From: Lachnospiraceae bacterium
GTDB taxonomy: Bacteria; Bacillota; Clostridia; Lachnospirales; Lachnospiraceae
Length of the DNA stretch: 64,000 nucleotides
Assembly: GCA_017938145.1 (NCBI GenBank)
Contig: JAGBCB010000037.1
Coordinates: forward strand, 1 to 64,000
Direction: 5' to 3'
The notes under the pieces are model-generated. The model searched no databases. It was not told where the DNA came from and was given only the letters and a program-made list of their open reading frames with translations. A program made the position numbers and the translations under genes. Shown here piece after piece: positions 1 to 64,000 of this stretch; the first letter of the stretch is position 1; each line of letters opens with the position of its first letter.

Positions 1-76
1 AACTGTCAAAGCTGGCACCATGGAGTGAAACAGTCCAGAATGTATGCGGAATAACAAAATAGAGTAAAATACTCCA

Positions 77-295
77 ATGTGCCGGATTCTCCACGTGAGA
101 GTCCGGTATATTTTTGACACCCTTATATCAGGCGCTTACGATGTATGTGGTAAAGTGGCTCTAGTTAAATATCAAATGGGATTTGTGGAGAATCATCCAA
201 TTAGATTTTAATGTGAATGTGGAATAACCTTTAAGGGGGAACGCAAAGACGGAAAAATAAGTTTTTCAAATGGTGAATTATTATATGGGGGCGAT
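77..295 (+). pseudogene. Broken N-terminal part of the SEC-C/HEPN-like gene
   Basis: The frame of the gene starting at GTG 296 stays open upstream back to about position 68, except for one TAA at 209-211. Before the stop the translation reads protein-like (GKVALVKYQMGFVENHPIRF), and directly after it comes CECG followed by a short polar stretch, as in a zinc-binding knuckle. This suggests that the protein once began further upstream, possibly at ATG 77 or beyond the window, and that a nonsense change has split it. Alternatively the stop is genuine and only the GTG 296 product is made. The first 67 bases hold nothing recognisable. A stem-loop lies at 83-107 (CCGGATTCTC/GAGAGTCCGG). Confidence 0.45.
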
Positions 296-1501
296 GTGGA
301 TTACGTGGTATATTCTTCTAGTGAATTGTTAACTGTGATGCCATATCGTGTAGAAAATCCCACGGATATTGTAGCATTTCCCACACCATTTATTTTGGCT
401 ACTCAATTAATGGACTATTTGAAGTTTCGGCAAGAATTTACAAGAGTTTTTGGCTATAGAGAAAATATGCTGTCAGAAGTAGAAACAGTGAATGAGTTGT
501 TTTATGCCGATAATATAGAAATGCTTGAGAAAGTAGTCAGAAATAAGCTTAATTTCACTGAATTCTATTTTCCAATGAAAACAAAAGCTGATATTTTGCG
601 AGTAATGGCACATGTCAATCAGATGCAATTTATGAGAGATGATGAAAAAAATCTGCTAGATAAAACAATTACTCTTTTTGGAAATGTTTTGCAAAAAGAG
701 AGAAACGAGATAGAAAAGTTAGCGATATTCCTAAAACAAAAGGGACGGTTAATAACTTGGAAAAAGAAAATGGTATCGCTTAGTTCACAGATTTATAGAA
801 AACTAGAGTATATATTACCCGCGGTAGGCATTGATTATTATAAATCGGGTCCCCAAAAGGTATTTCAAGGAGACTATGTTATTACAACAACTTCATTTGA
901 GGATATAAAGCAAATATATGTAGATTTATATGAAATAATTTGTGATATGGCAATTATTATTGTCGGATTAGATAATGCTTATACTAGAAAAGATTTTAAT
1001 AAGTTACGTGACAACAACGGAATAGATATGGACAGCCTAGAAAAGTTTTCTACAATTACTAAGAAAGGTAAGATAGTAAGATATATTTCTTCTGAAGAAG
1101 AGTTTGAGAGATTGGTGTGCAATCTCTTGAGTCCGGATGTAAGAAATGCAATAGGTCATTATAGCTATGAAGGAGAAGAGGTGGCAAATGGAAGAGGGCA
1201 GATTATTAGGTTCGTCGATATTAAGGATAAGAATAAATTTACGGAGAAAACTTTAATAGAAATATGCTACGATATATGGCAGATGTATAAATGTTTAGCG
1301 GTATTCTATGAATTGATTTATAGAATAGAAATGGTAAATTTAAATCGTGAGGGAATACAAACTACATCTTTAAGGCGATTGGATACAGGAGTTAATTTGA
1401 AGTCAAAAACAATTGTAAAACCAATGAAAATATATCCAAATGAATTATGCCCGTGTGGAAGTAGAAAGAAATATAAAAAATGCTGTGGTAAGAAATTTTA
1501 A
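296..1501 (+). CDS. SEC-C motif protein with a HEPN-like Rx4H motif
   Basis: This is a 401-residue soluble protein of unknown function. The last 20 residues form a SEC-C metal-binding knuckle (C385, C387, C396, C397), known from SecA tails and many accessory proteins. Residues 283-288 read RNAIGH, an Rx4H motif of the kind seen in HEPN ribonucleases and abortive-infection proteins, set in an all-helical context. The GTG start has a G-rich site (286-290) five bases upstream and no better start exists in frame after the TAA at 209. The gene is AT-rich like the rest of the element end. A defence role is inference. It could also be a non-functional remnant, since its N-terminus appears truncated. 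Confidence 0.6.
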   Translation: MDYVVYSSSELLTVMPYRVENPTDIVAFPTPFILATQLMDYLKFRQEFTRVFGYRENMLSEVETVNELFYADNIEMLEKVVRNKLNFTEFYFPMKTKADILRVMAHVNQMQFMRDDEKNLLDKTITLFGNVLQKERNEIEKLAIFLKQKGRLITWKKKMVSLSSQIYRKLEYILPAVGIDYYKSGPQKVFQGDYVITTTSFEDIKQIYVDLYEIICDMAIIIVGLDNAYTRKDFNKLRDNNGIDMDSLEKFSTITKKGKIVRYISSEEEFERLVCNLLSPDVRNAIGHYSYEGEEVANGRGQIIRFVDIKDKNKFTEKTLIEICYDIWQMYKCLAVFYELIYRIEMVNLNREGIQTTSLRRLDTGVNLKSKTIVKPMKIYPNELCPCGSRKKYKKCCGKKF

Positions 1502-1641
1502 ATGCACTGGAAGAAAAATGGTTCTCCAATGCTGGAATTTGAAACTGACGAGGAGAGAACTTATTTTATTATAAGATTGTTTGTGTACGATAGGTTTTTA
1601 TGAGGATTTAGAAAATGAACCAAAGGTGAACCAAAAAGTGA

Positions 1642-1826
1642 GCCGAAAGAAGGCAGGAAATATTTAATATTTTGGCGGATAATCCTTTGATTACACAAAC
1701 TGAAATTATGGAAAACTGAATTTGTCGAGGAAACAAGTACAGTGGATTATGCAGGACTTGCAAAATGATGATATGATTGTAAGAGAAGGTACCAATAGAA
1801 AAGGTCGGTGGATAGTGAATTTATAG
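1642..1826 (+). pseudogene. Frameshifted winged-helix remnant
   Basis: Two frames join into one winged-helix-like sequence. Frame A (1642-1716) reads ERRQEIFNILADNPLITQTE and ends EIMEN-stop. Frame B (1716-1826) continues as LNLSRKQVQWIMQDLQNDDM and ends GRWIVNL-stop. Together they resemble the C-terminal winged helix of AlbA_2-type (divergent AAA-4) ATP-binding proteins or similar regulators. A one-base shift near 1716 and a TGA at 1639-1641 break it. No intact N-terminal domain is present, so this is a relic. The rest of 1502-1867 shows nothing else recognisable. Confidence 0.5.
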
Positions 1827-1880
1827 AAACTTGTTGATACCATTTAAAATATGAGTAAAGAAACATAGTGAGATTCAAAA

Positions 1881-1944
1881 AAGTGCCGAAGAACCATCAA
1901 AGAGTGCCGAAGACGCTTAATAAAGTGCCAGAGAAGTGCCGAAG
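1881..1944 (+). repeat. Short 21-bp tandem repeats (AGTGCC-AAG units)
   Basis: The core AGTGCC(GA)AG recurs at 1882, 1903, 1924 and 1935, with spacings of 21, 21 and 11 bases. Read in the frame opening at GTG 1868 it encodes a seven-residue Pro repeat, (K/R)VP(K/E)xxx. Repeats like this occur in the linker of AlbA_2-type ATPases, which would fit the neighbouring winged-helix relic. The 62-codon frame here (1868-2056) has no convincing ribosome site and is not called as a gene. Confidence 0.55.
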
Positions 1945-2078
1945 CTATAAAACAAGGATGGCATACAAAATCAGCAGAATATTCATCAGATTCAGTAGAA
2001 TAATTAGCAGAAAAGTTACACAGATTTTATCCCCGTCTTATACGAAAAGTGTATAAGCGGGGGATAAAGTTTGTCCCC

Positions 2079-2537
2079 TTACAAATCAGAAGATGTGCCA
2101 CCAGAGTTGTACTTTTCCTCAAGTCTATCCAAAGCTTCTTTTGTATGGCGTTTGCTGTAGCCATGCTGTCTGACGGTGTGATAGAGCTTTTTTCTTACGC
2201 TATCGTACATATCAGCACGCATGACAGTGACATAGCGCCAGGTATCATTTACTTTCTCTGAAATCTGATTCAAGGTATGTCTAATAATAACGGCTTCCTG
2301 CTCGTAAATTCTTCCGGAGCGAAAGATAGAAGGAAGAATAGAATTGATTTTTTGCTTTAAATCTTCAATGGTTTCTACATAGCGGTATACATCCGCAAAG
2401 TCTAGTGTAATGTCTACATAGGAGTTCTTTGATAGAATATCCCGGACATATTCTGATACGGACATTGATTTGTTATCTGCCGCCTCCTTTACAATGTCAT
2501 AAAGTTCTTCGTCAATCCATACTTTAATCATTTTCAT
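2079..2537 (-). CDS. Ribbon-helix-helix protein, MobC-like mobilisation accessory
   Basis: The protein has 152 residues. The N-terminus (about 1-40) has the pattern of a ribbon-helix-helix DNA-binding domain: a short strand with KVWIDEELYD, then two helices containing SVSEYVRDILS. The rest is helical and charged, with EAVIIRHTLNQISEKVN in the middle. Relaxosome accessory proteins (MobC family) of Clostridia elements share this layout and bind near the transfer origin. No relaxase gene is in the window, so the mobilisation unit is incomplete or lies to the left. The gene points away from an inverted-repeat-rich stretch (2581-2700). A generic RHH repressor is the alternative. Confidence 0.6.
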   Translation of the reverse strand: MKMIKVWIDEELYDIVKEAADNKSMSVSEYVRDILSKNSYVDITLDFADVYRYVETIEDLKQKINSILPSIFRSGRIYEQEAVIIRHTLNQISEKVNDTWRYVTVMRADMYDSVRKKLYHTVRQHGYSKRHTKEALDRLEEKYNSGGTSSDL

Positions 2538-2580
2538 TTTATTGTACCTGTCTTTCTGAAATAGTGTGAGTTGGAATCTT

Positions 2581-2700
2581 TACTCGCGTAGCGAGTACTA
2601 TTTTTGCCACAAGGCAAAAGGGTTTGGGTGTCCCAATAAGGTGTCGGGCGTGAGCCTGACGAACCGTGTCGCAGGTGCCGGTAGGTACCTAGACACTGTG
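2581..2700. other. Inverted-repeat cluster, candidate transfer origin
   Basis: Several dyads sit just upstream of the RHH gene: TACTCGC/GCGAGTA (2581-2597), GTCGGGC/GCCTGAC with one G-U pair (2643-2660), GTGTC/GACAC (2666-2696), and the perfect palindrome TAGGTACCTA (2682-2691). Clustered dyads next to a MobC-like gene are typical of oriT regions, but no nic-site consensus could be matched with confidence. They could instead be operators or terminators. Confidence 0.3.
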
Positions 2701-2837
2701 GTTCAAGTTAAAAAAACGCTTTTTTGATTCACTCAGAAACTATATAAAGGGGACAGTGGACAGAATTATTTGGCATAGGAGAAGTTTTTAAAAATAGGAC
2801 CGCTATAAAATGAGAGTGAAGCTTGCAGAACAGCACT

Positions 2838-2909
2838 TTGCATATGCAAAATGCAGAAAATTGTATATACGAATTATAGAGAAATGCATATGCAAAACGT
2901 AGCAAATTG
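2838..2909. repeat. Direct repeat with palindromic core TGCATATGCA
   Basis: Two imperfect copies of about 25 bp (TGCATATGCAAAA-YG-AG-AAATTG) begin at 2839 and 2885, 46 bases apart. Each starts with the perfect palindrome TGCATATGCA. They lie in the non-coding stretch between the mobilisation-type gene and the excisionase, and could be binding sites for a recombination or regulatory protein. Function is unknown. Confidence 0.5.
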
Positions 2910-2961
2910 CTTATGTGTTAGCGTGATAGTATAATTTATTTCCCGAGACCGCTGGGGTGAA

Positions 2962-3155
2962 TTGCCCTGCATTCCAAGGGCAAGAGGGCGGGCGCACCGC
3001 CCTGATTACTAAAGCGAAAACAAAGCCGGTTCTGTATGATAGACTTGGATAGGTCGATGAAAATGAAAAGTGATTTGTCTTATTTCCGTCGGCATAGCCA
3101 AGGCATCATACAGAATGAGGAATGTCAAGAGAGCAGGGCGACCTTGACATTCCTC
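2962..3155 (+). other. Chain of stem-loops upstream of the excisionase
   Basis: Four inverted repeats follow one another: TTGCCCT/AGGGCAA (2962-2983), GGGCGG/CCGCCC (2986-3002), TCTGTATGAT/ATCATACAGA (3031-3114, long loop), and a perfect 13-bp pair (3117-3129 with 3143-3155). Together they fill the leader of the xis-int pair without any open frame. A structured leader RNA or a replication/transfer structure of the element is plausible. The rest of the 2538-3253 gap holds only the repeats listed separately. Confidence 0.5.
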
Positions 3156-3253
3156 AAGGCGGCAGGAATATTTAAATTACATCAATAAAAGCAGAAAACT
3201 TCCCCTCTATATCATTTTTGAATAAATCATGGTGATATGGAGGGAAAGATAAA

Positions 3254-3439
3254 ATGAATACACAAAGTAACGTAACATACCAAAGAGAAGAAGATTTATT
3301 CTTCTATACCCCTATAGATTTGGAGCGCATCTTGCAATTTAAATCAACAAAAATTCAGCAATTATTGAAGCAGCAGATTATTCCGTCGGTGAAGTTGGGC
3401 GGACAGTACCGTGTTTCAAAAGAACAGTTGGAGGAATGA
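3254..3439 (+). CDS. Small excisionase-like DNA-binding protein
   Basis: The protein has 61 residues with a MerR/excisionase-type helix-turn-helix. It reads YTPIDLERIL, a helix, then a wing with VKLGGQYRVSKEQLEE, the usual pattern of 'helix-turn-helix domain' excisionases of Clostridia integrative elements. A good site (GGAGGGAAAG) precedes ATG 3254. It lies about 130 bp before a tyrosine integrase in the same direction. Xis proteins bend DNA next to the attachment site and steer the integrase toward excision. Assignment as Xis rests on size, fold pattern and position. Confidence 0.75.
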   Translation: MNTQSNVTYQREEDLFFYTPIDLERILQFKSTKIQQLLKQQIIPSVKLGGQYRVSKEQLEE

Positions 3440-3566
3440 TTTAAGCGCAACACCGGAAAAGAGTTTGATTTATATGAGCAGGGCGCTTGACGGGTATTGG
3501 TGAAAGGCTTACAATAGGAATCATCTGATATATTATTGTAATGCTTTTGACTTTAGGAGGTATGTT

Positions 3567-4742
3567 ATGAAGGAAAAAGATTGCAATAAAAAGAGCACTT
3601 ATGGTCTTGGGCATGTACGTCAGAGAAAAGATGGTTCCTATGAAGGAATTCTCTATGATAAGCGTATCGGTCGCACCGTATCAGTCAGTGCAAAAACTCA
3701 GACGGAATTAAATAAAAGAATGAAGGAAAAAAGAAAGGAGATTTTGACACAGGAGTTTGGAAAAATAACCAATATGAAAGTAGAAGATTATTTTCTGTAT
3801 TGGCTGCAAACTTTTATGGCTACAACAGTAAAATGCACAACCTACGATAAGCATGAACAGGTGATTCGGAACCATGTGATTCCCCGGATTGGTTATCTGA
3901 AAATGAAAGAAGTGACTTCTGCTGACTTGCAGAAAATGTTCAATGACCTTTCAAAAATAAGGGCTTATTCCACTATCAAAAAAGTGATGGAAGTTGTACG
4001 GCCGTGCTTTAAGCATGCGGCTCTAACCGGAGACATTGTAAAGAATCCGATGCTGGGTGTAAAGATGCCAAGCAAAGAATCTGTTGTAGTACAAACCAAA
4101 GACATCGAAATATATTCTGAGGAAGATTTAAAACGGATGGAAGAAACATATCTATCGTTATACGAGGAGAAGCATTTATACCGGTTATCTCCGATGTACT
4201 TATTTTTAGCGCACACCGGTATGCGAAGAGGAGAATTATTGGCGTTAAAGTGGAAGGATGTAAATCTCAAAAATAATACTGCTACGATTCGGTCCTCTCT
4301 TGCCAGATACAAAAAGCGTGATGAAAATATGCAGTATATCGGCGGATATGAAACGAAGATGATGAATCCGAAAACCCGTACCAGCAATCGTACCGTTTAC
4401 TTAAATACAAAGGCGGTTTCTCACTTACAGGAAATGAAGCGCAGGAATGATGAGCTGGGTATTGAATCAGAATATGTGGTATGTAACAGGGATGGTGTCT
4501 ATGTACATTCCCGCAGCTTTGACCAGGAATTGGACCGATGGTGTAAGCGTATCGGGATAGAGTTCAAAGGTTTGCATGCATTAAGACATTCCTTTGCGAC
4601 AAGGGCGATTGCTGCCGGAGTACCGATAAAGGTAGTTTCTGAACTGTTGGGACACGCGGATATTAAGATTACGCTCAATACATATACGCATGTGTTAGAG
4701 AGCCAAAAATATCAGGCGGTGGAGCTGTTAGAGGCTTTGTAA
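3567..4742 (+). CDS. Tyrosine site-specific integrase
   Basis: This is a full-length 391-residue integrase. The N-terminus (about 11-62) is an arm-type DNA-binding domain (GHVRQRKDGSYEGILYDKR). A SAM-like core-binding domain follows (about 72-165), then the catalytic domain. The catalytic set is visible: R220 in TGMRRGEL, H337 and R340 in HALRH, H363 in LGHADIKIT, and nucleophile Y373 in LNTYTH. ATG 3567 follows AGGAGG. It should integrate and excise the element with the small protein encoded upstream. Tandem 11-bp repeats and a tRNA-Ser-like attachment sequence lie just downstream, so the gene sits at the very end of the element. Confidence 0.93.
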   Translation: MKEKDCNKKSTYGLGHVRQRKDGSYEGILYDKRIGRTVSVSAKTQTELNKRMKEKRKEILTQEFGKITNMKVEDYFLYWLQTFMATTVKCTTYDKHEQVIRNHVIPRIGYLKMKEVTSADLQKMFNDLSKIRAYSTIKKVMEVVRPCFKHAALTGDIVKNPMLGVKMPSKESVVVQTKDIEIYSEEDLKRMEETYLSLYEEKHLYRLSPMYLFLAHTGMRRGELLALKWKDVNLKNNTATIRSSLARYKKRDENMQYIGGYETKMMNPKTRTSNRTVYLNTKAVSHLQEMKRRNDELGIESEYVVCNRDGVYVHSRSFDQELDRWCKRIGIEFKGLHALRHSFATRAIAAGVPIKVVSELLGHADIKITLNTYTHVLESQKYQAVELLEAL

Positions 4743-4744
4743 AA

Positions 4745-4766
4745 ATCCAAAGTTTATCCAAAGTTT
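4745..4766. repeat. Tandem 11-bp repeat, probable integrase arm sites
   Basis: ATCCAAAGTTT occurs twice head to tail (4745-4755 and 4756-4766), directly after the integrase stop codon and about 130 bp from the presumed core site. Arm-binding domains of this integrase type recognise such short direct repeats near the att core. A related motif in the opposite orientation (TTGGACTTTGAAAG) lies near 4855. Confidence 0.5.
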
Positions 4767-4890
4767 TTTTATGAAAATCCGTTAATATTCATCAAAATTT
4801 GGTATTGTTAAAAATATACAAAAAGACGCGAGGGTGCATAAACACTGTGTTTCTTGGACTTTGAAAGAATTCAAAAAATACACTCGTTTT

Positions 4891-4911
4891 CTCGAATCCC
4901 TCCGTCTCCGC
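4891..4911 (+). other. Probable attachment site: copy of a tRNA-Ser 3' end
   Basis: The stretch CTCGAATCCCTCCGTCTCCG followed by C matches the T-loop, T-stem and acceptor 3' strand of a bacterial tRNA-Ser, yet no tRNA body precedes it. Integrases of this class recombine in tRNA 3' ends and leave a partial copy at the far end. The intact tRNA should therefore lie to the left, outside the window. The identification rests on similarity recalled by eye. A tmRNA 3' end is a less likely alternative. Confidence 0.5.
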
Positions 4912-4921
4912 TTTAGCAAGG

Positions 4922-4953
4922 AAGGACTGGCTATGTGGCTGGTCCTTTTTTTA
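4922..4953 (+). terminator. Stem-loop terminator after the attachment site
   Basis: The ten-base arms AAGGACTGGC and GCTGGTCCTT (two G-U pairs) are followed by a run of T. It may have ended the original tRNA transcript, or it insulates the phosphotransferase gene from the element. Confidence 0.65.
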
Positions 4954-5016
4954 TCTGGCATTTGTTTTGGTATTCTGGTATAATTATGGCATTATATTTA
5001 GGAAGGCGGGATTTAT

Positions 5017-5943
5017 TTGTTGACATATACTCAAGCAGAACGATTTATAAATAAGTTGGGTGCGGAAAGATATAACGAGCGAATTAGTGTTGTAGAAAAA
5101 TACAAAGATCAATGGGAATTGTCCGAAATAACATTTCAGCCATCGCTTTCCGTTAACAGTCTGATTTTCTATGCGTTTTCAAAACGGTATGGTAATGTTA
5201 TATTCAAAATTCTTATTAACAATGAGTTTGAAGAAGATATAAAAGAAATAATGTCACTAATACAGTTTCAAGGAGAAAATTTCTGCAAACTTTATGAGTA
5301 TTCAATTGAGGATAAGGTTTATATAATGGAACGGATTATTCCTGCTGATACTTTATATGAAAGTGCACGCCGCGATGAACGGATAAAGATTGTAGGAGCC
5401 ATATTTAAAGTACTACACAAAACTGACTTGCCGGACAGTAAATTCCCTACATATTCCGAATGGTTTGATGCAGGAAAGGAAGGAACAAAAAATCGTAAGG
5501 ATTGTGAAGAACTACGTCAATATCTTGAAAGCGCCGAGAGCATGCTGAAAGATATATGCCAAAAGTATTCACGCAATGTTCTGTTACATGGCGATTTACA
5601 TCACGAAAATATACTTAAGAATGAAAATGGCGGCTATACGGTCATTGACCCAAAAGGTGTAGCAGGTGACCCGGTATTTGATTTGTCGAGATTTATACTT
5701 GATGAATTCAGAGACGACTTAGTCTCAGAGCCAAAGGAGACAATCCTGAATTTTGTTAAAAATCTTAGTGCCAGCGTTGGTATTCCCTGTGAGACTTTAT
5801 TGCGCTGTTTGTATATTGAAACGGTCATTTGGCTTTTCAGAGAAGAACTTGCCAATGGAGAAAGCCTTGAAGAATGCGAGCAGCTTATTACGAATATGAA
5901 AACTGCGTATGAATTTACTAATATGATTCACGATATGTGCTGA
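5017..5943 (+). CDS. APH-family small-molecule phosphotransferase
   Basis: This 308-residue kinase-fold protein belongs to the aminoglycoside phosphotransferase superfamily. It shows the catalytic loop HGDLHHEN (191-198, base D193) and the metal-binding IDPKG (D211) followed by GDPVFDLSRF. The IDPKG and GDP pattern is closest to the APH(6)/hydroxyurea phosphotransferase branch. It would transfer phosphate from ATP to a hydroxyl of a small molecule in the cytoplasm, possibly an antibiotic, though the substrate cannot be read from the sequence. TTG 5017 is chosen because AGGAAGG lies nine bases upstream. TATAAT at 4979-4984 is a likely -10. It sits directly outside the element's attachment site. 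Confidence 0.8.
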   Translation: MLTYTQAERFINKLGAERYNERISVVEKYKDQWELSEITFQPSLSVNSLIFYAFSKRYGNVIFKILINNEFEEDIKEIMSLIQFQGENFCKLYEYSIEDKVYIMERIIPADTLYESARRDERIKIVGAIFKVLHKTDLPDSKFPTYSEWFDAGKEGTKNRKDCEELRQYLESAESMLKDICQKYSRNVLLHGDLHHENILKNENGGYTVIDPKGVAGDPVFDLSRFILDEFRDDLVSEPKETILNFVKNLSASVGIPCETLLRCLYIETVIWLFREELANGESLEECEQLITNMKTAYEFTNMIHDMC

Positions 5944-5967
5944 GAAATTTCTTTAAACTTCAATACT

Positions 5968-6001
5968 AAAAAGGGACCTGCCTTTGGCAAGTCCTTTTTC
6001 T
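5968..6001 (+). terminator. Terminator after the phosphotransferase gene
   Basis: The stem AAAGGGAC...GTCCTTTTT, with an inner TGCC/GGCA pair, ends in a T run. It lies between convergent genes and may serve both strands. Confidence 0.7.
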
Positions 6002-6023
6002 GTACTTAGAAATAAAACAATAA

Positions 6024-7166
6024 TTACTTTTCACCCTCACAAAGTATATTACATACCTTCTCTAAGTTCTTACGGATTTCCAGATGCTGAGGACACTTTT
6101 TCTCGCACAGGCCGCACTGCAAACAGTCGGCAAAGGTTTTACCGCCCTTCTTGAGATATTCCCGCATCATGTACATTGCGTGGTCCTTTAAGCCGTATAC
6201 GTTGTAGTAGGTCCACATCTCAAAAATATGAGGAATGTTGATTTCCACAGGACATGGCTGGCAGTATTTACAGCCGGTGCAGTACAGTTCAGAGAACTTC
6301 TTAAGTTCTTCGATAGCCACACCAAGGGCTGTCCATTCTTCTTCGGAGAAGGTGGTGTCGTCGGAAGCAACCTTAATGTTCTTTTGAACCATTTCAAGAT
6401 TCTGCATGCCGGAAAGGGCACAATTTAAGTTTGGATTGCCGAGACAGAATTTAAATGCCAGTTCATATGTAGCGATGGATGGCTTGCCGGTCAGCTTTGC
6501 GTAAAGGTCGGTTGGAGCTGCAAGACGGCCGCCGCCTACCGGTCCCATGGCAACGGTACCAAGACCTTTTTCGTTAACATATTTAATCATTTCCTCGTTG
6601 GAACGGTCAAGGAGATTGTACTGGCAGAGCATGGATTCCATCTTGACGCCGCGTTCTTCGGCAGTATCCACAATGTGCTTGATTGCGGATGGATGGTCAT
6701 GGAAGGAGAAGGAGATGTGTTTGATGAGTCCTTCCTCCTTTGCCTTCGCAGCAGCCTCCAAAATGTTTTCTCCGATAATGATATCATCGAAGGAACCGCG
6801 GTTGATACCCCAGAAGTGATAAAAATCGATGTGGTCGGTACCAAGGCGGGTAAGACTGCGCTCTAAGTGCTTGCGGTAGCCATCTGGCCCCATACCCTTG
6901 TCCATAGGGCACTTGGTAGAAATGAGGATGTTATCACGGAAATCCTTTACTGCGTGGCCAAGGGCTGCTTCACTGTTGGAATTGCAGTAAAAAGGTGCGG
7001 TATCAAAGTAATTTACGCCGTTTTGATAGGCGTAGGCAATCATTTCGTCAACCTTGTCCTGGTCTACAAACTTCTGTCCGTCTTTTTCATATTCTGGAAA
7101 GCGCATGCAGCCAAAACCGAGAGCGGAGATTTTTTCACCGGTGTTTCCAAATTTACGATAATTCAT
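6024..7166 (-). CDS. Aldo/keto reductase fused to a 4Fe-4S ferredoxin domain
   Basis: The protein has 380 residues. The N-terminal 280 or so form an NAD(P)H aldo/keto reductase barrel, starting MNYRKFGNTGEKISALGFG, with the active-site Asp/Tyr in YFDTAPFY, Lys in ISTKCP and His in DFYHFWG. The C-terminal 90 residues carry two cysteine clusters, CTGCKYCQPCP and CLQCGLCEKKCP, typical of 4Fe-4S ferredoxin segments. This fused layout is common in anaerobic Clostridia; the substrate is unknown. ATG 7166 follows an AAGGAAG site on the minus strand. It is monocistronic. Confidence 0.88.
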   Translation of the reverse strand: MNYRKFGNTGEKISALGFGCMRFPEYEKDGQKFVDQDKVDEMIAYAYQNGVNYFDTAPFYCNSNSEAALGHAVKDFRDNILISTKCPMDKGMGPDGYRKHLERSLTRLGTDHIDFYHFWGINRGSFDDIIIGENILEAAAKAKEEGLIKHISFSFHDHPSAIKHIVDTAEERGVKMESMLCQYNLLDRSNEEMIKYVNEKGLGTVAMGPVGGGRLAAPTDLYAKLTGKPSIATYELAFKFCLGNPNLNCALSGMQNLEMVQKNIKVASDDTTFSEEEWTALGVAIEELKKFSELYCTGCKYCQPCPVEINIPHIFEMWTYYNVYGLKDHAMYMMREYLKKGGKTFADCLQCGLCEKKCPQHLEIRKNLEKVCNILCEGEK

Positions 7167-7255
7167 AGGTTAGACTTCCTTTCTAGACACTAAATTAGTA
7201 TAAAATCATTGTACCATAATTAGTAGGGAAATCAAGTGTTATACGGAAATGTTCA

Positions 7256-8401
7256 TTAAACTGGATTCTTTTCTGCTTCTTCCTTCTCCGCTTCTTTTTT
7301 CGCCCACTCTACAGCGGCCAGATACTTTGGTGTATTGCGGACCTCGTCAAACCAATGCCAACGCTCATTGGTCAGAAATTCATGCAGAAAACCGGCGCGG
7401 CAGAAATTGGTGTAAAAGGCACCGTAAACTTCATGCTCTTTGCCTTCCGAATCCAGCATGGAATGGTAATCCCTGCTGACTTTTAAGTCAGAGAAGATGG
7501 CATTTCCGAGTGGAAGCCATTTTTCCTCCAGGTCAAAGATTCGGCGGTAGGAAGCAAAGGCTGCGTCGAATTCTTTCCAGCCTTCTTCCTGTTTGTTATC
7601 GCCAAAGAGGCAGGCAGCAAGTACAAATTGTTTGTAGGCGTAAAACAGTGCCCAGCCGTCCGGCGGAGTGGTGCCATCACCGAAGGAGGCAAGAATCTTT
7701 AAAACACCGCGATGGTACTCTGCTTTGCGGGTCGGACCAAAGGCATCCGGGAAACGGCGGTCTAACTGCAGGGCAAAGTTTTCAAAGGCTTCGATGCTCT
7801 GATGGAGGTGATACTCCTTTTGGTGGCCAAGCTGCACATCATAGCGGGATACCAGGCAGCCTCTGCGGGTATAGGAAGAGTTCCAGGAACATAAGTCAAG
7901 CCATTGCTTCAAATCTTCCTCCGGACAGACGCAGATGATGTTGCCGACGGCACCTTCGTGCCAACAGGTACCCTTTAAGCGATGATACAGTTTTATCATG
8001 TCCGGCAGATAATCCGAAACCTTGTCCATGTTCACCAACAGGTAATTTTTCATGATATCCTGCAGAACATAGGCAATATAGTCGTTGTCGGGATGCTTGT
8101 GGTAGTATTCCTCCACAAACTGCATCTGCTCCAGACTGCCAAAGGGCAGAGAATTCAATTTCTCGTAAAAGCGTTTTTCCTCCGCTTCTTTGGAAACGTT
8201 GTCATTGGAAAGCAGCCGGTCGATGGTGACACCGAAATAATTGGCGATGGACGGCAATAGCTCCATGTCCGGGTAGCATACTCCCAGCTCCCAGCGGGAC
8301 ACGGACTGGTAGGACACGCCGAGGACGTCCGCCAGAACCTCCTGCGTAATTTGTTTCTCCTTGCGGAGTGCTTTTAATTGTTCTCCGATATAAAGTTTCA
8401 T
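7256..8401 (-). CDS. XRE-family regulator with a large C-terminal domain
   Basis: This 381-residue protein has an N-terminal helix-turn-helix (about 5-60: LKALRKEKQITQEVLADVLG, then SYQSVSRWE) of the Cro/C1 type. The long C-terminal part is helical and rich in Trp, with no recognised enzyme motif; it may be a TPR-like or ligand-sensing domain. The start at 8401 is chosen because GGAAGGA lies seven bases upstream, although the frame stays open further. The gene stands alone between the aldo/keto reductase and a divergent NUDIX gene, and may regulate either. Confidence 0.8.
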   Translation of the reverse strand: MKLYIGEQLKALRKEKQITQEVLADVLGVSYQSVSRWELGVCYPDMELLPSIANYFGVTIDRLLSNDNVSKEAEEKRFYEKLNSLPFGSLEQMQFVEEYYHKHPDNDYIAYVLQDIMKNYLLVNMDKVSDYLPDMIKLYHRLKGTCWHEGAVGNIICVCPEEDLKQWLDLCSWNSSYTRRGCLVSRYDVQLGHQKEYHLHQSIEAFENFALQLDRRFPDAFGPTRKAEYHRGVLKILASFGDGTTPPDGWALFYAYKQFVLAACLFGDNKQEEGWKEFDAAFASYRRIFDLEEKWLPLGNAIFSDLKVSRDYHSMLDSEGKEHEVYGAFYTNFCRAGFLHEFLTNERWHWFDEVRNTPKYLAAVEWAKKEAEKEEAEKNPV

Positions 8402-8632
8402 ATGTGATTCCTTCCGTGGGATATTTGAAGTAGCGCTTCTTCTTGGACTTATTGTAGCAAGTTTTTGGATGCGGCACAACCTCTCGTTTTGTGAGAATGA
8501 TTCACGGAGGGCGTGAGTTTGGGGCTCGAAAGACAGCAAGACTTAATGAGCAAAACGAGAAATATGATTAGACATATATCTGGTTTTGTGCTATGATTGC
8601 GTAAAATATGAACAAGGAAGAGGAGAACCATC

Positions 8633-9130
8633 ATGGCTGAATACTGGGATTTGTACGATGCAAACAGAAATCCGTTAGGGAGAACCATTAAGAGAGGTGA
8701 CGCATTCGCAGAGGGAGAGTACTATGTGTGCTGCGAAGTGTGGATGCAGAATTCTGAAGGAAAGCTTCTTATGACACAGAGACACCCGGATAAAAAAGCA
8801 GGCGGTCTTTGGGAGTTTACCGGAGGCGGTGTCCTTGCGGGAGAAACCACAAAGCAGGCAGCATTACGGGAGCTAGAAGAAGAATTGGGTGTTACCGCAG
8901 AGGAGACAGACTTGTCCTTACTGGAAGTATATCAGCACAAGAATTACTTCATGGATATTTTCGTTGCAAAGAAGGATGTAGAAACTTCTGCCCTTGTATT
9001 ACAGCCTGAGGAGGTTGTGGACGCAAAGTGGGTGTCCCATGAAGAACTCCTCCAAATGATAGAAGAAAAGCAGGTTGTCTGGTCCGTGGGACTCAGATAC
9101 GGCATGTATGCAGAAAAGTTAGGGAAATAA
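8633..9130 (+). CDS. NUDIX hydrolase
   Basis: This 165-residue protein has a complete NUDIX box at 65-87 (G-x5-E-x7-REL-x-EE-x-G-V), which binds the divalent metal and cleaves nucleoside-diphosphate-linked or similar pyrophosphates. The opening EYWDLYDANRNPLGRTIKRG is typical of the branch resembling isopentenyl-diphosphate isomerase and deoxynucleotide hydrolases. The substrate is unknown. AGGAGAACC precedes ATG 8633. The next gene, an acetyltransferase, starts 12 bases after its stop, so the two form an operon. Confidence 0.9.
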   Translation: MAEYWDLYDANRNPLGRTIKRGDAFAEGEYYVCCEVWMQNSEGKLLMTQRHPDKKAGGLWEFTGGGVLAGETTKQAALRELEEELGVTAEETDLSLLEVYQHKNYFMDIFVAKKDVETSALVLQPEEVVDAKWVSHEELLQMIEEKQVVWSVGLRYGMYAEKLGK

Positions 9131-9142
9131 AAGGGGAAACTT

Positions 9143-9709
9143 ATGAACATTACCATACGTACCGCATCTGTGAAAGATGCGCCAAAGCTTTTAGAAATTT
9201 ACGAATACTACATAAAACACACTGCCATCACCTTTGAATTTGAGGTGCCAACGGTAGCGGAGTTTGAGCAAAGAATCGCAACCACGTTGCAAAATTATCC
9301 ATACTTTGTGGCAGAGGTAGACGGTGAGATTGCGGGATATGTTTATGCCGGCCGCTTTCGTACAAGGGCAGCCTACGACTGGTGTGTGGAAACGTCTATT
9401 TATTTGAGTGGAAAGTATCAGCGTTTAGGTCTTGGAAGAATGTTGTATGAACGCTTAGAGGAAATCCTTAAGATGCAAAATATCACTAACCTGTATGCCG
9501 GTGTGGCAGACCCGGTGGAAGAAGACGAATCTCTCACCAGAGATAGTGAGCGGTTCCACGAAGCTATGGGGTATAGAACTGTAGGAAGATTTCAGAAAAG
9601 TGGTAGCAAGTTTGGTCGCTGGTATAACTTAATTATCATGGAAAAAATTATCGGCGAGCATTGCTGCCCGCCGAAGGAGTTTATTCCCTTTCGTGATTTA
9701 AAAATTTAA
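9143..9709 (+). CDS. GNAT acetyltransferase, phosphinothricin-acetyltransferase-like
   Basis: This 188-residue GNAT-fold protein opens ITIRTASVKDAPKLLEIYEYY and has AITFEFEVPT, both typical of the PAT/YncA branch of N-acetyltransferases. The acetyl-CoA loop is seen as KYQRLGLGRMLYERL. It would acetylate an amino group on a small molecule or amino-acid analogue; the true substrate cannot be told. It follows the NUDIX gene closely and its end overlaps the end of the convergent GH43 gene by four bases. Confidence 0.82.
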   Translation: MNITIRTASVKDAPKLLEIYEYYIKHTAITFEFEVPTVAEFEQRIATTLQNYPYFVAEVDGEIAGYVYAGRFRTRAAYDWCVETSIYLSGKYQRLGLGRMLYERLEEILKMQNITNLYAGVADPVEEDESLTRDSERFHEAMGYRTVGRFQKSGSKFGRWYNLIIMEKIIGEHCCPPKEFIPFRDLKI

Positions 9710-11481
9710 TATCCGGTTGGACGGTTCTTTTCGGAATCATACACCAGGTAATAATCGAAGTCGGCATAACCGCCGGCTTCTTTTGTTGCGTAAGTAAAGA
9801 GCCAGGTTCTGGTGCCCATAAAGGTGGTGGAAGTGGAAAAGCCAAGGTTCTTTGTGTTGCCAAGGGCAGTCCAGGACGCACCGTCTAAGCTGTAGGAGAA
9901 ATCTGCGGTATTCTTTTTAAAATCATAGGCTATCTTTAAATAAACCGGCTGCTCCGGTGCCAGTGGCTCGGAAACGATAGCGTTTGGTGCGTCAAAGGAC
10001 TGCTTGAAGTCCGCACTTGCCTGGAAAATGTAGCGGTTTCCGGCATTGTCGCAGGTAACGCCAATCATGGCACCGTGGTCGGCAATGGCACTGATTCCGG
10101 CATAATCGCCCGGCTTCAGATTGTCGGTGTAGAGCTTTACTTCGGAAATGCAGGTATAGCCGAAGGTTCTCTGGGTCAGGGAGTTGTGGGCGTACCAGAT
10201 ATTGTCTACCACTGTGTCGGTGGTGAGACGAAGGAAGCCCTCTCTATCGGTAACGGACCAGTAATCCTGCTTCGGATTATGATTCCACTGCCATACCTTT
10301 TTTAAGGATTCGTCCGGCTGGTAGGTAAAATCGTCGTCGCCGGTGAAATAGTTTCCCGTTTCGCTGGTAGGAAGATTGATAATGGCAACCACGCCGGCTG
10401 TGTTTTTGGTAAATTTGCCGTCTACGCTGTAGGCACCCATGTATGGCCAGTCATTTTCCCAATTAACAGAAACAATAGACGGAACGCGGCCAACGGCGCC
10501 ACGGTCCTGGAACAGGAAGCCGTACCAGTCGCCAAACTGTGTCTGCACGATACCGCCTTGGGCAAGGCCGGCGTTTTGTCCGCCGCAGCCGCCCTGGTAA
10601 ACAATCTGTTCTTCCCAGTCAGTGGAGAACAAATCCTTGCTGCGGTAGCAGACTTCGGTACGCATCCAGCGGTCCGCAGGGGAAGCAATGATAAAGATGT
10701 AATAATAATCGCCCACTTTATAGGCATGGGCGCCTTCCCAAAGTGCCCAGTCGCCGGAAGCACTGAATAATCTTTTAGAAGAACCAACGGTGTTTACCAT
10801 GCCCTTTTCTGAGTCTAGGGAAAGCTGCTGGATGGAGCAGTTTCCGCCGGCAGCAGAAATAACGTACAGATTGTCGTTTTCAAAGAACAGGGCAGGGTCG
10901 TGGAAGCCGTTACGGCAGGCATGTTTGGTCCAGGTGCCGTTTTCAATATCGTCCGTAGTGTAAATAAAGAAGCCGTGGTCATTGCTGTTGAAGGCAACGT
11001 AATAAAGATTTGTGGCTTCATCGTATTTTAAAGAAGCGGCCCAGGAACCATGGGCATACATGTCCCGTCCGTTTTCCAAGTTAGTCACGTCGTCATCGGC
11101 AAAGGTTTCGTAAACGTAGTTAACAATTTCCCAATGGCCTAAATCCGTAGACTTCATGATTGGTGCGCCCGGACACATATTCATGGTGGTGCTGACCATA
11201 TAGTAGGTTTCGCCCACCCGGATGATGTCTAAATCAGGAATGTCCGCATGCATGGTTGGATAGGAAAGTCTTGTAGTTTCTTTCTTTGGCGCCACGGTTG
11301 CGGTAGGGTCTGCGGCTTCGGTTGGAGCAGGTGCTTCTGTAGGAGTGGTATTGGTGGTGTCCGGTGCTACTGTCACTGTAGGAGTATCACCGGAATCCGG
11401 GGTATCTACTAGTTTGGAAACGCATCCTGCAAGCATGGAAAAAAGTAAACATAATGTAATGGACTTTATAAATTTTTTCAT
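9706..11481 (-). CDS. GH43-family glycoside hydrolase lipoprotein
   Basis: This 591-residue lipoprotein has a signal peptide with lipobox LAGC (C20), a Thr/Pro-rich linker (about 25-66), a five-bladed propeller GH43 domain and a C-terminal concanavalin-like (DUF1349-type) domain. The start of the catalytic domain reads MHADIPDLDIIRVGETYYMV, where the Asp after Pro is the expected base. The family acts on xylan or arabinan side chains as beta-xylosidase or alpha-L-arabinofuranosidase; which applies cannot be decided here. It would be anchored outside the membrane. No transporter or SusC-like partner is adjacent. Confidence 0.88.
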   Translation of the reverse strand: MKKFIKSITLCLLFSMLAGCVSKLVDTPDSGDTPTVTVAPDTTNTTPTEAPAPTEAADPTATVAPKKETTRLSYPTMHADIPDLDIIRVGETYYMVSTTMNMCPGAPIMKSTDLGHWEIVNYVYETFADDDVTNLENGRDMYAHGSWAASLKYDEATNLYYVAFNSNDHGFFIYTTDDIENGTWTKHACRNGFHDPALFFENDNLYVISAAGGNCSIQQLSLDSEKGMVNTVGSSKRLFSASGDWALWEGAHAYKVGDYYYIFIIASPADRWMRTEVCYRSKDLFSTDWEEQIVYQGGCGGQNAGLAQGGIVQTQFGDWYGFLFQDRGAVGRVPSIVSVNWENDWPYMGAYSVDGKFTKNTAGVVAIINLPTSETGNYFTGDDDFTYQPDESLKKVWQWNHNPKQDYWSVTDREGFLRLTTDTVVDNIWYAHNSLTQRTFGYTCISEVKLYTDNLKPGDYAGISAIADHGAMIGVTCDNAGNRYIFQASADFKQSFDAPNAIVSEPLAPEQPVYLKIAYDFKKNTADFSYSLDGASWTALGNTKNLGFSTSTTFMGTRTWLFTYATKEAGGYADFDYYLVYDSEKNRPTGY

Positions 11482-11671
11482 AGAATTCTCCTCCCCATAA
11501 GGTTTGATTTCAGCATAAAATAAATCAGGGGACTCAGCAAGAGAACCAGTGCTTTGTTTTGCCCAATTTTAAGCAAAATCAAGCAAAGAAAACGTGGTAT
11601 TTAGCACGGGTTCGTGATACAATGGGTTCGTGTGTAAAAAGAAAGAATAACAAAAAGGACAGGTAATAGTA

Positions 11672-13042
11672 ATGCACAAGCTTTATGTAAAAGACGCAAA
11701 ATTTTATAAAAAGGTGGCGGGAATTTCCATTCCTATTGCCATGCAGGGCTTAATCACCAGCGGCGTAAATATGATGGACACCATCATGATTGGTAAAATC
11801 GGTGAAACGGAGCTGTCGGCGGTTTCCCTGGCAAACCAGTTTATTAACGTATTCCATATTTTTTGTATGGGTATCGGCATGGGAGCCTCCGTGCTGGTAG
11901 CAAGATACTTTGGTATGCGGGATAAGCAGTCCTTAAAGAAAACCGTGGCTATTATGCTGAGACTTTGCCTTGCCATGGCAACGCTGTTTTGTGTGGCAAC
12001 CATTTTCCTGCCGCAGCAGATTATGAAGATTTATACAGTGGAAACACCAATCATCGAAAAGGGCGCGGAATACCTGATTTGGTCGGTGGTCAGTTATTTT
12101 CTGCTGGGACTTTCCTTGACCTGTACTATTGTGCTCCGGAATGTAGGACAGGTGCGGTTACCGCTGTATACCTCTATTGGTGCATTTTTTGTTAACGTAG
12201 GCGCCAACTATGTGTTCATTTTCGGTAAACTTGGTGCGCCCCGTATGGAAGTTGCCGGTGCGGCTCTTGGTACCTTAATTGCCCGTATATTTGAATTTTC
12301 CTTAATTTGCGGTTACCTGTTCCTGAAAGATAAAGAAATTGAATTCCGTTTCAAGGATTTGTTTGCCCCGGTAGGCAAGTTGTGGAAAGAGTACATACGA
12401 ATCAGTATTCCGGTGCTTATCAGCGATGGTATTTTAGCCCTTGGTAATAACTCTGTTGCCATGGTAGTAGGAAGACTCGGCAAAAGCTTCGTGGCGGCCA
12501 ATGCGGTTACTACGGTTACCCAGCAGTTAAGCTCCGTAATGATTCAGGGCTTTTCACAGGCGGGTGCCATTATTACGGGATATACTCTTGGTGAAGGAGA
12601 TAAGGAAAAAGCCCAAGAGCAGGGGTATGCGTTCCTGGGTATCGGTCTTGTGTTCGGCTCCATTGCAGCCGGCATTATTATGTTAATCAGTAATCTGATG
12701 ATTAATGCCTATAATTTATCTCCGGAAACGGTGGAAATAGCAAAGCAGTTAATGCTGTCTATCAGCTTAATTGTTGTATTCCAGGCAACCAACAGTATTA
12801 TGACAAAGGGCGTGCTTCGCGGCGGTGGTGATACCAAGATGCTCATGATTGCCGACAATATATTTTTATGGGCAGCAGCCCTTCCGCTTGGTGCTTTAGC
12901 CGGTTTGGTACTGCATCTGCCGGCCTTCTGGATTTACTTCTTCTTAAAGATTGACCAGGTGTTAAAGTTGTTCTGGTGTGTTATCCGTTTACGCAGCGGA
13001 AAGTGGATTAAGAAAATTAAGTCAGAGAAAGAGCTGGCGTAA
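11672..13042 (+). CDS. MATE-family multidrug efflux transporter
   Basis: This 456-residue protein has twelve predicted membrane segments and the MATE opening PIAMQGLITSGVNMMDTIMIG. MATE pumps export cationic drugs or metabolites using a sodium or proton gradient. A direct repeat GGGTTCGTG (11608 and 11624) flanks a TACAAT hexamer upstream, which may be its promoter and operator. A secreted peptidase-like gene follows 23 bases downstream on the same strand. Confidence 0.9.
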   Translation: MHKLYVKDAKFYKKVAGISIPIAMQGLITSGVNMMDTIMIGKIGETELSAVSLANQFINVFHIFCMGIGMGASVLVARYFGMRDKQSLKKTVAIMLRLCLAMATLFCVATIFLPQQIMKIYTVETPIIEKGAEYLIWSVVSYFLLGLSLTCTIVLRNVGQVRLPLYTSIGAFFVNVGANYVFIFGKLGAPRMEVAGAALGTLIARIFEFSLICGYLFLKDKEIEFRFKDLFAPVGKLWKEYIRISIPVLISDGILALGNNSVAMVVGRLGKSFVAANAVTTVTQQLSSVMIQGFSQAGAIITGYTLGEGDKEKAQEQGYAFLGIGLVFGSIAAGIIMLISNLMINAYNLSPETVEIAKQLMLSISLIVVFQATNSIMTKGVLRGGGDTKMLMIADNIFLWAAALPLGALAGLVLHLPAFWIYFFLKIDQVLKLFWCVIRLRSGKWIKKIKSEKELA

Positions 13043-13065
13043 GAATATACAAATTGGAGGAGTCT

Positions 13066-14310
13066 ATGAAAAAGAAACTATTGGTGATTGGTGGTGTAAT
13101 TCTGGCAGTGCTTTTGGTATGCACCCTGCTTGTGCCGAGACTTATTCTGCTTGGAGTCCGTCAGGAAAAGGTGGCAGAAGATTGCAACTACGGCGATGTA
13201 TTCTTCAATGAATACGACGAGGTACGTGCCCATTTGTTAGAAAAGGTATCAGAACTAAATGCAGCTGGCATTGCAACCGAATCGGAAAGCTATGCTATTG
13301 ATGAGGCAGATGGTTTATATATTGATACCGTATATGTACCGGCACAGGAGAAGAAAAACCTGATTGTATTAACCACCGGTGTCCACGGTATTGAAGGTTA
13401 TATCGGTTCGGTTATGCTGGATGTATTTTGGGATGAGGTGTATCCGACCCTGGATAAAGAGAATACCGGCGTGTTAGTAATTGCTAACGTAAATCCTTAC
13501 GGTATGAAATATCACAGAAGATATAACGAAAATAATGTGGATTTAAACCGTAACTTTATTTTGGACTGGGAGTCCTTTGACCTGGCTTCCAATCAAAATT
13601 ATCCAAAGGTGGATGATTTCTTTGGACCGGAAAAGAAGATGGGCAATCTGTTCTGGCATGAGGTGCAGTTCTATGGCGGTATGCTGGGAGCGGTACTCAA
13701 AAATGATGTGGCTACCATAACCAATGCCCTGACCGGCGGTCAGTATGAGTACCCGGAAGGCGTGTACTACGGCGGCCTGGAAGACCAGGCATCTACCGTA
13801 TACGTAAAGGACATATTTGAGCAGACACTTACCGGAGAGTATGAAAATATTGTGCACATCGATGTGCATTCCGGCTACGGTCCTCGTTACAACATGGTTA
13901 TTTTTAATTCCATTTATGATACTTATACGGAGGCGGAGTCACAGGAATTATTCAACTACGATTACATCATTGCCTACGATTCCGAGTCCTTCTATCCGAC
14001 TACCGGCGATACTACCGACTTTTATTATCGTCTGTGGGAAAAGCTCGGCAAGCAGAATTCCCTGTTTTCTACCTGCTTTGAGTTTGGTACGTTGGGTGAT
14101 GGCTTTTTGGATTCCGTTATGTCTATGAAGTATACGGTAGAAGAGAATCAGAACCACTGGTATCCGTCAAACAATAAGGTTACCAATCAGGTTATTCGGG
14201 AACGTTATCACGAGATGTTCTATCCAACGGAGAAAGAGTGGAGAGAAAAGACCATTGAAGATTTCAAGGCAGCCTGCAAGGGTGTACTTGATGCAAAACT
14301 TATAAAGTAA
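13066..14310 (+). CDS. DUF2817 (M14-like) zinc peptidase, membrane anchored
   Basis: This 414-residue protein has an N-terminal membrane anchor or uncleaved signal (about 5-28). The zinc-site motif VHGIEG gives H107 and E110, followed by VDLNRNF and a later HIDVHSGYG that supplies the third ligand. This is the DUF2817 branch of the M14 carboxypeptidase clan, so it may trim peptides or cell-wall material outside the membrane. ATG 13066 is preferred over TTG 13054 because GGAGG lies at 13056-13060. It is likely co-transcribed with the MATE gene. Confidence 0.78.
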   Translation: MKKKLLVIGGVILAVLLVCTLLVPRLILLGVRQEKVAEDCNYGDVFFNEYDEVRAHLLEKVSELNAAGIATESESYAIDEADGLYIDTVYVPAQEKKNLIVLTTGVHGIEGYIGSVMLDVFWDEVYPTLDKENTGVLVIANVNPYGMKYHRRYNENNVDLNRNFILDWESFDLASNQNYPKVDDFFGPEKKMGNLFWHEVQFYGGMLGAVLKNDVATITNALTGGQYEYPEGVYYGGLEDQASTVYVKDIFEQTLTGEYENIVHIDVHSGYGPRYNMVIFNSIYDTYTEAESQELFNYDYIIAYDSESFYPTTGDTTDFYYRLWEKLGKQNSLFSTCFEFGTLGDGFLDSVMSMKYTVEENQNHWYPSNNKVTNQVIRERYHEMFYPTEKEWREKTIEDFKAACKGVLDAKLIK

Positions 14311-14315
14311 AATAT

Positions 14316-14376
14316 AAAATCCCTACTCCAAAGCAATGCCTTAATCGGGGGCATGCGTGGAATAGGGATTTTTATA
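14316..14376. terminator. Bidirectional terminator
   Basis: AAAATCCCTA pairs with TAGGGATTTT across a loop that itself holds short dyads, with T runs on both sides. It separates the peptidase gene from the convergent sugar kinase gene. Confidence 0.75.
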
Positions 14377-14382
14377 TTTTAG

Positions 14383-15468
14383 TTATCTGTTGATATCGAA
14401 GCTCATATCCATAATCTTACGGATACTCTTAGCGTCATCGGTAATATTGGCGTCACCGTGGATGGTGTGCTTAATTACGCTGCTGGCTACGGCAAAGTTA
14501 ACCATATCCATTGGCTTGTAGTCCTTCATCATAGCGTAGATAAGGCCGCTGGCAAAGGCATCACCGCCGCCGACACGGTCTAAGATATTGAAGCGGAACA
14601 GGCGGCTTTCGAAGGTGTGTCCTTCGTACCACATGAAGGCCTTTAAGCTGTTTTCGCTACCGCTGTGGGCGTAACGCACATGGCGGGCGATACACTTGAT
14701 ATTTGGATGCCGTTCTACAAAGCGGTGGAAGATTTCATCCTGCTGTTCGTAGGATGGCTGAAGCGGAACGCCGTCCTTCCAGTCGCCCTTACTGTGGTCG
14801 TTTTCATCCTTCCAAAGGTGATAAGGTTCAATACCAAAGAGAACATCTACGTAAGGAAGGCATAAGGTACAGAAATCCCTTGCTTCTTCCCAAGTCCATA
14901 AGCTGCTGCGGAAGTTACCGTCCCAGCTGATGGTGAGACCCTTTTCTTTGGCAACCTTTAAGGAATTTAAGATAAGGTCGGCACAGTTTTTGCAAAGGGC
15001 AGGAGTGATACCGCTTAAGTGCAGCCAGTCATAGCCTTCTAATAATGTTTCTAAATCCAGCTTGGAGTAGTCGTATTCGGTGAAAGCGCTGTGCTTTCTG
15101 TCGTAGGTCACCTTGCTGGCACGGATTCCGTAACCGGTTTCCAGATAGTAGGTTCCGAGACGGTGGGTAGGAGTTTCCTCCGGTGTGCTTAAAATCATAG
15201 GTGTACAGTGTACGTCGTTACTGCGGAGCATACGAACTGCACTTTTGCCAAGGCTGTTGTTTGGAACAACGCTGAAGAAGGTGCTGTCGATGCCAAGATT
15301 GGCAAGAGCTAAGGCAATGTTAGCCTCACTACCGCCGTAGCTTGCTTCAAACTCGTTTGCCATACGGATTTTCTCATAGTTTGGAGGTGTCAGACGCATC
15401 ATGATTTCTCCAATGGTAAAGAACTTTGGACTGTCAATGTTTTTTAATAACGGATTGTAGTTTTCCAT
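14383..15468 (-). CDS. kdgK: 2-keto-3-deoxygluconate kinase (PfkB family)
   Basis: This 361-residue PfkB-family sugar kinase contains FTIGEIMMRLTPPNYEKI, the glycine motif YGGSEANIALALANLG, and the C-terminal signature DRVGGGDAFASGL with its catalytic Asp. This pattern is characteristic of KdgK, which phosphorylates 2-keto-3-deoxy-D-gluconate in hexuronate and pectin breakdown. It is about 20 residues longer than the average family member. It fits the neighbouring uronate-linked CE15 esterase. ATG 15468 has AGGAGAGG upstream. No aldolase is adjacent. Confidence 0.85.
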   Translation of the reverse strand: MENYNPLLKNIDSPKFFTIGEIMMRLTPPNYEKIRMANEFEASYGGSEANIALALANLGIDSTFFSVVPNNSLGKSAVRMLRSNDVHCTPMILSTPEETPTHRLGTYYLETGYGIRASKVTYDRKHSAFTEYDYSKLDLETLLEGYDWLHLSGITPALCKNCADLILNSLKVAKEKGLTISWDGNFRSSLWTWEEARDFCTLCLPYVDVLFGIEPYHLWKDENDHSKGDWKDGVPLQPSYEQQDEIFHRFVERHPNIKCIARHVRYAHSGSENSLKAFMWYEGHTFESRLFRFNILDRVGGGDAFASGLIYAMMKDYKPMDMVNFAVASSVIKHTIHGDANITDDAKSIRKIMDMSFDINR

Positions 15469-15584
15469 AGTAATCCTCTCCTTAAGCGTAAGTTTTACAG
15501 CCGCTGGTAGCGCTTACAATTATTGTAGCAGAAAAATGCGAATATGGGAAGAAAAATTTTAGTTTAAATCTTGGAATAAAAGTG

Positions 15585-15629
15585 TTGACAACTGTAAACA
15601 ACGAGAATATAATGTGGTTACAAGTGTAA
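15585..15629 (+). promoter_or_regulatory. BlaI-type promoter with two operators
   Basis: TTGACA (15585-15590) and a perfect TATAAT (15608-15613), spaced by 17 bases, form a strong promoter. Two TTACA-N2-TGTAA type dyads match BlaI/MecI operators: TTGACAACTGTAA overlaps the -35, and TTACAAGTGTAA (15618-15629) covers the start of transcription. Repressor binding would block polymerase at both places, giving autoregulation of the two genes downstream. Confidence 0.85.
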
Positions 15630-15656
15630 ACAAAGGAATATGTATTGGGAGGTCTC

Positions 15657-16043
15657 ATGAACGATAAAATTAATTTAACAGAAGCAGAGTGGATGGTTAT
15701 GGAGTGTTTGTGGGAAAATGCCTCTATGAGTGGCAGAGAAGTTACAGAAGAGATGGAAATCCGTATGGGATGGAACAGAAGTACCACCTTAACATTGCTC
15801 CGGCGTTTGGTGGCAAAAGGTGCAACCGGAGAGGATACCCGGGACGGCAAAAAGGTGTTTCAACCAATATTGAAGCGGGAGGATGCGGTTTTACAGGAAA
15901 CAGAGGATTTTTTGGGACGTTTGTATAAGGGAAGCTTAAGTCTTTTGGTTAGTTCTTTTACAAAAAAACAGTCTTTGAAAAAAGAAGAAATCGAGGAGTT
16001 GTATGCTATTTTAAAGGAATTGGAGGAAGAAAAGAATGATTGA
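15657..16043 (+). CDS. BlaI/MecI-family repressor
   Basis: This 128-residue winged-helix repressor contains LTEAEWMVMECLWENASMSG, then NRSTTLTLLRRLVAKG as recognition helix, and a C-terminal dimerisation helix region. BlaI repressors bind the dyads listed upstream and are inactivated by proteolysis triggered by a BlaR1-type sensor. ATG 15657 follows GGGAGG; the TTG at 15645 lies before that site. Its end overlaps the sensor gene by eight bases, so translation is coupled. Confidence 0.9.
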   Translation: MNDKINLTEAEWMVMECLWENASMSGREVTEEMEIRMGWNRSTTLTLLRRLVAKGATGEDTRDGKKVFQPILKREDAVLQETEDFLGRLYKGSLSLLVSSFTKKQSLKKEEIEELYAILKELEEEKND

Positions 16044-17934
16044 ATGGATAGTTTCTTCTTCCGTATTAATTTTATTAATTGTCATACTACGATACGGTTT
16101 AAAAGGAAAAATCAGCTTACGTTTGCAGTATGCTCTTTGGGGGCTGGTTCTGATTCGCTTGTTGGTGCCTGTTAGTTTTGGAAACAGTGAATTCAGTATC
16201 ATAAATCTTTTGCCGGAAACAATACTGCAAGCAGAACGGGATGCTGCCGAGAACATAGAAGTAACACAGGAAAGTCAATCGGCAGTAGTTCCTATAGCAG
16301 GTGCAAGTGTGGGAGAAAATGAAGGAAGGCAGGAAACAACATCCGGAATACCGGATGGCATAGTAAGCGTTCCAAACACAGAACACCTGGCAGAAATAAA
16401 AACGGGATATGCTCAAAAAATTAAAGCAGAAATTAATTTTTTACAACTGTGGAAAATAATCTGGCTGCTTGGCGTAGTGTTAGTGGGAAGTGTATTTCTG
16501 ACGGCAAATGTGATGTTTGCTTCCAGAATAAGAAAGACCCGTAAAAAAGTGGAGAATTCCAACGGACATTTAAGAATCTATTGTTCAGAAGCATTAGATA
16601 CGCCATGTCTGTTTGGATTATTTTCTCCGGCAATTTATCTGACACCGGAATCTATGGAAAAAGAAACAACACAGCGACATATTATTGAGCATGAAACAAC
16701 TCATTACCGCCATGGAGATCATATCTGGGCGTTGCTTCGGGGAATTTGTCTGGCAATGCATTGGTATAATCCGCTGGTCTGGTGGGCGGCAACACTTTCC
16801 GGTGCGGATGCGGAACTGGCCTGTGATGAAGCAACTGTCTTAAAGCTTGGCGAGCAGGAGAGGGCAGGATATGGTCGTACCTTATTAGAAATGACCTGCA
16901 GAAAACGAAGTAACCGATTGGTGGCAGCAACGATGATGACCGGAGGAAAACGAAGAATGAAAGAGCGCATTACCTTGTTGGCAAAGAAACCCCAAATGGC
17001 GACAATAACGTTGATAGCTGTGAGTGCTCTTGCGCTTGTGACAGTGGGGTGTACGTTTACCGGAAGCAAGGAAGAAGTGCCGGTAAATGGTGAAGTAACA
17101 CAGACTCCAACGCTGACATTAACTTTAACGCCGTCTGCAGTACCAACGAATACTCCTGCGATAGCACCAACTATTGCGTTAGAAAATTCAGCGGAACCTA
17201 CGATGACACCTACGCCTGCGGTACAGGAGCAAAAAGAGACGGAAAAGGCAGTACTTGATATTCAGAGCAAGCTGGAAGATGTGGAGCTTACCTATCAGGA
17301 GCTGCAGAAAAAACTGCATACGGACCTGAATCTCAGCCAGGGGGAGATGAATGAACTGGCGGCAGAATGTGCAATCCTTTGGGAGGAAACCTTAGATATT
17401 TTTTGGTATGCTTTGGAGCCACTGCTGACGGCAGAAGAAGTAGAAACGCTTCATAAAGAACAGCAGGAGTGGCTGACAGCGCGGGATGCAGAAGTGCAGG
17501 TGTTGATTGAGGAATACGATGGAGGCAGTATCACCGGGCTGGTAGTTGGCATGAGAAAGGCAGAGCTTACCCGGGAACGGACCTATGCACTGGCAGAACA
17601 GCTGATGCAGGTGGTAAATCGTATGACAGAGACAGTTTGGAAGGATTATTCCGGTCATTATGTAAATACACAGGAAACGGATATCATATATGATGAATTA
17701 AAACTGGAATTATTAGAGGATGGCATATACCGGGCAGAAATCGGTATTTACCGTCTGACAACTTTGGAAGGAACTGCAGTGGCATATGGAGATATGTTGT
17801 GGTTTGAGGATACGGTAGTTGGAGTAAAAGGCAATATTCGCTTTTTTGATAACGAAGTTGTTTTTACTGTCACAGAATCTGATTTTTCCTACCTTACACC
17901 GGGGGAAGGCTTTGAATTTATAAAGAGTGAATAA
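16036..17934 (+). CDS. BlaR1-like M56 metallopeptidase with an LprI-like sensor domain
   Basis: This 632-residue membrane protein has N-terminal membrane segments, then an M56 zinc-peptidase domain with HETTH (219-223) and ADAELACDE (ligand E260), followed by a membrane segment near 322-338. The external part differs from classical BlaR1. There is no penicillin-binding SxxK/KTG domain. Instead it has a Thr/Pro linker (about 355-397), a helical region (405-525) resembling LprI/DUF1311 lysozyme-inhibitor domains (QEWLTARDAEV, DGGS, LTRER), and a beta-rich tail. It should sense an extracytoplasmic signal and cause loss of the repressor encoded just upstream. The ligand is unknown. Confidence 0.8.
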   Translation: MIEWIVSSSVLILLIVILRYGLKGKISLRLQYALWGLVLIRLLVPVSFGNSEFSIINLLPETILQAERDAAENIEVTQESQSAVVPIAGASVGENEGRQETTSGIPDGIVSVPNTEHLAEIKTGYAQKIKAEINFLQLWKIIWLLGVVLVGSVFLTANVMFASRIRKTRKKVENSNGHLRIYCSEALDTPCLFGLFSPAIYLTPESMEKETTQRHIIEHETTHYRHGDHIWALLRGICLAMHWYNPLVWWAATLSGADAELACDEATVLKLGEQERAGYGRTLLEMTCRKRSNRLVAATMMTGGKRRMKERITLLAKKPQMATITLIAVSALALVTVGCTFTGSKEEVPVNGEVTQTPTLTLTLTPSAVPTNTPAIAPTIALENSAEPTMTPTPAVQEQKETEKAVLDIQSKLEDVELTYQELQKKLHTDLNLSQGEMNELAAECAILWEETLDIFWYALEPLLTAEEVETLHKEQQEWLTARDAEVQVLIEEYDGGSITGLVVGMRKAELTRERTYALAEQLMQVVNRMTETVWKDYSGHYVNTQETDIIYDELKLELLEDGIYRAEIGIYRLTTLEGTAVAYGDMLWFEDTVVGVKGNIRFFDNEVVFTVTESDFSYLTPGEGFEFIKSE

Positions 17935-17948
17935 ATAATAGACTGTAT

Positions 17949-17983
17949 AAAAGGCTGTAGATAGAGTAATTTACAGCCTTTTG
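17949..17983 (+). terminator. Terminator after the BlaR1-like gene
   Basis: AAAAGGCTGTA pairs with TTACAGCCTTTT (one base offset), followed by a T-rich tract. It ends the repressor/sensor operon. Confidence 0.7.
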
Positions 17984-18102
17984 TGTATGATGAAATGTGA
18001 TGTTTGGCAACTATGGGTTGCAAAAGAGCACGTGGGATGTGGTGGAAAAAGTCGGAGGATTCCTGTACAATAGCCTCATAAGTATTAACGGGAGGAACCG
18101 TC

Positions 18103-18720
18103 ATGAAATTATCTGATAAAATCATTGAACTTCGAAAATCCAAGGGAATGACCCAGGAAGAACTGGCTTCTACTTGTAATGTCAGCCGCCAGTCCATCTC
18201 AAAATGGGAGGCGGATATTGCCCTGCCGGAGTTGGAGAAACTGCTTATTTTAAGTGAAACCTTTGGTGTATCTGTTGACGTTCTGGTGAAAGATGAATTA
18301 GAATTAAATTATGTAAAAGAAGTTCATACTTGTGGTGACAACGTTCTTGGAAAAAAGAAAACAGAAGTGTATGAAGGGACCCTGGTAAAAGAAAGTATAG
18401 AAGATGACTCGGTTCTTGATTTGTTGAATATTCATAAGGTGGAGCTTTGGAATACCGGAGGAAAGCCAAAATACTGGACAATTCTTTATTTTTCCAGTGC
18501 TCATGCGGATTTTCCGAAACAGGTTTCTAAGGTGTTGATTGCGGATGAAGCCCGTGGCGGCAACTGGTTTGTAGATTTTAAGGCAGGAAATGTGAAGTAT
18601 GTGGTGTTCCGGAACAAGGTCTTACAGTATCACATCGGGAATGCCAAGGAGAAGGCGGCAGTGTGCGAAGAATGCCGGAAGTTAGGCATTACTGAGGATG
18701 AAATGAACTGGGCAGAATAA
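18103..18720 (+). CDS. XRE-family regulator with a small effector domain
   Basis: This 205-residue protein has an N-terminal helix-turn-helix (about 1-65, with [20 protein letters not shown] and SISKWE). The remaining 130 residues are mixed alpha/beta and were not assigned to a family; a PH-like fold is possible from [20 protein letters not shown] 18103 follows GGGAGGAAC. The DUF2461 gene starts just after it and an MmcQ-like gene follows, so the three probably form an operon, but no shared pathway is evident. Confidence 0.78.
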
Positions 18721-18757
18721 AGATATGTGTACTGATGCCATACAGGGAGGAGTAGGA

Positions 18758-19417
18758 GTGTTTCAAGGCTTTAATAAATCCACAATAAAATATTTTGAGG
18801 CAATTAGAAGAGAAAACAGTAAAAGTAATTATAAGGCACATGAGCAGTACTATTTCGAGGGAATAAAAGAGCCTTTGGAAGAACTGTATCATGAGTTGTT
18901 TCATTACTTTGGTGACGTGGACAGCAGGCTGCTTAGCAGCAAACGTCGGTGCATTTCCTCTGCCTATAATGATGCGAGATTTTGTCGTGAGGAGCCAATC
19001 AAGGAATATTTTTATATCCGCTTCAAGTTGGACAAGGGCGACAAAAAGAGTGCTCCGGGTTTCTTTTTGGATGCATCCCTGGAAGGCTATCGGTATGGTA
19101 TGAGTATTTATAAGCCGGAGCCAAAGGATATGGAGAAAATCAGAGAGTATTTTCTGGATAACAAATATTCTGCCATAGATGCAGTGCAGAAGTTTACCAA
19201 TGCCGGGTTATTGGAACTTCAAGGCGATTTATATAAGCGGGATAATTATCCGGAAGCGGATCCGGTGATAAAACCTCTATTGGAGCGAAAAAGATTGGCT
19301 TTTGTAAAAGAGAGTGTATTGGAGGAAACTTTTTTTAGCAGAAAATTGTTGGATAATATGACGGCTGCATATGACAGCGTGATTGATATTTACAGTATGA
19401 TGGAGGAGGCATTGTAA
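18758..19417 (+). CDS. DUF2461 family protein
   Basis: This 219-residue protein has the DUF2461 pattern: FQGFNKSTIKYFEAIRREN at the start, a central SSKRRCISSAYNDARF and a C-terminal helical tail. The family is widespread in bacteria, cytoplasmic and without known function. GTG 18758 is chosen because GGAGG lies seven bases upstream and the family usually starts with this FQGF motif; an ATG at 18725 has no site. It lies between an XRE regulator and an MmcQ-like protein. Confidence 0.75.
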   Translation: MFQGFNKSTIKYFEAIRRENSKSNYKAHEQYYFEGIKEPLEELYHELFHYFGDVDSRLLSSKRRCISSAYNDARFCREEPIKEYFYIRFKLDKGDKKSAPGFFLDASLEGYRYGMSIYKPEPKDMEKIREYFLDNKYSAIDAVQKFTNAGLLELQGDLYKRDNYPEADPVIKPLLERKRLAFVKESVLEETFFSRKLLDNMTAAYDSVIDIYSMMEEAL

Positions 19418-19420
19418 GTA

Positions 19421-19786
19421 ATGACAAAGGCAGGTAAAGAGAACAAAATGACCACCCGTGAAGCAGTTCTTTCCTACGGTCTTTCGCTTCCGGACACTTA
19501 TCAGGATGCTCCGTTCCATGATGAAAACTGGCAGCTGGTGCGCATTCGGAAAAATAAAAAGGTATTTTTATGGAGCTATGAACGGGGCGGAGAACAATGC
19601 ATTAATGTGAAAATGAATCCGGAGTGGAGAGATTTTTGGCGCAGTGCTTATGAGGCGGTACAGCCGGGATACCATCAGAACAAGGAGCATTGGAGTACCG
19701 TAATTTTAAATGGTACAGTGCCGGATGAGGATGTAAAAAGGATGATTGCGGAAAGCTATGATTTGGTAGTGAATGTGAAAAAGTAA
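19421..19786 (+). CDS. MmcQ/YjbR-like protein
   Basis: This 121-residue protein matches the YjbR/MmcQ family with its CyaY-like fold: an N-terminal helix (REAVLSYGLSLPDTYQDAPF), W-L-V-R-I-R-K strands, and NPEWRDFWRSAYEAVQPGYH followed by HWSTVILNG. The family is thought to bind DNA, but its role is unclear. The start follows the previous stop by one base, using GGAGGAGG inside that gene. ATG 19448 is an alternative that fits the usual family length better. Confidence 0.82.
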   Translation: MTKAGKENKMTTREAVLSYGLSLPDTYQDAPFHDENWQLVRIRKNKKVFLWSYERGGEQCINVKMNPEWRDFWRSAYEAVQPGYHQNKEHWSTVILNGTVPDEDVKRMIAESYDLVVNVKK

Positions 19787-19792
19787 TCAAAT

Positions 19793-19833
19793 AAAAGAGG
19801 AGATGCACTTCAATTTGGCGCATCTCCTTTTCT
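19793..19833. terminator. Terminator between convergent genes
   Basis: GAGGAGATGC pairs with GCATCTCC, flanked by A and T runs. It serves the plus-strand operon and possibly the minus-strand CE15 gene. Confidence 0.75.
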
Positions 19834-19839
19834 CATAGT

Positions 19840-21369
19840 TTATTCCACCTCAAATAAACAATCATCCACGGTACTGAAGTCTCTTTCTACATCCTTACCG
19901 TATAAATATTTATCAGCATAATCTAAGAAGATTTCTACATCCTCATCGATAACCGCATGGCCCTCTTTGTGTATGTGGAACAGGATGTTATCCTCATAAC
20001 CAAGCTTTGTAAAAATCTTTTTTGCTTCCTTGTAGGTTTCCCACATGGCAGGAGGATTAGTCCAGTCCTCATAGATGTAGGAAGAAATAATAAACAGGTA
20101 GCGGTTTTCTTCCGCGTACATGGAGGCCAGCAGATGCTGGTCAAACGGGAAGGCGTCTACGTTGTTAAACTTTTGAAATGCATCATTAAACCAGTGGCCT
20201 TCTGCACCGGACTGCAGGCTGGATAATGGCTCATTTTGACCAAAGGTGTAAGCTGCATCTGCACCGATGGCGGATAAATCATAGGTGTCACCTTCGGAGG
20301 TGTGGCGGAACATCGCCATGCCGCCGGCACCGGAACAGGTTGGAATACTGATGCGGATACGTTCGTCATAAACGCCTGCAATGGCGGTAGCCTTACCACA
20401 GCGGGATACGCCGGTAAGCAGGGTATTGGCAGGGTCAATATGATAAACAGCACCAAGCTCCTGTTCCAGGGCATCAATAATTTTGGATGCACCCCATCCC
20501 CAGGCTGCTAAAGCACCGGTCTGTTCTGTCCAGTCTTTGCCGTAAGGGTAAACATCGTAAAAAGCGCCGGTACGGCTGGAATTATCAGCTGCTACTTTGT
20601 TGTAATCGTAGGTAATAACCGCATAACCACGGCTGTTGGTATATTCTACCTGGAAGAACCAGCCCATAGCGATAATGACCGGCCAGCCCTTTTCAGGCAT
20701 AGGAACTTTTTCCGGGTCCGGGGTAGATACGGTAAAGGAGAAACTTCCGGTGTTGCCGTTGTTGGTGATGGTAACGGTTGCTCCGTTACCGGTCTGCTCA
20801 CAGCTTAAGGTTTCACCGGTGCCGTCACGTTTTACTCCATACATATAATACTGATACAAGTTCAATAATTCTTCTTTTCTTGCAGCCCAGTCTTCCGGTA
20901 AGTTTACCGGGGTGCCGTCAAAAAATGTGAAAGCGTCCGGATATTCCGTGATTTTCTTTAACATTTCCGGAGCAGGAAATCCGCTGCCGTCGTGCAACAT
21001 TCCCATTGCGTCTTTAATTGCCTGTAATGCCATGTCGTAATCCTCCTGTGTGGCGATGCCGGAGGCAATCAGTTCCTCCGCGTGTTTCATTGGTTCTTCT
21101 ACAACTTCCGGATTGGCGTAGCCTTTAAAGTTATAGTTTTTAACAAGATTCATGTAACCTTTTAGTTTGCTTGCGCTTGGTCCCGGTGTAGAAGTTGGCG
21201 CTTTGGTTGGTTTTTCGGCCGGAACCGGAGTTGCTGTCGGCTCAGGTGCTATTGTTTCTGCTGCTCCCGGTGTTTGGGTCTCTGGGGATATTTCAGGAGC
21301 ATTGCTTTGACACCCCGCCAATAACAATGCGCATAATGCAGATACTGCAAATAGTTTCAATTTTTTCAT
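19840..21369 (-). CDS. CE15-type glucuronoyl esterase lipoprotein
   Basis: This 509-residue lipoprotein has a signal peptide with LLAGC (C20), a Thr/Pro linker (to about 75), a helical segment, then an alpha/beta-hydrolase domain. The nucleophile motif GVSRCGKATAIAG matches the GxSRxGK signature of CE15 glucuronoyl esterases. A late HKEGHAVIDED supplies the catalytic His. These enzymes cut ester links between lignin alcohols and 4-O-methyl-glucuronic acid on xylan. The start at 21369 follows GAGGAGG on the minus strand. The AraC gene directly upstream on the same strand probably regulates it. Confidence 0.85.
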   Translation of the reverse strand: MKKLKLFAVSALCALLLAGCQSNAPEISPETQTPGAAETIAPEPTATPVPAEKPTKAPTSTPGPSASKLKGYMNLVKNYNFKGYANPEVVEEPMKHAEELIASGIATQEDYDMALQAIKDAMGMLHDGSGFPAPEMLKKITEYPDAFTFFDGTPVNLPEDWAARKEELLNLYQYYMYGVKRDGTGETLSCEQTGNGATVTITNNGNTGSFSFTVSTPDPEKVPMPEKGWPVIIAMGWFFQVEYTNSRGYAVITYDYNKVAADNSSRTGAFYDVYPYGKDWTEQTGALAAWGWGASKIIDALEQELGAVYHIDPANTLLTGVSRCGKATAIAGVYDERIRISIPTCSGAGGMAMFRHTSEGDTYDLSAIGADAAYTFGQNEPLSSLQSGAEGHWFNDAFQKFNNVDAFPFDQHLLASMYAEENRYLFIISSYIYEDWTNPPAMWETYKEAKKIFTKLGYEDNILFHIHKEGHAVIDEDVEIFLDYADKYLYGKDVERDFSTVDDCLFEVE

Positions 21370-21438
21370 AGTGTAAATCCTCCTCAATGCAAATGTACCG
21401 CAATAAGCTGTGATTGTCTTGCAGTACAATGCTTTGTT

Positions 21439-22317
21439 TTATTCAGAAAATGCGAAAGCTTTACGATGCATGTCCCGATATTTTTTCGGAGTTTCCATGT
21501 GCTTTTTTTTAAAGCTTTTTATCATATGGCTGCAGTCGGAAAAACCGGTTTCCTGGGCAATATAGTTTAAATCAAAGTTGGTGTATAAGAGATATTCTTC
21601 CACTTTATAAAGCCGTCGTTCTTCCAGGTATTCCTTGCAGGTTTTTCCGTAAACAGCTGGAAATTTTTTTGCAAAGTAGGAGTAGCTCATGTTGCAGGCT
21701 TCGGCAATTTCAGGGACGGTAAGCTCTGCACTTAAATGTTGGTCGATGTATTCGGTAATGGTATAAATGTCATAGGTATCTTCATGATAGGAAATGTCGT
21801 CAATCACAAATCCATCCGCAATCCATTGACGGATAATGGCAATCAGAAGCTCGTTAATGCGGCACTGGACCAACTGCCAGGTGCCGTAGGACTGATGATG
21901 TATTTCGTCGATACATATGTGAAAGGTGAGAAATGCATCGAATCCCTGCATGCTTCCTGCCGGAAAATAAATAGGCATGTTATTTGCTTTGGCATTCCGG
22001 AAGATATTACGCAGCTTTAAAGAACTGCTTTGGAACTGGTTCATAACGTTAATATCAAATTTAAATCCGGCAAAACGTATTGGGGCATCGGAGTCGATGG
22101 CGTGGATGGACTGCGGGTGAAAAAGAATCAGGTCGCCGGGGAACAGGCGGTATGTAACATTGTCTGCAACAACGGTAGCAACTCCTTCCTGCATATAAAG
22201 CACTTCCATATAGTAGTGCCAGTGGGCACGGACCGGAAAATTGTTATGTTCGGAAATAAAGTAAAAGCATTCGATGGGACGATTGATAATATCGCCGTAT
22301 TCAAACAGCTGGTTCAT
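21439..22317 (-). CDS. AraC-family regulator with cupin sensor
   Basis: This 292-residue regulator has an N-terminal cupin (HWHYYMEVLYMQEGVATVV, then PGDLILFHPQSIHAI) and a C-terminal double helix-turn-helix (about 190-285: VPEIAEACNMSYSYFAKKFP and NYIAQETGFSDCSHMIKSFK). Such regulators sense sugars. It lies immediately upstream of the CE15 esterase gene and is divergent from the dehydrogenase operon, so it may respond to plant glycans and control either side. A 120-bp intergenic region with a TATAAT at 22394-22399 separates the divergent genes. Confidence 0.9.
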   Translation of the reverse strand: MNQLFEYGDIINRPIECFYFISEHNNFPVRAHWHYYMEVLYMQEGVATVVADNVTYRLFPGDLILFHPQSIHAIDSDAPIRFAGFKFDINVMNQFQSSSLKLRNIFRNAKANNMPIYFPAGSMQGFDAFLTFHICIDEIHHQSYGTWQLVQCRINELLIAIIRQWIADGFVIDDISYHEDTYDIYTITEYIDQHLSAELTVPEIAEACNMSYSYFAKKFPAVYGKTCKEYLEERRLYKVEEYLLYTNFDLNYIAQETGFSDCSHMIKSFKKKHMETPKKYRDMHRKAFAFSE

Positions 22318-22437
22318 AGAAAGTCTCCTATAGTAAAATAGATTTTTACAATTTTTTAGTAAATATATTATAGCACAGGAAGTTTCAAAATGCTATAATA
22401 AAAGAAATGTTTATGAACAAAGAAAGGAAGTTGGTTT

Positions 22438-23619
22438 ATGGATAATTTTACATTTTACAGTCCGACACAGTTTGTGTTTGGCAAAGGAACAGAAAATGAA
22501 AGCGGTGCTTACGTTAAAAAATTTGGCGGAAGCAAAGTTTTGATTCACTACGGCTCCGGTTCCGTTGTCCGCAGTGGTTTGCTTGACCGTGTCAAAAAAT
22601 CGTTAGAGGCAGAGGGCATTGCTTATGTGGAGCTTGGCGGTGTACAGCCAAATCCAAGAGATACTTTGATTTATAAGGGTATCGAACTTTGCCGTAAAGA
22701 AAACGTGGATTTTATTCTTGCTGTGGGCGGCGGTTCTGTTATCGACAGTGCTAAGGGTATTGCAGTAGGCGTAGATTACGAAGGCGATTTCTGGGATTTC
22801 TACGAAAAGAAGCTTGGAGTTACCAAGGCACTTCCTATCGGTACGGTACTTACCATTGCTGCAGCTGGCAGTGAGGGCAGCGGTGCCAGCGTAGTAACCA
22901 AAGAAGATGGTATGTTAAAGCGTGATGTGGGTTCTGACTTACTCCGTCCGAAGTTTTCTATTCTGAATCCGGAGCTTACCTTCACCTTGCCGGCTTACCA
23001 GACAGCCTGCGGTGCAACCGACATTATGGCCCATGTGTTTGAACGTTATTTTACCAATACAGAAGAAGTAGAGTGTACTGACCGTCTTTGTGAGGCACTG
23101 CTTCTTACCATGGTAAAAGAAACTCCACGAGTAATTGAAAATCCTGAAAATTACGGTGCCCGTGCCAACATTATGTGGGCAGGAACCGTGGCTCATAACG
23201 ATATTGTAGGTGTAGGAAGAAGCCAGGACTGGAATAGCCACAACATCGAGCATGAATTATCCGGTTTATACGATTGTGCCCATGGTGCCGGTCTGGCGGT
23301 AATTATGCCTGCCTGGATGGAATTTGTGTACAAGCATGATGTGAACCGCTTTGTACAGATGGCAACCAGAGTGTTTGGCTGTGAATTGGACGAGGCAAAT
23401 CCGGAAAATACCGCAAAAGCAGGTATTAAAGCATTCCGTCAGTTCCTGCATGATATCGGCATGCCGATTAACTTTGCAGAGCTTGGAGCAAAGGAAGAGG
23501 ATATTCCGCTTTTAGTGGAAAAGCACGGCGTTGGCGATGGCTTAACCTGGGGCTTTGTCAGACTTTCCGCAAAGGATATTGCAGAAATTTACAGAATTGC
23601 TGCAAAAGCAACTTTATAG
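22438..23619 (+). CDS. Iron-dependent alcohol dehydrogenase (butanol dehydrogenase-like)
   Basis: This 393-residue group III alcohol dehydrogenase has the NAD(P) motif AVGGGSVIDSAKGIA (95-109), metal ligands D195 and H199 in TDIMAHVFE, and two further His in NIEHELSGLYDCAHGAGLA. It resembles NADPH-dependent BdhA/YqhD types, which reduce aldehydes during fermentation or detoxification. AAGGAAG precedes ATG 22438. Two short-chain dehydrogenases follow within 30 bases and 1 base, forming a redox operon. Confidence 0.92.
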   Translation: MDNFTFYSPTQFVFGKGTENESGAYVKKFGGSKVLIHYGSGSVVRSGLLDRVKKSLEAEGIAYVELGGVQPNPRDTLIYKGIELCRKENVDFILAVGGGSVIDSAKGIAVGVDYEGDFWDFYEKKLGVTKALPIGTVLTIAAAGSEGSGASVVTKEDGMLKRDVGSDLLRPKFSILNPELTFTLPAYQTACGATDIMAHVFERYFTNTEEVECTDRLCEALLLTMVKETPRVIENPENYGARANIMWAGTVAHNDIVGVGRSQDWNSHNIEHELSGLYDCAHGAGLAVIMPAWMEFVYKHDVNRFVQMATRVFGCELDEANPENTAKAGIKAFRQFLHDIGMPINFAELGAKEEDIPLLVEKHGVGDGLTWGFVRLSAKDIAEIYRIAAKATL

Positions 23620-23649
23620 ACGGTAGGTTAAAAAATCGGAGGAATAGAT

Positions 23650-24660
23650 ATGAAAATTTTACTTATCGGTGGCACAGGAACTATCAGTTCCGCCATTACA
23701 AGACAGCTGGCAGAAACAGAGCATGAGGTTTACTTATTAAACCGAGGAAACAATAATAAGCATTTGCCATTTGGCATCAAGCAGATTATAGCTGATATCA
23801 ACAACGAAGAACAGGCAAAGGAAGCACTTGCCGGCATGACCTTTGACGCGGTCTGCGATTTTATCGGCTTTGTTCCGGCCCAGTTAGAGCGTGATTACCG
23901 CCTCTTTGCAGGAAAAACAAAGCAGTTTTTATTCATCAGCTCCGCGTCCGCGTATCATAAGCCGGTGCGTGACTATCGCATTACCGAAGCAACTACACTG
24001 GCAAATCCTTACTGGGAATACTCCAGAAACAAAATTGCCTGCGAAGAATTTTTAATGAAAATGTACCGTGAAAACGGATTCCCGGTTACCATTATCCGTC
24101 CGAGTCACACCTATTGCGAAAAATCCGTGCCTCTTGGCGTGCATGGCGATAAAGGCAGCTGGCAGGTGTTAAAGAGAATGATGGATGGCAAGCCGGTTAT
24201 CCTGCACGGAGACGGAACATCTCTTTGGACCATTACCTGGAACGAAGATTTTGCTAAGGCTTTTATCGGCTTGTTAGGAAATCCCCATGCCATCGGAGAA
24301 GCTTTCCAGATTACGTCTGATGAATCCGTAACCTGGAACCAGATTTATCAGTGCATTGCAGATGCTCTGGGTGTAGAGTTTAAGCCGTACTATGTGGCTT
24401 CCGACTTATTGGATGCTCTTGGACATTACGATTTCAGAGGTGGTCTTATCGGTGATAAGGCAAACAGTGTTGTGTTCGATAATACCAAAGTAAAGAATGC
24501 AGTGCCGGGCTTTGTATGCACCACTCGCGCAGAGGAAGGCATCCGTAAAACCGTAGAATACATGCTTTCCCATCCGGAAACCCAGGAAGAAGACCCTGAA
24601 TTTGATGCTTGGTGCGACAAAGTGATTGCTAAATTAGAAAAGCTGAAGGAGGAATTTTAA
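23650..24660 (+). CDS. NAD-dependent epimerase/dehydratase family protein
   Basis: This 336-residue extended SDR protein has the N-terminal nucleotide loop GGTGTISSAITRQL (7-20) and catalytic pieces ISSASAYHK and YSRNK (Y-x3-K). Family members epimerise or reduce nucleotide sugars, while other branches act on other sugars or on flavonoids. The substrate is not evident. It sits between the iron alcohol dehydrogenase and a classical SDR, with only one base between its stop and the next start. Confidence 0.85.
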   Translation: MKILLIGGTGTISSAITRQLAETEHEVYLLNRGNNNKHLPFGIKQIIADINNEEQAKEALAGMTFDAVCDFIGFVPAQLERDYRLFAGKTKQFLFISSASAYHKPVRDYRITEATTLANPYWEYSRNKIACEEFLMKMYRENGFPVTIIRPSHTYCEKSVPLGVHGDKGSWQVLKRMMDGKPVILHGDGTSLWTITWNEDFAKAFIGLLGNPHAIGEAFQITSDESVTWNQIYQCIADALGVEFKPYYVASDLLDALGHYDFRGGLIGDKANSVVFDNTKVKNAVPGFVCTTRAEEGIRKTVEYMLSHPETQEEDPEFDAWCDKVIAKLEKLKEEF

Positions 24661-24661
24661 A

Positions 24662-25408
24662 ATGGTTGATGTAAAGGGACGTTGGGCACTCATTACCGGT
24701 GCCAGCCGTGGTATCGGATATCTTACTGCACTGTTTATGGCAGAAAAGGGTTGTAATTTAATTCTGCACGGCAGAACCAAAGAGCATTGTGCAAAAGTGC
24801 TTGAGGAAGTAAAGGCGCTTGGAGTAGAGGCTTATGCGGTAGGCGCGGAACTTTCCGATTTGGATGCGGTAGAAAAAATGCTTCAGGAAATCGATGCTCT
24901 TGGCATGAGAGTAGACATTGTTCTTAATAATGCAGGTTTACAGATTGCTTACCGTAACGAATATTTCAAAACACCGGTATCCGATTATACCGAAAGCTTT
25001 AAAATCAATACCATTGCGCCGGCCATGATTTGTTATCATTTTATGCCAAAGATGAAGGAGTATGGCTTCGGCCGTATTTTAAATACTACCAGCGGCATTA
25101 AGTTAGACCCGCAGCAGGCCGGTTATTCCGCAAGTAAGGCAGCGCTTGATAAAATTACGATTGACCTTGGTCACACGGTAGAGGGTACTGATGTTATGAT
25201 TAATTTAACCGACCCGGGCTGGTGCAGAACCGACCTCGGCGGTCCTCATGCACCAAATGCTCCGGAAAGTGCAATTCCGGGTATTGTGGTAGGTGTTTTT
25301 GTGGATGATAAAAAGTCCGGCAGAAATTTAGGTGCCCAGCATTTTGCCGGCATGACTTTGGAAGATGCAGTTAAGAAGGCAGAAACAGAATTTGCAAGCT
25401 TATACTAA
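24662..25408 (+). CDS. Short-chain dehydrogenase/reductase
   Basis: This 248-residue classical SDR has the cofactor motif TGASRGIG (about 14-21), NNAG at about 89-92, and the active-site triad Ser in NTTSG with YSASK (Y-x3-K). It oxidises or reduces an alcohol/ketone using NAD(P). AAGGAGG lies within the end of the preceding gene. It is the last gene of the operon; a strong terminator follows. Confidence 0.9.
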   Translation: MVDVKGRWALITGASRGIGYLTALFMAEKGCNLILHGRTKEHCAKVLEEVKALGVEAYAVGAELSDLDAVEKMLQEIDALGMRVDIVLNNAGLQIAYRNEYFKTPVSDYTESFKINTIAPAMICYHFMPKMKEYGFGRILNTTSGIKLDPQQAGYSASKAALDKITIDLGHTVEGTDVMINLTDPGWCRTDLGGPHAPNAPESAIPGIVVGVFVDDKKSGRNLGAQHFAGMTLEDAVKKAETEFASLY

Positions 25409-25434
25409 TACTAATCATAGAAAGAGAGTCCTAA

Positions 25435-25470
25435 TCAAAAGGGTCTGCAGTCAGTGCAGGCCCTTTTGAT
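25435..25470 (+). terminator. Terminator of the dehydrogenase operon
   Basis: TCAAAAGGG-T-CTGCA pairs with TGCAG-G-CCCTTTTGA around a short loop, with a T run in the 3' arm. Confidence 0.8.
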
Positions 25471-25509
25471 TGTTAAAGAAAAGACTTGTCGAAAAATGGA
25501 AAGAAAGAC

Positions 25510-25538
25510 TTGTAATATTTTGAAACAGAAACTATAAT
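25510..25538 (+). promoter_or_regulatory. Promoter of the uracil permease gene
   Basis: TTGTAA (25510-25515), a 17-base spacer and a perfect TATAAT (25533-25538). Only about 45 bases separate it from the start codon, too short for a PyrR-type attenuator leader. Confidence 0.65.
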
Positions 25539-25586
25539 AAAGATTGGGTGATTATGCCCGGACAAAATTTTAGGAGGGGTTACAAA

Positions 25587-26939
25587 ATGGAACAGCAAGA
25601 ACCAATTCGCGACGCGAGAAAACTGGGAATTCCAAAAATGTTAATTCTCGGCTTGCAGCACATGTTCGCCATGTTCGGCGCAACAATTTTAGTACCGATT
25701 CTGGTAAACGGATACTTTAACGGGGAAGGACTTTCGATTCAGGTCACATTAATTTGTGCAGGTTTGGGAACTTTATTTTTCCATCTGTGTGCAAAGCTTA
25801 AGGTGCCTGCATTTTTAGGTTCTTCTTTTGCTTTCTTAGGCGGTTTCTCCACAGTAGCAAACTTAAATACCGGCAAGTTTGCCAATATGACTATGGGAGA
25901 AAAACTCCCGTATGCCTGCGGCGGTATTGTGGTAGCAGGTGCGTTGTACTTAGTACTGGCACTTATTATTAAGTTAATCGGCATTAAGAAGGTTATGAGA
26001 TTTTTACCTCCTGTGGTTACCGGTCCGATGATTATTTGTATCGGTCTTTCTTTAGCACCTTCTGCGGTAAGCAATGCTTCCCAGAACTGGCTGCTGGCAA
26101 TCATTGCACTCGGTACGGTTATTATTTTCAATATCTGGGGCAAGGGAATGTTCCGCATTATCCCAATTCTTATGGGTGTTGTGATTTCTTATGTTGTTGC
26201 TATTATTTTAAATGCGGCAGGCATGACAAATGCTGACGGCAGTGCAATCTTAAATTTTGCAGGAGTAGAAGCTGCAAAATGGGTAGGTCTTCCTCCATTC
26301 CAGATTTGTAAGTTTGATATTACCGCAATTTTAGTTATGGCACCTATTGCTTTGGCTACCATGATGGAGCACATCGGTGATATGTCTGCAATTTCCGCTA
26401 CCTGCGGTGAAAACTATGTAGAAGACCCGGGCTTGCACAGAACCTTAATCGGTGATGGTCTTGCAACTGCGTTTGCAGGTTTATTCGGTGGCCCTGCCAA
26501 TACTACTTATGGCGAAAATACCGGCGTTCTTGAGCTTAGTAAGGTATATGACCCAAGAGTAATCCGTCTGGCGGCTGTTTACGCAATCGTGCTCAGCTTC
26601 ATTCCTAAGATGTCTGAAGTTATCGGTTCTATGCCAACTGCAATCATCGGTGGTATCAGTTTCATGCTTTACGGTATGATTTCTGCCATCGGCATAAGAA
26701 ACGTAGTCGAGAATAAGGTAGATTTTACAAAGTCCAGAAATCTTGTAATTGCAGCGGTTATCTTAGTTTGCGGCCTTGGCTTCTCCGGCGGTCTTACCTT
26801 TAACATTGCAGGTACATCCATTACTTTAACAGGTCTTGCTTTGGCAGCTATTGCCGGTGTTATTTTAAATGCAATTTTACCGGGCAATGACTATGTATTT
26901 GGTGCTGAAAAAGTAAACATTAAGAAAAACGAACATTAA
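25587..26939 (+). CDS. uraA: Uracil/xanthine permease (NCS2 family)
   Basis: This 450-residue membrane protein has about 14 segments and the NCS2 hallmarks QHMFAMFGATILVPILVNG in segment 1, MEHIGDMSA with a conserved Glu in segment 8, and GGPANTTYGENTGVLELSKV in segment 10. It imports uracil (possibly xanthine) with protons. The start at ATG 25587 is set by TTAGGAGGGG upstream, although the frame is open earlier. Pyrimidine genes pyrK, pyrD and pyrE lie 2-5 kb downstream on the same strand, supporting a uracil role. Confidence 0.88.
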   Translation: MEQQEPIRDARKLGIPKMLILGLQHMFAMFGATILVPILVNGYFNGEGLSIQVTLICAGLGTLFFHLCAKLKVPAFLGSSFAFLGGFSTVANLNTGKFANMTMGEKLPYACGGIVVAGALYLVLALIIKLIGIKKVMRFLPPVVTGPMIICIGLSLAPSAVSNASQNWLLAIIALGTVIIFNIWGKGMFRIIPILMGVVISYVVAIILNAAGMTNADGSAILNFAGVEAAKWVGLPPFQICKFDITAILVMAPIALATMMEHIGDMSAISATCGENYVEDPGLHRTLIGDGLATAFAGLFGGPANTTYGENTGVLELSKVYDPRVIRLAAVYAIVLSFIPKMSEVIGSMPTAIIGGISFMLYGMISAIGIRNVVENKVDFTKSRNLVIAAVILVCGLGFSGGLTFNIAGTSITLTGLALAAIAGVILNAILPGNDYVFGAEKVNIKKNEH

Positions 26940-26971
26940 TTTTTAGAATAATTCAGGAAAGGAGGCTGGCC

Positions 26972-28855
26972 ATGAACATACAAATGCAGATTTGCGGTAT
27001 GATTATTTTAATCGTATTGGCTGTTTTCTATAAAAGTAACAGAACTTTAAAACTTTATTCAGAAGGAATTTTCTTCCGGGTAATGATTTTTGCCATAGCC
27101 AGTCTCAGCCTGGATATTCTGTCTTTGGTGGTAATTGAGTATCGCCAAATGTTACCAATGATTTTGGTATATTTGGTTTGTAAAACCTATATTATTTCCC
27201 TGATTTGGGTGGGAATGAGCGGCACTATTTATGTTTTAACTGAAGTACTCTCCATGGAAAAACATAAATTTTTATTTAATTTAATGATAAGTATTACTTG
27301 TGTCCAAGGGATTATTGTATATGCGTTACCAATTTATATTCATGAAGAAACAGAAGAAGTATATACCTATGGTCCGGCTGTATTGTGCGTTTATCTTTTT
27401 GCGGTGTTGTATGTTGTGGCTACGCTTGCTATTATAATTATATACCGCAATAGGGTCAGCAGGCGCAGACGGTTTGCCGTAAGTCTTTGGATGACAATTT
27501 GGATTATTGCTGCTATTATTCAGTTTTTAAATAATGAGCTTTTACTGGTAGGATTCGCGACAGCAATTGGTGTGTTAATTTTACTGGTAATTATGGAAAA
27601 TCCGGAATCTAATCTGGACAGAAGACTGGGATGTTTTAACTCCTATGCTTTGTCGGAATATGCAAAGGAATTATTCAGAAATAAGAAAAAATTCAGTGTG
27701 CTAAATTTATCCTTTGGCAACAAGAAGTTGTTGGAGGAGAACAGAGCTTATGCAGAAGAAATGCTGCGGGGAATGCTAAATGCAGTAAACCGAAGAAAAA
27801 AGGTACTGGCATTTAAAAATACAAATGCAGACATTGTTTTTATCAGCGACGATGGTGATGGATTATACCGGTTAGGACTTGATATTTTAGCCTACTTTAC
27901 AAAGGATACGGAATGGCATAAAGAAACAAGCCTTGCTCTGGTAAAAAAATGTGATTCTTTTGCGGATGCAGAGGAATTATTTGGTTTTCTTACCTTCCTG
28001 CATAAAGAATATGTAAACGAGAAAGAAAGAGTGCTTCCTGTTGGGGAAAGCATCATTGAAAAATATAAAAAACAGTTTGAGATAGAGCAGATGATTACGG
28101 ATGCTTTGATAGAAGACAGGGTGGAAGTATTCCTGCAGCCAATCTACGCCAATGAAGAACATTGTTTTTCGTCTGCGGAGGCATTGGTACGTATTCGTGA
28201 AAAGGATGGCAGTTTGATTCCTCCTGGATTATTTATTCCGGTGGCGGAAGAAAGCGGTCAGATTTTAGAATTAGGGGAGCGGGTGTTTGAAAAAGTATGC
28301 TCCTTTTTAAAAAACAGCGAAGCTTTGAAGCTGGGACTCCGTATCGTAGAAGTAAACCTTTCGGTAATTCAGTGTGAGAGAAGAGACTTGGCGGAGCGTC
28401 TGATTGCTATTGTCGATAAATACAAAGTTTCTCCGGAGTATATCAATCTGGAAATTACAGAAACAGCATCTATCAGTGCCAGAGCAACCTTGCTGGCTAA
28501 CATGAAAAAACTGATGGAATACGGATTTAAGTTTTCCTTAGATGATTTCGGAAAAGGTGAATCCAATCTGATGTATGTGGTAGAAATGCCGGTTTCCATT
28601 GTGAAGCTGGATTATGATTTAACAAAAGCATTTTTTGGTTCTTCCAAAGCAAAACTGGTGTTACGTGCCGTAGTGAGTATGGCTCACGGCATGGAACTGA
28701 AACTGGTGGCAGAAGGAATCGAAACAAAAGAAGAATTAATCAGTATGTGCAAGGAAGGTATTGACTACATTCAAGGATTCTATTACTCCAAACCGCTTCC
28801 AATGTGGGAGTATCTGGAGTTTTTGAAAAAAAAGCAAAATGAAGAGGAGAATTAG
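26972..28855 (+). CDS. Membrane EAL-domain protein (c-di-GMP phosphodiesterase)
   Basis: This 627-residue protein has seven or so membrane segments (about 5-208), a degenerate GGDEF-like middle (about 215-345) without a GGDEF motif, and an EAL domain (about 372-620). The EAL signature E403-A-L, NLEITETA (492-499), DDFGKGESNL (524-533), K and D in VKLDYDL, and EGIETKEE are all present, so hydrolysis of c-di-GMP is likely. The membrane part may sense a ligand. It is unusual to find this gene between uraA (32 bases away) and pyrK (2 bases away), which suggests a link between pyrimidine supply and c-di-GMP. Confidence 0.88.
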   Translation: MNIQMQICGMIILIVLAVFYKSNRTLKLYSEGIFFRVMIFAIASLSLDILSLVVIEYRQMLPMILVYLVCKTYIISLIWVGMSGTIYVLTEVLSMEKHKFLFNLMISITCVQGIIVYALPIYIHEETEEVYTYGPAVLCVYLFAVLYVVATLAIIIIYRNRVSRRRRFAVSLWMTIWIIAAIIQFLNNELLLVGFATAIGVLILLVIMENPESNLDRRLGCFNSYALSEYAKELFRNKKKFSVLNLSFGNKKLLEENRAYAEEMLRGMLNAVNRRKKVLAFKNTNADIVFISDDGDGLYRLGLDILAYFTKDTEWHKETSLALVKKCDSFADAEELFGFLTFLHKEYVNEKERVLPVGESIIEKYKKQFEIEQMITDALIEDRVEVFLQPIYANEEHCFSSAEALVRIREKDGSLIPPGLFIPVAEESGQILELGERVFEKVCSFLKNSEALKLGLRIVEVNLSVIQCERRDLAERLIAIVDKYKVSPEYINLEITETASISARATLLANMKKLMEYGFKFSLDDFGKGESNLMYVVEMPVSIVKLDYDLTKAFFGSSKAKLVLRAVVSMAHGMELKLVAEGIETKEELISMCKEGIDYIQGFYYSKPLPMWEYLEFLKKKQNEEEN

Positions 28856-28857
28856 TT

Positions 28858-29640
28858 GTGGCAGAAAAAAAGAAAGTACGTGTTCCGATTATCCGCATGG
28901 AGCAGTTAGAAGACGCAATTTATGACATGACAATTGAAGAAAAGGAAATGGCAGCCGCAGCAAAGGCAGGTCAGTTTCTTTCCCTGTATTTAGATGATGA
29001 GAGCAGATTACTTCCAAGACCAATCAGTATCTGCGGCATTGATAAAGAAGCAGGAACTATCCGTATGGTATTCCGTATTGCCGGAGAAGGTACCCGTCAG
29101 ATTTCCTGCTTAAAGGCAGGAGATTCCATTGAGGTTCTGGGTCCCCTAGGTAATGGTTTCTTTGACACCGAAGATAAGGTTTCCATGGTAATCGGCGGCG
29201 GTATCGGTATTCCTCCGATGCTAGGCCTTGCAAAGAAGCTTCACGCAGAAGGCAAGAAGGTAATTGCAGTGCTTGGTTACCGTGATGCAAAGAATTTCCT
29301 TGCCAAAGAATTTGAAGAAGTGGCAGAGGTTGTCATTGCAACAGAAGACGGCAGTGTTGGCGTAAAGGGTAATGTTATCGATGCTATCAAGGCTAAGGGG
29401 CTTACCGCAGATACCGTATATTCCTGTGGTCCAACACCAATGCTTCGTGGAGTAAAGGCGTTTGCGGAAAGTGCAGGAATTGCCTGTCAGATTTCCTTGG
29501 AAGAGAAGATGGCCTGTGGTATCGGCGCATGTCTTGCCTGCGTATGCAAGAGCAAAGATAAAGATCATCATTCCAACGTAAATAACAAGAGAATCTGTAA
29601 GGACGGTCCGGTGTTCTTCGCACAGGAGGTGGAACTGTAA
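28858..29640 (+). CDS. pyrK: Dihydroorotate dehydrogenase electron-transfer subunit
   Basis: This 260-residue FAD and 2Fe-2S protein passes electrons between NAD and the PyrD subunit in class 1B dihydroorotate dehydrogenase. The FAD motif RPISICG, the NAD-binding GGGIGIPPMLGLAK, and C-terminal cysteines (KMACGIGACLACVC with a later C) are visible. GTG 28858 starts just after the EAL gene stop. Its TAA shares one base with the pyrD ATG, so the pair is translationally coupled. Confidence 0.95.
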   Translation: MAEKKKVRVPIIRMEQLEDAIYDMTIEEKEMAAAAKAGQFLSLYLDDESRLLPRPISICGIDKEAGTIRMVFRIAGEGTRQISCLKAGDSIEVLGPLGNGFFDTEDKVSMVIGGGIGIPPMLGLAKKLHAEGKKVIAVLGYRDAKNFLAKEFEEVAEVVIATEDGSVGVKGNVIDAIKAKGLTADTVYSCGPTPMLRGVKAFAESAGIACQISLEEKMACGIGACLACVCKSKDKDHHSNVNNKRICKDGPVFFAQEVEL

Positions 29641-30542
29641 TGAATACAAAGGTAAATATTGCAGGTGTAGAATTTAAAAATCCGGTTACGGTTGCTTCCG
29701 GTACCTTTGGTTCCGGCATGGAATACGGTGAATTTGTAGATTTAAGCCGCCTTGGTGCAGTAACTACCAAGGGTGTTGCCAACATCCCATGGGAAGGTAA
29801 CCCAACTCCTCGTATTGCAGAAACCTACGGCGGTATGTTAAATGCCATCGGCTTACAGAACCCGGGCATTGATGTATTTGTAAACAGAGACATCCCATAC
29901 TTAAAGCAGTACGATACCAAGATTATTGTAAACGTGTGTGGCCGTTCCGAGCAGGATTACTGCGAGGTGGTAGAACGCCTTGCCGACCAGCCGGTGGACA
30001 TGTTGGAAATCAACATTTCCTGTCCAAACGTAAAGCACGGCGGTATTGCTTTCGGTCAGGATCCAAAGCTGGTAGAGAAGATTACAAGTGAATTAAAGAA
30101 GCGTGCAAAACAGCCTGTAGTTATGAAACTCAGTCCAAACGTAACCGACATTACGGAAATGGCAAGAGCGGCAGAAGCAGGCGGTGCGGATGCCCTGTCC
30201 TTAATTAACACACTTACCGGTATGAAAATCGATATCAACCGTCGTACCTTTGCCATTGCCAACAAGACCGGCGGTATGTCCGGTCCTGCGGTAAAGCCGG
30301 TGGCTGTCCGCATGGTTTACCAGGTGGCTAACGCAGTGAAACTGCCAATCATCGGTATGGGCGGAATTGCAACTGCAGAGGATGCCCTGGAATTTATTAT
30401 GGCAGGTGCAACCATGGTTTCCGTGGGTACTGCAAACTTCCATAATCCATATGCTACTTTGGAAGTAATTGAAGGAATTGAAAATTACATGAAGAAGTAC
30501 GGCGTGGAGGATATCCACGAGTTAATCGGCTGTGTAAAATAG
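29640..30542 (+). CDS. pyrD: Dihydroorotate dehydrogenase catalytic subunit (class 1B)
   Basis: This 300-residue FMN barrel enzyme oxidises dihydroorotate to orotate. The start FKNPVTVASGTFGSG, the active-site Cys in NISCPNVKHGG, and the FMN phosphate loop with IIGMGGIATAEDALEFI are typical of PyrDB, which works with PyrK and NAD instead of oxygen or quinone. This fits an anaerobe. The operon continues to pyrE, which also has its own promoter. Confidence 0.96.
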   Translation: MNTKVNIAGVEFKNPVTVASGTFGSGMEYGEFVDLSRLGAVTTKGVANIPWEGNPTPRIAETYGGMLNAIGLQNPGIDVFVNRDIPYLKQYDTKIIVNVCGRSEQDYCEVVERLADQPVDMLEINISCPNVKHGGIAFGQDPKLVEKITSELKKRAKQPVVMKLSPNVTDITEMARAAEAGGADALSLINTLTGMKIDINRRTFAIANKTGGMSGPAVKPVAVRMVYQVANAVKLPIIGMGGIATAEDALEFIMAGATMVSVGTANFHNPYATLEVIEGIENYMKKYGVEDIHELIGCVK

Positions 30543-30557
30543 CAGAAGAAATTGAGA

Positions 30558-30586
30558 TTGAAAACGTAATGTTTTTGTGATACTAT
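30558..30586 (+). promoter_or_regulatory. Promoter of pyrE
   Basis: TTGAAA (30558-30563), a 17-base spacer and TACTAT (30581-30586), 35 bases before the pyrE start. It suggests that pyrE can be transcribed apart from pyrKD. Confidence 0.55.
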
Positions 30587-30620
30587 AGGTGTCAGAAAAT
30601 ACGGAAGGATGGATTTATAA

Positions 30621-31301
30621 ATGGAAGCTTATAAGAAAGAGTTTATTGACTTCATGGTAGAAAGCAAGGTATTAAAGTTTGGTGATTTCACCTTAAAGAG
30701 CGGCAGAAAGTCCCCATTCTTTATGAATGCAGGTGCTTATGTAACCGGTTCCCAGTTAAAGAGACTTGGTGAGTACTACGCAAAGGCAATTCATGACAAT
30801 TACGGTGATGATTTTGATGTTTTATTCGGACCTGCCTACAAGGGTATTCCGATTAGTGTTGTAACAGCAATTGCATACAGCGAATTATACGGAAAGGAAG
30901 TTCGTTACTGCTCCGACCGTAAGGAAGAAAAGGACCACGGTGCAGACAAGGGAAGTTTCCTCGGCAGCAAGCTTCAGGACGGCGACAGAGTTATCATGAT
31001 TGAAGACGTTACTACTTCCGGCAAGTCCATGGAAGAAACCGTGCCAAAGGTAAAGGGTGCGGCAAATGTAGAAATCCTCGGTCTTATGGTTTCCTTAAAC
31101 CGTATGGAAGTAGGTATGGACGGTAAGAAGAGTGCCTTAGATGAAATCAAAGAAAAGTACGGTTTCGAAGCCCGCGCCATCGTTTCCATGGCAGATGTAG
31201 TAGAATGCTTACACAACCAGCCAGTGGGCGGTGAAGTGCTTATCGATGATGCAATGAAGGCATCCATCGATGCATATTACGAGCAGTATGGCGTAAAATA
31301 A
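30621..31301 (+). CDS. pyrE: Orotate phosphoribosyltransferase
   Basis: This 226-residue enzyme joins orotate to PRPP to form orotidine monophosphate. Motifs are FTLKSGRKSPFFMNAG at the N-terminus, YCSDRKEEKDHG in the flexible catalytic loop, and the PRPP motif VIMIEDVTTSGKSMEE. The length is in the Clostridia range. GGAAGG precedes ATG 30621. A 52-codon membrane-protein gene follows 36 bases after the stop. Confidence 0.96.
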   Translation: MEAYKKEFIDFMVESKVLKFGDFTLKSGRKSPFFMNAGAYVTGSQLKRLGEYYAKAIHDNYGDDFDVLFGPAYKGIPISVVTAIAYSELYGKEVRYCSDRKEEKDHGADKGSFLGSKLQDGDRVIMIEDVTTSGKSMEETVPKVKGAANVEILGLMVSLNRMEVGMDGKKSALDEIKEKYGFEARAIVSMADVVECLHNQPVGGEVLIDDAMKASIDAYYEQYGVK

Positions 31302-31337
31302 TTTGGAAAGAGATTTCTCTCGGAAAAGGAGTAGTCT

Positions 31338-31496
31338 ATGGAAAAAGTATATGTAACCATGAAAAACGCAGGTATCTTTAATGTAGTAGTCGGCATCGTA
31401 ATGGCAATTGCCGGAGTTGCGGCAGCGGTGGGCGGTGCATTCATGATTGTGCACGGCGCAAAACTGTTAAAGAGAAAGTCTGAAATTATGTTTTAA
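31338..31496 (+). CDS. 52-residue single-pass membrane protein
   Basis: This short gene directly downstream of pyrE has AAAAGGAG before ATG 31338. The product has a polar start (MEKVYVTMKN), one long hydrophobic, Gly/Ala-rich segment (about 13-38) and a basic tail (KLLKRK), so it is probably a single-pass membrane peptide with the tail inside. It is followed by a terminator that closes the pyr operon. No family was recognised; its position suggests a role connected with pyrimidine genes or simple read-through expression. Confidence 0.7.
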   Translation: MEKVYVTMKNAGIFNVVVGIVMAIAGVAAAVGGAFMIVHGAKLLKRKSEIMF

Positions 31497-31501
31497 AACT
31501 A

Positions 31502-31540
31502 AGAGGTTGTCGGGATAAAAGCTTGGCAACCTCTCCTTTA
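31502..31540 (+). terminator. Terminator of the pyr region
   Basis: AGAGGTTG and CAACCTCT form a stem across a 15-base loop, followed by CCTTTATTT. Confidence 0.75.
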
Positions 31541-31568
31541 TTTAATCCAAATGTAGGTGGAAATAAGA

Positions 31569-32258
31569 ATGAGAATCTATCTTTGTGATGATGAACAAAA
31601 AATTAGGGATGAAATTATTGCTGTTGTGGCGGAAGTTTTACCGAAAGCAGATGTAAAGCAGTTTTCTGGTGGAAGCTCGCTACTGGAGCAAATGAATCAA
31701 GAACTTTGTGATATTCTTTTATTAGATATCGATATGCCTAAGCTTTCCGGAATGGAAGTGGCAGCAAGGCTTACGGAGCTTCCGAAAAAACCGTTACTTG
31801 TTTTTGTTACAAACCATGATGAACTGGTGTATGAAAGCTTCCGCTATCATCCGTTTGGATTTGTAAGAAAGCAGTTCCTTGGTAAAGAACTGGGCAAAGT
31901 GTTAAAGGAATGTGTGGCAGAACTGGAACAGGGAAGAAAGCATTTCAATTTCCGGGCAGAAGGAAAGGAAGTGTGTCTGCTTTTATCGGAGATTTTCTTT
32001 TTCGAATCGGAAAGTAATTACTTAAAGGTGTATACGGAAAGCAGGGAATACCGTTTCCGAAGCACGATTACAGCTGTGGAGAACTCCTTAGAGAAAGATG
32101 GATTTATCCGGGTACATAAGGGCTTTTTGGTGAATCAGTGTGCTATCCGTTTATTTGGGACGGAAGCAGTGGAACTGACAAACGGCAGCTCTCTTCCGGT
32201 TGGGAAAACCTATGCAGAAGAGGCCCGGCAGCAGTTTATGAGGTATTTACGGTCATGA
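31569..32258 (+). CDS. LytTR-type response regulator
   Basis: This 229-residue protein has an N-terminal receiver (RIYLCDDEQK; phospho-acceptor D53 in LLLDIDMP; Lys in VRKQF) and a C-terminal LytTR DNA-binding domain (about 125-225, with ESNYLKVYT and FIRVHKGFLVNQ). These regulators often control peptide, bacteriocin or surface functions. ATG 31569 is preferred over GTG 31557 because AGGTGG lies upstream of it. Its stop overlaps the sensor kinase start (ATGA), so the two form a pair. Confidence 0.9.
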   Translation: MRIYLCDDEQKIRDEIIAVVAEVLPKADVKQFSGGSSLLEQMNQELCDILLLDIDMPKLSGMEVAARLTELPKKPLLVFVTNHDELVYESFRYHPFGFVRKQFLGKELGKVLKECVAELEQGRKHFNFRAEGKEVCLLLSEIFFFESESNYLKVYTESREYRFRSTITAVENSLEKDGFIRVHKGFLVNQCAIRLFGTEAVELTNGSSLPVGKTYAEEARQQFMRYLRS

Positions 32259-32995
32259 TAAGAAAAAAAGAGTTGCAGCAGAAACTGGAGCAGGAAAAAG
32301 AGAAGTATGTGGCGTTGTTTGAGAAGGAAGCGGAGTTACGATATCAATATGAAAAGCTGCTAAAAGAAATGGAGGAAATGCACTCTCAGGAGGCTGAACT
32401 TCGGGAACTTCATCAGAATGTGCGGCAGCTTAAGCACGATATGAAAAATCATCTGATGGTGATGACCTCTTATTTAAATTCCGGGGAATACGATCAGGCA
32501 AGGGCGTATACATCAGAACTTCTTGATAAGTTCAGCACAATGCACAGCTATATCGAAACCGGCAATGTATTGCTGAACCACATTCTCAATGAAAAATTGT
32601 CTTATGCAAAATCTATGGGAATTTTAGTAAAGGCAGAAATTGAAAATCTGGCATTTGCAAAGATGAACCGGATGGATTTTTCAGCATTGCTTTCCAATAT
32701 GTTAGATAATGCCATTGAGGCGCTTTTGAGGGAAAAAGAGGAAGAGTTATCCCAAAGACTGCAGATGCAGGTGGTGATTTCTGCACAAAGGGGGTATGAA
32801 ACCATTTGTGTGAAAAATCAGATCTCGGACTCTGTTCTTGTAAACAATCCAAACCTTGAAACCTCCAAGGAAGAAAAAGACCTGCATGGTCTTGGTGTAG
32901 GAAAAATCAAAGCAATTGTTGCGCAATACGGAGGAATGGCAGATTTTTATGAAGAGGATGATTTCTTCTGTGTGAAGGTGTTCATCCCAAAATAA
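32255..32995 (+). CDS. Soluble GHKL-type sensor histidine kinase
   Basis: This 246-residue protein starts with a coiled coil (about 3-55) and has no membrane segment. The phospho-acceptor box is LKHDMKNHLMVM (H61), followed by an ATPase domain with N box NMLDNAIEALL and a G box HGLGVGKIKAIV. This is the AgrC/LytS-like GHKL group without its usual membrane sensor, so it probably reads a cytoplasmic cue or a partner protein, perhaps the ABC transporter encoded downstream. It overlaps the response regulator gene by four bases. Confidence 0.88.
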   Translation: MIRKKELQQKLEQEKEKYVALFEKEAELRYQYEKLLKEMEEMHSQEAELRELHQNVRQLKHDMKNHLMVMTSYLNSGEYDQARAYTSELLDKFSTMHSYIETGNVLLNHILNEKLSYAKSMGILVKAEIENLAFAKMNRMDFSALLSNMLDNAIEALLREKEEELSQRLQMQVVISAQRGYETICVKNQISDSVLVNNPNLETSKEEKDLHGLGVGKIKAIVAQYGGMADFYEEDDFFCVKVFIPK

Positions 32996-33009
32996 AAGCA
33001 GTTTATCCC

Positions 33010-33047
33010 AAACCCTTGCAAAATGTTTTTGCAGGGGTTACTTTTAT
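33010..33047 (+). terminator. Terminator after the two-component pair
   Basis: AACCCTTGCAAAA pairs with TTTTGCAGGGGTT (one mismatch), followed by ACTTTTATTT. It separates the pair from the ABC operon, allowing partial read-through. Confidence 0.65.
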
Positions 33048-33100
33048 TTCAGAGCATAGTTTTGGCAGTGCATATGCTGCATGGTACAAGGAGAGTAAAA

Positions 33101-34000
33101 ATGTTAAGCTTTGAGCATGTAAGAAAGTTCATATTTTCTGATTTCAGCCTGCATATTCCAAGAGGCGCAGCGGTAGGGCTTATCGGGCCCTCGGGAGCCG
33201 GAAAAACGACCCTGCTTCGGCTTGCTTGTGGGATGCTTGCCCCGGAGACCGGAGAGGTATATACATTGCAAAAGAATCCGGTGGAGAAAAGAAGTGTGCT
33301 GAGACCACGGATTGGCTGTCTGCTGGAGCGGATGCCGGTGCTGGAGGAATCGGTAAGTGTGCTGGACAATTTAAAAAATCTGCAAATTGTGCATCGGATG
33401 TCTGATAAAGAATTTGAAGCAGAGTATAGCGTTTTGGCAGACGCTTTTGGAATCCGGGAATTTGAGCACTCCACAGTGCAGGGGATTTCCTTTGGACAGC
33501 GCAGGCGTGCGGAACTGGCAGCAGTATTACTTCACCAGCCGGAACTGCTTTTGCTGGATGAACCAACCAACGGCCTGGATGAAAATGCAAAACAGGCACT
33601 GCAGAAAGTTTTAAAAGAACGGGTACAACAGGGGATGACACTGGTATTTTCATCCCACAACATGAAGGAGGTTTCCGATATATGTAACCGGATTATCCTC
33701 CTGGAGCAGGGAAAGCTTTTATATTACGGGGAAGAAAGTACTTTGCTTCGGAAATACGCACCGATGGATAGTATGAGACTTAAGATTGCTGGAAATATTC
33801 CTGACATGGAGGATTTGCCGTTAGAAAAATATGTGGTGGAAGGTGATGAATTGGTTCTTACATATAACTCGAACCATATTACAGCGTCGGAAATTTTGGA
33901 AGAATTATTAAAACAAACTTCAGTCCGGGAGGTTTCCATACAGAAGCCGGATTTGGCAGATGTAATTTTTGAGATAAAAGGCGGGAGGAATAACAAATGA
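33101..34000 (+). CDS. ABC transporter ATP-binding protein
   Basis: This 299-residue NatA-like ATPase has Walker A GPSGAGKTTLLRL, signature ISFGQRRRAELA, Walker B LLLLDEPTNGLD and switch His in VFSSHNMKE. The signature has ISFGQ in place of LSGGQ. The last 80 residues form an accessory domain. ATG 33101 follows AAGGAGAG, while the open frame upstream has no site. Its end overlaps the next ATPase gene by four bases. It probably pairs with that ATPase and two membrane subunits as an exporter. Confidence 0.88.
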   Translation: MLSFEHVRKFIFSDFSLHIPRGAAVGLIGPSGAGKTTLLRLACGMLAPETGEVYTLQKNPVEKRSVLRPRIGCLLERMPVLEESVSVLDNLKNLQIVHRMSDKEFEAEYSVLADAFGIREFEHSTVQGISFGQRRRAELAAVLLHQPELLLLDEPTNGLDENAKQALQKVLKERVQQGMTLVFSSHNMKEVSDICNRIILLEQGKLLYYGEESTLLRKYAPMDSMRLKIAGNIPDMEDLPLEKYVVEGDELVLTYNSNHITASEILEELLKQTSVREVSIQKPDLADVIFEIKGGRNNK

Positions 34001-34980
34001 GCTTTATTGAAGTAACCAATGTGAGTAAACGGTTCCGGATTAACAAAAGAGCCGGTGGAATTCCGGGGATGATTGCCAATATGTTTGTGCCAAAGTACGA
34101 GTACAAACAGGCAGTGGATGGTATCAGCTTCTCTATTGAAGAAGGTGAAATGATTGGATTTATAGGTCCAAATGGGGCCGGAAAATCAACGACAATTAAG
34201 ATGCTTTCTGGAATTTTGTGCCCGGATAGCGGAAGTATCAAGGTTGGAGGATATACGCCGTATAAGGACAGAAAAAAGTATGTGGGAAACATCGGAGTGG
34301 TGTTCGGTCAGAAATCACAGTTACAGTGGGATTTGCCGGTAATTGACAGTTTTGAACTGTTAAAGGCAATTTACCGCATTCCGGAGGAATTGTACCAAAA
34401 AAATTTAAATCGTTTTACCGAAATGCTTCAGATGGAATCCTTTTTATATCAGCCGGTGCGTCAGTTGTCTTTGGGACAGCGTATGCGTGCGGATATCGTG
34501 GCGGCGCTTTTACATTCTCCGAAGATTGTGTTCTTTGACGAACCAACCATAGGTGTGGATGTGGTGGGAAAAGAAACAATCCGCCAGTTTATCCGTGAAC
34601 TTAATGAAACGGATAATATCACCATGATTTTTACTACCCACGATATGCAGGACATCGAAAAAGTTTGTGACCGTCTGATTATCATTGATAAAGGCTCTAA
34701 GGTGTACGATGGCGAACTGTCCGGTATCCGTGAAAAATTTGGTACTACGCGTCAGCTGGATGTGGAATTCACCCAGGAATGTGAGATTGAACCGGTAGAA
34801 AATGTACAGGTGATTCCTCTGGATAACCGGAAAAAGAGATTTGTGTTTGAAAACCGGGATGTGAAAATCGATGAACTGATGAACGAGCTTCTGACAAAAT
34901 ATAGTATCCGGGATATCAATATTTCTGAACCGGAGATAGAGAGTCTTATCCGTAAGATTTATAACGGGGAGGTGTCGTAA
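33997..34980 (+). CDS. ABC transporter ATP-binding protein (ABC-2 exporter type)
   Basis: This 327-residue ATPase has Walker A GPNGAGKSTTIKML, signature LSLGQRMRADI, Walker B IVFFDEPTIGVD and switch His in FTTHDMQD. The long N-terminus (KRFRINKRAGG, YEYKQAVDGISFSIEEGE) is typical of the group that works with DUF990-like membrane subunits. It overlaps both neighbours by one to four bases, so the four genes 33101-36588 are one translational unit. The transported substrate is unknown. Confidence 0.9.
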   Translation: MSFIEVTNVSKRFRINKRAGGIPGMIANMFVPKYEYKQAVDGISFSIEEGEMIGFIGPNGAGKSTTIKMLSGILCPDSGSIKVGGYTPYKDRKKYVGNIGVVFGQKSQLQWDLPVIDSFELLKAIYRIPEELYQKNLNRFTEMLQMESFLYQPVRQLSLGQRMRADIVAALLHSPKIVFFDEPTIGVDVVGKETIRQFIRELNETDNITMIFTTHDMQDIEKVCDRLIIIDKGSKVYDGELSGIREKFGTTRQLDVEFTQECEIEPVENVQVIPLDNRKKRFVFENRDVKIDELMNELLTKYSIRDINISEPEIESLIRKIYNGEVS

Positions 34981-35774
34981 TGAAGCTGACACCATATCTG
35001 GCTTTTGCAAAAAAGAGCTTTTTAAACCGTAGTGCGTACCGCTTTAATCATTTTATGGGCATTCTAAATACCTTGGTTCGAATTTTCATTTTCTGGTGTA
35101 TTTATCGTGCCCTGTATGGTGAAAGAAATGAAGTGGACGGTATTACGATGGCAATGGTAACGACAAATTTTGTTTTGTCTATCGGAATGGATGCTCTTTT
35201 TTCAATCAATGATTACTATCTTCCGAACAGAATCGGAAACGGAAGTATTGCAACGGAACTTTTACTGCCAATCAGTTTTAAAGGAAGAATGTTGTTTGAA
35301 AATCTGGGAAACACCTTGTTTCAGTTGATTTTTCATTTTGCACCGGCACTGGTAGTTTGTGTTGTTACGGTAGGAGTGCTGCCGCCGGTGAGCTTCGGAT
35401 GTTTTCTGTTGTTTATTATCAGTGCTGTTTTGGGCTACGGAGTACTGTGGAATTTGAGCTTTCTGTTACAGACTTTTTCGTTCTGGCTGCTTAACATGTG
35501 GAGTCTAATGACTATCAAAAATGTATTTTTAAACGTGCTTTCCGGTTCCATGATTCCACTTTGGTTTATGCCGGATTGGATGGCACCGGTAATGAATCTG
35601 CTTCCTTTTTCTTCAATTTACTTTACACCGGTCCAGATTTATCTGGGGCAACTGAGCGCGAAAGAGATTGGTACAAAGTTCCTGGTTCAGATGCTTTGGA
35701 TAGGTGTGTTGTATTTATGCGGTAACGTATTTTGGAAAAAAGGGAAAAAGAAACTAGTGGTGCAGGGAGGTTGA
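34980..35774 (+). CDS. ABC-2 type permease subunit A
   Basis: This 264-residue protein has six membrane segments and a start similar to ABC-2/DUF990 permeases (YLAFAKKSFLNRSAYRFNHFMG). It forms half of the membrane channel with the next gene's product. ATG 34980 shares a base with the preceding stop. Substrates of this family include drugs, peptides and polysaccharide precursors; nothing here narrows it down. Confidence 0.85.
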   Translation: MKLTPYLAFAKKSFLNRSAYRFNHFMGILNTLVRIFIFWCIYRALYGERNEVDGITMAMVTTNFVLSIGMDALFSINDYYLPNRIGNGSIATELLLPISFKGRMLFENLGNTLFQLIFHFAPALVVCVVTVGVLPPVSFGCFLLFIISAVLGYGVLWNLSFLLQTFSFWLLNMWSLMTIKNVFLNVLSGSMIPLWFMPDWMAPVMNLLPFSSIYFTPVQIYLGQLSAKEIGTKFLVQMLWIGVLYLCGNVFWKKGKKKLVVQGG

Positions 35775-35778
35775 TGAG

Positions 35779-36588
35779 ATGATACGTGATGTTCTGCACC
35801 TGATAGGTGTATATACAAAAACTATTATGAAATCCTGGTTTCAGTATAAAGTGGACGCAGTGTTGCGCTCCCTGGCAGTATTCCTTAGGGAATCCACGGG
35901 CATTATAGTGGTGTATTTTACTTTGTTGAAATTTGATACCTTGAACGGATGGAATGTATATGAATTGCTATTTTTATTCAGTTTGTTGTTTGTGACATAC
36001 GGTATAATGATTCTGTTTTTTACAGGACTTCGTGATTTCGGAGGAACCGTCAGGAACGGTGGCTTTGACCGATATATCTTAAGGCCGAGAGGCTTATTGT
36101 TCCAGATAATTTTTGTTAATGCCGACTGGTTTGCTGCCATCGGGCATGGCGGCCTTGGCATTGTGCTGTTTTTGATTTCTGCATCAAAAGTGGGAATTGT
36201 GTGGAGTTTTGATAAGGCAATGTATTATCTGTTTGCGATATTTGGCGGAGTGCTGATTCAGGGAGCAATTTTTTTGTTTTTGGCAACCTTAAATATTTAC
36301 TTGCTGGAAACAGGAAGTCTGAAGGAACTGTTTTACTGGAATGCCAGAAAATTCGCGGGGTATCCGCTCAGTATTTTTCATAAAGCAATTCAAACGGTGA
36401 TGCTTTATGTGGTGCCTTTTGCCTTTGTAAATTATTTTCCGGCCCAGTATTTGCTCCGTAAAGAAGATATGGCGGCATATCCGGAAATCTTTCTTTATCT
36501 TACACCGGCGCTTGGTGTGGCAATGTATCTGCTTGCCTATGTGTTCTGGAGATTTAGTTTGAAATATTATAAGAGTTCGGGAAACTAA
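35779..36588 (+). CDS. ABC-2 type permease subunit B (DUF990-like)
   Basis: This 269-residue protein has six membrane segments, with the LRDFGGTVRNGGFDRYILRPRG loop that is typical of DUF990-type ABC-2 subunits. It partners with the previous permease and both ATPases. It is the last gene of the transporter unit, and the next gene (YccF) begins 120 bases later with its own ribosome site. Confidence 0.86.
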   Translation: MIRDVLHLIGVYTKTIMKSWFQYKVDAVLRSLAVFLRESTGIIVVYFTLLKFDTLNGWNVYELLFLFSLLFVTYGIMILFFTGLRDFGGTVRNGGFDRYILRPRGLLFQIIFVNADWFAAIGHGGLGIVLFLISASKVGIVWSFDKAMYYLFAIFGGVLIQGAIFLFLATLNIYLLETGSLKELFYWNARKFAGYPLSIFHKAIQTVMLYVVPFAFVNYFPAQYLLRKEDMAAYPEIFLYLTPALGVAMYLLAYVFWRFSLKYYKSSGN

Positions 36589-36708
36589 TCTTCTAACCAA
36601 ATTCTAACGAAACCCTCATTCTCCTTTTATGGAATATGTGCCTATCTTCGTATATGATGTAGACATAAAGTAAATGAGTTGTTGATTCACAAGAGAGGAG
36701 ATAAGAGT

Positions 36709-37071
36709 ATGGGTTGTCTTGGAAATTTATTATGGTTATTATGCGGCGGCATTATAGGTGCAATATGCTGGATGATAGAAGGTTTGTTATGGTGCGTGAC
36801 AGTTGTCGGAATTCCTATCGGAATCCAGTGCTTTAAATTTGCAGGCTTAACGCTTTTTCCGTTTGGGAAAGAGGTAGCGTACGGCGGTGGACCGGTATCA
36901 TTTTTGGCCAATATCATTTGGATTCTTGTAACCGGTATCCCGATGGCAGTGGAGCATTTGGTTTTTGGTGCAATATTATGTGTTACCGTAATCGGTATTC
37001 CCTTCGGATTACAGCATTTTAAGCTGGCAAAACTGGCTCTTATGCCGTTTGGAGCAAGTGTAAGATTGTAA
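36709..37071 (+). CDS. YccF-family inner membrane protein
   Basis: This 120-residue protein has two copies of the YccF domain. Each contains a hydrophobic stretch and a G-I-P-(I/F)-G-(I/L)-Q-(C/H)-F-K pattern (VVGIPIGIQCFKFAGLTLFPFG and VIGIPFGLQHFKLAKLALMPFG). YccF proteins are small bacterial membrane proteins without a defined role. ATG 36709 follows GAGAGGAGAT. A clear terminator lies after it, so it is monocistronic. Confidence 0.88.
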   Translation: MGCLGNLLWLLCGGIIGAICWMIEGLLWCVTVVGIPIGIQCFKFAGLTLFPFGKEVAYGGGPVSFLANIIWILVTGIPMAVEHLVFGAILCVTVIGIPFGLQHFKLAKLALMPFGASVRL

Positions 37072-37080
37072 AAGAGGAAC

Positions 37081-37125
37081 GAACCCCTTTGCATAGCAAA
37101 ATATGCGGAGGGGTTATTCTTTTTC
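37081..37125 (+). terminator. Terminator after the YccF gene
   Basis: AACCCCT-TT-GCATA pairs with TATGC-GG-AGGGGTT and is followed by ATTCTTTTT. Confidence 0.8.
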
Positions 37126-37197
37126 GATTTGTACTTTATGGCAGTAATGTGGTACAATAACAGTAGAATATTGCGGGAGAGAAGGGAGAACAATATT

Positions 37198-38763
37198 ATG
37201 GGGTTTGAAAGCATACTGTTCGGAAGTGCTAAACCGGAACTTGTAAAAGCAGAACCGGACTTTTTTAAGGACTTGCAGCTGGATTACCTGGTAGAGAAGA
37301 TTTTAGAGCAAAGCAAGGGCTATAAAACGGCACCGTACTTTTATACCTTTCCGGGGACTGCAGAAATCATCCGGTACCGGCAGCAGATTTGCAAGGATAT
37401 GGAGTCGGAAGCGCTCTGTACCGTGCTTTGGAGTTTTTGCAGACGGCTGGCGGAATCCAGAAAGATTTATAACCTTTCCTTGGAAAGCCAGGGAGTGATA
37501 GCGATTGCAACCTACCATTTGCAGGCAGCAACTCTTTATAGAGAGGCGTTGTTAAAGCTTGACGAGGAGCTGGGCGGCATTAGTGAGGGCATTACCTCGG
37601 AAGGTCTAAAAGAATTTTATACCTACATAAAAGAAGAACTGAAAAAACAGGAAGAAACCGGATTTGTAGCGGCACTTAATCGGGCAAACAGCTTTTTTTC
37701 CGAACTGAAATTTACTCTTTCCATCGATCAGGATAAGTTAATTGTATCCGAGGAGAAGGAAGCAGCTAAAAAGCGGGAAAGAAAAGAAAAAAAGCCGGTA
37801 GAAAATTATTTTGAAGAGCTGGCAAAACTTCTTGGTGTGGAAATGCAGGAGCAGTATCTTGCCATGAGGGATATTTTTCCGGAACCGTTAAAAACCTCCA
37901 CACTGGAGCATGTACTGGTAGGAATTTTAAAGAAGAGTAAGCCAAAGGTATTTGAGGAAATTAACGGGTTTAAGCAGAACTTTCCTGATATTTATCCAAA
38001 GATAATTTTAGATTTTGAAGAGGAAGTACAGTTTTATTTGTGCTTCCAGAAGTTTAGAACAAGAACCCTCGGCATGGGATATCCGATGGGAACGGCAACC
38101 ACATCGGAGAACGGAGAATTTACCGGACGGGAAGTATACGATATTGCACTGGTTTGGAAGCAGGAGTTAAATGACTACGAAGTGGTTTCCAACGATTTTT
38201 CCATGAAAAACCATCCGTGCTTTTTTGTAGTAACCGGACCGAACCAGGGCGGAAAAACCACCTTTGCCCGTTCCATGGGCCAGGCGGTATACTTTGCACT
38301 GATGGGTCTTCCGGTAAATGCAGAGACGTTTCATATGCCGATGTTTAACGGAATTTCCACCCACTTTGAAGCAGAAGAAACCCTGCAGTCCAACTCCGGT
38401 AAACTGAAGGAAGAAATCAACCGCCTTATTCCGATGATGCGTAAAGACAGTAACCGCAATTCCTTTGTAGTTTTAAATGAGCTGTTTACTACGGCGACAA
38501 CCCACGATGCCATGATTATGGGCCGTAAGGTAATGGAATCTTTCCTGGCAAGAGATTGCTACGGTATTTATGTTACCCATATTCAGGAACTGGCAGAGGA
38601 AGCAGATAACATTATCAGTCTGGTGGCACAGCTGGAGCCGGGAGAAGAGAGCAAGCGCAGTTACCGCATGCTTCCGATGAAAGCCCAGGGCTACGGTTAT
38701 TCCGACGCGTTGGTAAAGAAGTTCCATCTGGAATATGAAGAGATTATAAGGAGGTTGTCATAA
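37198..38763 (+). CDS. MutS-like ATPase, first of a pair
   Basis: This 521-residue protein has a C-terminal MutS-type ATPase domain with Walker A GPNQGGKTTFARS and Walker B-like VVLNELFTT, preceded by helical lever/clamp-like segments. It lacks the N-terminal mismatch-recognition domain (no Phe-x-Glu motif) and has no Smr nuclease tail, so it is not a repair MutS1 or MutS2. A basic patch KKRERKEKK lies near residue 190. The start at ATG 37198 follows GAAGGGAG. Its stop overlaps the next MutS-like gene by one base; the two may form a heterodimer. Confidence 0.82.
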   Translation: MGFESILFGSAKPELVKAEPDFFKDLQLDYLVEKILEQSKGYKTAPYFYTFPGTAEIIRYRQQICKDMESEALCTVLWSFCRRLAESRKIYNLSLESQGVIAIATYHLQAATLYREALLKLDEELGGISEGITSEGLKEFYTYIKEELKKQEETGFVAALNRANSFFSELKFTLSIDQDKLIVSEEKEAAKKRERKEKKPVENYFEELAKLLGVEMQEQYLAMRDIFPEPLKTSTLEHVLVGILKKSKPKVFEEINGFKQNFPDIYPKIILDFEEEVQFYLCFQKFRTRTLGMGYPMGTATTSENGEFTGREVYDIALVWKQELNDYEVVSNDFSMKNHPCFFVVTGPNQGGKTTFARSMGQAVYFALMGLPVNAETFHMPMFNGISTHFEAEETLQSNSGKLKEEINRLIPMMRKDSNRNSFVVLNELFTTATTHDAMIMGRKVMESFLARDCYGIYVTHIQELAEEADNIISLVAQLEPGEESKRSYRMLPMKAQGYGYSDALVKKFHLEYEEIIRRLS

Positions 38764-40268
38764 TGGAACCTTATTTATTATATCGGGATTCTTCCACCGA
38801 CGGAAAGAAAAGCTATGCCTTTCCTCGGGATGTGATGAAAGACTTAAACTTAGATATTATCTTTAAAACCATGGCGAAGCAGGATGACCTGATTCATGAA
38901 AAGGTACGCCGGGTAATGATGCTTCCGCTGACAACACCGGAGGAAGTTTACTATCGTCAGGAGGTTCTTCGGGATTTGCGCCGTCAGGACGCCATGCTGG
39001 AAGACTTTTATGCCATCGCGGTACGCCAGAATAAGGCCTTAAAAGATTTAAAGGCTGCAATAAAAAGCAACCGGGCAAAATCTACAAGAAAAACCAGTGA
39101 GTTGTTTGAGTGCCTGAATTATCTGATGCAGGGGCAGGATGACTTGATAAAAATCCGGGAACTGTTGCTGCAAAAGAAGGATGCCTGGCAGTCGGAAGGT
39201 GTGCAGAATCTTCTGGAACGTTTAAAAGAAATGCCGCTGGAAAGCATTAAGAAGCGCCTGAGAGAAGCCAATTCCCTGACCATCGGATGTGAAGCTGGAT
39301 ATACCTTTCAGTTTGGCGGCGGTATGAAAATGGAAAAGGCAGAACTGAACTTTATCCGGCCGAACGGGGATGCAAAGAAGAACGGTTTAGAAAACTTTTA
39401 TCTGACCTTTCTGAAAAGAAACGCTATTTTGATTGGCACCGACGTTACCCTGCAGGAGGATGTCAATCATCTGGCAGAGGAGACGCTGGGGCAGATTATT
39501 ACCATCTTCCAGCCATATCTGCAAAAAATGATGGTGTTTTATGAGCATTACTGTGAGGAAATTTCCTTTTACATGGGTGCGGTACAATTTATGAGGCGCA
39601 TGGATGAGCTTTACGTTACACTAAAACTGCCGGAGCCAAAGCCGGTTGGTTCCAAGGATACTTCCTTTGAGCAGTTGTACGAACTTTCCATGGCGGTATA
39701 TACCCAGAGAAAGCCGGTGGGTAATTCTATTACACTGCTAAATAACCGCATGACCATTATTACCGGTGCAAACCAAGGCGGCAAGTCCACCTTCCTTCGA
39801 AGCTACGGTATTGCACAGGTGCTGATGCAGTGCGGTATGCCGGTGCCGGCCGGTAAGTTTTCTGCGCCGCTGTATCCGCAGATTTTTACCCACTTTACCC
39901 GTAATGAGGATGAGCATTTGAATAACGGCCGTTTAAGCGAAGAACTGCAGAGAATGAGCAATATGATTAACAAAGCAGTGCCAAACAGCCTGTTTTTACT
40001 AAACGAATCCTTTGCCAGTACCACAGAAAAAGAGGGTTCCAAAATCGCAGAAGGCATTATCAATGCCTTTTATGAAAAGAATATCACTACGATGATGGTA
40101 ACCCACTTGTATCAGTTGGCAAAGAAAAAATATGACGAGGCAAAAGACGGCAGTCATTTCCTGGTGGCAGAACGTACGGAAAACGGCACCAGAACCTTTA
40201 AGATGCTGCCGGGCGAACCGACCTATACCAGTTTTGGTACGGATTTGTTTAAGGTGCTGGAGGGGTAG
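38763..40268 (+). CDS. MutS-like ATPase, second of a pair
   Basis: This 501-residue protein has the same layout as the preceding one: helical core, then an ATPase domain with Walker A GANQGGKSTFLRS and LFLLNESFASTTEKEGS. It also lacks mismatch-recognition and nuclease domains. The two share only moderate similarity outside the ATPase, which fits a pair of different subunits rather than a recent duplication. Such MutS relatives are common in Firmicutes but their DNA substrate is not established. A strong terminator follows. Confidence 0.82.
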   Translation: MEPYLLYRDSSTDGKKSYAFPRDVMKDLNLDIIFKTMAKQDDLIHEKVRRVMMLPLTTPEEVYYRQEVLRDLRRQDAMLEDFYAIAVRQNKALKDLKAAIKSNRAKSTRKTSELFECLNYLMQGQDDLIKIRELLLQKKDAWQSEGVQNLLERLKEMPLESIKKRLREANSLTIGCEAGYTFQFGGGMKMEKAELNFIRPNGDAKKNGLENFYLTFLKRNAILIGTDVTLQEDVNHLAEETLGQIITIFQPYLQKMMVFYEHYCEEISFYMGAVQFMRRMDELYVTLKLPEPKPVGSKDTSFEQLYELSMAVYTQRKPVGNSITLLNNRMTIITGANQGGKSTFLRSYGIAQVLMQCGMPVPAGKFSAPLYPQIFTHFTRNEDEHLNNGRLSEELQRMSNMINKAVPNSLFLLNESFASTTEKEGSKIAEGIINAFYEKNITTMMVTHLYQLAKKKYDEAKDGSHFLVAERTENGTRTFKMLPGEPTYTSFGTDLFKVLEG

Positions 40269-40292
40269 AAAATGAAATCAGTTTTTATGTAA

Positions 40293-40347
40293 AATAATAC
40301 CCATGCTGACCGTTAGCGATAAGCGGGTCAGCATGGGTATTTATTTT
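40293..40347. terminator. Strong bidirectional terminator
   Basis: AATACCCATGCTGACC pairs with GGTCAGCATGGGTATT over the loop GTTAGCGATAAGC, with A and T runs outside. It ends the MutS-like operon and the convergent esterase gene. Confidence 0.88.
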
Positions 40348-41221
40348 ACATAGCCTGGTTAAGGAATCTTGCAGCCAGTTCCGGCCAGCCCTGGCAATCC
40401 GGCTGAATGTATTTTTCACAGCCGCCGGAGCTTTCTTCGTTGCAAAGCGCCAGACCGTGGCATCCAAACGGGAACATGTGGAACTCTGCCAGTACGCCCT
40501 TTTCGATGAGGGCACTTAAGTAAAGAAGAGAGTTCTCTACCGGAACGGAGGAGTCCTCGTAGGTGTGCCAAAGGAAAGTTGGAGGCACATCTTCGGTAAC
40601 GTGGCGGTCTAAGGTGACAAGTTCTACTAAATCCTGCTTGTACTTCTTTGCCTTGTCGGCATCGGACTGCATGCCCAGTAAGTTTTCAAAGGAACCTTGG
40701 TGTCCGAACTCACCGGAGGTGATAACCGGATAGGAGAGAACGCAGGCATTTGGCATAATCTCTTCCGGTGCACAGTTATTTAAATAGCTGGAAAGCCATT
40801 CTTTCTTATAGTGGATGCAGAGACTGGCTGCCAGATGTCCGCCGGCGGAAAAGCCCATAACGGCAATGCGTTCCGGGTCAATGCCCCATTCTGCGGCATG
40901 TTCACGCACGGTACGTACGGCAACTGCTAAATCGCAAAGGGAAGACGGAAATTCAAACGGTGCAATGTGATAGGTTAATACAAAGGTGGAAAAACCGAGG
41001 GTATTAAAACGCTTTGCCACCGGTTTACCTTCTCTGTCGGAAAGGTGCTCGTAGCCGCCGCCCGGGCAGATAATAATGGCTGGACGAAGTTCTTCTGTTG
41101 CCGGTGCATCTTCCTTATCAAGTAAAAAGCAGTCCAGGGTAGCAGGTTTAAAGCTTCCTTTTTTTACCTTGTCCACCGGAACTACCATATAATTTTCAAC
41201 GGTTAATGTGAATTCTTTCAT
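40346..41221 (-). CDS. Alpha/beta-hydrolase esterase (BD-FAE/acetyl-xylan-esterase-like)
   Basis: This 291-residue cytoplasmic hydrolase has the oxyanion motif CPGGGYEHLSDRE, nucleophile GFSAGGHLAAS, an acid in HTYEDSSVPVENS and His in FGCHGLALC. The pattern matches feruloyl/acetyl-xylan esterases that act on short xylo-oligosaccharides. The start at 41221 follows AGGAGG. With no signal peptide it would act on imported sugars, consistent with the GH43 and CE15 enzymes elsewhere in the window. Confidence 0.85.
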   Translation of the reverse strand: MKEFTLTVENYMVVPVDKVKKGSFKPATLDCFLLDKEDAPATEELRPAIIICPGGGYEHLSDREGKPVAKRFNTLGFSTFVLTYHIAPFEFPSSLCDLAVAVRTVREHAAEWGIDPERIAVMGFSAGGHLAASLCIHYKKEWLSSYLNNCAPEEIMPNACVLSYPVITSGEFGHQGSFENLLGMQSDADKAKKYKQDLVELVTLDRHVTEDVPPTFLWHTYEDSSVPVENSLLYLSALIEKGVLAEFHMFPFGCHGLALCNEESSGGCEKYIQPDCQGWPELAARFLNQAM

Positions 41222-41305
41222 AGAATCCTCCTTGTAATTTTTCAAGAATTTCAGTATAGTTAAGATACAATAGTTATTATACTATGTTTTAGGAGAGAGT
41301 CAATT

Positions 41306-42301
41306 ATGAAAAAGAAAATTTTAGTACTTGCCACCGGTGGCACCATTGCTTCCGAAGCAGGAGCAAACGGTCTGGAACCTGCGGTAGGAGCCTGCGGATT
41401 GCTTCCGTATTTAGTGGGGGTGGCAGAAAATTACGATATTACTACAAAAGACATCCTGCACTTGGACAGTTCCAACATTCAGCCGGAGGAGTGGGTTTTG
41501 ATTGCCCGCAGTGTGTACGAGCATCATAAGCAATATGACGGTATCATCATTACCCACGGTACGGATACCATGGCATATACGGCCTCTATTTTGTCCTACA
41601 TGTTAAAGAACATTCCGATTCCGGTGGTGCTTACCGGTTCTCAGCTGCCCATGAGTCATCCCCTTACGGACGCGGCGGACAACATGCGCTATGCCTTCGC
41701 CATGGCGGCCAGCGGCACACCGGGCGTGTTTGTAAGTTTTAACCGGAAAATTATTTTAGGATGCCGTGCGGTAAAAGTGCGGACTACAGGTTTTGATGCT
41801 TTCGAAAGTGTCAATTGCAAAAATGTGGCGGTTATCGATTCCAATGGTTTGAACATAAATGAAAAACTGTTGAAAAATCCTTTGGGCAAATGTGAACTGT
41901 TAGATTCCTTGTGCCCGGATGTATTTTTAATCAAGCTGACACCGGGACTGAATCCGGAGATTTTTGATGTACTGCTTCGGATGAATTACAAGGGCATTGT
42001 TATTGAAGCCTTCGGCGCAGGAGGCCTGCATTTTATTAACCGTGACCTGATTTCCAAACTGGCAAAGATGGTGGAACACGGTATTTCTGTAGTAGTATCC
42101 AGCCAGTGCCTGTACGAGCGCAGTGATTTGTCTATTTATCAGGTAGGGCAGCTGGCTTTGGAAAAGGGAGTGATCAGTGCCTACGATATGACTACCGAGG
42201 CTGCAGTGACTAAGTTAATCTGGGCATTGGGACAGACAAAAGACCCGGCAGAGATTAAAAAAATCTTTGAAACAAACTATACCGGTGAGATTACACTGTA
42301 A
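41306..42301 (+). CDS. ansA: L-asparaginase, type I
   Basis: This 331-residue enzyme hydrolyses asparagine to aspartate and ammonia in the cytoplasm. Active-site signatures are ATGGTIASEAG (nucleophile Thr near residue 12) and the second triad HGTDTMAYTAS. There is no signal peptide, which favours the type I form. AGGAGAG precedes ATG 41306. It is followed by a terminator, so it is monocistronic. Confidence 0.93.
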   Translation: MKKKILVLATGGTIASEAGANGLEPAVGACGLLPYLVGVAENYDITTKDILHLDSSNIQPEEWVLIARSVYEHHKQYDGIIITHGTDTMAYTASILSYMLKNIPIPVVLTGSQLPMSHPLTDAADNMRYAFAMAASGTPGVFVSFNRKIILGCRAVKVRTTGFDAFESVNCKNVAVIDSNGLNINEKLLKNPLGKCELLDSLCPDVFLIKLTPGLNPEIFDVLLRMNYKGIVIEAFGAGGLHFINRDLISKLAKMVEHGISVVVSSQCLYERSDLSIYQVGQLALEKGVISAYDMTTEAAVTKLIWALGQTKDPAEIKKIFETNYTGEITL

Positions 42302-42322
42302 AATTGTAAACCAAACTTTACG

Positions 42323-42359
42323 GGAAAAGCGATTTTTTTCAAAAAAATCGCTTTTTTTA
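42323..42359 (+). terminator. Terminator after ansA
   Basis: AAAAGCGATTTTTTT pairs with AAAAAAATCGCTTTT around a one-base loop centre, ending in a T run. Confidence 0.82.
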
Positions 42360-42360
42360 G

Positions 42361-42455
42361 TGGACAAAATGAAAAAAGTAGCATATAATGCAACTGAAAG
42401 TTGCAGAAAAAGCATTGTAAAGTTGCTTGTAAGTCATATGTTATGTTGCTATAAT
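42361..42455 (+). promoter_or_regulatory. Tandem promoters and palindrome of the XRE-GlmM operon
   Basis: Promoter 1 is TGGACA (42361-42366), a 17-base spacer and TATAAT (42384-42389). A perfect palindrome GCAACT-GAA-AGTTGC (42390-42404) follows directly, across the expected transcription start. Promoter 2 is TTGTAA (42427-42432), a 17-base spacer and TATAAT (42450-42455). Another AGTTGC half-site lies at 42421-42426, abutting the promoter 2 -35. The palindrome is the natural operator candidate for the DNA-binding domain of the first gene. Confidence 0.65.
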
Positions 42456-42496
42456 GGGTCACAAGTAAAAGATTGCAATGCAAAAGGAGAATTATT

Positions 42497-44119
42497 ATGA
42501 CAATTGGTCAAAAGATTATTCAACTCAGAAATGCTGCCGATATTTCCCAGGAACAGCTGGCGGAGACTCTCGGGGTTTCCAGACAGTCCGTATCCAAGTG
42601 GGAGATGGACCAGGCACTTCCGCAGATTGACAAAGTGTTACAGCTGGCAGAAATTTTCAGTGTATCCACAGATGAATTACTGCTTGATAAAATTGAAATC
42701 AACAGAAAGCCTGCAAATGAACCAAGAACCTTAAAGTACTTTGGTACCGACGGTTTCCGCGGTGAGGCAAATGTAACTTTAACCTCCATGCAGGCCTATA
42801 AGGTGGGACGTTTCCTTGGATGGTATTATTCCTCCAAGCTTTCCGGATGTACAAAAGCGGGTTACCGTCCACGTATCGTTATCGGTAAGGACACCCGCCG
42901 TTCCAGTTACATGCTGGAGTATTCCATTGTGGCAGGTCTTACTGCCAGTGGCGCGGATGTATATATGCTGCACGTTATTACGACACCGGGTGTATCCTAC
43001 GTTACCCGTAAGGATGAATTTGACTGCGGTATTATGATTACTGCGTCCCACAATCCATACTATGACAACGGTATCAAGGTTATCAATTCCTACGGTGAAA
43101 AGCTGGATGATGATACCACCATGTTAATCGAAGCATACATTGATGGCGACTTAAAGACTCTTGGCGTTACAGGCGATGACCTGCCACTGGCCCAGAAGTC
43201 CAAGATCGGTTGTATCCACGACTATTCTGCAGGCAGAAACCGTTACATCGGTTACCTGATTTCCGTGGCATCCAATTCTTATAAAAAGTTAAGAATCGGA
43301 TTGGACTGTGCCAACGGTGCTTCCTGGAACATTGCCAATGCGGTATTCAGTGCCCTGGGTGCACAGACCTACGTTATCGGTGATGAACCGGACGGTCTCA
43401 ACTGTAATGAGGGCTGCGGTTCCACCCATATTGAAAAGTTAAAGAAGTTAGTAAAAGATAAGCATTTAGACCTTGGCTTTGCCTTTGACGGTGATGCCGA
43501 CCGCTGTATCGCAGTGGACGGAAACGGCAACGAGGTAGACGGCGATGCCATGATTTACATCCTCGGTAAGAGAATGAAGGCAAGAGGCACCTTGAATGAC
43601 AACACTGTTGTTACCACCATTATGTCCAACAGCGGCTTTGTAAACAGCCTTGCTGAAATCGGCATCAAGTGCGAGCAGACCAAGGTTGGTGACCGTTTCG
43701 TTTATGAGTGCATGCAGGCAAATGATTATGCCATCGGCGGCGAGCAGTCCGGTCACATTATCATGAAGAAGTACGCTACCACCGGTGACGGTATTTTAAC
43801 CGCTATCATGATTGCAGAGGAAATTTGCGATTCCAAGTCTACTCTTGCCCAACTGGCAGAACCAATCAAGTTCTATCCGCAGTACTTAAAGAACCTGCGT
43901 GTAAAGGATAAAGCGGCAGTATTTGCAGATGCCAATGTAATGGCTGCAAAGGATGCGGTAGAAAAGCTCATCAACGGAAAGGGCAGAGCACTGCTTCGTC
44001 AGAGCGGTACCGAGCCGGTTGTCCGTGTTATGATTGAGAGTGAAACACAGGAACAGTGTGTAGAATATGCAGAGATGATTGCAAAGGCAATTGCGGAAGG
44101 AGGACACTGCGTTGAATAA
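42497..44119 (+). CDS. XRE DNA-binding domain fused to a GlmM-type phosphohexomutase
   Basis: This 540-residue protein combines a full XRE helix-turn-helix (about 1-63: ISQEQLAETLGVSRQSVSKWE) with a complete phosphohexomutase (about 78-538). The enzyme part has FGTDGFRGEAN, catalytic Ser184 in TASHNP, metal loop DGDADR (331-336), sugar-binding GGEQSGH and phosphate-binding RQSGTEPVVRV, closest to phosphoglucosamine mutase. It should convert glucosamine-6-P to glucosamine-1-P and probably binds DNA. ATG 42497 follows AAAGGAG. Downstream genes are a hexapeptide acyltransferase-like protein and NagB, so the enzyme may control its own pathway directly. All key residues are intact. Confidence 0.9.
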   Translation: MTIGQKIIQLRNAADISQEQLAETLGVSRQSVSKWEMDQALPQIDKVLQLAEIFSVSTDELLLDKIEINRKPANEPRTLKYFGTDGFRGEANVTLTSMQAYKVGRFLGWYYSSKLSGCTKAGYRPRIVIGKDTRRSSYMLEYSIVAGLTASGADVYMLHVITTPGVSYVTRKDEFDCGIMITASHNPYYDNGIKVINSYGEKLDDDTTMLIEAYIDGDLKTLGVTGDDLPLAQKSKIGCIHDYSAGRNRYIGYLISVASNSYKKLRIGLDCANGASWNIANAVFSALGAQTYVIGDEPDGLNCNEGCGSTHIEKLKKLVKDKHLDLGFAFDGDADRCIAVDGNGNEVDGDAMIYILGKRMKARGTLNDNTVVTTIMSNSGFVNSLAEIGIKCEQTKVGDRFVYECMQANDYAIGGEQSGHIIMKKYATTGDGILTAIMIAEEICDSKSTLAQLAEPIKFYPQYLKNLRVKDKAAVFADANVMAAKDAVEKLINGKGRALLRQSGTEPVVRVMIESETQEQCVEYAEMIAKAIAEGGHCVE

Positions 44120-44774
44120 ATTAGTAAAAACAAAGGATTTATATGCGTCCCAGCCGGAGTATCTGGTGGAGCTGTTTGAAAGCAGCGAGTACCCATGGGA
44201 GATGCTTCCAAAGCTGAAGGATTACATCAAGGCGTTAATCGAAAAGGGAATTCCGGGTTACACCAAGCTTTCCGACGACGTTCTTATTGGTGAAAATGTA
44301 AAGATTTACCCAACCGCTACCATCGAAGGTCCAACCATTATCGGTTCCAACACCGAGGTTCGCCCGGGTGCTTACATTCGCGGCAGCGTTATCACCGGTG
44401 AAGGCTGTGTCATGGGTAACTCTTCCGAGTTTAAGAACTGTATTTTACTGGATAAGGTGCAGGCTCCGCATTACAACTACATTGGCGACTCGATCTTAGG
44501 TTATAAGGCACATACCGGTGCCGGCACCATCTGTTCCAACTTAAAGTCCGACGGCAAGGCAGTAGTCATCCACGGTGAGGAAGACTACGAAACCGGTCTT
44601 AGAAAAATCGGCGGCATCCTGGCAGACGGCGCAGACGTAGGCTGTGGCTCCGTTATCAATCCGGGTACCGTAATCGGCAAGAACACTACAGTTTATCCTT
44701 TAACCTCTCTGCGTGGTGTATATCCGGCGGACTGCATCGTTAAGGATCAGAAGACTGTGGTTAAGAGAGTGTAA
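44112..44774 (+). CDS. Hexapeptide-repeat protein, GlmU C-terminal-like
   Basis: This 220-residue protein has a short helical N-terminus (about 1-45) and a left-handed beta helix of hexapeptide repeats (IGENVKIYPTATIEGPTIIG, then VRPGAYIRGSVITG). It resembles the acetyltransferase half of GlmU, without the uridylyltransferase half. The TTG 44112 start has GGAAGGAGGA seven bases upstream and overlaps the GlmM stop by eight bases, so translation is coupled. It may acetylate glucosamine-1-P or act as a nucleotide-sugar partner. Confidence 0.82.
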   Translation: MNKLVKTKDLYASQPEYLVELFESSEYPWEMLPKLKDYIKALIEKGIPGYTKLSDDVLIGENVKIYPTATIEGPTIIGSNTEVRPGAYIRGSVITGEGCVMGNSSEFKNCILLDKVQAPHYNYIGDSILGYKAHTGAGTICSNLKSDGKAVVIHGEEDYETGLRKIGGILADGADVGCGSVINPGTVIGKNTTVYPLTSLRGVYPADCIVKDQKTVVKRV

Positions 44775-44830
44775 GACTAGTATTTTGAGGCTTTCAAATT
44801 AAAATATATTAAATTGAGGAGATTAAGATT

Positions 44831-45541
44831 ATGAATTTCATTAAGGTAAACAATTATGACGAACTTAGCACAAAGGCAGCAGCTCTTATCTGCGCACAGG
44901 TAGTTATGAAGCCAAACTGCGTACTTGGTCTGGCTACCGGTTCTTCCCCACTTGGTACTTATGCAAAGATTGCAGAAAAGTGTGCTAACGGAGAAGTAGA
45001 CTTCTCCAAGGTTTCTTCCATCAACCTTGACGAGTATGTAGGTTTAGATGGTTCCAACGACCAGAGCTACCGTTACTTCATGAACACCAACCTGTTCGAA
45101 AAGATTAACATCGATGTAACTAAGACCAACGTTCCTAACGGCTGTGCAGCAGACCTTCAGAAGGAATGTGAAGCTTACGATGCACTGATTCAGCAGAGCG
45201 GCGGCATCGACCTTCAGTTACTTGGTATCGGCCTTGACGGTCACATCGGTTTCAACGAGCCTGATTCCTACTTTGAAAAGGCAACTCACGTAGTAGACCT
45301 TGACCCATCCACCATCGAAGCAAATGCACGTTTCTTCGCATCCGAAGCAGATGTTCCGAGAAAGGCTGTTACCATGGGTATGGGCGGCATTATGAGCGCA
45401 AAGAAGGTTCTTTTAATTGCCAACGGCAAGAACAAGAAGGACATCGTAGAAAAGGCATTCTTCGGACCAATCACACCGGCAGTTCCTGCTTCCATTCTGC
45501 AGCTTCATCCGGATTTAACTGTAATTTACAGTGAGAACTAA
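44831..45541 (+). CDS. nagB: Glucosamine-6-phosphate deaminase
   Basis: This 236-residue enzyme converts glucosamine-6-P to fructose-6-P and ammonia. Motifs are LATGSSPLGTY (phosphate loop), SINLDEYVGLDG with the catalytic Asp, and GIGLDGHIGFNEP with the catalytic His. The sequence matches NagB. GAGGAG precedes ATG 44831. It is the catabolic counterpart of the GlmM-type enzyme encoded two genes upstream, so opposing fluxes are encoded in one operon. Confidence 0.95.
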   Translation: MNFIKVNNYDELSTKAAALICAQVVMKPNCVLGLATGSSPLGTYAKIAEKCANGEVDFSKVSSINLDEYVGLDGSNDQSYRYFMNTNLFEKINIDVTKTNVPNGCAADLQKECEAYDALIQQSGGIDLQLLGIGLDGHIGFNEPDSYFEKATHVVDLDPSTIEANARFFASEADVPRKAVTMGMGGIMSAKKVLLIANGKNKKDIVEKAFFGPITPAVPASILQLHPDLTVIYSEN

Positions 45542-45548
45542 AAACTTA

Positions 45549-45619
45549 AGGCTTCGTTAGCGAAGGGTTTGGGCCGCAGCCCTGACGGATTTCATCCGCC
45601 GGGACCGCGGCCTTTTTTA
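45549..45619 (+). terminator. Terminator after nagB
   Basis: A small hairpin CTTCG-TTAG-CGAAG (45552-45565) is followed by a GC-rich stem GGCCGC...GCGGCC (45572-45612) with an inner GGAT/ATCC pair and a T run. Confidence 0.75.
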
Positions 45620-45763
45620 TGTACATTATCACCAAAAAGCATAGGGGTAAAACCTGGTAAAAGTGCCGAAAATAATCGTTAAAACAACTTTTTTCCTTAC
45701 ATAAATCGACATTTTAGTTTATAATACAGATGTGCGAATTATGACTATTTTGAGGTGATAAAA

Positions 45764-46246
45764 ATGTTTGAGAAAGGCGACTATGTGGTGTATTCCAATA
45801 ACGGAATCTGCCGGGTGGAAGATATCGTTACCATGAATATGCTGGATGAGAAGAAAGAGTATTATACTTTGATTCCAATCAATGAGCCGACAGCAAAAAT
45901 ATATTTGCCCCTGGATCATCAGGGGCGGCGTGTCCGTCTGGCAATGAATGAAGAACAGGCCCGGGAATTATGTGCAGGAATCGAAGGAATTGAGGAAATT
46001 TCTGTTGCTAATGAAAAAGAGCGGGAACGGATATATAAAGAGGCGATAGCAAGTAATGACCCTTATATTTTGGCAGGCGTTTTAAAAACTATTTCCGGAC
46101 GGAAAAAAGCAAGAGAACTGCAGGGAAAAAAGAGTACCTCCATTGATGACAGATATTTAAAGGTTGTAGAGAATCAGCTGTATGGGGAATTGATGCACGC
46201 GTTAAAAGTGGATAAAGAGGAATTGGAACATATTATCAAAGATTAA
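45764..46246 (+). CDS. CarD/CdnL-family transcription factor
   Basis: This 160-residue protein has an N-terminal RNA-polymerase interacting Tudor-like domain (FEKGDYVVYSNNGICRVEDI, about 2-60) and a helical C-terminal DNA-binding part, typical of CarD/CdnL regulators that stabilise open promoter complexes. A GAGGTG site lies ten bases before ATG 45764. The putative promoter TTACAT-17-TATAAT (45697-45725) lies upstream. It stands alone after the amino-sugar operon. Confidence 0.88.
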   Translation: MFEKGDYVVYSNNGICRVEDIVTMNMLDEKKEYYTLIPINEPTAKIYLPLDHQGRRVRLAMNEEQARELCAGIEGIEEISVANEKERERIYKEAIASNDPYILAGVLKTISGRKKARELQGKKSTSIDDRYLKVVENQLYGELMHALKVDKEELEHIIKD

Positions 46247-46274
46247 GGGCTTGCCGTTTGGCAGGTCCTTTTTA
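46245..46274 (+). terminator. Terminator after the CarD gene
   Basis: AAGG-G-CTTGCC pairs with GGCAGG-T-CCTT around GTTT, followed by TTT. Confidence 0.75.
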
Positions 46275-46355
46275 CATAAGAGAGACTTGTCAAATGGTGT
46301 GGAAATACCATGCGGTATGTGGTATTATGGGTATGAAGAAAGAAGGGAAATAGAA

Positions 46356-46910
46356 ATGAGTAAATTACTACTGATTATGGGCGACTTGGCGACAGGAAAA
46401 TCCACCTTTGCGAATATGCTTTCTCAAAGATATAGTGTTAGTATGTTTGGTAAAGATACCATAAAAGAAGTGCTTGGTGATACCATCGGTTTTACAAACA
46501 GAGAAGAAAACTTGAAGCTTTCCAAGGCAACCATGGAGCTTATGATGTTTTTGTTTGCGGAATTTGCAAAGCTGAATAAACCTTTGATTTTAGAGTCAAA
46601 TTTTCATACAGGAGAATTAGAGCGCCTGCATAAGATAGCAGAAGAGTATGATTATGATGTTTTGACGTTAGTGCTTCGCGGTGATGTGGACATTTTGCAT
46701 CAGCGTTATCTTAATCGAATGAATAATGAGAACAGGCATCCGGTGCATTTGAGTACTACACTGGATGTGTATGAAGATTTCAGAGTATATTTGGAGCATG
46801 GTAGAAAAGAAGAAATTCTAGGTAACCGGATAGAAGTAAATGAGGATGATTTTTCGTATCAGACAGATGATGTGTTGTTAACGCAGATAGACGAATTTAT
46901 GGGAAAATAG
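46356..46910 (+). CDS. AAA-type P-loop kinase-like protein
   Basis: This 184-residue P-loop protein has Walker A GDLATGKST (9-17), a conserved ESNFHTGE motif and LVLRGDVDILHQRYLNR, the pattern of predicted kinases resembling zeta-toxin or chloramphenicol phosphotransferase-like proteins. It probably phosphorylates a small molecule; the target is unknown. ATG 46356 follows GAAGGGAA. It is the first gene of a string of small enzyme genes on the same strand. Confidence 0.75.
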   Translation: MSKLLLIMGDLATGKSTFANMLSQRYSVSMFGKDTIKEVLGDTIGFTNREENLKLSKATMELMMFLFAEFAKLNKPLILESNFHTGELERLHKIAEEYDYDVLTLVLRGDVDILHQRYLNRMNNENRHPVHLSTTLDVYEDFRVYLEHGRKEEILGNRIEVNEDDFSYQTDDVLLTQIDEFMGK

Positions 46911-46921
46911 GAGAGCGGAAA

Positions 46922-47386
46922 ATGGAAAATACACCAAATTATATACAGTGGCTTCGTAGTAAAGTCGGACATGAAAAAGTCATTCTTGTATTTGCTGGAG
47001 GGTGTATCCGTAATGACAAGGGAGAAATTTTGTTGCAAAGAAGAGCAGATAGTGGAAAGTGGGGATTCCCAGGTGGAGCGATTGAACTGGGAGAAACTCC
47101 GCAAATGGCCGCAATTCGGGAAGTGAAGGAAGAAACGGGTTTAGATGTTGTAGCAGGTGAATTGATAGGTGCTTACACAGAATGCAATATGAAATACCCA
47201 AATGGAGATGAGGCCCAAAGCATTTGTATGGCGTATGAGCTTTCTATAACAGGAGGCGAATTGTATTGTGATGAAAATGAAACCATAGAGTTAAAGTTTT
47301 TTTCCATAGACAGTACTCCAGAGTTGTTTTGCAGGCAACATCAGGAACTTTGGGATGATATCCAAAAGAAATTCAAAAAAAGATAA
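46922..47386 (+). CDS. NUDIX hydrolase
   Basis: This 154-residue NUDIX protein has a complete NUDIX box at 52-74 (G-x5-E-x7-REV-x-EE-x-G-L). The front part (VGHEKVILVFAGGCIRND) resembles ADP-ribose pyrophosphatase-like or generic NUDIX members. The substrate is unknown. It starts 11 bases after the P-loop gene, so the two may be co-transcribed. This is the second NUDIX gene in the window, unrelated in sequence detail to that at 8633. Confidence 0.9.
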   Translation: MENTPNYIQWLRSKVGHEKVILVFAGGCIRNDKGEILLQRRADSGKWGFPGGAIELGETPQMAAIREVKEETGLDVVAGELIGAYTECNMKYPNGDEAQSICMAYELSITGGELYCDENETIELKFFSIDSTPELFCRQHQELWDDIQKKFKKR

Positions 47387-47406
47387 GAAAACAGAAGGAG
47401 TATAGT

Positions 47407-47940
47407 ATGCTAACACTACGCGACATGCACCCATCTGACATCGAAGATTATGTCAGATGGTTTACAACAGAAACAGAGTGGGGTAATTGGGATTCTCCGT
47501 GGGAAGGCCACTTCGAGGGCACTGAGGAAGAAGAACGCAAGGGCTGGACGGAATATTATGATTCTGTAAAGAATCTGCCGGATGAGGTTGTGCGTTGGAA
47601 GTTTGAGACTGATTGCGATGGAAAACATATCGGTTGGATATGTGCCTATACGGATTTGGGATACTTGGATAATCCGGAAGAAATTTGGGCGCTTGGACTT
47701 GATTTACCTTGCATAGAGGGAAGAAAACAGGGTAATGGAACAAAGGCACTGCAAATGTACATAGATTATTTGAAGGAGCATGGACAAAAATCCTTTTATA
47801 CACAGACATGGTCCGGAAATTTGCCGATGATAAGAGTGGCTGAAAAGTTAGGATTTAAGGAAGTGTGCCGTAAGAAGGATTATCGGGAAGTAAGAGGTAA
47901 TTTATATGACGCAATTACCTGGAGATTGGATTTAGAATAG
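47407..47940 (+). CDS. GNAT acetyltransferase
   Basis: This 177-residue GNAT-family protein opens LTLRDMHPSDIEDYVRWFT and has the acetyl-CoA region with GRKQGNGTKALQMYIDYLKEHG and a later NLPMIRVAEKLGFKEV. The acceptor is unknown. AGAAGGAG precedes ATG 47407. It lies between a NUDIX gene and a second, different GNAT gene. Confidence 0.82.
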   Translation: MLTLRDMHPSDIEDYVRWFTTETEWGNWDSPWEGHFEGTEEEERKGWTEYYDSVKNLPDEVVRWKFETDCDGKHIGWICAYTDLGYLDNPEEIWALGLDLPCIEGRKQGNGTKALQMYIDYLKEHGQKSFYTQTWSGNLPMIRVAEKLGFKEVCRKKDYREVRGNLYDAITWRLDLE

Positions 47941-47964
47941 ATTTAATGTTGGGAGAAGGAGAAA

Positions 47965-48480
47965 ATGAAGATACCAACCATTGAAACCTCGCGACTTTTA
48001 CTGCGAGGTTTTACAAAAGAGGATGCTTTATGGGCATATAGTATCTGGAACAATCCTGAAATGGGACAGTATTTACCGGATGAAGCAAAAGAAGAAATCG
48101 ATGAGGAATATCTGAAAATGTTAGAAGGATTGGGCGAGGATGAAGAATGCTGTTATTTGATTCCTGTGTTCAAGGATTCCTTGGAACGGGTAGGAACCTG
48201 CAGCTTCATGATAAGTGATGATAAAAAGATATATGATATTGCTTACTGTGTACATAAAAAATTCTGGTGCCGGGGTTATGCAACGGAAATTGCCGGAGGA
48301 CTCATTGATTATGCCCGTAGTCAGGGCGCAGAGAAAGTGACTATTTTTGTGGGACAGGAAAATATTGCTTCTAATCGCGTGGCACAGAAATGCGGAGGAA
48401 AAATAGTCAGTGAAAGTACGTATAAAAAAAGAGGAACAGACATTGTTATGAGAGATTACAAGTATGAAATAGTATTGTGA
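47965..48480 (+). CDS. GNAT acetyltransferase, RimJ/RimL-like
   Basis: This 171-residue GNAT protein starts IETSRLLLRGFTKEDALWAY and has RGYATEIAGGLIDYARSQG and NIASNRVAQKCGG, the pattern of ribosomal-protein or small-molecule N-acetyltransferases of the RimJ/RimL type. GGGAGAAGGAG precedes ATG 47965. The gene is followed by the 325-base RNA-rich gap. Confidence 0.85.
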   Translation: MKIPTIETSRLLLRGFTKEDALWAYSIWNNPEMGQYLPDEAKEEIDEEYLKMLEGLGEDEECCYLIPVFKDSLERVGTCSFMISDDKKIYDIAYCVHKKFWCRGYATEIAGGLIDYARSQGAEKVTIFVGQENIASNRVAQKCGGKIVSESTYKKRGTDIVMRDYKYEIVL

Positions 48481-48495
48481 TTTGGATTTATTAAT

Positions 48496-48528
48496 TTTAG
48501 TTGCATTTTCAACTAAATCGGTTATAAT
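48496..48528 (+). promoter_or_regulatory. Promoter with operator-like dyad
   Basis: TTGCAT (48501-48506), a 16-base spacer and TATAAT (48523-48528). A perfect inverted repeat TTTAGTTG-CATTTT-CAACTAAA (48496-48517) covers the -35 and much of the spacer, as expected for a repressor site. It would drive the structured RNA and the gene downstream. Confidence 0.6.
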
Positions 48529-48534
48529 ATAAGT

Positions 48535-48785
48535 AGAACAGTAATGTTTCTCGATGGAAGAGCATCGTAAAAAGTTGTACTGCAGATGGAGCAGGGTAAT
48601 TTTCCATCTCAAAAGGTATCTTAACTGGGTACCGAGCCGGCAACAGGAGAAGTTGCAGTCCACGTGGGGGACTTAATGATTTCCACGTCGTTATGGGTAT
48701 CTTAACTGGCTACCAAGGCTGACAACCAGCATAAAACTCTTCTAATAAGCATTAATCTGCGGAGTGTGTAAATCACACTCCTATT
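48535..48785 (+). ncRNA. Structured leader or small RNA with an 81-nt repeat
   Basis: This non-coding stretch has a series of local stems: CGATG/CATCG (about 48552-48567), GATGGA/TCCATC (about 48585-48608), GGTA/TACC (48615-48633), GCAAC/GTTGC (48640-48656), ACGTGG/CCACGT (48662-48688), GGTA/TACC again (48696-48714), GCTG/CAGC (about 48718-48730) and GGAGTGTG/CACACTCC (48760-48780). The 14-base block GGTATCTTAACTGG and its flanks occur twice, 81 bases apart (48615 and 48696). It matches no riboswitch known to me. It may be an attenuating leader or an RNA partner of the nuclease-fold gene after it. Confidence 0.5.
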
Positions 48786-48805
48786 TACATCATTGGGGGA
48801 TATGA

Positions 48806-49429
48806 ATGGCAACAAAAACTGAAAAGAAGGAGGCACTCAGAAAAGAGATTATCGATTCTGCAAGAGTGTATAGCAGTAAATTAGCAGGTAAGCATTTTTT
48901 ATATGTTTATGGCGAAGAATATTTCGAGGTTTCATTCCCGGCAGACTGTTTTTTACATTTAACCGGTGTAGAAACCAAACTTTCTGCAAAAGATTTCTAT
49001 AAGATATCTAAAAAAGGAAATTTATCAAATTCACAGTTTTATTTTTCAAGTAGATACCCATTTGCAAACGCTAAAAAGAAATTACCGTGTCTCAAAAGAT
49101 TGCCTGAATTAACGAATGGATTGGTTTGTGTATTAAAAGACATGCAGACAATTAAAATTACATATAAACTGAGCGTAACTAACTTGGAGTTTACTCTTGG
49201 GTTAACCGAAAACATGGACAAGAATGGTAAGAAGGTTAATAACTTGTTTTTACCAATGTCACTAAGAGTGGAAGATTCTTCTGTCGAAAAGAGTGCAGAT
49301 GGTGAAATCATAGATTTTATTTTTTCAAAGGATGCCAGTGTTGCAAAATATGATACCTTGTTGGTGAAGGATGAAAGAAAGACTATTCCGAAAAATGTGC
49401 AAGCTTTACTTAATGATAATTTCTTTTAA
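48806..49429 (+). CDS. PBECR4-like nuclease-fold protein
   Basis: This 207-residue soluble protein has EYFEVSFPADCFLHLTGVET (40-59) followed by KLSAKDFYKISKKGNLS, then two beta-rich segments ending FIFSKDASVAKYDTLLVKD. This resembles the PBECR4 domain (phage-Barnase-EndoU-colicin-RelE group), predicted RNases found in mobile elements. Function is not proven for the family. The gene is AT-rich compared with its neighbours. ATG 48806 has GGGGGA five bases upstream. The structured RNA in front makes a toxin-like or RNA-regulated role possible. Confidence 0.62.
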   Translation: MATKTEKKEALRKEIIDSARVYSSKLAGKHFLYVYGEEYFEVSFPADCFLHLTGVETKLSAKDFYKISKKGNLSNSQFYFSSRYPFANAKKKLPCLKRLPELTNGLVCVLKDMQTIKITYKLSVTNLEFTLGLTENMDKNGKKVNNLFLPMSLRVEDSSVEKSADGEIIDFIFSKDASVAKYDTLLVKDERKTIPKNVQALLNDNFF

Positions 49430-49453
49430 TAATATTACGCAGGAGGTAACCCA

Positions 49454-50209
49454 ATGAAACCATACTCCATCCAAAACAAAAAAGCATGGGAATACAGCAC
49501 CTACGACTTCTGGATTAGCCAAAACGGCACTCCGCAGGAATTGGCGGAAAAGATTTTAGAAAACCCTAAGGTGCATCTAAGAAAATACGCTCAATATTTT
49601 GATTCTTTTGAAGGCGTTAAGGTTGCAAACATCTGCGGTTCCTGCGGCAAGAAGTCGATTCCGCTGGCCTTACTTGGGGCAGAAGTAACGGTGTTTGATA
49701 TCTCCGAGGACAACAAAAGATATGCAACAGAGGTGGCAGAGGCCGCTGGAGCAACCATCCGGTATGAGGTCGGTGACGTTTTGGAAATCGATAAAGATAA
49801 ATTCTACGGACGGTTTGACGTAGTTTTCATGGAAGGCGGAATTTTACACTATTTCCATAACATCGATGAGTTTATGCAAATTATGTACGGTTTGCTTAAA
49901 AAGAACGGAAAGCTGATTTGCAGTGACTTCCATCCGTTTCAAAAAATATCGGATATTTTAAACTTTCAGCAGCCTTCCATGGACTATTTCTCTACGGAAG
50001 TGTTTGAGGGAGAAATGGCTCATGCCAGATTTTATGAAGATGAAATCAGGAAACAGATGCCAAAGTGTAGCTACAGAAAGTACACCATCAGCGAAATCAT
50101 CAATGGAATCATCAGAAGCGGTTTTGCGTTGGAACAGTTTGATGAACATCCGGCCTGGGAGAATAAGACCGTTCCGGGAGAGTTTACCGCGATAGCATAT
50201 AAACGTTAG
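49454..50209 (+). CDS. Class I SAM-dependent methyltransferase
   Basis: This 251-residue methyltransferase has motif I VKVANICGSCGKKSIPLALLG (about 55-75), an acidic residue in VTVFDIS, and VFMEGGILHYFHNIDE in motif IV. The acceptor is unknown. AGGAGG precedes ATG 49454. It lies 24 bases after the PBECR4-like gene and before a second methyltransferase. Confidence 0.85.
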   Translation: MKPYSIQNKKAWEYSTYDFWISQNGTPQELAEKILENPKVHLRKYAQYFDSFEGVKVANICGSCGKKSIPLALLGAEVTVFDISEDNKRYATEVAEAAGATIRYEVGDVLEIDKDKFYGRFDVVFMEGGILHYFHNIDEFMQIMYGLLKKNGKLICSDFHPFQKISDILNFQQPSMDYFSTEVFEGEMAHARFYEDEIRKQMPKCSYRKYTISEIINGIIRSGFALEQFDEHPAWENKTVPGEFTAIAYKR

Positions 50210-50251
50210 CAGGTACACAACGAAGATAAACAAGGAGTCAGCAAGAAACTT

Positions 50252-50839
50252 ATGGAGCAGCAATGGGACAAGCTTTTAAAAATTAAAACTTCCGGGCGGG
50301 ATGATACCAAATCGGACTGCTTCCGGTATCCTTATGAACCGACGCCTTATGCAGTGCTGGAACGTCTGGCAAACAGCGGTTTCATCCGCAAACAGGATGT
50401 GGTGCTGGATTACGGTTGCGGAAAGGGCCGGGTAGACTTCTTTTTGGCGTATCAGACCAGAGCGCAATGCGTTGGTGTGGAGTACGATGAACGCATTATT
50501 GCAGTTGCCAGGGAGAACCAAAACACAGCAGTATCAGCAGAAAGGGTAGAAATATTGCTTGGCAATGCGGAAACCTTTCCGGTGCCGCAAAATGTAAACA
50601 GGATTTTCTTTTTCAATCCGTTTTCCGTGGAAATACTGCAGAAGGCAATGGCAAGAATTTTAGAGTCCTATTATGAAACTTCAAGGGAAATGCTTTTGTT
50701 TTTCTATTTCCCGTCTCCGGAATATATTTCTTACTTGATGACAGTAGATGAACTGAGTTTTTATGATGAGATTGACTGCAGTGATTTGTTTGAAGAAAAC
50801 AAAGACAGGGAGAAGATTGGGATTTTTCAGTTGGGATAA
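50252..50839 (+). CDS. Class I SAM-dependent methyltransferase, small
   Basis: This 195-residue methyltransferase has motif I VVLDYGCGKGRVDFFLAY (about 50-67) and GVEYDERIIAVARENQ as motif II; NRIFFFNPFSVEIL is the likely catalytic loop. It belongs to the group of short, poorly characterised methyltransferases. AAGGAG lies 15 bases before ATG 50252, longer than usual, so the start is less certain. A bidirectional terminator follows. Confidence 0.82.
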   Translation: MEQQWDKLLKIKTSGRDDTKSDCFRYPYEPTPYAVLERLANSGFIRKQDVVLDYGCGKGRVDFFLAYQTRAQCVGVEYDERIIAVARENQNTAVSAERVEILLGNAETFPVPQNVNRIFFFNPFSVEILQKAMARILESYYETSREMLLFFYFPSPEYISYLMTVDELSFYDEIDCSDLFEENKDREKIGIFQLG

Positions 50840-50845
50840 AAGATT

Positions 50846-50880
50846 AGGCCGCTACCCGGTGAATGGGCAGCGGCCTTTTG
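50846..50880. terminator. Bidirectional terminator
   Basis: AGGCCGCTACCC pairs with GGG-C-AGCGGCCT around GGTGAAT, followed by TTTT. It lies between the methyltransferase and the convergent LUD gene. Confidence 0.8.
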
Positions 50881-50886
50881 AATATT

Positions 50887-51525
50887 CTAGTATCCCAATG
50901 TTTCTCCCACCAGAATCACCTTGATTCTGCCTGCAATGCGGGACTTTCTTGTAATAACGGTTTCACAGCAGATGCAGGAATCGTCTAAACAGTCCACGCA
51001 GCGGCCGAACTTGGCGCATGGGGTGTTGAGCCCAAGGCGGATGCAGTTTGGCGGTGCGGCTTGGTTGCGTACGCGGTCCATGGCAGCATCCAGGGTTGGG
51101 GCAACCTTGTTCATGCCGGCAACAATAACTACGTTTTTTGGTCCGTGGATAAGACTTGCCACACGGTTGCCCAGACCGTCCACGTTTACCAACTGACCGT
51201 CTAAGGTGATGGCGTTGGAACTCATGAAATAGTAGTCGCAATGGGAAACTTCTGCGTAAATAGCATCCCGTTCTTCCTGCGTTTTTGCGGTGGCACGGTC
51301 AAATACGGTATAATCGGAATTCTTTAATTCTTCAATCAGACCGATTTCCTCCAGAGTCATGGAGCCGCCCCAGGAAACAGAGCATCCCGGTGTTAAAAAG
51401 CGCTTTGCGGTAAGCAGGGCTTCTTCCTTGGTTTCGCAGTAGTAGCCTTCGATTCCCCGGAGGTTGAATTTATCGATAAGGGAATCTGCCAGATTTTCAT
51501 AGTATTGCTGTTTTGGTGTGGACAT
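50887..51525 (-). CDS. LUD-domain protein (LutC/YkgG-like)
   Basis: This 212-residue LUD-domain protein has the family's opening YYENLADSLIDKFNLRGIEGYYC, the central PGCSVSWGGSMTLEEIGL and the tail CLDDSCICCETVITRK with a conserved Cys cluster. LUD proteins include the LutC subunit of lactate oxidation, but this stand-alone form has no LutA/LutB neighbour and its role is unknown. The start at 51525 is chosen from family alignment; the ribosome site is weak. Confidence 0.82.
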   Translation of the reverse strand: MSTPKQQYYENLADSLIDKFNLRGIEGYYCETKEEALLTAKRFLTPGCSVSWGGSMTLEEIGLIEELKNSDYTVFDRATAKTQEERDAIYAEVSHCDYYFMSSNAITLDGQLVNVDGLGNRVASLIHGPKNVVIVAGMNKVAPTLDAAMDRVRNQAAPPNCIRLGLNTPCAKFGRCVDCLDDSCICCETVITRKSRIAGRIKVILVGETLGY

Positions 51526-51746
51526 GGGGTTACCTGCCTTTCTCATAATGTGAAGGACGGAACATGAAAGCACGTCCTATAATATCTGATTTATGTCTTT
51601 ATTTTACTACATTTACCTAATGCTTTCAAGGTTTTTAGCCGAAAGATATAGTAAGGGATATTATGCCCATAAGCAGAAAATCCTACTGGAAATATGTTTG
51701 TAAATATATTATACTAAAAAGTAGAGTACATAAAAGGGGTGGACCC

Positions 51747-53558
51747 ATGAAAAAGACAAATATCATTTTGATTTTAATAGCAATGTTGAGCCTGCTTGGT
51801 CTGGGAGCTGTGGTGCTGTTGTTTGGCGAAAATAAAAAGATGCCGGATACTAACATACCAACCTTGGACGAGTATAAGGATAATTATATTGAGGATGCAA
51901 ATAAAAACAAGGAAATCGTAGTAGAGGTAAAAGAAAACTTCGCAGAGGCGGAATCCGGCATTTACACAACCGAGTTCCAGTCATTAGTGCGCTCTGAGAT
52001 AAGTGAGTTACAGAAAACGCATACCTATACCGAGGACAATCCGCTGGTAATTTATAATCCGTTCAAAACCAATTCCCAGTCTCTCTATGTGTATTTTGAA
52101 ACAGAGGAACCGTACGCGGTTTCTTATTCCGTACATACACCGGAAGCAGAATATAAAGACTTTGGTGCATTTACTGTGCCAAACCGTCCGGATACCTCCA
52201 AGGTGCATGAGTTCCAGATTATCGGTCTCATTCCGGGAGAAACTAATATGATTACCCTGCGTTTAATGGATGTTAACGGCGTAGTTACCATCCGCCGGTT
52301 CTATTTCTACAACGAGAACAAAGTGGCAGCATCCACCATCGATTTGGAATCCGAACAGGGCACCAAACAGGTGGAAAATGAAGATAAAACGTTCAGTACC
52401 GTGCCTGCCAGCAACGAGAGCGTGGCAGAGGGTATGTTTGTGGTATTCCCGGCAGAAAACGAGGTTTCTCCGTATCTGAGAATGTATGATAATGATGGCG
52501 TGCAACGTTGTGAGATTCCGTTAGAAGTTTACGGTACAAAGCGTCTGTTGCTTTACGAAGATTTAATTTTCTTTAAGGTGTCTGCTGATAAATTTGTAGG
52601 AATCAACCGTCTGGGTGAAGTAGTAAAGATTTTTACGGCAGAAAATTATTCCTTTGGAGAAGATTACTGTTTTGACAAAAACAACGATATTTTAATGCTG
52701 GCCTCGGACAAGCGCCAGGCTTCCATAGATGACTGCGTCATTCTTTTGGATAGAGAAACCATGGAAGTAACGGAACTGGTGGATTTAGGTGACCTGCTTC
52801 CGGAATATAAAGTAAAATGCGAGAAGAAGGACGGTGTGCAGGACTGGATTTCCTTGAACTGTATTTCCCTGGTGGAAGGCAACCGTTTATTGGTTAGCGG
52901 CGACAAAACCGATACAATTATCAAAATCCGCCGTCTGTATAATGACCCGAGAATTGCCTTTATGGTGGGTGATTCCGAAGAATTTAAGGGCACTCCGTAT
53001 ACCACCATGTTTGCCCAGGAAGACAATGACTTTGAAATGCATCATGGCTTGAATATGATAGAATATCAGCCATATGATTTAATCCGTGAAACAAGACATT
53101 ACATCTGTCTGCTTCACAACAACGAAGATTTCGATTACGAAAAGCGTCAGGAACACTATGCGGTTTATTACCGTTATCTGGTTGATGATGCGGAGGGTGG
53201 CGAAGGTGCCCAGGGTAGCGTGCGTCTGGTAGACAGCTTTGTGCTTCCTGAAGTAGGAGACAACGGCAGCATCCAGTGGTACGGTGACCACCTGCTGTTT
53301 GCTTCTGACAAAAAGGCAGAGTTTTACGAGTATGACAGCGAATTTCAGCTGATAACCCAATATACTTATAAAGAGCCTGTGGTGGAAAAGACTGAAGAAG
53401 AAAAAGAGCATGAGGAAGATTTTCCGCCGGCAGATGCAACCGTGGCATTCCTGCGAGTGTCTAAGCAGAACTTTACAGGCTATTACTACAGTGCGGAACC
53501 GGTAATTATCTTGCCGGCAGAGACAGAAATTGAAGGAGCAGAATCCGAGAATGAGTAA
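51747..53558 (+). CDS. Membrane-anchored arylsulfotransferase-like protein
   Basis: This 603-residue protein has an N-terminal membrane anchor (about 5-26), an immunoglobulin-like segment (about 90-190) and a propeller domain resembling bacterial aryl-sulfate sulfotransferases. The family core motif is partly kept as DWISLNCISLVEGNRLLVSG (near 366) and MHHGLNMIEYQP. The usual catalytic His of DWxHxN is Ser here, so activity is doubtful. GGGGTGG precedes ATG 51747. Its last eight bases overlap topB, which ties the two genes in translation. Confidence 0.7.
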   Translation: MKKTNIILILIAMLSLLGLGAVVLLFGENKKMPDTNIPTLDEYKDNYIEDANKNKEIVVEVKENFAEAESGIYTTEFQSLVRSEISELQKTHTYTEDNPLVIYNPFKTNSQSLYVYFETEEPYAVSYSVHTPEAEYKDFGAFTVPNRPDTSKVHEFQIIGLIPGETNMITLRLMDVNGVVTIRRFYFYNENKVAASTIDLESEQGTKQVENEDKTFSTVPASNESVAEGMFVVFPAENEVSPYLRMYDNDGVQRCEIPLEVYGTKRLLLYEDLIFFKVSADKFVGINRLGEVVKIFTAENYSFGEDYCFDKNNDILMLASDKRQASIDDCVILLDRETMEVTELVDLGDLLPEYKVKCEKKDGVQDWISLNCISLVEGNRLLVSGDKTDTIIKIRRLYNDPRIAFMVGDSEEFKGTPYTTMFAQEDNDFEMHHGLNMIEYQPYDLIRETRHYICLLHNNEDFDYEKRQEHYAVYYRYLVDDAEGGEGAQGSVRLVDSFVLPEVGDNGSIQWYGDHLLFASDKKAEFYEYDSEFQLITQYTYKEPVVEKTEEEKEHEEDFPPADATVAFLRVSKQNFTGYYYSAEPVIILPAETEIEGAESENE

Positions 53559-55599
53559 AAAGCTTTTTATAGCAGAAAAGCCAAGCGTGGCGCAGGAATT
53601 CGCCAAGGCGTTAAAACAGAACTTTTCCCGTAAGGACGGCTATCAGGAATCCAACGAGAGTGTGGTTACCTGGTGTGTAGGTCACCTGGTAACCATGAGC
53701 TATCCTGAGGTGTATGATCCGGCGTTAAAAAAATGGGCAGTGGAGACACTGCCATTTTTGCCGAAGGAATATAAGTACGAGCTGATTCCGGCGGTGGAAA
53801 AGCAGTTTCATATTGTTAAGAGCCTTTTAAACCGTGAGGATGTAGATTGTATCTACATCTGCACCGACTCGGGACGTGAAGGAGAATATATTTACCGTCT
53901 GGTAGACCAGATGGCAAAGGTGCCTGCTGGCAAGGAGCGCCGCCGCGTGTGGATTGACTCCCAGACAGAAGAAGAAATCTTACGCGGTATCCGGGAGGCC
54001 AAGCTTTGGACGGAGTACGACAATTTGTCGGACTCTGCTTATTTGCGTGCAAAAGAAGATTACCTGATGGGTATTAATTTTTCCAGAATTTTAACGTTAA
54101 AGTATGGGTATTCCGTCCGTAACTTTATGAAATCCGATAAAAACATCCCGATTTCCGTAGGGCGTGTTATGACCTGTGTTCTCGGTATGGTAGTACGCAG
54201 GGAGCGGGAAATCCGTGCCTTTGTAAAGACACCGTTTTACCGGGTGCTTGCCAGCGTGCAGGCGGGAGACAGTGACAAAACCTTTGATGCGGAATTCCGT
54301 GCGGTAGAGGGCAGCAAGTACTTTAATACTCCGATGATGTATAAGGAAAACGGCTTCAAAAAAGAAGAGGATGCCAAGGCATTAATCGATAATTTACAGG
54401 GACATCCTGCCAGAGTCCACAAGGTGGAGCGTAAGAAAGAAAATAAAAATGCCCCTCTTTTATTTAACCTGGCGGAACTTCAGAATGAATGTTCCAAGCT
54501 GTTTAAAATCAGCCCGGACGAAACCTTAAAAATCACACAGGAACTGTATGAAAAGAAATTGGTAACCTACCCAAGAACCGATGCCAGAGTGCTGTCTACG
54601 GCAGTTGCCAAGGAAATTTATAAGAACATCGCCGGTCTTAGAAACTTCGGTCCGGTGGGAACCTTTGCTTCCGAAATTATTGAGAACAAGAGCTTTCAGG
54701 GTCTGGCTAAAACCAGATATGTAAACGACAAGCAGATTACCGACCACTATGCCATTATCCCAACGGGACAGGGCTTATCTGCCTTGAACTCCGTGTCTGC
54801 GGTGGCAGGCAAGGTATATCAGTTAATCTGCCGCCGCTTCTTAAGCATTTTCTACCCGCCGGCAGTGTATCAGAAGCTGGCGATTGAACTGCTAATCGGC
54901 GAGGAACATTTCTTTGCCAACTTTAAAGTACTGCTTGATGAGGGCTACTATAAAGTGGCCGGAAATCCGGGTAAGAAGCGTCAGGAAAATAAGGATGCAG
55001 CCGCAAATGCAGATGCGGAAGGAGAAGACAGTAAAAAAGCTAAGGACTCCGGGGAGGAAGAATTGGAATTCGGTGAAGATATGCTTGCCTTGTTCCAAAA
55101 CTTGAAATCCGGCATGGAGCTTCCTGTAAAGGAATTCAACATCAAGGAGGGCGAAACCTCGCCGCCAAAGCGGTACAATTCCGGTTCTTTGATTCTTGCC
55201 ATGGAAAATGCAGGTCAGCTCATCGAAGACGAAGAACTCCGTGCCCAGATTAAGGGCAGTGGTATCGGTACCAGTGCAACCCGTGCGGAAATCTTAAACA
55301 AACTGATTAAGATTACTTATCTGAACTTAAATAAAAAGACCCAGATTATTACACCGACCCTGCTTGGAGAAGTAATTTATGACGTGGTGGCTTGCTCCAT
55401 CAAGTCACTTTTAAATGCAGAGCTTACTGCCAGCTGGGAAAAGGGCCTTACCTACGTGGCAGAGGGCAGTATCACTTCCGAGGAGTACATGCAGAAGCTG
55501 GAGGGTTTTGTCAGCCGTATGACCAACGGAGTTAAGGGGTTGAATAACCAGAATTCCATTGTGGGATTATTTATGGAGTCTTCGAAAAACTACAAGTAA
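53551..55599 (+). CDS. topB: DNA topoisomerase III
   Basis: This 682-residue type IA topoisomerase has an N-terminal TOPRIM domain (KKLFIAEKPSVAQEFAKAL; DTD-like CTDSGREGEY at 104-113), the active-site Tyr340 in YPRTDARVLS and the helical gate domains. It relaxes and decatenates DNA. A Glu/Asp-rich linker (about 480-510) precedes the C-terminal part; no zinc-finger tail is present. ATG 53551 overlaps the preceding stop. The product is close to chromosomal TopB length. A terminator follows. Confidence 0.93.
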   Translation: MSKKLFIAEKPSVAQEFAKALKQNFSRKDGYQESNESVVTWCVGHLVTMSYPEVYDPALKKWAVETLPFLPKEYKYELIPAVEKQFHIVKSLLNREDVDCIYICTDSGREGEYIYRLVDQMAKVPAGKERRRVWIDSQTEEEILRGIREAKLWTEYDNLSDSAYLRAKEDYLMGINFSRILTLKYGYSVRNFMKSDKNIPISVGRVMTCVLGMVVRREREIRAFVKTPFYRVLASVQAGDSDKTFDAEFRAVEGSKYFNTPMMYKENGFKKEEDAKALIDNLQGHPARVHKVERKKENKNAPLLFNLAELQNECSKLFKISPDETLKITQELYEKKLVTYPRTDARVLSTAVAKEIYKNIAGLRNFGPVGTFASEIIENKSFQGLAKTRYVNDKQITDHYAIIPTGQGLSALNSVSAVAGKVYQLICRRFLSIFYPPAVYQKLAIELLIGEEHFFANFKVLLDEGYYKVAGNPGKKRQENKDAAANADAEGEDSKKAKDSGEEELEFGEDMLALFQNLKSGMELPVKEFNIKEGETSPPKRYNSGSLILAMENAGQLIEDEELRAQIKGSGIGTSATRAEILNKLIKITYLNLNKKTQIITPTLLGEVIYDVVACSIKSLLNAELTASWEKGLTYVAEGSITSEEYMQKLEGFVSRMTNGVKGLNNQNSIVGLFMESSKNYK

Positions 55600-55609
55600 A
55601 GAGAAATGA

Positions 55610-55651
55610 AGAAACTGCCGGGAGCAAATGAACTCCCGGCAGCTTTATTTG
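55610..55651. terminator. Terminator after topB
   Basis: CTGCCGGGAG and CTCCCGGCAG form a perfect ten-base stem around CAAATGAA, followed by CTTTATTT. It may also serve the convergent gene. Confidence 0.88.
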
Positions 55652-55656
55652 GAAAA

Positions 55657-56238
55657 TTAATTATAACAAAACAGTATTTTTACTAAATCATAAATAGAAC
55701 GTTGTCTCTTTAATGGATGTACAAAACCTGTGGAATATACAAAGGAGACCACTTCCTTGGTTTCCTTCGGGTTCCAAACACGGTTTACGGAAATATCTTC
55801 AAAATCCACACGTTCCGATTCTGCGATATATTTTAAATGCTTGTTTAATTCTGCAACCACCGGACTGTTTTCCGGATTCTTGAGGGTAATTATCCCAATG
55901 GTACACTTTGAAACAGATGCTTTGATATGCTGGATTAAGCTGCGGTAAGCATTGTCAAAAGCAGAAGCGTCTGATTCAAAGGAGGTAACATCATCTGCAC
56001 CAAGATGGAGTAAAATGCAGACAGGCTTCAGCGGAGCAACAAAAGTATCATATGCAGCAACAGCGTCTGCTACGGATAATCCTGCAAAGCTACGGTTATA
56101 GAGGGTTTCTTCTAAGTTAAATGCTTGCTTTAATTCGCAAAGAGGAATTTTTTTATCGGCGGCTCCGCCCAAAATAACAGTACCGCCTTTTTCTGCAAGT
56201 TCATTTAATGTCTGATAGGTTTTATTTTCAAAGTCCAT
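55657..56238 (-). CDS. SGNH-hydrolase-like protein lacking the catalytic Ser
   Basis: This 193-residue protein follows the SGNH/GDSL fold pattern: a first strand TVILGGAADKKIP at the GDS position, NRSFAGLSVADAVAAY, LLHLGADDV in place of the GxND block, and FVHP near the end. The Ser of block I is replaced (GGA instead of GDS), so it may be non-catalytic or a different enzyme. GGAGGA precedes ATG 56238. It is the second gene after the PQ-loop gene on the minus strand, 12 bases downstream. Confidence 0.55.
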   Translation of the reverse strand: MDFENKTYQTLNELAEKGGTVILGGAADKKIPLCELKQAFNLEETLYNRSFAGLSVADAVAAYDTFVAPLKPVCILLHLGADDVTSFESDASAFDNAYRSLIQHIKASVSKCTIGIITLKNPENSPVVAELNKHLKYIAESERVDFEDISVNRVWNPKETKEVVSFVYSTGFVHPLKRQRSIYDLVKILFCYN

Positions 56239-56250
56239 GGTAATCCTCCT

Positions 56251-56532
56251 TTAGTTTGCAGCAGCCTGTTCCTTATCAAGCTTTCTGTTTCTGAAATATA
56301 CTAAAAGGTTCAGGGAAACAACTGCCAGATTGATAAGGTAAACAATCAACACATAATTGGTCTGTGGCATCAGAAGCTTTGCGGTAATACCGGAAAGATA
56401 GCCGAAAATAATTAAAAGAATAAAAGGAAGGCTGGTTCCTTTGGTAGTTCTTGCCTTGTAAGCCTTCATTACATTGATTGGCCAGGAAAGGCCGAAGCAG
56501 ATTAACATAATTGTTTCAAAAATTGAACTCAT
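56251..56532 (-). CDS. PQ-loop/SemiSWEET-like membrane protein
   Basis: This 93-residue protein has three membrane segments and the motif GLSWPINVMKAYKARTTKGTSL in the first segment, comparable to the PQ-loop of SemiSWEET sugar transporters. Three helices form half of the transporter, so it would act as a dimer. A sugar substrate is inferred from the family only. The start at 56532 follows AAAAGGAG on the minus strand. It is in operon with the SGNH-like gene. The 200-base stretch between it and the divergent sensor kinase holds only promoters. Confidence 0.72.
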   Translation of the reverse strand: MSSIFETIMLICFGLSWPINVMKAYKARTTKGTSLPFILLIIFGYLSGITAKLLMPQTNYVLIVYLINLAVVSLNLLVYFRNRKLDKEQAAAN

Positions 56533-56733
56533 GGGAATTTCTCCTTTTCTTATTTTTGCCCATCGTAGCACGGGATGTTTTTGAAAACAATTTTATGAAA
56601 CTAAGGAATTTTTATTGCTTTTTGCATTTCATTTTTTTTACTTTCAAAAGTCCTTTTGGAAAGATTAGAAATTGTGTTTCAAAGTTTCCTATGTTAGAAT
56701 TGAGGCGGAAAGAATGATGGGAGGCAGGGGAAT

Positions 56734-58365
56734 ATGAAGAAAAAAAAGAACGAAAGAGTTACGCTAAAGAGTATACAGACAAGGTTTTTCCGTATTCAAA
56801 TGGTTTTAATTATTTCTTTGGCGGTATTCTTAGGTGTGGCAGGTATCGTAATCAATATCCAGTTTGAGAACCAGAAACGGGACCAGAATCTGCAGAATGT
56901 GGCAAGAACTATTGCAAGCTCTCCGATATTGGATAATACCTATGCAAAAGAAGGAGAGCAGCTTGTTTTACGGGAGTATCTGGACTCTTTGAAGGATTCC
57001 CTTGGAAATATTGATGTCATTTCCGTTGTAAACACAGAAAATGTCCGGCTGTACCATTCGAATCATGACTTGATTGGTTCGGTTTACGATGGAACCGCTC
57101 CGGAGTTTGATAAGGGAGAAAAGGAATATTATGCAACCAACGACCAGGGGCCTTCCGGCACCCAGCGCCGTGCCTATGCCGCTATTTATGATGCAAACGG
57201 AGAATATGCGGGATTTGTTATGGCAATTATGCTGCAGACCAACATCCGTGCGGAAATGCTGCAGACATTGTGGTTCTTTTTTCTGATTACGATGGTAGCA
57301 ATTTTGATTGAAATTTTGGTTTCTACCGAACTTACGGGAAAAATTAAAGAAAGTCTGCTTGGATATGAGCCGGATGTGTTTTCAGTGATGTATCAAATCC
57401 GTGATAATATTCTGGAAACGCTGGAGGAGGGGATTATTGCCGTTGATAATCAGATGACGGTGCAGTTTATTAACCAAGCTGCGGTTAAGATGCTGTGCGA
57501 AACGGAGAATACGGAAGAAATTGTCGGGAAGCCTCTGGGGGATATATGCGCGGAGGAATTGTTCCGTCATACTTTGGAAACAGGAGAAAAAGAATTTAAT
57601 ATACAGGAGAGAAGTCTGAATCAGCCGGATATTCTGGTGGACCGTATTCCAATCAGGGAAGCCTCCGGAATTGTGGGCGCAATCGGAATTTTACATAACA
57701 GGGCGGAATATACAAAACTGATGGAGGATTTGACCGGAACCCGTTATCTGGTAGACTCCATGCGGGCAAATAATCACGATTTCACCAACAAGCTGCATGT
57801 GATTTTAGGGCTGATTCAGATGGAACTGTACGAAGAGGCTGTTGCTTACATTGAAAACATCAGCATTGTACAGCGGGCCACCATCAGTAAAATTATGAAT
57901 ATGGTGAACGAGCCTGCGGTTGCTGCTCTGCTGATTGGGAAAGTAGCAAGGGCATCGGAGGTAAATGCGAAATTTATATTACGGGAGGGCTGTTGTTATT
58001 CAAACACCGACGTGGCGCTTCCGGCGGAGTCGTTGGTTACTATTATAGGAAATTTAATTGATAATGCATTGGACTCCATGAACGAAAAAGGAGCAGACTG
58101 CGAAAAGCCAAAGGAATTGTTGTTTGGCATTTATTCCAAGCCGGGTGCTGTACTGCTTACGGTGGATGATACCGGAAGCGGAATTGCAAAGGATGATTTG
58201 GAACATATTTTTGAATATGGTTATTCGACCAAAGGAGAAGGCCGGGGAACCGGACTGTATCAGGTAAAAAAGATGGTGGAGGGGCTGAACGGCACCATAT
58301 CCGTGGAAACCCAGGAAGGGACCGGAACCTCCTTTTCCGTAAGCTTTACCGACAAAAAACAGTAG
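56734..58365 (+). CDS. Sensor histidine kinase, DcuS/CitA type
   Basis: This 543-residue kinase has two membrane segments (about 21-42 and 179-198) enclosing an extracytoplasmic PAS-like sensor (about 45-175), a cytoplasmic PAS domain (about 225-325) and a GHKL-type kinase core. H348 lies in NNHDFTNKLH. N-box residues (IGNLIDNALDSM) and G-box residues (TGLYQVKKMVEG) are intact. This is the DcuS/CitA/DpiB family, which senses C4-dicarboxylates or citrate. TTGTGT-17-TAGAAT upstream is a plausible promoter. The regulator gene follows. Confidence 0.9.
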   Translation: MKKKKNERVTLKSIQTRFFRIQMVLIISLAVFLGVAGIVINIQFENQKRDQNLQNVARTIASSPILDNTYAKEGEQLVLREYLDSLKDSLGNIDVISVVNTENVRLYHSNHDLIGSVYDGTAPEFDKGEKEYYATNDQGPSGTQRRAYAAIYDANGEYAGFVMAIMLQTNIRAEMLQTLWFFFLITMVAILIEILVSTELTGKIKESLLGYEPDVFSVMYQIRDNILETLEEGIIAVDNQMTVQFINQAAVKMLCETENTEEIVGKPLGDICAEELFRHTLETGEKEFNIQERSLNQPDILVDRIPIREASGIVGAIGILHNRAEYTKLMEDLTGTRYLVDSMRANNHDFTNKLHVILGLIQMELYEEAVAYIENISIVQRATISKIMNMVNEPAVAALLIGKVARASEVNAKFILREGCCYSNTDVALPAESLVTIIGNLIDNALDSMNEKGADCEKPKELLFGIYSKPGAVLLTVDDTGSGIAKDDLEHIFEYGYSTKGEGRGTGLYQVKKMVEGLNGTISVETQEGTGTSFSVSFTDKKQ

Positions 58366-58385
58366 AGGAGAGGTGAAGAAACACT

Positions 58386-59063
58386 ATGTTTAGAGTGCTG
58401 GTTGTAGAAGATGACCCGATGGTTGCCATGATAAACGAGCAGTATGTGAACCGTCACAAACAGTTTTCGGTTATTGGGAAATGTAAGGACGGCACAAGTG
58501 CTTTGGAATTCCTAAATAAACAGGATGTGGATTTAATCATCCTGGACGTATTTATGCCGTATCAGGATGGATTTGAAACCTTGCGGCAAATCAGAAAAAA
58601 CAAAACCTCTGTGGATGTAATTATGGTAACTGCGGCAAATGATAGGGAATCCCTGGAGGAGGCCCTGCATCTTGGTGTGGTGGATTACCTCGTAAAACCG
58701 TTTACCTTTGAACGGTTCCGGATTGCTTTGGATAAGTATGTGGCGCAGGTAGCCGCCCTGAAGGAGTTGGATACGCTGAATCAGAAAAATATTGATTTTA
58801 TCATTGATAATTCACGCAAAAAAAGTGAAGAACTGCATCCGAAGGGTATACAGGAGAAAACCTTGCAACTTATTTTGGAGCAGTTAAAAAATCATGATTC
58901 GCAGTGGTTGACCGGAGACGCTATCGCAGAGCAGACCGGTCTTACCGGTGTTACGGTGCGGCGTTATATGAATTATCTCACGGAAACCGGCAAGGTGTAC
59001 GGCGAAATGAACTATGAGACCGGTGGAAGGCCGTGCATGCTGTACAGACTGTGGGAAAAATAA
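58386..59063 (+). CDS. Response regulator, CitB/DcuR type
   Basis: This 225-residue regulator has a receiver (VLVVEDDPMVAMINEQY, phospho-acceptor D54 in LIILDVFMPYQDG, Lys in VKPF) and a C-terminal winged-helix of the CitB/DcuR type (LTGDAIAEQTGLTGVTVRRYM). It pairs with the sensor kinase 20 bases upstream. No citrate or dicarboxylate transporter is adjacent, so the target genes lie elsewhere or are the nearby vitamin B12 genes. Confidence 0.92.
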   Translation: MFRVLVVEDDPMVAMINEQYVNRHKQFSVIGKCKDGTSALEFLNKQDVDLIILDVFMPYQDGFETLRQIRKNKTSVDVIMVTAANDRESLEEALHLGVVDYLVKPFTFERFRIALDKYVAQVAALKELDTLNQKNIDFIIDNSRKKSEELHPKGIQEKTLQLILEQLKNHDSQWLTGDAIAEQTGLTGVTVRRYMNYLTETGKVYGEMNYETGGRPCMLYRLWEK

Positions 59064-59154
59064 ATGGCTTTTTTGCTTGAAATAGGATGCTTATAGTGCT
59101 ATAATCGTGAAAGTTGAGCAAATGAATCATTGCTTTTACAGAAAAGGAAAGAGT

Positions 59155-59394
59155 ATGGAAAATTCGTATCGTTTTTTTGAAAACAAGGAATGTCAGTATC
59201 ATCCGTGTCATAAAGGTATGGAGTCTATGAATTGCTTGTTTTGTTATTGCCCGTTATATTCCCTGGAAAACTGTCCGGGGCAGTATAAGTACATTGAGGT
59301 TAACGGAAAAACAATGAAAGAATGTACCGATTGTATCTTTCCGCATCGGGCAGAAAATTATGATGTAATTATTGATTTTCTGTCCAAAAACTAA
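59155..59394 (+). CDS. Cysteine-rich small-domain protein
   Basis: This 79-residue protein is rich in Cys and His (ECQYHPCHKG, NCLFCYCPLY, CPGQYKY, CTDCIFPH), so it probably binds metal. It matches the cysteine-rich small domain (PF04071) that often occurs in cobalamin biosynthesis clusters of Clostridia. ATG 59155 follows AAAGGAAAG. It lies just before a cobalamin riboswitch, consistent with that link. Confidence 0.82.
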   Translation: MENSYRFFENKECQYHPCHKGMESMNCLFCYCPLYSLENCPGQYKYIEVNGKTMKECTDCIFPHRAENYDVIIDFLSKN

Positions 59395-59414
59395 TGTATA
59401 TCATAAATTATGAT

Positions 59415-59636
59415 ATAGAGTAACAGTTTCGGGGAAACAGGTGAAACTCCTGTACGAGCCCGTCGCCGTGAAGCAAAGTAACTGTTCCGGTTCTAACCGA
59501 GGTGCCACAACCTTGGGACATGCCATTGGAAGCAATTCCGAGAAGGCGGACCGGAGCATCGCCAAGTCGAAATACCCGGCTGTTATGATCCTTTGCAGTA
59601 TGCCGCGGGCGCCGGCAAAAAGGAAACGAAATTTAA
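59415..59636 (+). ncRNA. Cobalamin riboswitch
   Basis: The stretch shows the cobalamin-riboswitch core: GGGGAAACAGGTGAAACTCC followed by TGTACGAGCCCGTCGCCGTG (59431-59470), a GCCATTGGA element near 59522 in place of the usual GCCACTG, and GAAGGCGGACC (about 59541-59553) before CCAAGTCGAAATACCCGGC. AACAGTT (59422-59428) pairs with AACTGTT (59480-59486). A GC-rich stem (CCGCGGGCGCCGGC) near the 3' end may be the expression platform. It controls the DUF4430 lipoprotein and ECF genes. Adenosylcobalamin versus other forms cannot be told by eye. Confidence 0.85.
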
Positions 59637-59654
59637 TTTAGGAGGAAACTTACA

Positions 59655-60095
59655 ATGAAGTTCAGAAGCAACAAGAAATTTACTTCGTGGCTCCTTTGTA
59701 TGATGCTTATTGTGGCTATGGCATTGACAGCAGGATGTGGCGAAAAGAAGCAGGAGGATAACTCTTCTGCAGGACAGGAAGTGTCCACCAACAAGTTAGG
59801 TGAGGGTAAGACCCAGTTTAACTTTACGGTAGTTGACAAGGATGGCAAGGAAACAGCATTCGATATCCATACCGACAAGACAACCGTTGGTGATGCACTT
59901 CTGGAACTTGAGTTAATTGCAGGTGAAGAAAGTACCTACGGTCTTTATGTTAAGACTGTAAACGGTATTACTGCCGACTATGATGTAGACCAGACCTACT
60001 GGGCATTTTACGTAAACGGTGAATACGGCATGACAGGCGTAGATGCAACCGATATCGAAGCAGGTGCAACCTACACCTTTAAGGTTGAAAAGTAA
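59655..60095 (+). CDS. DUF4430 (transcobalamin-like) lipoprotein
   Basis: This 146-residue lipoprotein has a signal peptide with lipobox LTAGC (C28) and one DUF4430 domain (about 52-146: FNFTVVDKDGKETAFDIHTD, VGDALLELELI, YWAFYVNGEYGMTGVD). DUF4430 resembles the C-terminal domain of transcobalamin/intrinsic factor, so it likely captures cobalamin outside the cell. AGGAGG precedes ATG 59655. The cobalamin riboswitch upstream and the ECF S component overlapping downstream support this role. Confidence 0.88.
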   Translation: MKFRSNKKFTSWLLCMMLIVAMALTAGCGEKKQEDNSSAGQEVSTNKLGEGKTQFNFTVVDKDGKETAFDIHTDKTTVGDALLELELIAGEESTYGLYVKTVNGITADYDVDQTYWAFYVNGEYGMTGVDATDIEAGATYTFKVEK

Positions 60096-60607
60096 TGAAG
60101 TTAAAAATCAGGGAAATCGCAGTGTTTGGCATGCTGGGAGCGTTAATGTACGCATCCAAGATGCTGATGGAGGTTTTACCTAACATTCATTTGCTTGGTG
60201 TATTTACCATTGCTTTTACTGTGGTTTACAGAAAAAAAGCGCTGTATCCGATCTATATTTATGTATTGCTTAACGGCCAGTTTAGCGGTTTTGCCACCTG
60301 GTGGATTCCGTACATATATGTATGGGCAGTGCTATGGGGCATAACCATGCTTTTACCTAAGCAGATGCCAAAAAAGATACAGCCAATTGTGTATATGGTG
60401 GTAAATGCCTGCCACGGATTTGCTTTTGGCATATTATATGCGCCAGCACAGGCACTTTTATACGGATTGAGCTTTCAGGAAATGTTGGCATGGATTGCTT
60501 CAGGCCTTCCTTTCGATATTACCCACGGAATCAGCAATTTTGTCTGTGGAGTACTGATTGTGCCGATTGTGCATGTGTTACGGCGATTGGAAAACAGTGT
60601 AAACTAA
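60095..60607 (+). CDS. ECF transporter S component, cobalamin (CbrT-like)
   Basis: This 170-residue membrane protein has six hydrophobic segments and the ECF S-component look (LGVFTIAFTVVYRKKALYPIYI; a Trp-rich GFATWWIPYIYVWAVLWG). With the upstream lipoprotein and riboswitch it should bring cobalamin or a precursor to a shared ECF energising module encoded elsewhere. ATG 60095 overlaps the previous stop by one base. A strong terminator follows. Confidence 0.88.
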   Translation: MKLKIREIAVFGMLGALMYASKMLMEVLPNIHLLGVFTIAFTVVYRKKALYPIYIYVLLNGQFSGFATWWIPYIYVWAVLWGITMLLPKQMPKKIQPIVYMVVNACHGFAFGILYAPAQALLYGLSFQEMLAWIASGLPFDITHGISNFVCGVLIVPIVHVLRRLENSVN

Positions 60608-60621
60608 TATTCAGCAAATAA

Positions 60622-60684
60622 GAAAAGCATATCTTCGAATGAACCGTTAGCGTTAGCGGGTTCAAAGGAGATATGCTTTTCTGC
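60622..60684. terminator. Strong terminator
   Basis: AGAAAAGCATATCT and AGATATGCTTTTCT form a perfect 14-base stem with an inner TGAACC/GGGTTCA stem. It separates the cobalamin operon from the convergent membrane operon. Confidence 0.88.
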
Positions 60685-60686
60685 TG

Positions 60687-61019
60687 TTATTTCTTTCTAT
60701 ACTTAGGTTCAATCACCGTGGTAAAGAAAATCATTATTCCAATTGTGACAATCATACAACCAATTATCGATACAAGAATAACCAAAAGAATATTTGCCGG
60801 TGTCAGCAGCGGAAGTCCAAGGGCGGTGTAAAGAACCGCTGCCACGAACCACAGCTTACTCATGGCTTTGTTATAGGCACGGACATCGGTTACTTCAAAC
60901 TGCTCCGCATTGGCCCAGAAGCCGCTTGGCTTGTCGGAATGGCGACAGCGGATGCCCATAACAAGAAAGAAGACGCCAATCAGGGCAAATGCAGAAAATG
61001 CGTAAATTCCGTGTGTCAT
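60687..61019 (-). CDS. Small three-segment membrane protein
   Basis: This 110-residue protein has three hydrophobic segments and a short polar loop (CRHSDKPSGFWANAEQFEVTDVRAYN). It looks like DUF3784- or SdpI-type small membrane proteins of Clostridia but was not assigned with certainty. Its start overlaps the YhfC gene end by four bases, so it is the last gene of the GntR-controlled operon. Function is unknown. Confidence 0.68.
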   Translation of the reverse strand: MTHGIYAFSAFALIGVFFLVMGIRCRHSDKPSGFWANAEQFEVTDVRAYNKAMSKLWFVAAVLYTALGLPLLTPANILLVILVSIIGCMIVTIGIMIFFTTVIEPKYRKK

Positions 61020-61819
61020 ACGGTTTCCTCCTTTTTGTACAATTGATAAGCATAATATGCAACGAAAGCTACAGCAACCAGCAGAACAGATTCTACAATC
61101 CAGATTGGAACACCAAGACCGGTAATTACCACAGTCAGGAAATCTACCGCAAAGTGGATGCCAAAGGCAATAAACCAGTAGGTTCTGTTTTTCTTAGCTA
61201 CTGCTTTGTAAACCAATACAGAAAGGGCAATCTGAAGGATGAGGGCAGCCAGGCGTTCCACCCCTGCCATATAAAACTGCCAGGAAGGAAGCTCCCAAAG
61301 TACTTTTATCTGTTCAAAGGTGGTCTGCCTAAGCTCGGCATCTACCAGCTCTACGGAAGCCTGCAGAGCTCCGGAATTGATCATAACTGCTGTCATTAAA
61401 TTGCTGACATAAGTAATACCCACAAGCAGGATAGCTTCGATACCGCCGTGGCCGATACCGTACATCAGGGCATTTGGTTTGTTTAAAGAATCTTTCATGA
61501 AGAATTTCATGGCAATCAGCCGGCCGGTTTCTTCAAATAGTGCGGCTGCCAGACCGCCGTACAATCCGTAGAGGATAACGTTGTCGGTAAGCAGGGTTCC
61601 TGTTGCGGTTAAAACAACAGAGTGTAGCAGCGGTTCCAACATAAGTGCAAATACAATGAAGGTTGCACAGCCGATAACAAAAGAGGTTAGCTTGGCATTT
61701 AACTTGATTTTTACCAAAATTAAAAGTACAATCGGTAAACCGATGGAAAGAATCAGTGAAAGTACCATGCCAATCAAGCTTGCGCCGGAGACGGTTCCCC
61801 ATTCCAAAACAGTGTTCAT
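61016..61819 (-). CDS. YhfC-family intramembrane protease-like protein
   Basis: This 267-residue protein has seven to eight membrane segments and FEETGRLIAMKFF plus YGIGHGGIEAILL, patterns of the YhfC family related to CPBP/glutamic intramembrane proteases. The Glu-Glu and His residues are kept. The role in the cell is unknown. GGAGAA precedes ATG 61819. It is third in the operon after GntR and the large DUF5808 membrane protein, and is followed by a small membrane protein. Confidence 0.83.
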   Translation of the reverse strand: MNTVLEWGTVSGASLIGMVLSLILSIGLPIVLLILVKIKLNAKLTSFVIGCATFIVFALMLEPLLHSVVLTATGTLLTDNVILYGLYGGLAAALFEETGRLIAMKFFMKDSLNKPNALMYGIGHGGIEAILLVGITYVSNLMTAVMINSGALQASVELVDAELRQTTFEQIKVLWELPSWQFYMAGVERLAALILQIALSVLVYKAVAKKNRTYWFIAFGIHFAVDFLTVVITGLGVPIWIVESVLLVAVAFVAYYAYQLYKKEETV

Positions 61820-61836
61820 AAGTTATTCTCCTTTCG

Positions 61837-63228
61837 TTAATTCAAATGTTTAAGGGTAGTGTATATACTCTCAAGTTCAGAGGAATCTTCCATGCCAAAC
61901 AGGTAGTTTGTTCCGTCGGTGGTTCGTATCAGTAAAAAGGCATCATCGTATGGGTCCAGACAAAGCAGACCGCTTTGACCGATATCCTTGATATTAAATT
62001 TACCCTTGTATAAATGCGGGAAATTGCTGCCCCAGGTTTTGGAAGCTTCCGGCATCTCGGTGAGATAGGAGACTGCGTAAATATCATCCAAAGGAATGGA
62101 ATATTCCAAATCGGTGTGATAGGCTTCCAGGGCGGTTTCTGTTAAAACAACCTTTGGCTCGGTGAATTCTTCCTTTACGGTAAACAGTCCGATAAACGGA
62201 AGCAGAAGCAGTGAAACGACGGCAAAAATATCCAGTGCCTTACCGACAGGATGGGCAAAATTTACGGTAACGCCAAAACCGACACGGGAATTTACAAAAA
62301 GATTTTTATCGTTTTTGTTATAGCAGATAATGCCGTATGGCCAGTTGTCGTCTTCGTCCATCAGAATTTCGGAAGGCTGTTCCTTGTTAAGACGCTGTTG
62401 TTCTTTTCTGATTTTCAGCTCCAGACCAACCACCAGGGCAAGTATGCAGGTTACAAAAAGAGCAAGGGCAATGATGAAAGCCCATTCGGAAACAAACAAC
62501 AACAGGGCACTAAAACTGATGGCGGCACTTAACCAGCTGACATAGATCCAGCATTTGCCCCAGTAGTAGCGGCGGATGCGGGTAAGCACTGCGGTAAGGG
62601 TAACATCGCTGTTGACCCGGTCCTCCTTTTTTCGCAGTACGGTATAGCAGTAGTAGCACATCAGTATGGTGGAGGAATTGCACAAAATCACAATGAGCAG
62701 TGCGGGAAGGGAACCTTCCACCGGAACCACCAGCGGAAACATCAGCGGAATCAGGTTGACTAACAGCGGCAATAAGAAATTGACAAAGGTGTAGGTGCTT
62801 TGTTTTTCTTCAAATACGGCGGCAAGGGAGGTGTCGGCAACCTGTATCTTTTTAAGCTCCGGATGATACCAGTTTTCTTTTTTTAATGCGCGCATTGCTT
62901 TTACTGCCCGGACATATGGAATATTCGGAATGATGATGAGGGCATCCACCCATAACATGACATGGGTCAGGATAACAGAGACGTATTCCATAAAAAAGGC
63001 AGGAATATATAACAACGCCAAAAGAATGCAGGTAATAGTAAGCTCCCTGGTGTATTTTTTTGTAATAGCCAGAACACGAGGGTCTTCCCAGGCTTCCTTT
63101 GGAATGGTGGTGGAAAGAATCAGGTTGTTCTTTGGCTTAACCTCATTTTTCATGGTAAAGTAAATGACCGGCAGTAGCGGCACAAAGCAAATGGCCAGAA
63201 ATAAATTCATGATTGCAATAAAACTCAT
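61837..63228 (-). CDS. DUF1648/DUF5808-like membrane protein
   Basis: This 463-residue protein has about eight membrane segments. Past the middle it has DNWPYGIICYNKNDKNLFVNSRVGFGVTVNF, a DUF5808-like signature, and the last 80 residues form a beta-rich, PH-like domain. Such proteins occur in GntR (YtrA-type) operons. No transport motif was seen and the role is unknown. GGAGGAG precedes ATG 63228. It starts 11 bases after the GntR stop. Confidence 0.75.
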   Translation of the reverse strand: MSFIAIMNLFLAICFVPLLPVIYFTMKNEVKPKNNLILSTTIPKEAWEDPRVLAITKKYTRELTITCILLALLYIPAFFMEYVSVILTHVMLWVDALIIIPNIPYVRAVKAMRALKKENWYHPELKKIQVADTSLAAVFEEKQSTYTFVNFLLPLLVNLIPLMFPLVVPVEGSLPALLIVILCNSSTILMCYYCYTVLRKKEDRVNSDVTLTAVLTRIRRYYWGKCWIYVSWLSAAISFSALLLFVSEWAFIIALALFVTCILALVVGLELKIRKEQQRLNKEQPSEILMDEDDNWPYGIICYNKNDKNLFVNSRVGFGVTVNFAHPVGKALDIFAVVSLLLLPFIGLFTVKEEFTEPKVVLTETALEAYHTDLEYSIPLDDIYAVSYLTEMPEASKTWGSNFPHLYKGKFNIKDIGQSGLLCLDPYDDAFLLIRTTDGTNYLFGMEDSSELESIYTTLKHLN

Positions 63229-63239
63229 AATACTCCTCC

Positions 63240-63620
63240 TTATTCTCCCTTGTTTAGTTCATCATATAATTTGCTGCAGGCGGCGAGCAATTCTTCCTTT
63301 GATATCCCGTCTACATACAGTTCGGAAATCAACAGCTTTAGCGCCGGATGTTCGGTAAGAGGCGGGTGTTGTTCCGGTACTCGTGCGGGATTTATCATGG
63401 CGCCAAGACGGCGGTCGGTAATTAAATAACCCTCCTGCTTTAATAACTGATAGGATTTATTTACTGTCATGGTATTAACGCCGGTTTCTGCTGCCAGGGT
63501 ACGGATGGGCGGCAGTTTTTCGCCGGGTATTAATTCTCCGTTTGCAATGCCCAGCACAATCTGGTTGCGGATTTGCATGTATATCGGAGTTTCGTCGGCA
63601 AAATCCAGTTTTAACAGCAT
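63240..63620 (-). CDS. GntR-family regulator, YtrA-like
   Basis: This 126-residue short GntR regulator has an N-terminal winged helix (IYMQIRNQIVLGIANGELIP, then LPPIRTLAAETGVNTMTVNKSYQLLKQEG) and a short C-terminal dimerisation tail, typical of the YtrA subfamily that represses its own membrane operon. The start at 63620 (second ATG) has GGGAG nine bases upstream; the ATG at 63629 lies too close to it. A strong promoter with an operator dyad precedes the gene. Confidence 0.9.
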   Translation of the reverse strand: MLLKLDFADETPIYMQIRNQIVLGIANGELIPGEKLPPIRTLAAETGVNTMTVNKSYQLLKQEGYLITDRRLGAMINPARVPEQHPPLTEHPALKLLISELYVDGISKEELLAACSKLYDELNKGE

Positions 63621-63675
63621 GGTTAACATCTCCCTTCCTAATACGATATGTATATAAAGTGTTTTTTGTCTTGTT

Positions 63676-63716
63676 TGTATTATTGATTGTAATACAAAAC
63701 ATACAAAAAGTCAATG
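63676..63716 (-). promoter_or_regulatory. GntR promoter and operator dyad
   Basis: Read on the minus strand, TTGACT (63716-63711) and TACAAT (63693-63688) are spaced by 17 bases. A perfect inverted repeat TTTGTATTA-TTGATTG-TAATACAAA (63676-63700) covers the -10, so the regulator can block its own transcription. Confidence 0.8.
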
Positions 63717-63729
63717 GTGAAAAAGAAAA

Positions 63730-63758
63730 TTGTAATTTGCAGGAACCTATGGTATACT
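63730..63758 (+). promoter_or_regulatory. Promoter of the 5'-nucleotidase-like gene
   Basis: TTGTAA (63730-63735), a 17-base spacer and TATACT (63753-63758), divergent from the GntR promoter. It is 30 bases from the operator dyad, so the regulator could also affect this gene. Confidence 0.6.
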
Positions 63759-63835
63759 GGCGTGGGCGGCGAAGCCGATGCAGGATACGCCGGATAGTAA
63801 GAAACATAAGTTAAATTTAGGAAAGAGGTACATGT

Positions 63836-64000
63836 ATGAGATTAAGAAAGAAGCTTCTGGCAGCAGTGCTGACTTTTGTAATGGCACTTACCGTAACCAT
63901 TCCAAGTCTTGCCACCGCAACGGAAGAACCAAAAACATTAGACATTCTGTTTATGCATGACATGCATTCCCATTTGAATCCGTTTACGGTGATGAAAGAC
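63836..64000 (+). CDS. 5'-nucleotidase/metallophosphatase-like secreted protein (partial)
   Basis: Only the first 55 residues fall in the window; the gene runs off the right edge. A signal peptide (KKLLAAVLTFVMALTVTIPS, cleavage expected near Ala-Thr-Ala at 26-28) is followed by LDILFMHDMHSHLNPF, where D-x-H starts the metal-binding site of metallophosphatase/5'-nucleotidase proteins. It should be exported and act on nucleotides outside the cell. ATG 63836 follows GGAAAGAGG. Confidence 0.75.
   Translation, partial: MRLRKKLLAAVLTFVMALTVTIPSLATATEEPKTLDILFMHDMHSHLNPFTVMKD

Follow-up and report, generated by a model that had tools for sequence, protein, structure and literature searches.

A phosphoglucosamine mutase fused to an XRE DNA-binding domain and preceded by operator-like palindromes: a putative autoregulating GlmM

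In this study, we found that the window (the whole analysed stretch of 64,000 nucleotides from a Lachnospiraceae bacterium) encodes a GlmM fused in one chain to an XRE-type helix-turn-helix (HTH) domain, and that operator-like palindromes precede this gene and many related fused genes (Table 1). GlmM turns GlcN-6-P into GlcN-1-P and so catalyses the second step on the way to UDP-GlcNAc and peptidoglycan. The fusion is likely to be a bifunctional, autoregulating GlmM, that is, a trigger enzyme, whichever the sign of the regulation; we regard its repressor version as evenly balanced. The titles and abstract beginnings surveyed, from openly accessible journal papers, held no report of an HTH-GlmM fusion, and no paper there was found to connect the two halves of the palindrome to XRE proteins.

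Table 1. Positions of the fused gene, its neighbours and the putative regulatory sites in the window
Feature	Position	Strand	Remarks
XRE HTH-GlmM fusion, 540 aa	42497..44119	+	single ORF from ATG 42497, stop-free to 44119
Layout of the fusion protein			HTH aa 7-61; variable linker about aa 62-79; GlmM aa 80-533
Stand-alone hexapeptide (left-handed beta-helix) protein, GlmU C-terminal-domain-like, 220 aa	44112..44774	+	TTG 44112 start; 8-nt overlap with fusion gene
NagB, glucosamine-6-phosphate deaminase	44831..45541	+	TIGR00502, 261 vs 237 bits
O0, upstream palindrome TTGTAAACCAAACTTTACGG	42304..42323	.	16/20 to consensus; centre 83.5 bp (about 8 helical turns) from O1 centre
Promoter-like P1: TGGACA, 17 nt, TATAAT	42361..42389	+	predicted start site inside O1
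O1, palindrome GCAACTGAAAGTTGC, main putative operator	42390..42404	.	GCAAC-N5-GTTGC
O2, half-site AGTTGC	42421..42426	+	directly upstream of P2 -35 hexamer
Promoter-like P2: TTGTAA, 17 nt, TATAAT, TG before -10	42427..42455	+	layout in 29/31 half-site loci
Second O1-type palindrome copy	18007..18021	.	ends 82 nt before start of separate XRE gene
Separate XRE regulator, 205 aa	18103..18720	+	same palindrome in front

The N-terminal domain (aa 7-61) matched HTH_3 of Pfam (PF01381) over model positions 1-55 of 55 (E 1.7e-14, 54 bits against a gathering score of 23), all four PGM/PMM domains of Pfam were present at aa 80-530, and the GlmM equivalog TIGR01455 of NCBIfam was matched over model positions 1-441 of 442 with 500.6 bits (cut-off 447.55). 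The best solved-structure match was the phosphoglucosamine mutase 7ojr_A (416 bits), and solved enzymes of this kind aligned with the fusion protein only from aa 80 onward. The HTH_3 and TIGR01455 matches confirm the sequence-only reading of an intact XRE domain joined to a complete phosphohexomutase and identify the enzyme specifically as GlmM. A single chain thus appears to combine an intact enzyme domain with an intact DNA-binding domain, which is the structural criterion of a trigger enzyme. A shikimate-kinase-like domain, a trait of the BzdR subfamily, was absent from the Pfam and NCBIfam matches of the protein. The HTH and mutase shared one open frame in 51 of 51 collected fused proteins (that of L070 starts within the HTH, at a contig end), which rules out an artefact or frameshift as the source of the fusion. 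The recognition region of the HTH was kept in all 51 and the linker varied; dN/dS of the HTH was 0.005-0.066, far below 1, in the four of seven comparisons that yielded a ratio. These data support an intact and conserved HTH on which purifying selection acts.

The main putative operator, O1, has the consensus GCAACYnnnRGTTGC. Exact copies of its form GCAAC-N5-GTTGC stood upstream of 36 of 48 fused genes, where shuffles predict 0.03, an excess that arises partly by construction, as the consensus patterns were written after inspection of the upstreams, and the loci are related, so that this and other counts across them are not independent. The exact palindrome was absent from the other 12 upstreams, and seven of 49 (L069, L075, L077, L084, L086, L087 and L088) had no score above 11/15 within 220 nt, L069 carrying a site 365 nt upstream. 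In 31 of 36 loci, a half-site like O2 abutted the -35 box, and 29 of those 31 had a -10 box at the right distance; P1 was present in the window and, by eye, in L005, and is not generally conserved. A second palindrome lay about 6, 7 or 8 helical turns upstream of O1 in 25 of 43 loci tested, and 17 of the 43 were without a good O0. Of the 26 loci where O0 scored at least 13, 25 had the centres of O0 and O1 spaced by close to 64, 73.5 or 83.5 bp. Because O0 and O1 have different half-sites and lengths, O0 might be bound by another protein; sequences within two mismatches of O0 occurred at 55 places in 14 genomes (control 21), only 8 of them at the fusion.

The position of the sites, upstream of P2 in most loci, is as compatible with activation as with repression. 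As an autoactivator, the protein would place its HTH at O1 and O2, at about -66 and about -40 relative to a start assumed to lie 7 nt beyond the -10 box, and contact RNA polymerase at P2, and a ligand favouring binding would raise its own synthesis; lambda CI at PRM offers a parallel for activation by such contact. This fits the near-fixed distance of O1 and the half-site upstream of P2, the half-site adjoining the -35 box. However, P2 comes close to the consensus by itself (TTGTAA-17-TATAAT with TG), P1 of the window would start inside O1, and a palindrome directly ahead of the start codon, where repressors typically bind, was found in the four near-identical Bacilli-type loci L079 and L081-L083, in L089 and, with one mismatch, in L085, beginning 26-33 nt before the codon. 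We infer repression in preference to activation and consider the autoactivator possible, although on the unlikely side.

The distribution of the sites strongly suggests that they are bound by the fused HTH. O1-type palindromes occurred at 0 of 34 unfused glmM loci, sister-clade loci with the identical glmM-hexapeptide order included. Genome-wide, 63 sites were counted in 38 genomes against 9 for a reversed-pattern control, a control count that is possibly too low as the pattern contains CG pairs. In 18 of the 20 genomes with a single site, that site was at the fusion. Of 30 other sites of this type, 11 had an XRE gene with a similar HTH at most 130 nt downstream; in the five genomes of the family to which the window belongs, this held for 8 of 10. 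The remaining 19 were not near an XRE gene; the copy before the separate XRE gene of the window is an independent link between HTH type and putative site. Since the palindrome also stands before other XRE genes whose HTHs are similar, cross-binding is possible, and another, unfused XRE regulator could bind the sites, with the fused HTH serving GlmM solely for oligomerisation or allostery. The single sites at the fusion, their absence from the unfused loci, even those of the same gene order, and the recognition region kept in all fused proteins argue against this reading, which we hold to be improbable. The earlier view that the enzyme regulates its pathway gains support from the operator-like sites before its operon and the conserved HTH.

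Riboswitch control of the operon was ruled out for the families of Rfam, which returned only one distant cobalamin riboswitch over the window. In genome G431, O0-like pairs upstream of a stand-alone sugar-nucleotidyltransferase gave a hint of a co-regulated split GlmU partner. Orthologs of this gene were present in 29 of 36 genomes, and an O0 score of at least 18 was reached in only 2 of the 25 ortholog upstreams scanned (the other four had no parsed start), which rules out such co-regulation; the further O0-like places fetched, 8 in all, formed no coherent gene set. Regulation through these putative sites looks single-target, XRE genes with like sites aside.

The fusion protein is probably a working GlmM, because in 39 of 50 fused genomes, the 97% complete G002 among them, no GlmM-like match other than the fusion exceeded 158 bits (cut-off 448). 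The window protein carries ASHN, DGDADR, GGEQSGH and RQSGTEP, which we take to be the phosphoserine, metal, sugar-binding and phosphate-binding loops, respectively. Among the 51 fused proteins, ASHN, DGDxDR (DGDADR in 44) and GGExxGH (GE[QNS]SGH in 45) were found in every one and RxSGTEP in 50, and the catalytic motifs as a whole were retained in 50; the fused copy of G248 has the altered loops GGEPTGH and RQSGTESV. A second GlmM over the cut-off was present in 10 of 50 fused genomes, including that of the window, where the unfused glmM whose existence the sequence-only reading had left as a question lies at G000:C30:42751-44061 (536 bits). These second copies and the altered loops of G248 would suit a GlmM part that senses without catalysis, like BzdR, the real GlmM being encoded elsewhere. 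Against the many genomes in which the fusion is the only GlmM-like match and the nearly complete retention of the catalytic motifs, this explanation also has little probability.

The fusion recurs at 46 other loci with 49-95% identity over aa 1-150, which excludes both its limitation to one genus and the case, considered when it was first noticed, of a single sequence with a degenerate HTH. All three other genomes of the genus that were searched share this fusion and its two downstream genes (94, 92 and 89% identity). A neutral fusion of no regulatory meaning is scarcely credible, given an HTH retained across this range of identity with dN/dS far below 1 next to a variable linker, and sites conserved together with the fusion. 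In the tree, the fused set and the unfused L091 form one side of a branch (SH-aLRT 91.8, not starred), and the AU test did not reject one clade for the fused set alone (p 0.43), so that loss of the HTH in L091 cannot be claimed and one origin of the fusion is not rejected. As the genus of the window nests inside the fused clade, apart from the native GlmM clade of its family, full vertical inheritance within that family is unlikely. No fused copy was found on plasmids among the 10 matches listed of 2084 records, and those ten begin at aa 65-80.

Downstream of the fusion, the GlmU C-terminal-like protein and NagB of the first reading were recovered by ORFs and NCBIfam matches. The hexapeptide gene, whose start was taken as in relatives (the ORF list gives an earlier TTG), adjoins the fusion in 40 of 46 fused loci. 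Its product is a candidate GlmU-C-like acetyltransferase: the best NCBIfam match was the C-terminal part of Arch_glmU, below the cut-off (140 against 292 bits), and bifunctional GlmU (TIGR01173) was matched in its C-terminal part only, at 50 against 367 bits. TIGR01173 was above its cut-off in none of five genomes (best 54.7 bits), and 9 of 14 control genomes reached it. Within the stretch examined per locus, NagB was present at 22 of 46 fused loci, and one locus has glmS instead; the earlier idea that the fusion links synthesis and breakdown of wall precursors is not established by these counts, and sensing of its own substrate, the other part of that idea, is hypothetical.

Considering these observations, we propose a plausible model for the repressor version of the autoregulating GlmM. 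GlmM dimers would place pairs of HTHs on O1, the O2 half-site and O0, in front of an operon of the glmM fusion, the acetyltransferase candidate and nagB. Because O0 and O1 share one helix face, bound dimers could stack or loop the DNA, and the promoter would be held down. A build-up of GlcN-6-P, the hypothesised signal, would through ligand binding and closure of the mutase domain release the HTHs, resulting in more GlmM and NagB, both consumers of GlcN-6-P. Extending this model, we tentatively suggest that in one gut Bacillota lineage the essential GlmM, often the sole one, may be a DNA-looping autoregulator whose oligomers bridge two operators 6, 7 or 8 whole turns apart, amino-sugar flux through the active site directly opening or closing the promoter of the wall-precursor operon.

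If true, this would be a natural bifunctional protein, both enzyme and regulator, placed at an early and committed step in the making of peptidoglycan precursors, with sensor, catalyst and transcription factor in one molecule. Several stages are seen side by side: sister operons without the fusion, fused enzymes that appear to be the sole GlmM, others accompanied by a native GlmM, a single fused copy whose active-site loops are altered, and a single unfused relative near or within the fused clade. The operator array would make autoregulation and looping addressable with one promoter fragment and one protein.

Compared with GlmM as defined by TIGR01455, the fusion is full-length and above the cut-off, but is extended at its N-terminus by about 79 residues that include a DNA-binding domain. 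The palindrome GCAACYnnnRGTTGC before fused genes is new here. Trigger enzymes of Escherichia coli include PutA, BirA and NadR, and PutA is reported to bind only between putA and putP (PMC8249747). In contrast to these, the enzyme here is GlmM of the UDP-GlcNAc/peptidoglycan pathway, the sole GlmM found in most fused genomes, and the domain is XRE, with putative sites that form an O0-O1-O2 array, as known here from sequence. GlmM, treated as a dimer, is reported to inhibit the c-di-AMP cyclase DacA by protein contact (PMC6368335); a second, regulatory role would be common to both, there on an enzyme by binding and here, as proposed, on DNA via the fused domain. As described in PMC3602430, BzdR is an XRE HTH fused to a shikimate-kinase-like domain with no detectable kinase activity that senses benzoyl-CoA, and its authors termed their synthetic Q1 chimera a bifunctional regulator. 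The fusion resembles BzdR, so described, in its N-terminal XRE HTH, linker and C-terminal enzyme fold; unlike BzdR, it keeps its active-site motifs, and its enzyme belongs to the pathway that it would regulate. By analogy, the fusion is possibly a natural counterpart of the Q1-type intermediate, which in that study had to be made synthetically (PMC3602430).

A complete phosphoglucosamine mutase is joined to an intact XRE DNA-binding domain in one protein of the window, and, as the sequence-only reading had described, the fusion is followed by a GlmU C-terminal-like protein and NagB. The mutase part scored 500.6 bits against the glmM model TIGR01455 (cut-off 447.55), and the nearest solved structures were phosphoglucosamine mutases, with the alignment beginning at aa 80. 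Bifunctional GlmU over its cut-off was found in none of the five genomes of the family searched (G000, the window's own, G001–G003 and G248; best match 54.7 bits), which is an indication only, because just 9 of 14 control genomes reached that cut-off. The acetyltransferase step may be supplied by the hexapeptide protein. In these five genomes the acetyltransferase-like part has a gene of its own after glmM, and a separate protein presumably provides the uridylyltransferase.

Features of the window, with positions on the 64,000-nt stretch
Feature	Position	Strand	Remark
Second GCAACYNNNRGTTGC palindrome	from 18007		ends 82 nt before the separate XRE gene
Separate XRE gene	18103-18720
O0, upstream palindrome	42304-42323
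A+T-rich hairpin, then T run	42326-42358		noticed by eye between O0 and O1; absent from the scan's list
P1, promoter-like match	42361-42389		predicted start inside O1
O1, putative palindromic operator	42390-42404
O2, half-site	42421-42426
P2, promoter-like, TTGTAA-17-TATAAT	42427-42455
HTH_XRE-GlmM fusion, 540 aa	42497-44119	+	HTH_3 aa 7-61 intact; mutase aa 80-533 complete
Hexapeptide protein	44112-44774		next gene after fusion; like C-terminal part of archaeal-type GlmU, under model cut-off
NagB	44831-45541		after hexapeptide gene
Cobalamin riboswitch aptamer RF00174	59408-59597	+	53.5 bits

Both parts of the protein were conserved. All 51 fused proteins carried the ASHN, DGDxDR and GGExxGH motifs, 50 carried RxSGTEP, and the stricter forms DGDADR and GE[QNS]SGH were kept in 44 and 45. 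The HTH recognition region [IV][ST]RQ[SA][VILM]S[KR]WE was present in 51 of 51, and the dN/dS of the HTH against four close relatives was 0.017, 0.016, 0.066 and 0.005 (synonymous sites were saturated in the other three of seven comparisons), in agreement with the earlier claim of an intact transcription-factor domain. Mutase dN/dS was 0.029–0.044 where measurable, and the linker varied freely in the 41 of 51 fused proteins compared. A second, unfused glmM is present in the window's genome (L001); GlmM copies over the cut-off accompanied the fusion in 10 of 50 fused genomes, and one more (G434) had a copy at 419.5 bits, under the cut-off. No other GlmM match above 158 bits was seen in 39 of the 50 (completeness is known for five), and matches of about that strength are probably other phosphohexomutases. 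In the fused protein L035 of G248, the only one so altered, GGEPTGH and RQSGTESV replace the conserved loops; G248 also encodes an unfused GlmM (578 bits). Such alteration would be expected, since an unfused GlmM alongside would free the enzyme role to fade, and L035 is perhaps heading towards a pure regulator.

The fusion was found in all four searched genomes of the window's genus (the other three at 94, 92 and 89% identity), and none of 57 further genomes matched over both HTH and mutase among the matches listed. Matches across both parts were obtained in 3 of 397 genomes of the family sample, 5 of 344 of the order sample (the four besides the window's from one genus of another family) and 1 of 398 of the phylum sample, the window's own. 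A scan of species genomes returned at least 80 loci; among the 80 listed, 46 (L044–L089) span HTH and mutase at 49–95% identity, including L070, truncated by a contig end. Among the matches listed, fused-locus records are named Lachnospiraceae, Oscillospiraceae, Clostridia, Erysipelotrichaceae, Bacillales, Acholeplasmatales and similar, and many come from ruminant gut samples, judged by record titles. The fusion is therefore rare overall, yet scattered across distant gut lineages, and the spread that the earlier reading had left as a check amounts to at least these 46 loci. A hexapeptide gene follows the fusion in 40 of the 46, and nagB lies within the locus stretch examined in 22 of them. In the fused locus L073 glmS is the next gene, and L101 and L109, which are unfused sister loci, have the order glmM-hexapeptide-glmS, with GlmS over its cut-off in all three. 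At L093 a gene (5456-5926) with a LexA-like N-terminal part (60.8 bits, under cut-off) lies directly upstream of a sister-clade unfused glmM.

A tree was built from 51 fused and 62 unfused mutase domains (113 in all); it omits nine unfused loci lacking a full parsed domain, four of them (L124–L127) second copies in fused genomes. In it, one branch (SH-aLRT 91, unstarred) separates all fused proteins and the unfused L091 from the rest. L091, which shares a contig with the fused gene L222 (G467) about 20 kb away, is nested within the fused clade in the best tree, as expected of a copy that lost its HTH, and is perhaps such a copy. A single origin of the fusion is compatible with the data, because an AU test left the fused proteins alone as a single clade unrejected (p 0.43). 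The window's genus probably acquired the fused operon by horizontal transfer, since native GlmM proteins of the family, including L001, sit in a separate clade (99, starred). No native copy was seen in G001 and G002 (assemblies 86 and 97% complete).

Of 48 fused genes, 36 had the O1-type palindrome GCAAC-N5-GTTGC within 220 nt upstream (mean 0.03 and maximum 1 in Markov shuffles); it was found in none of 34 unfused glmM loci, anywhere in the locus stretch examined; the 48 include L035 and L222 and omit L070, whose contig starts inside the gene, and L044, on the same contig as L007. GCAACYNNNRGTTGC was searched in 38 of 51 genomes (37 fused, 1 unfused); among the other 13, the exact upstream site was present in four and absent in eight, with one lacking a status. 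It occurred 63 times, versus 9 for a reversed-pattern control, which includes CG pairs and may run low. Twenty of the 38 genomes had exactly one occurrence, at the fusion in 18, and two, one being the unfused control, had none. The window holds two copies of the palindrome versus 0.01 expected. An XRE gene with a similar HTH starts no more than 130 nt downstream of 11 of the 30 non-fusion sites, the window's own site at 18007 among them (8 of 10 in the window's family, five genomes), which links HTH and site independently of the fusion; the other 19, some probably due to chance, had no recognisable XRE partner. The palindrome probably serves a wider XRE subfamily as operator.

Promoter layout was compared in 36 loci (L080 set aside) whose O1 scores ≥13/15 and lies over 60 nt ahead of the start. 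TTG[ACG]TTG follows O1 in 31, at exactly 18 nt in 22 (shuffles: 0.8 loci), and a TANNNT box comes next in 29 of the 31, after a 17-nt spacer in 28 and an 18-nt spacer in one, so the half-site abuts the −35 box. In L079, L081–L083, L085 and L089 the palindrome instead begins 26–33 nt before the start codon. The window's promoter scan gave 11 promoter-like sites versus 5.3 from shuffles. The hairpin between O0 and O1 is probably the terminator of the asparaginase gene.

Nineteen of the 50 fused upstreams matched the O0 consensus TTGYAAAYTNNARTTTRCAA at ≥17/20 (shuffles 0.7), an excess partly by construction because the consensus was written after reading the upstreams; the unfused control (0 of 34 loci; shuffles 0.2) and the O0–O1 spacing are not affected by this. 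With O1 as anchor, 26 of the 43 loci had an O0 core at ≥13/16 (mean 5.9 and maximum 11 over 100 shuffles; L080 set aside), with centre distances of 63.5–64.5 (3), 71.5–74.5 (17) and 82.5–84.5 (5) and one outlier at 43.5; all 18 loci at ≥14/16 fell at 72.5–74.5 (14) or 82.5–84.5 (4). At 10.5 bp per turn, these classes lie near 6, 7 and 8 helical turns, although their Rayleigh significance is overstated because the loci are related. The three near-integral classes, with a 7-to-8-turn switch within one genus (L006 versus its relatives), are suggestive of O0 and O1 needing one helix face, and mixed half-sites in L055, L057 and L067 suggest that a single protein may bind both. With at most one mismatch, O0 occurred at six places in 14 genomes, five at the fusion; with two allowed, only 8 of 55 places (control 21) were at the fusion, and this looser pattern therefore lacks specificity.

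The simplest reading is that the fusion would be an autoregulated enzyme. Activation is possible, in the manner of lambda CI, which activates at PRM. Three features favour repression: a core promoter close to consensus, the position of the palindrome directly ahead of the start codon in some lineages, and O1 in the window, which would cover the P1 start. GlcN-6-P is the preferred candidate signal, since the enzyme binds it and the operon's GlmM and NagB both use it up. A GlmM dimer would bring the HTHs into pairs, and Staphylococcus GlmM is treated as a dimer (PMC6368335). The relatives compared are mostly metagenome assemblies, and all evidence is sequence-based. Judged by titles and abstract openings, we found no account of an HTH-GlmM fusion among the papers listed in literature searches. 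The logic proposed here is that of the trigger enzymes PutA, BirA and NadR, enzymes that also act as DNA-binding regulators (PMC8249747). BzdR likewise has an XRE plus enzyme-fold architecture, but is without kinase activity (PMC3602430).
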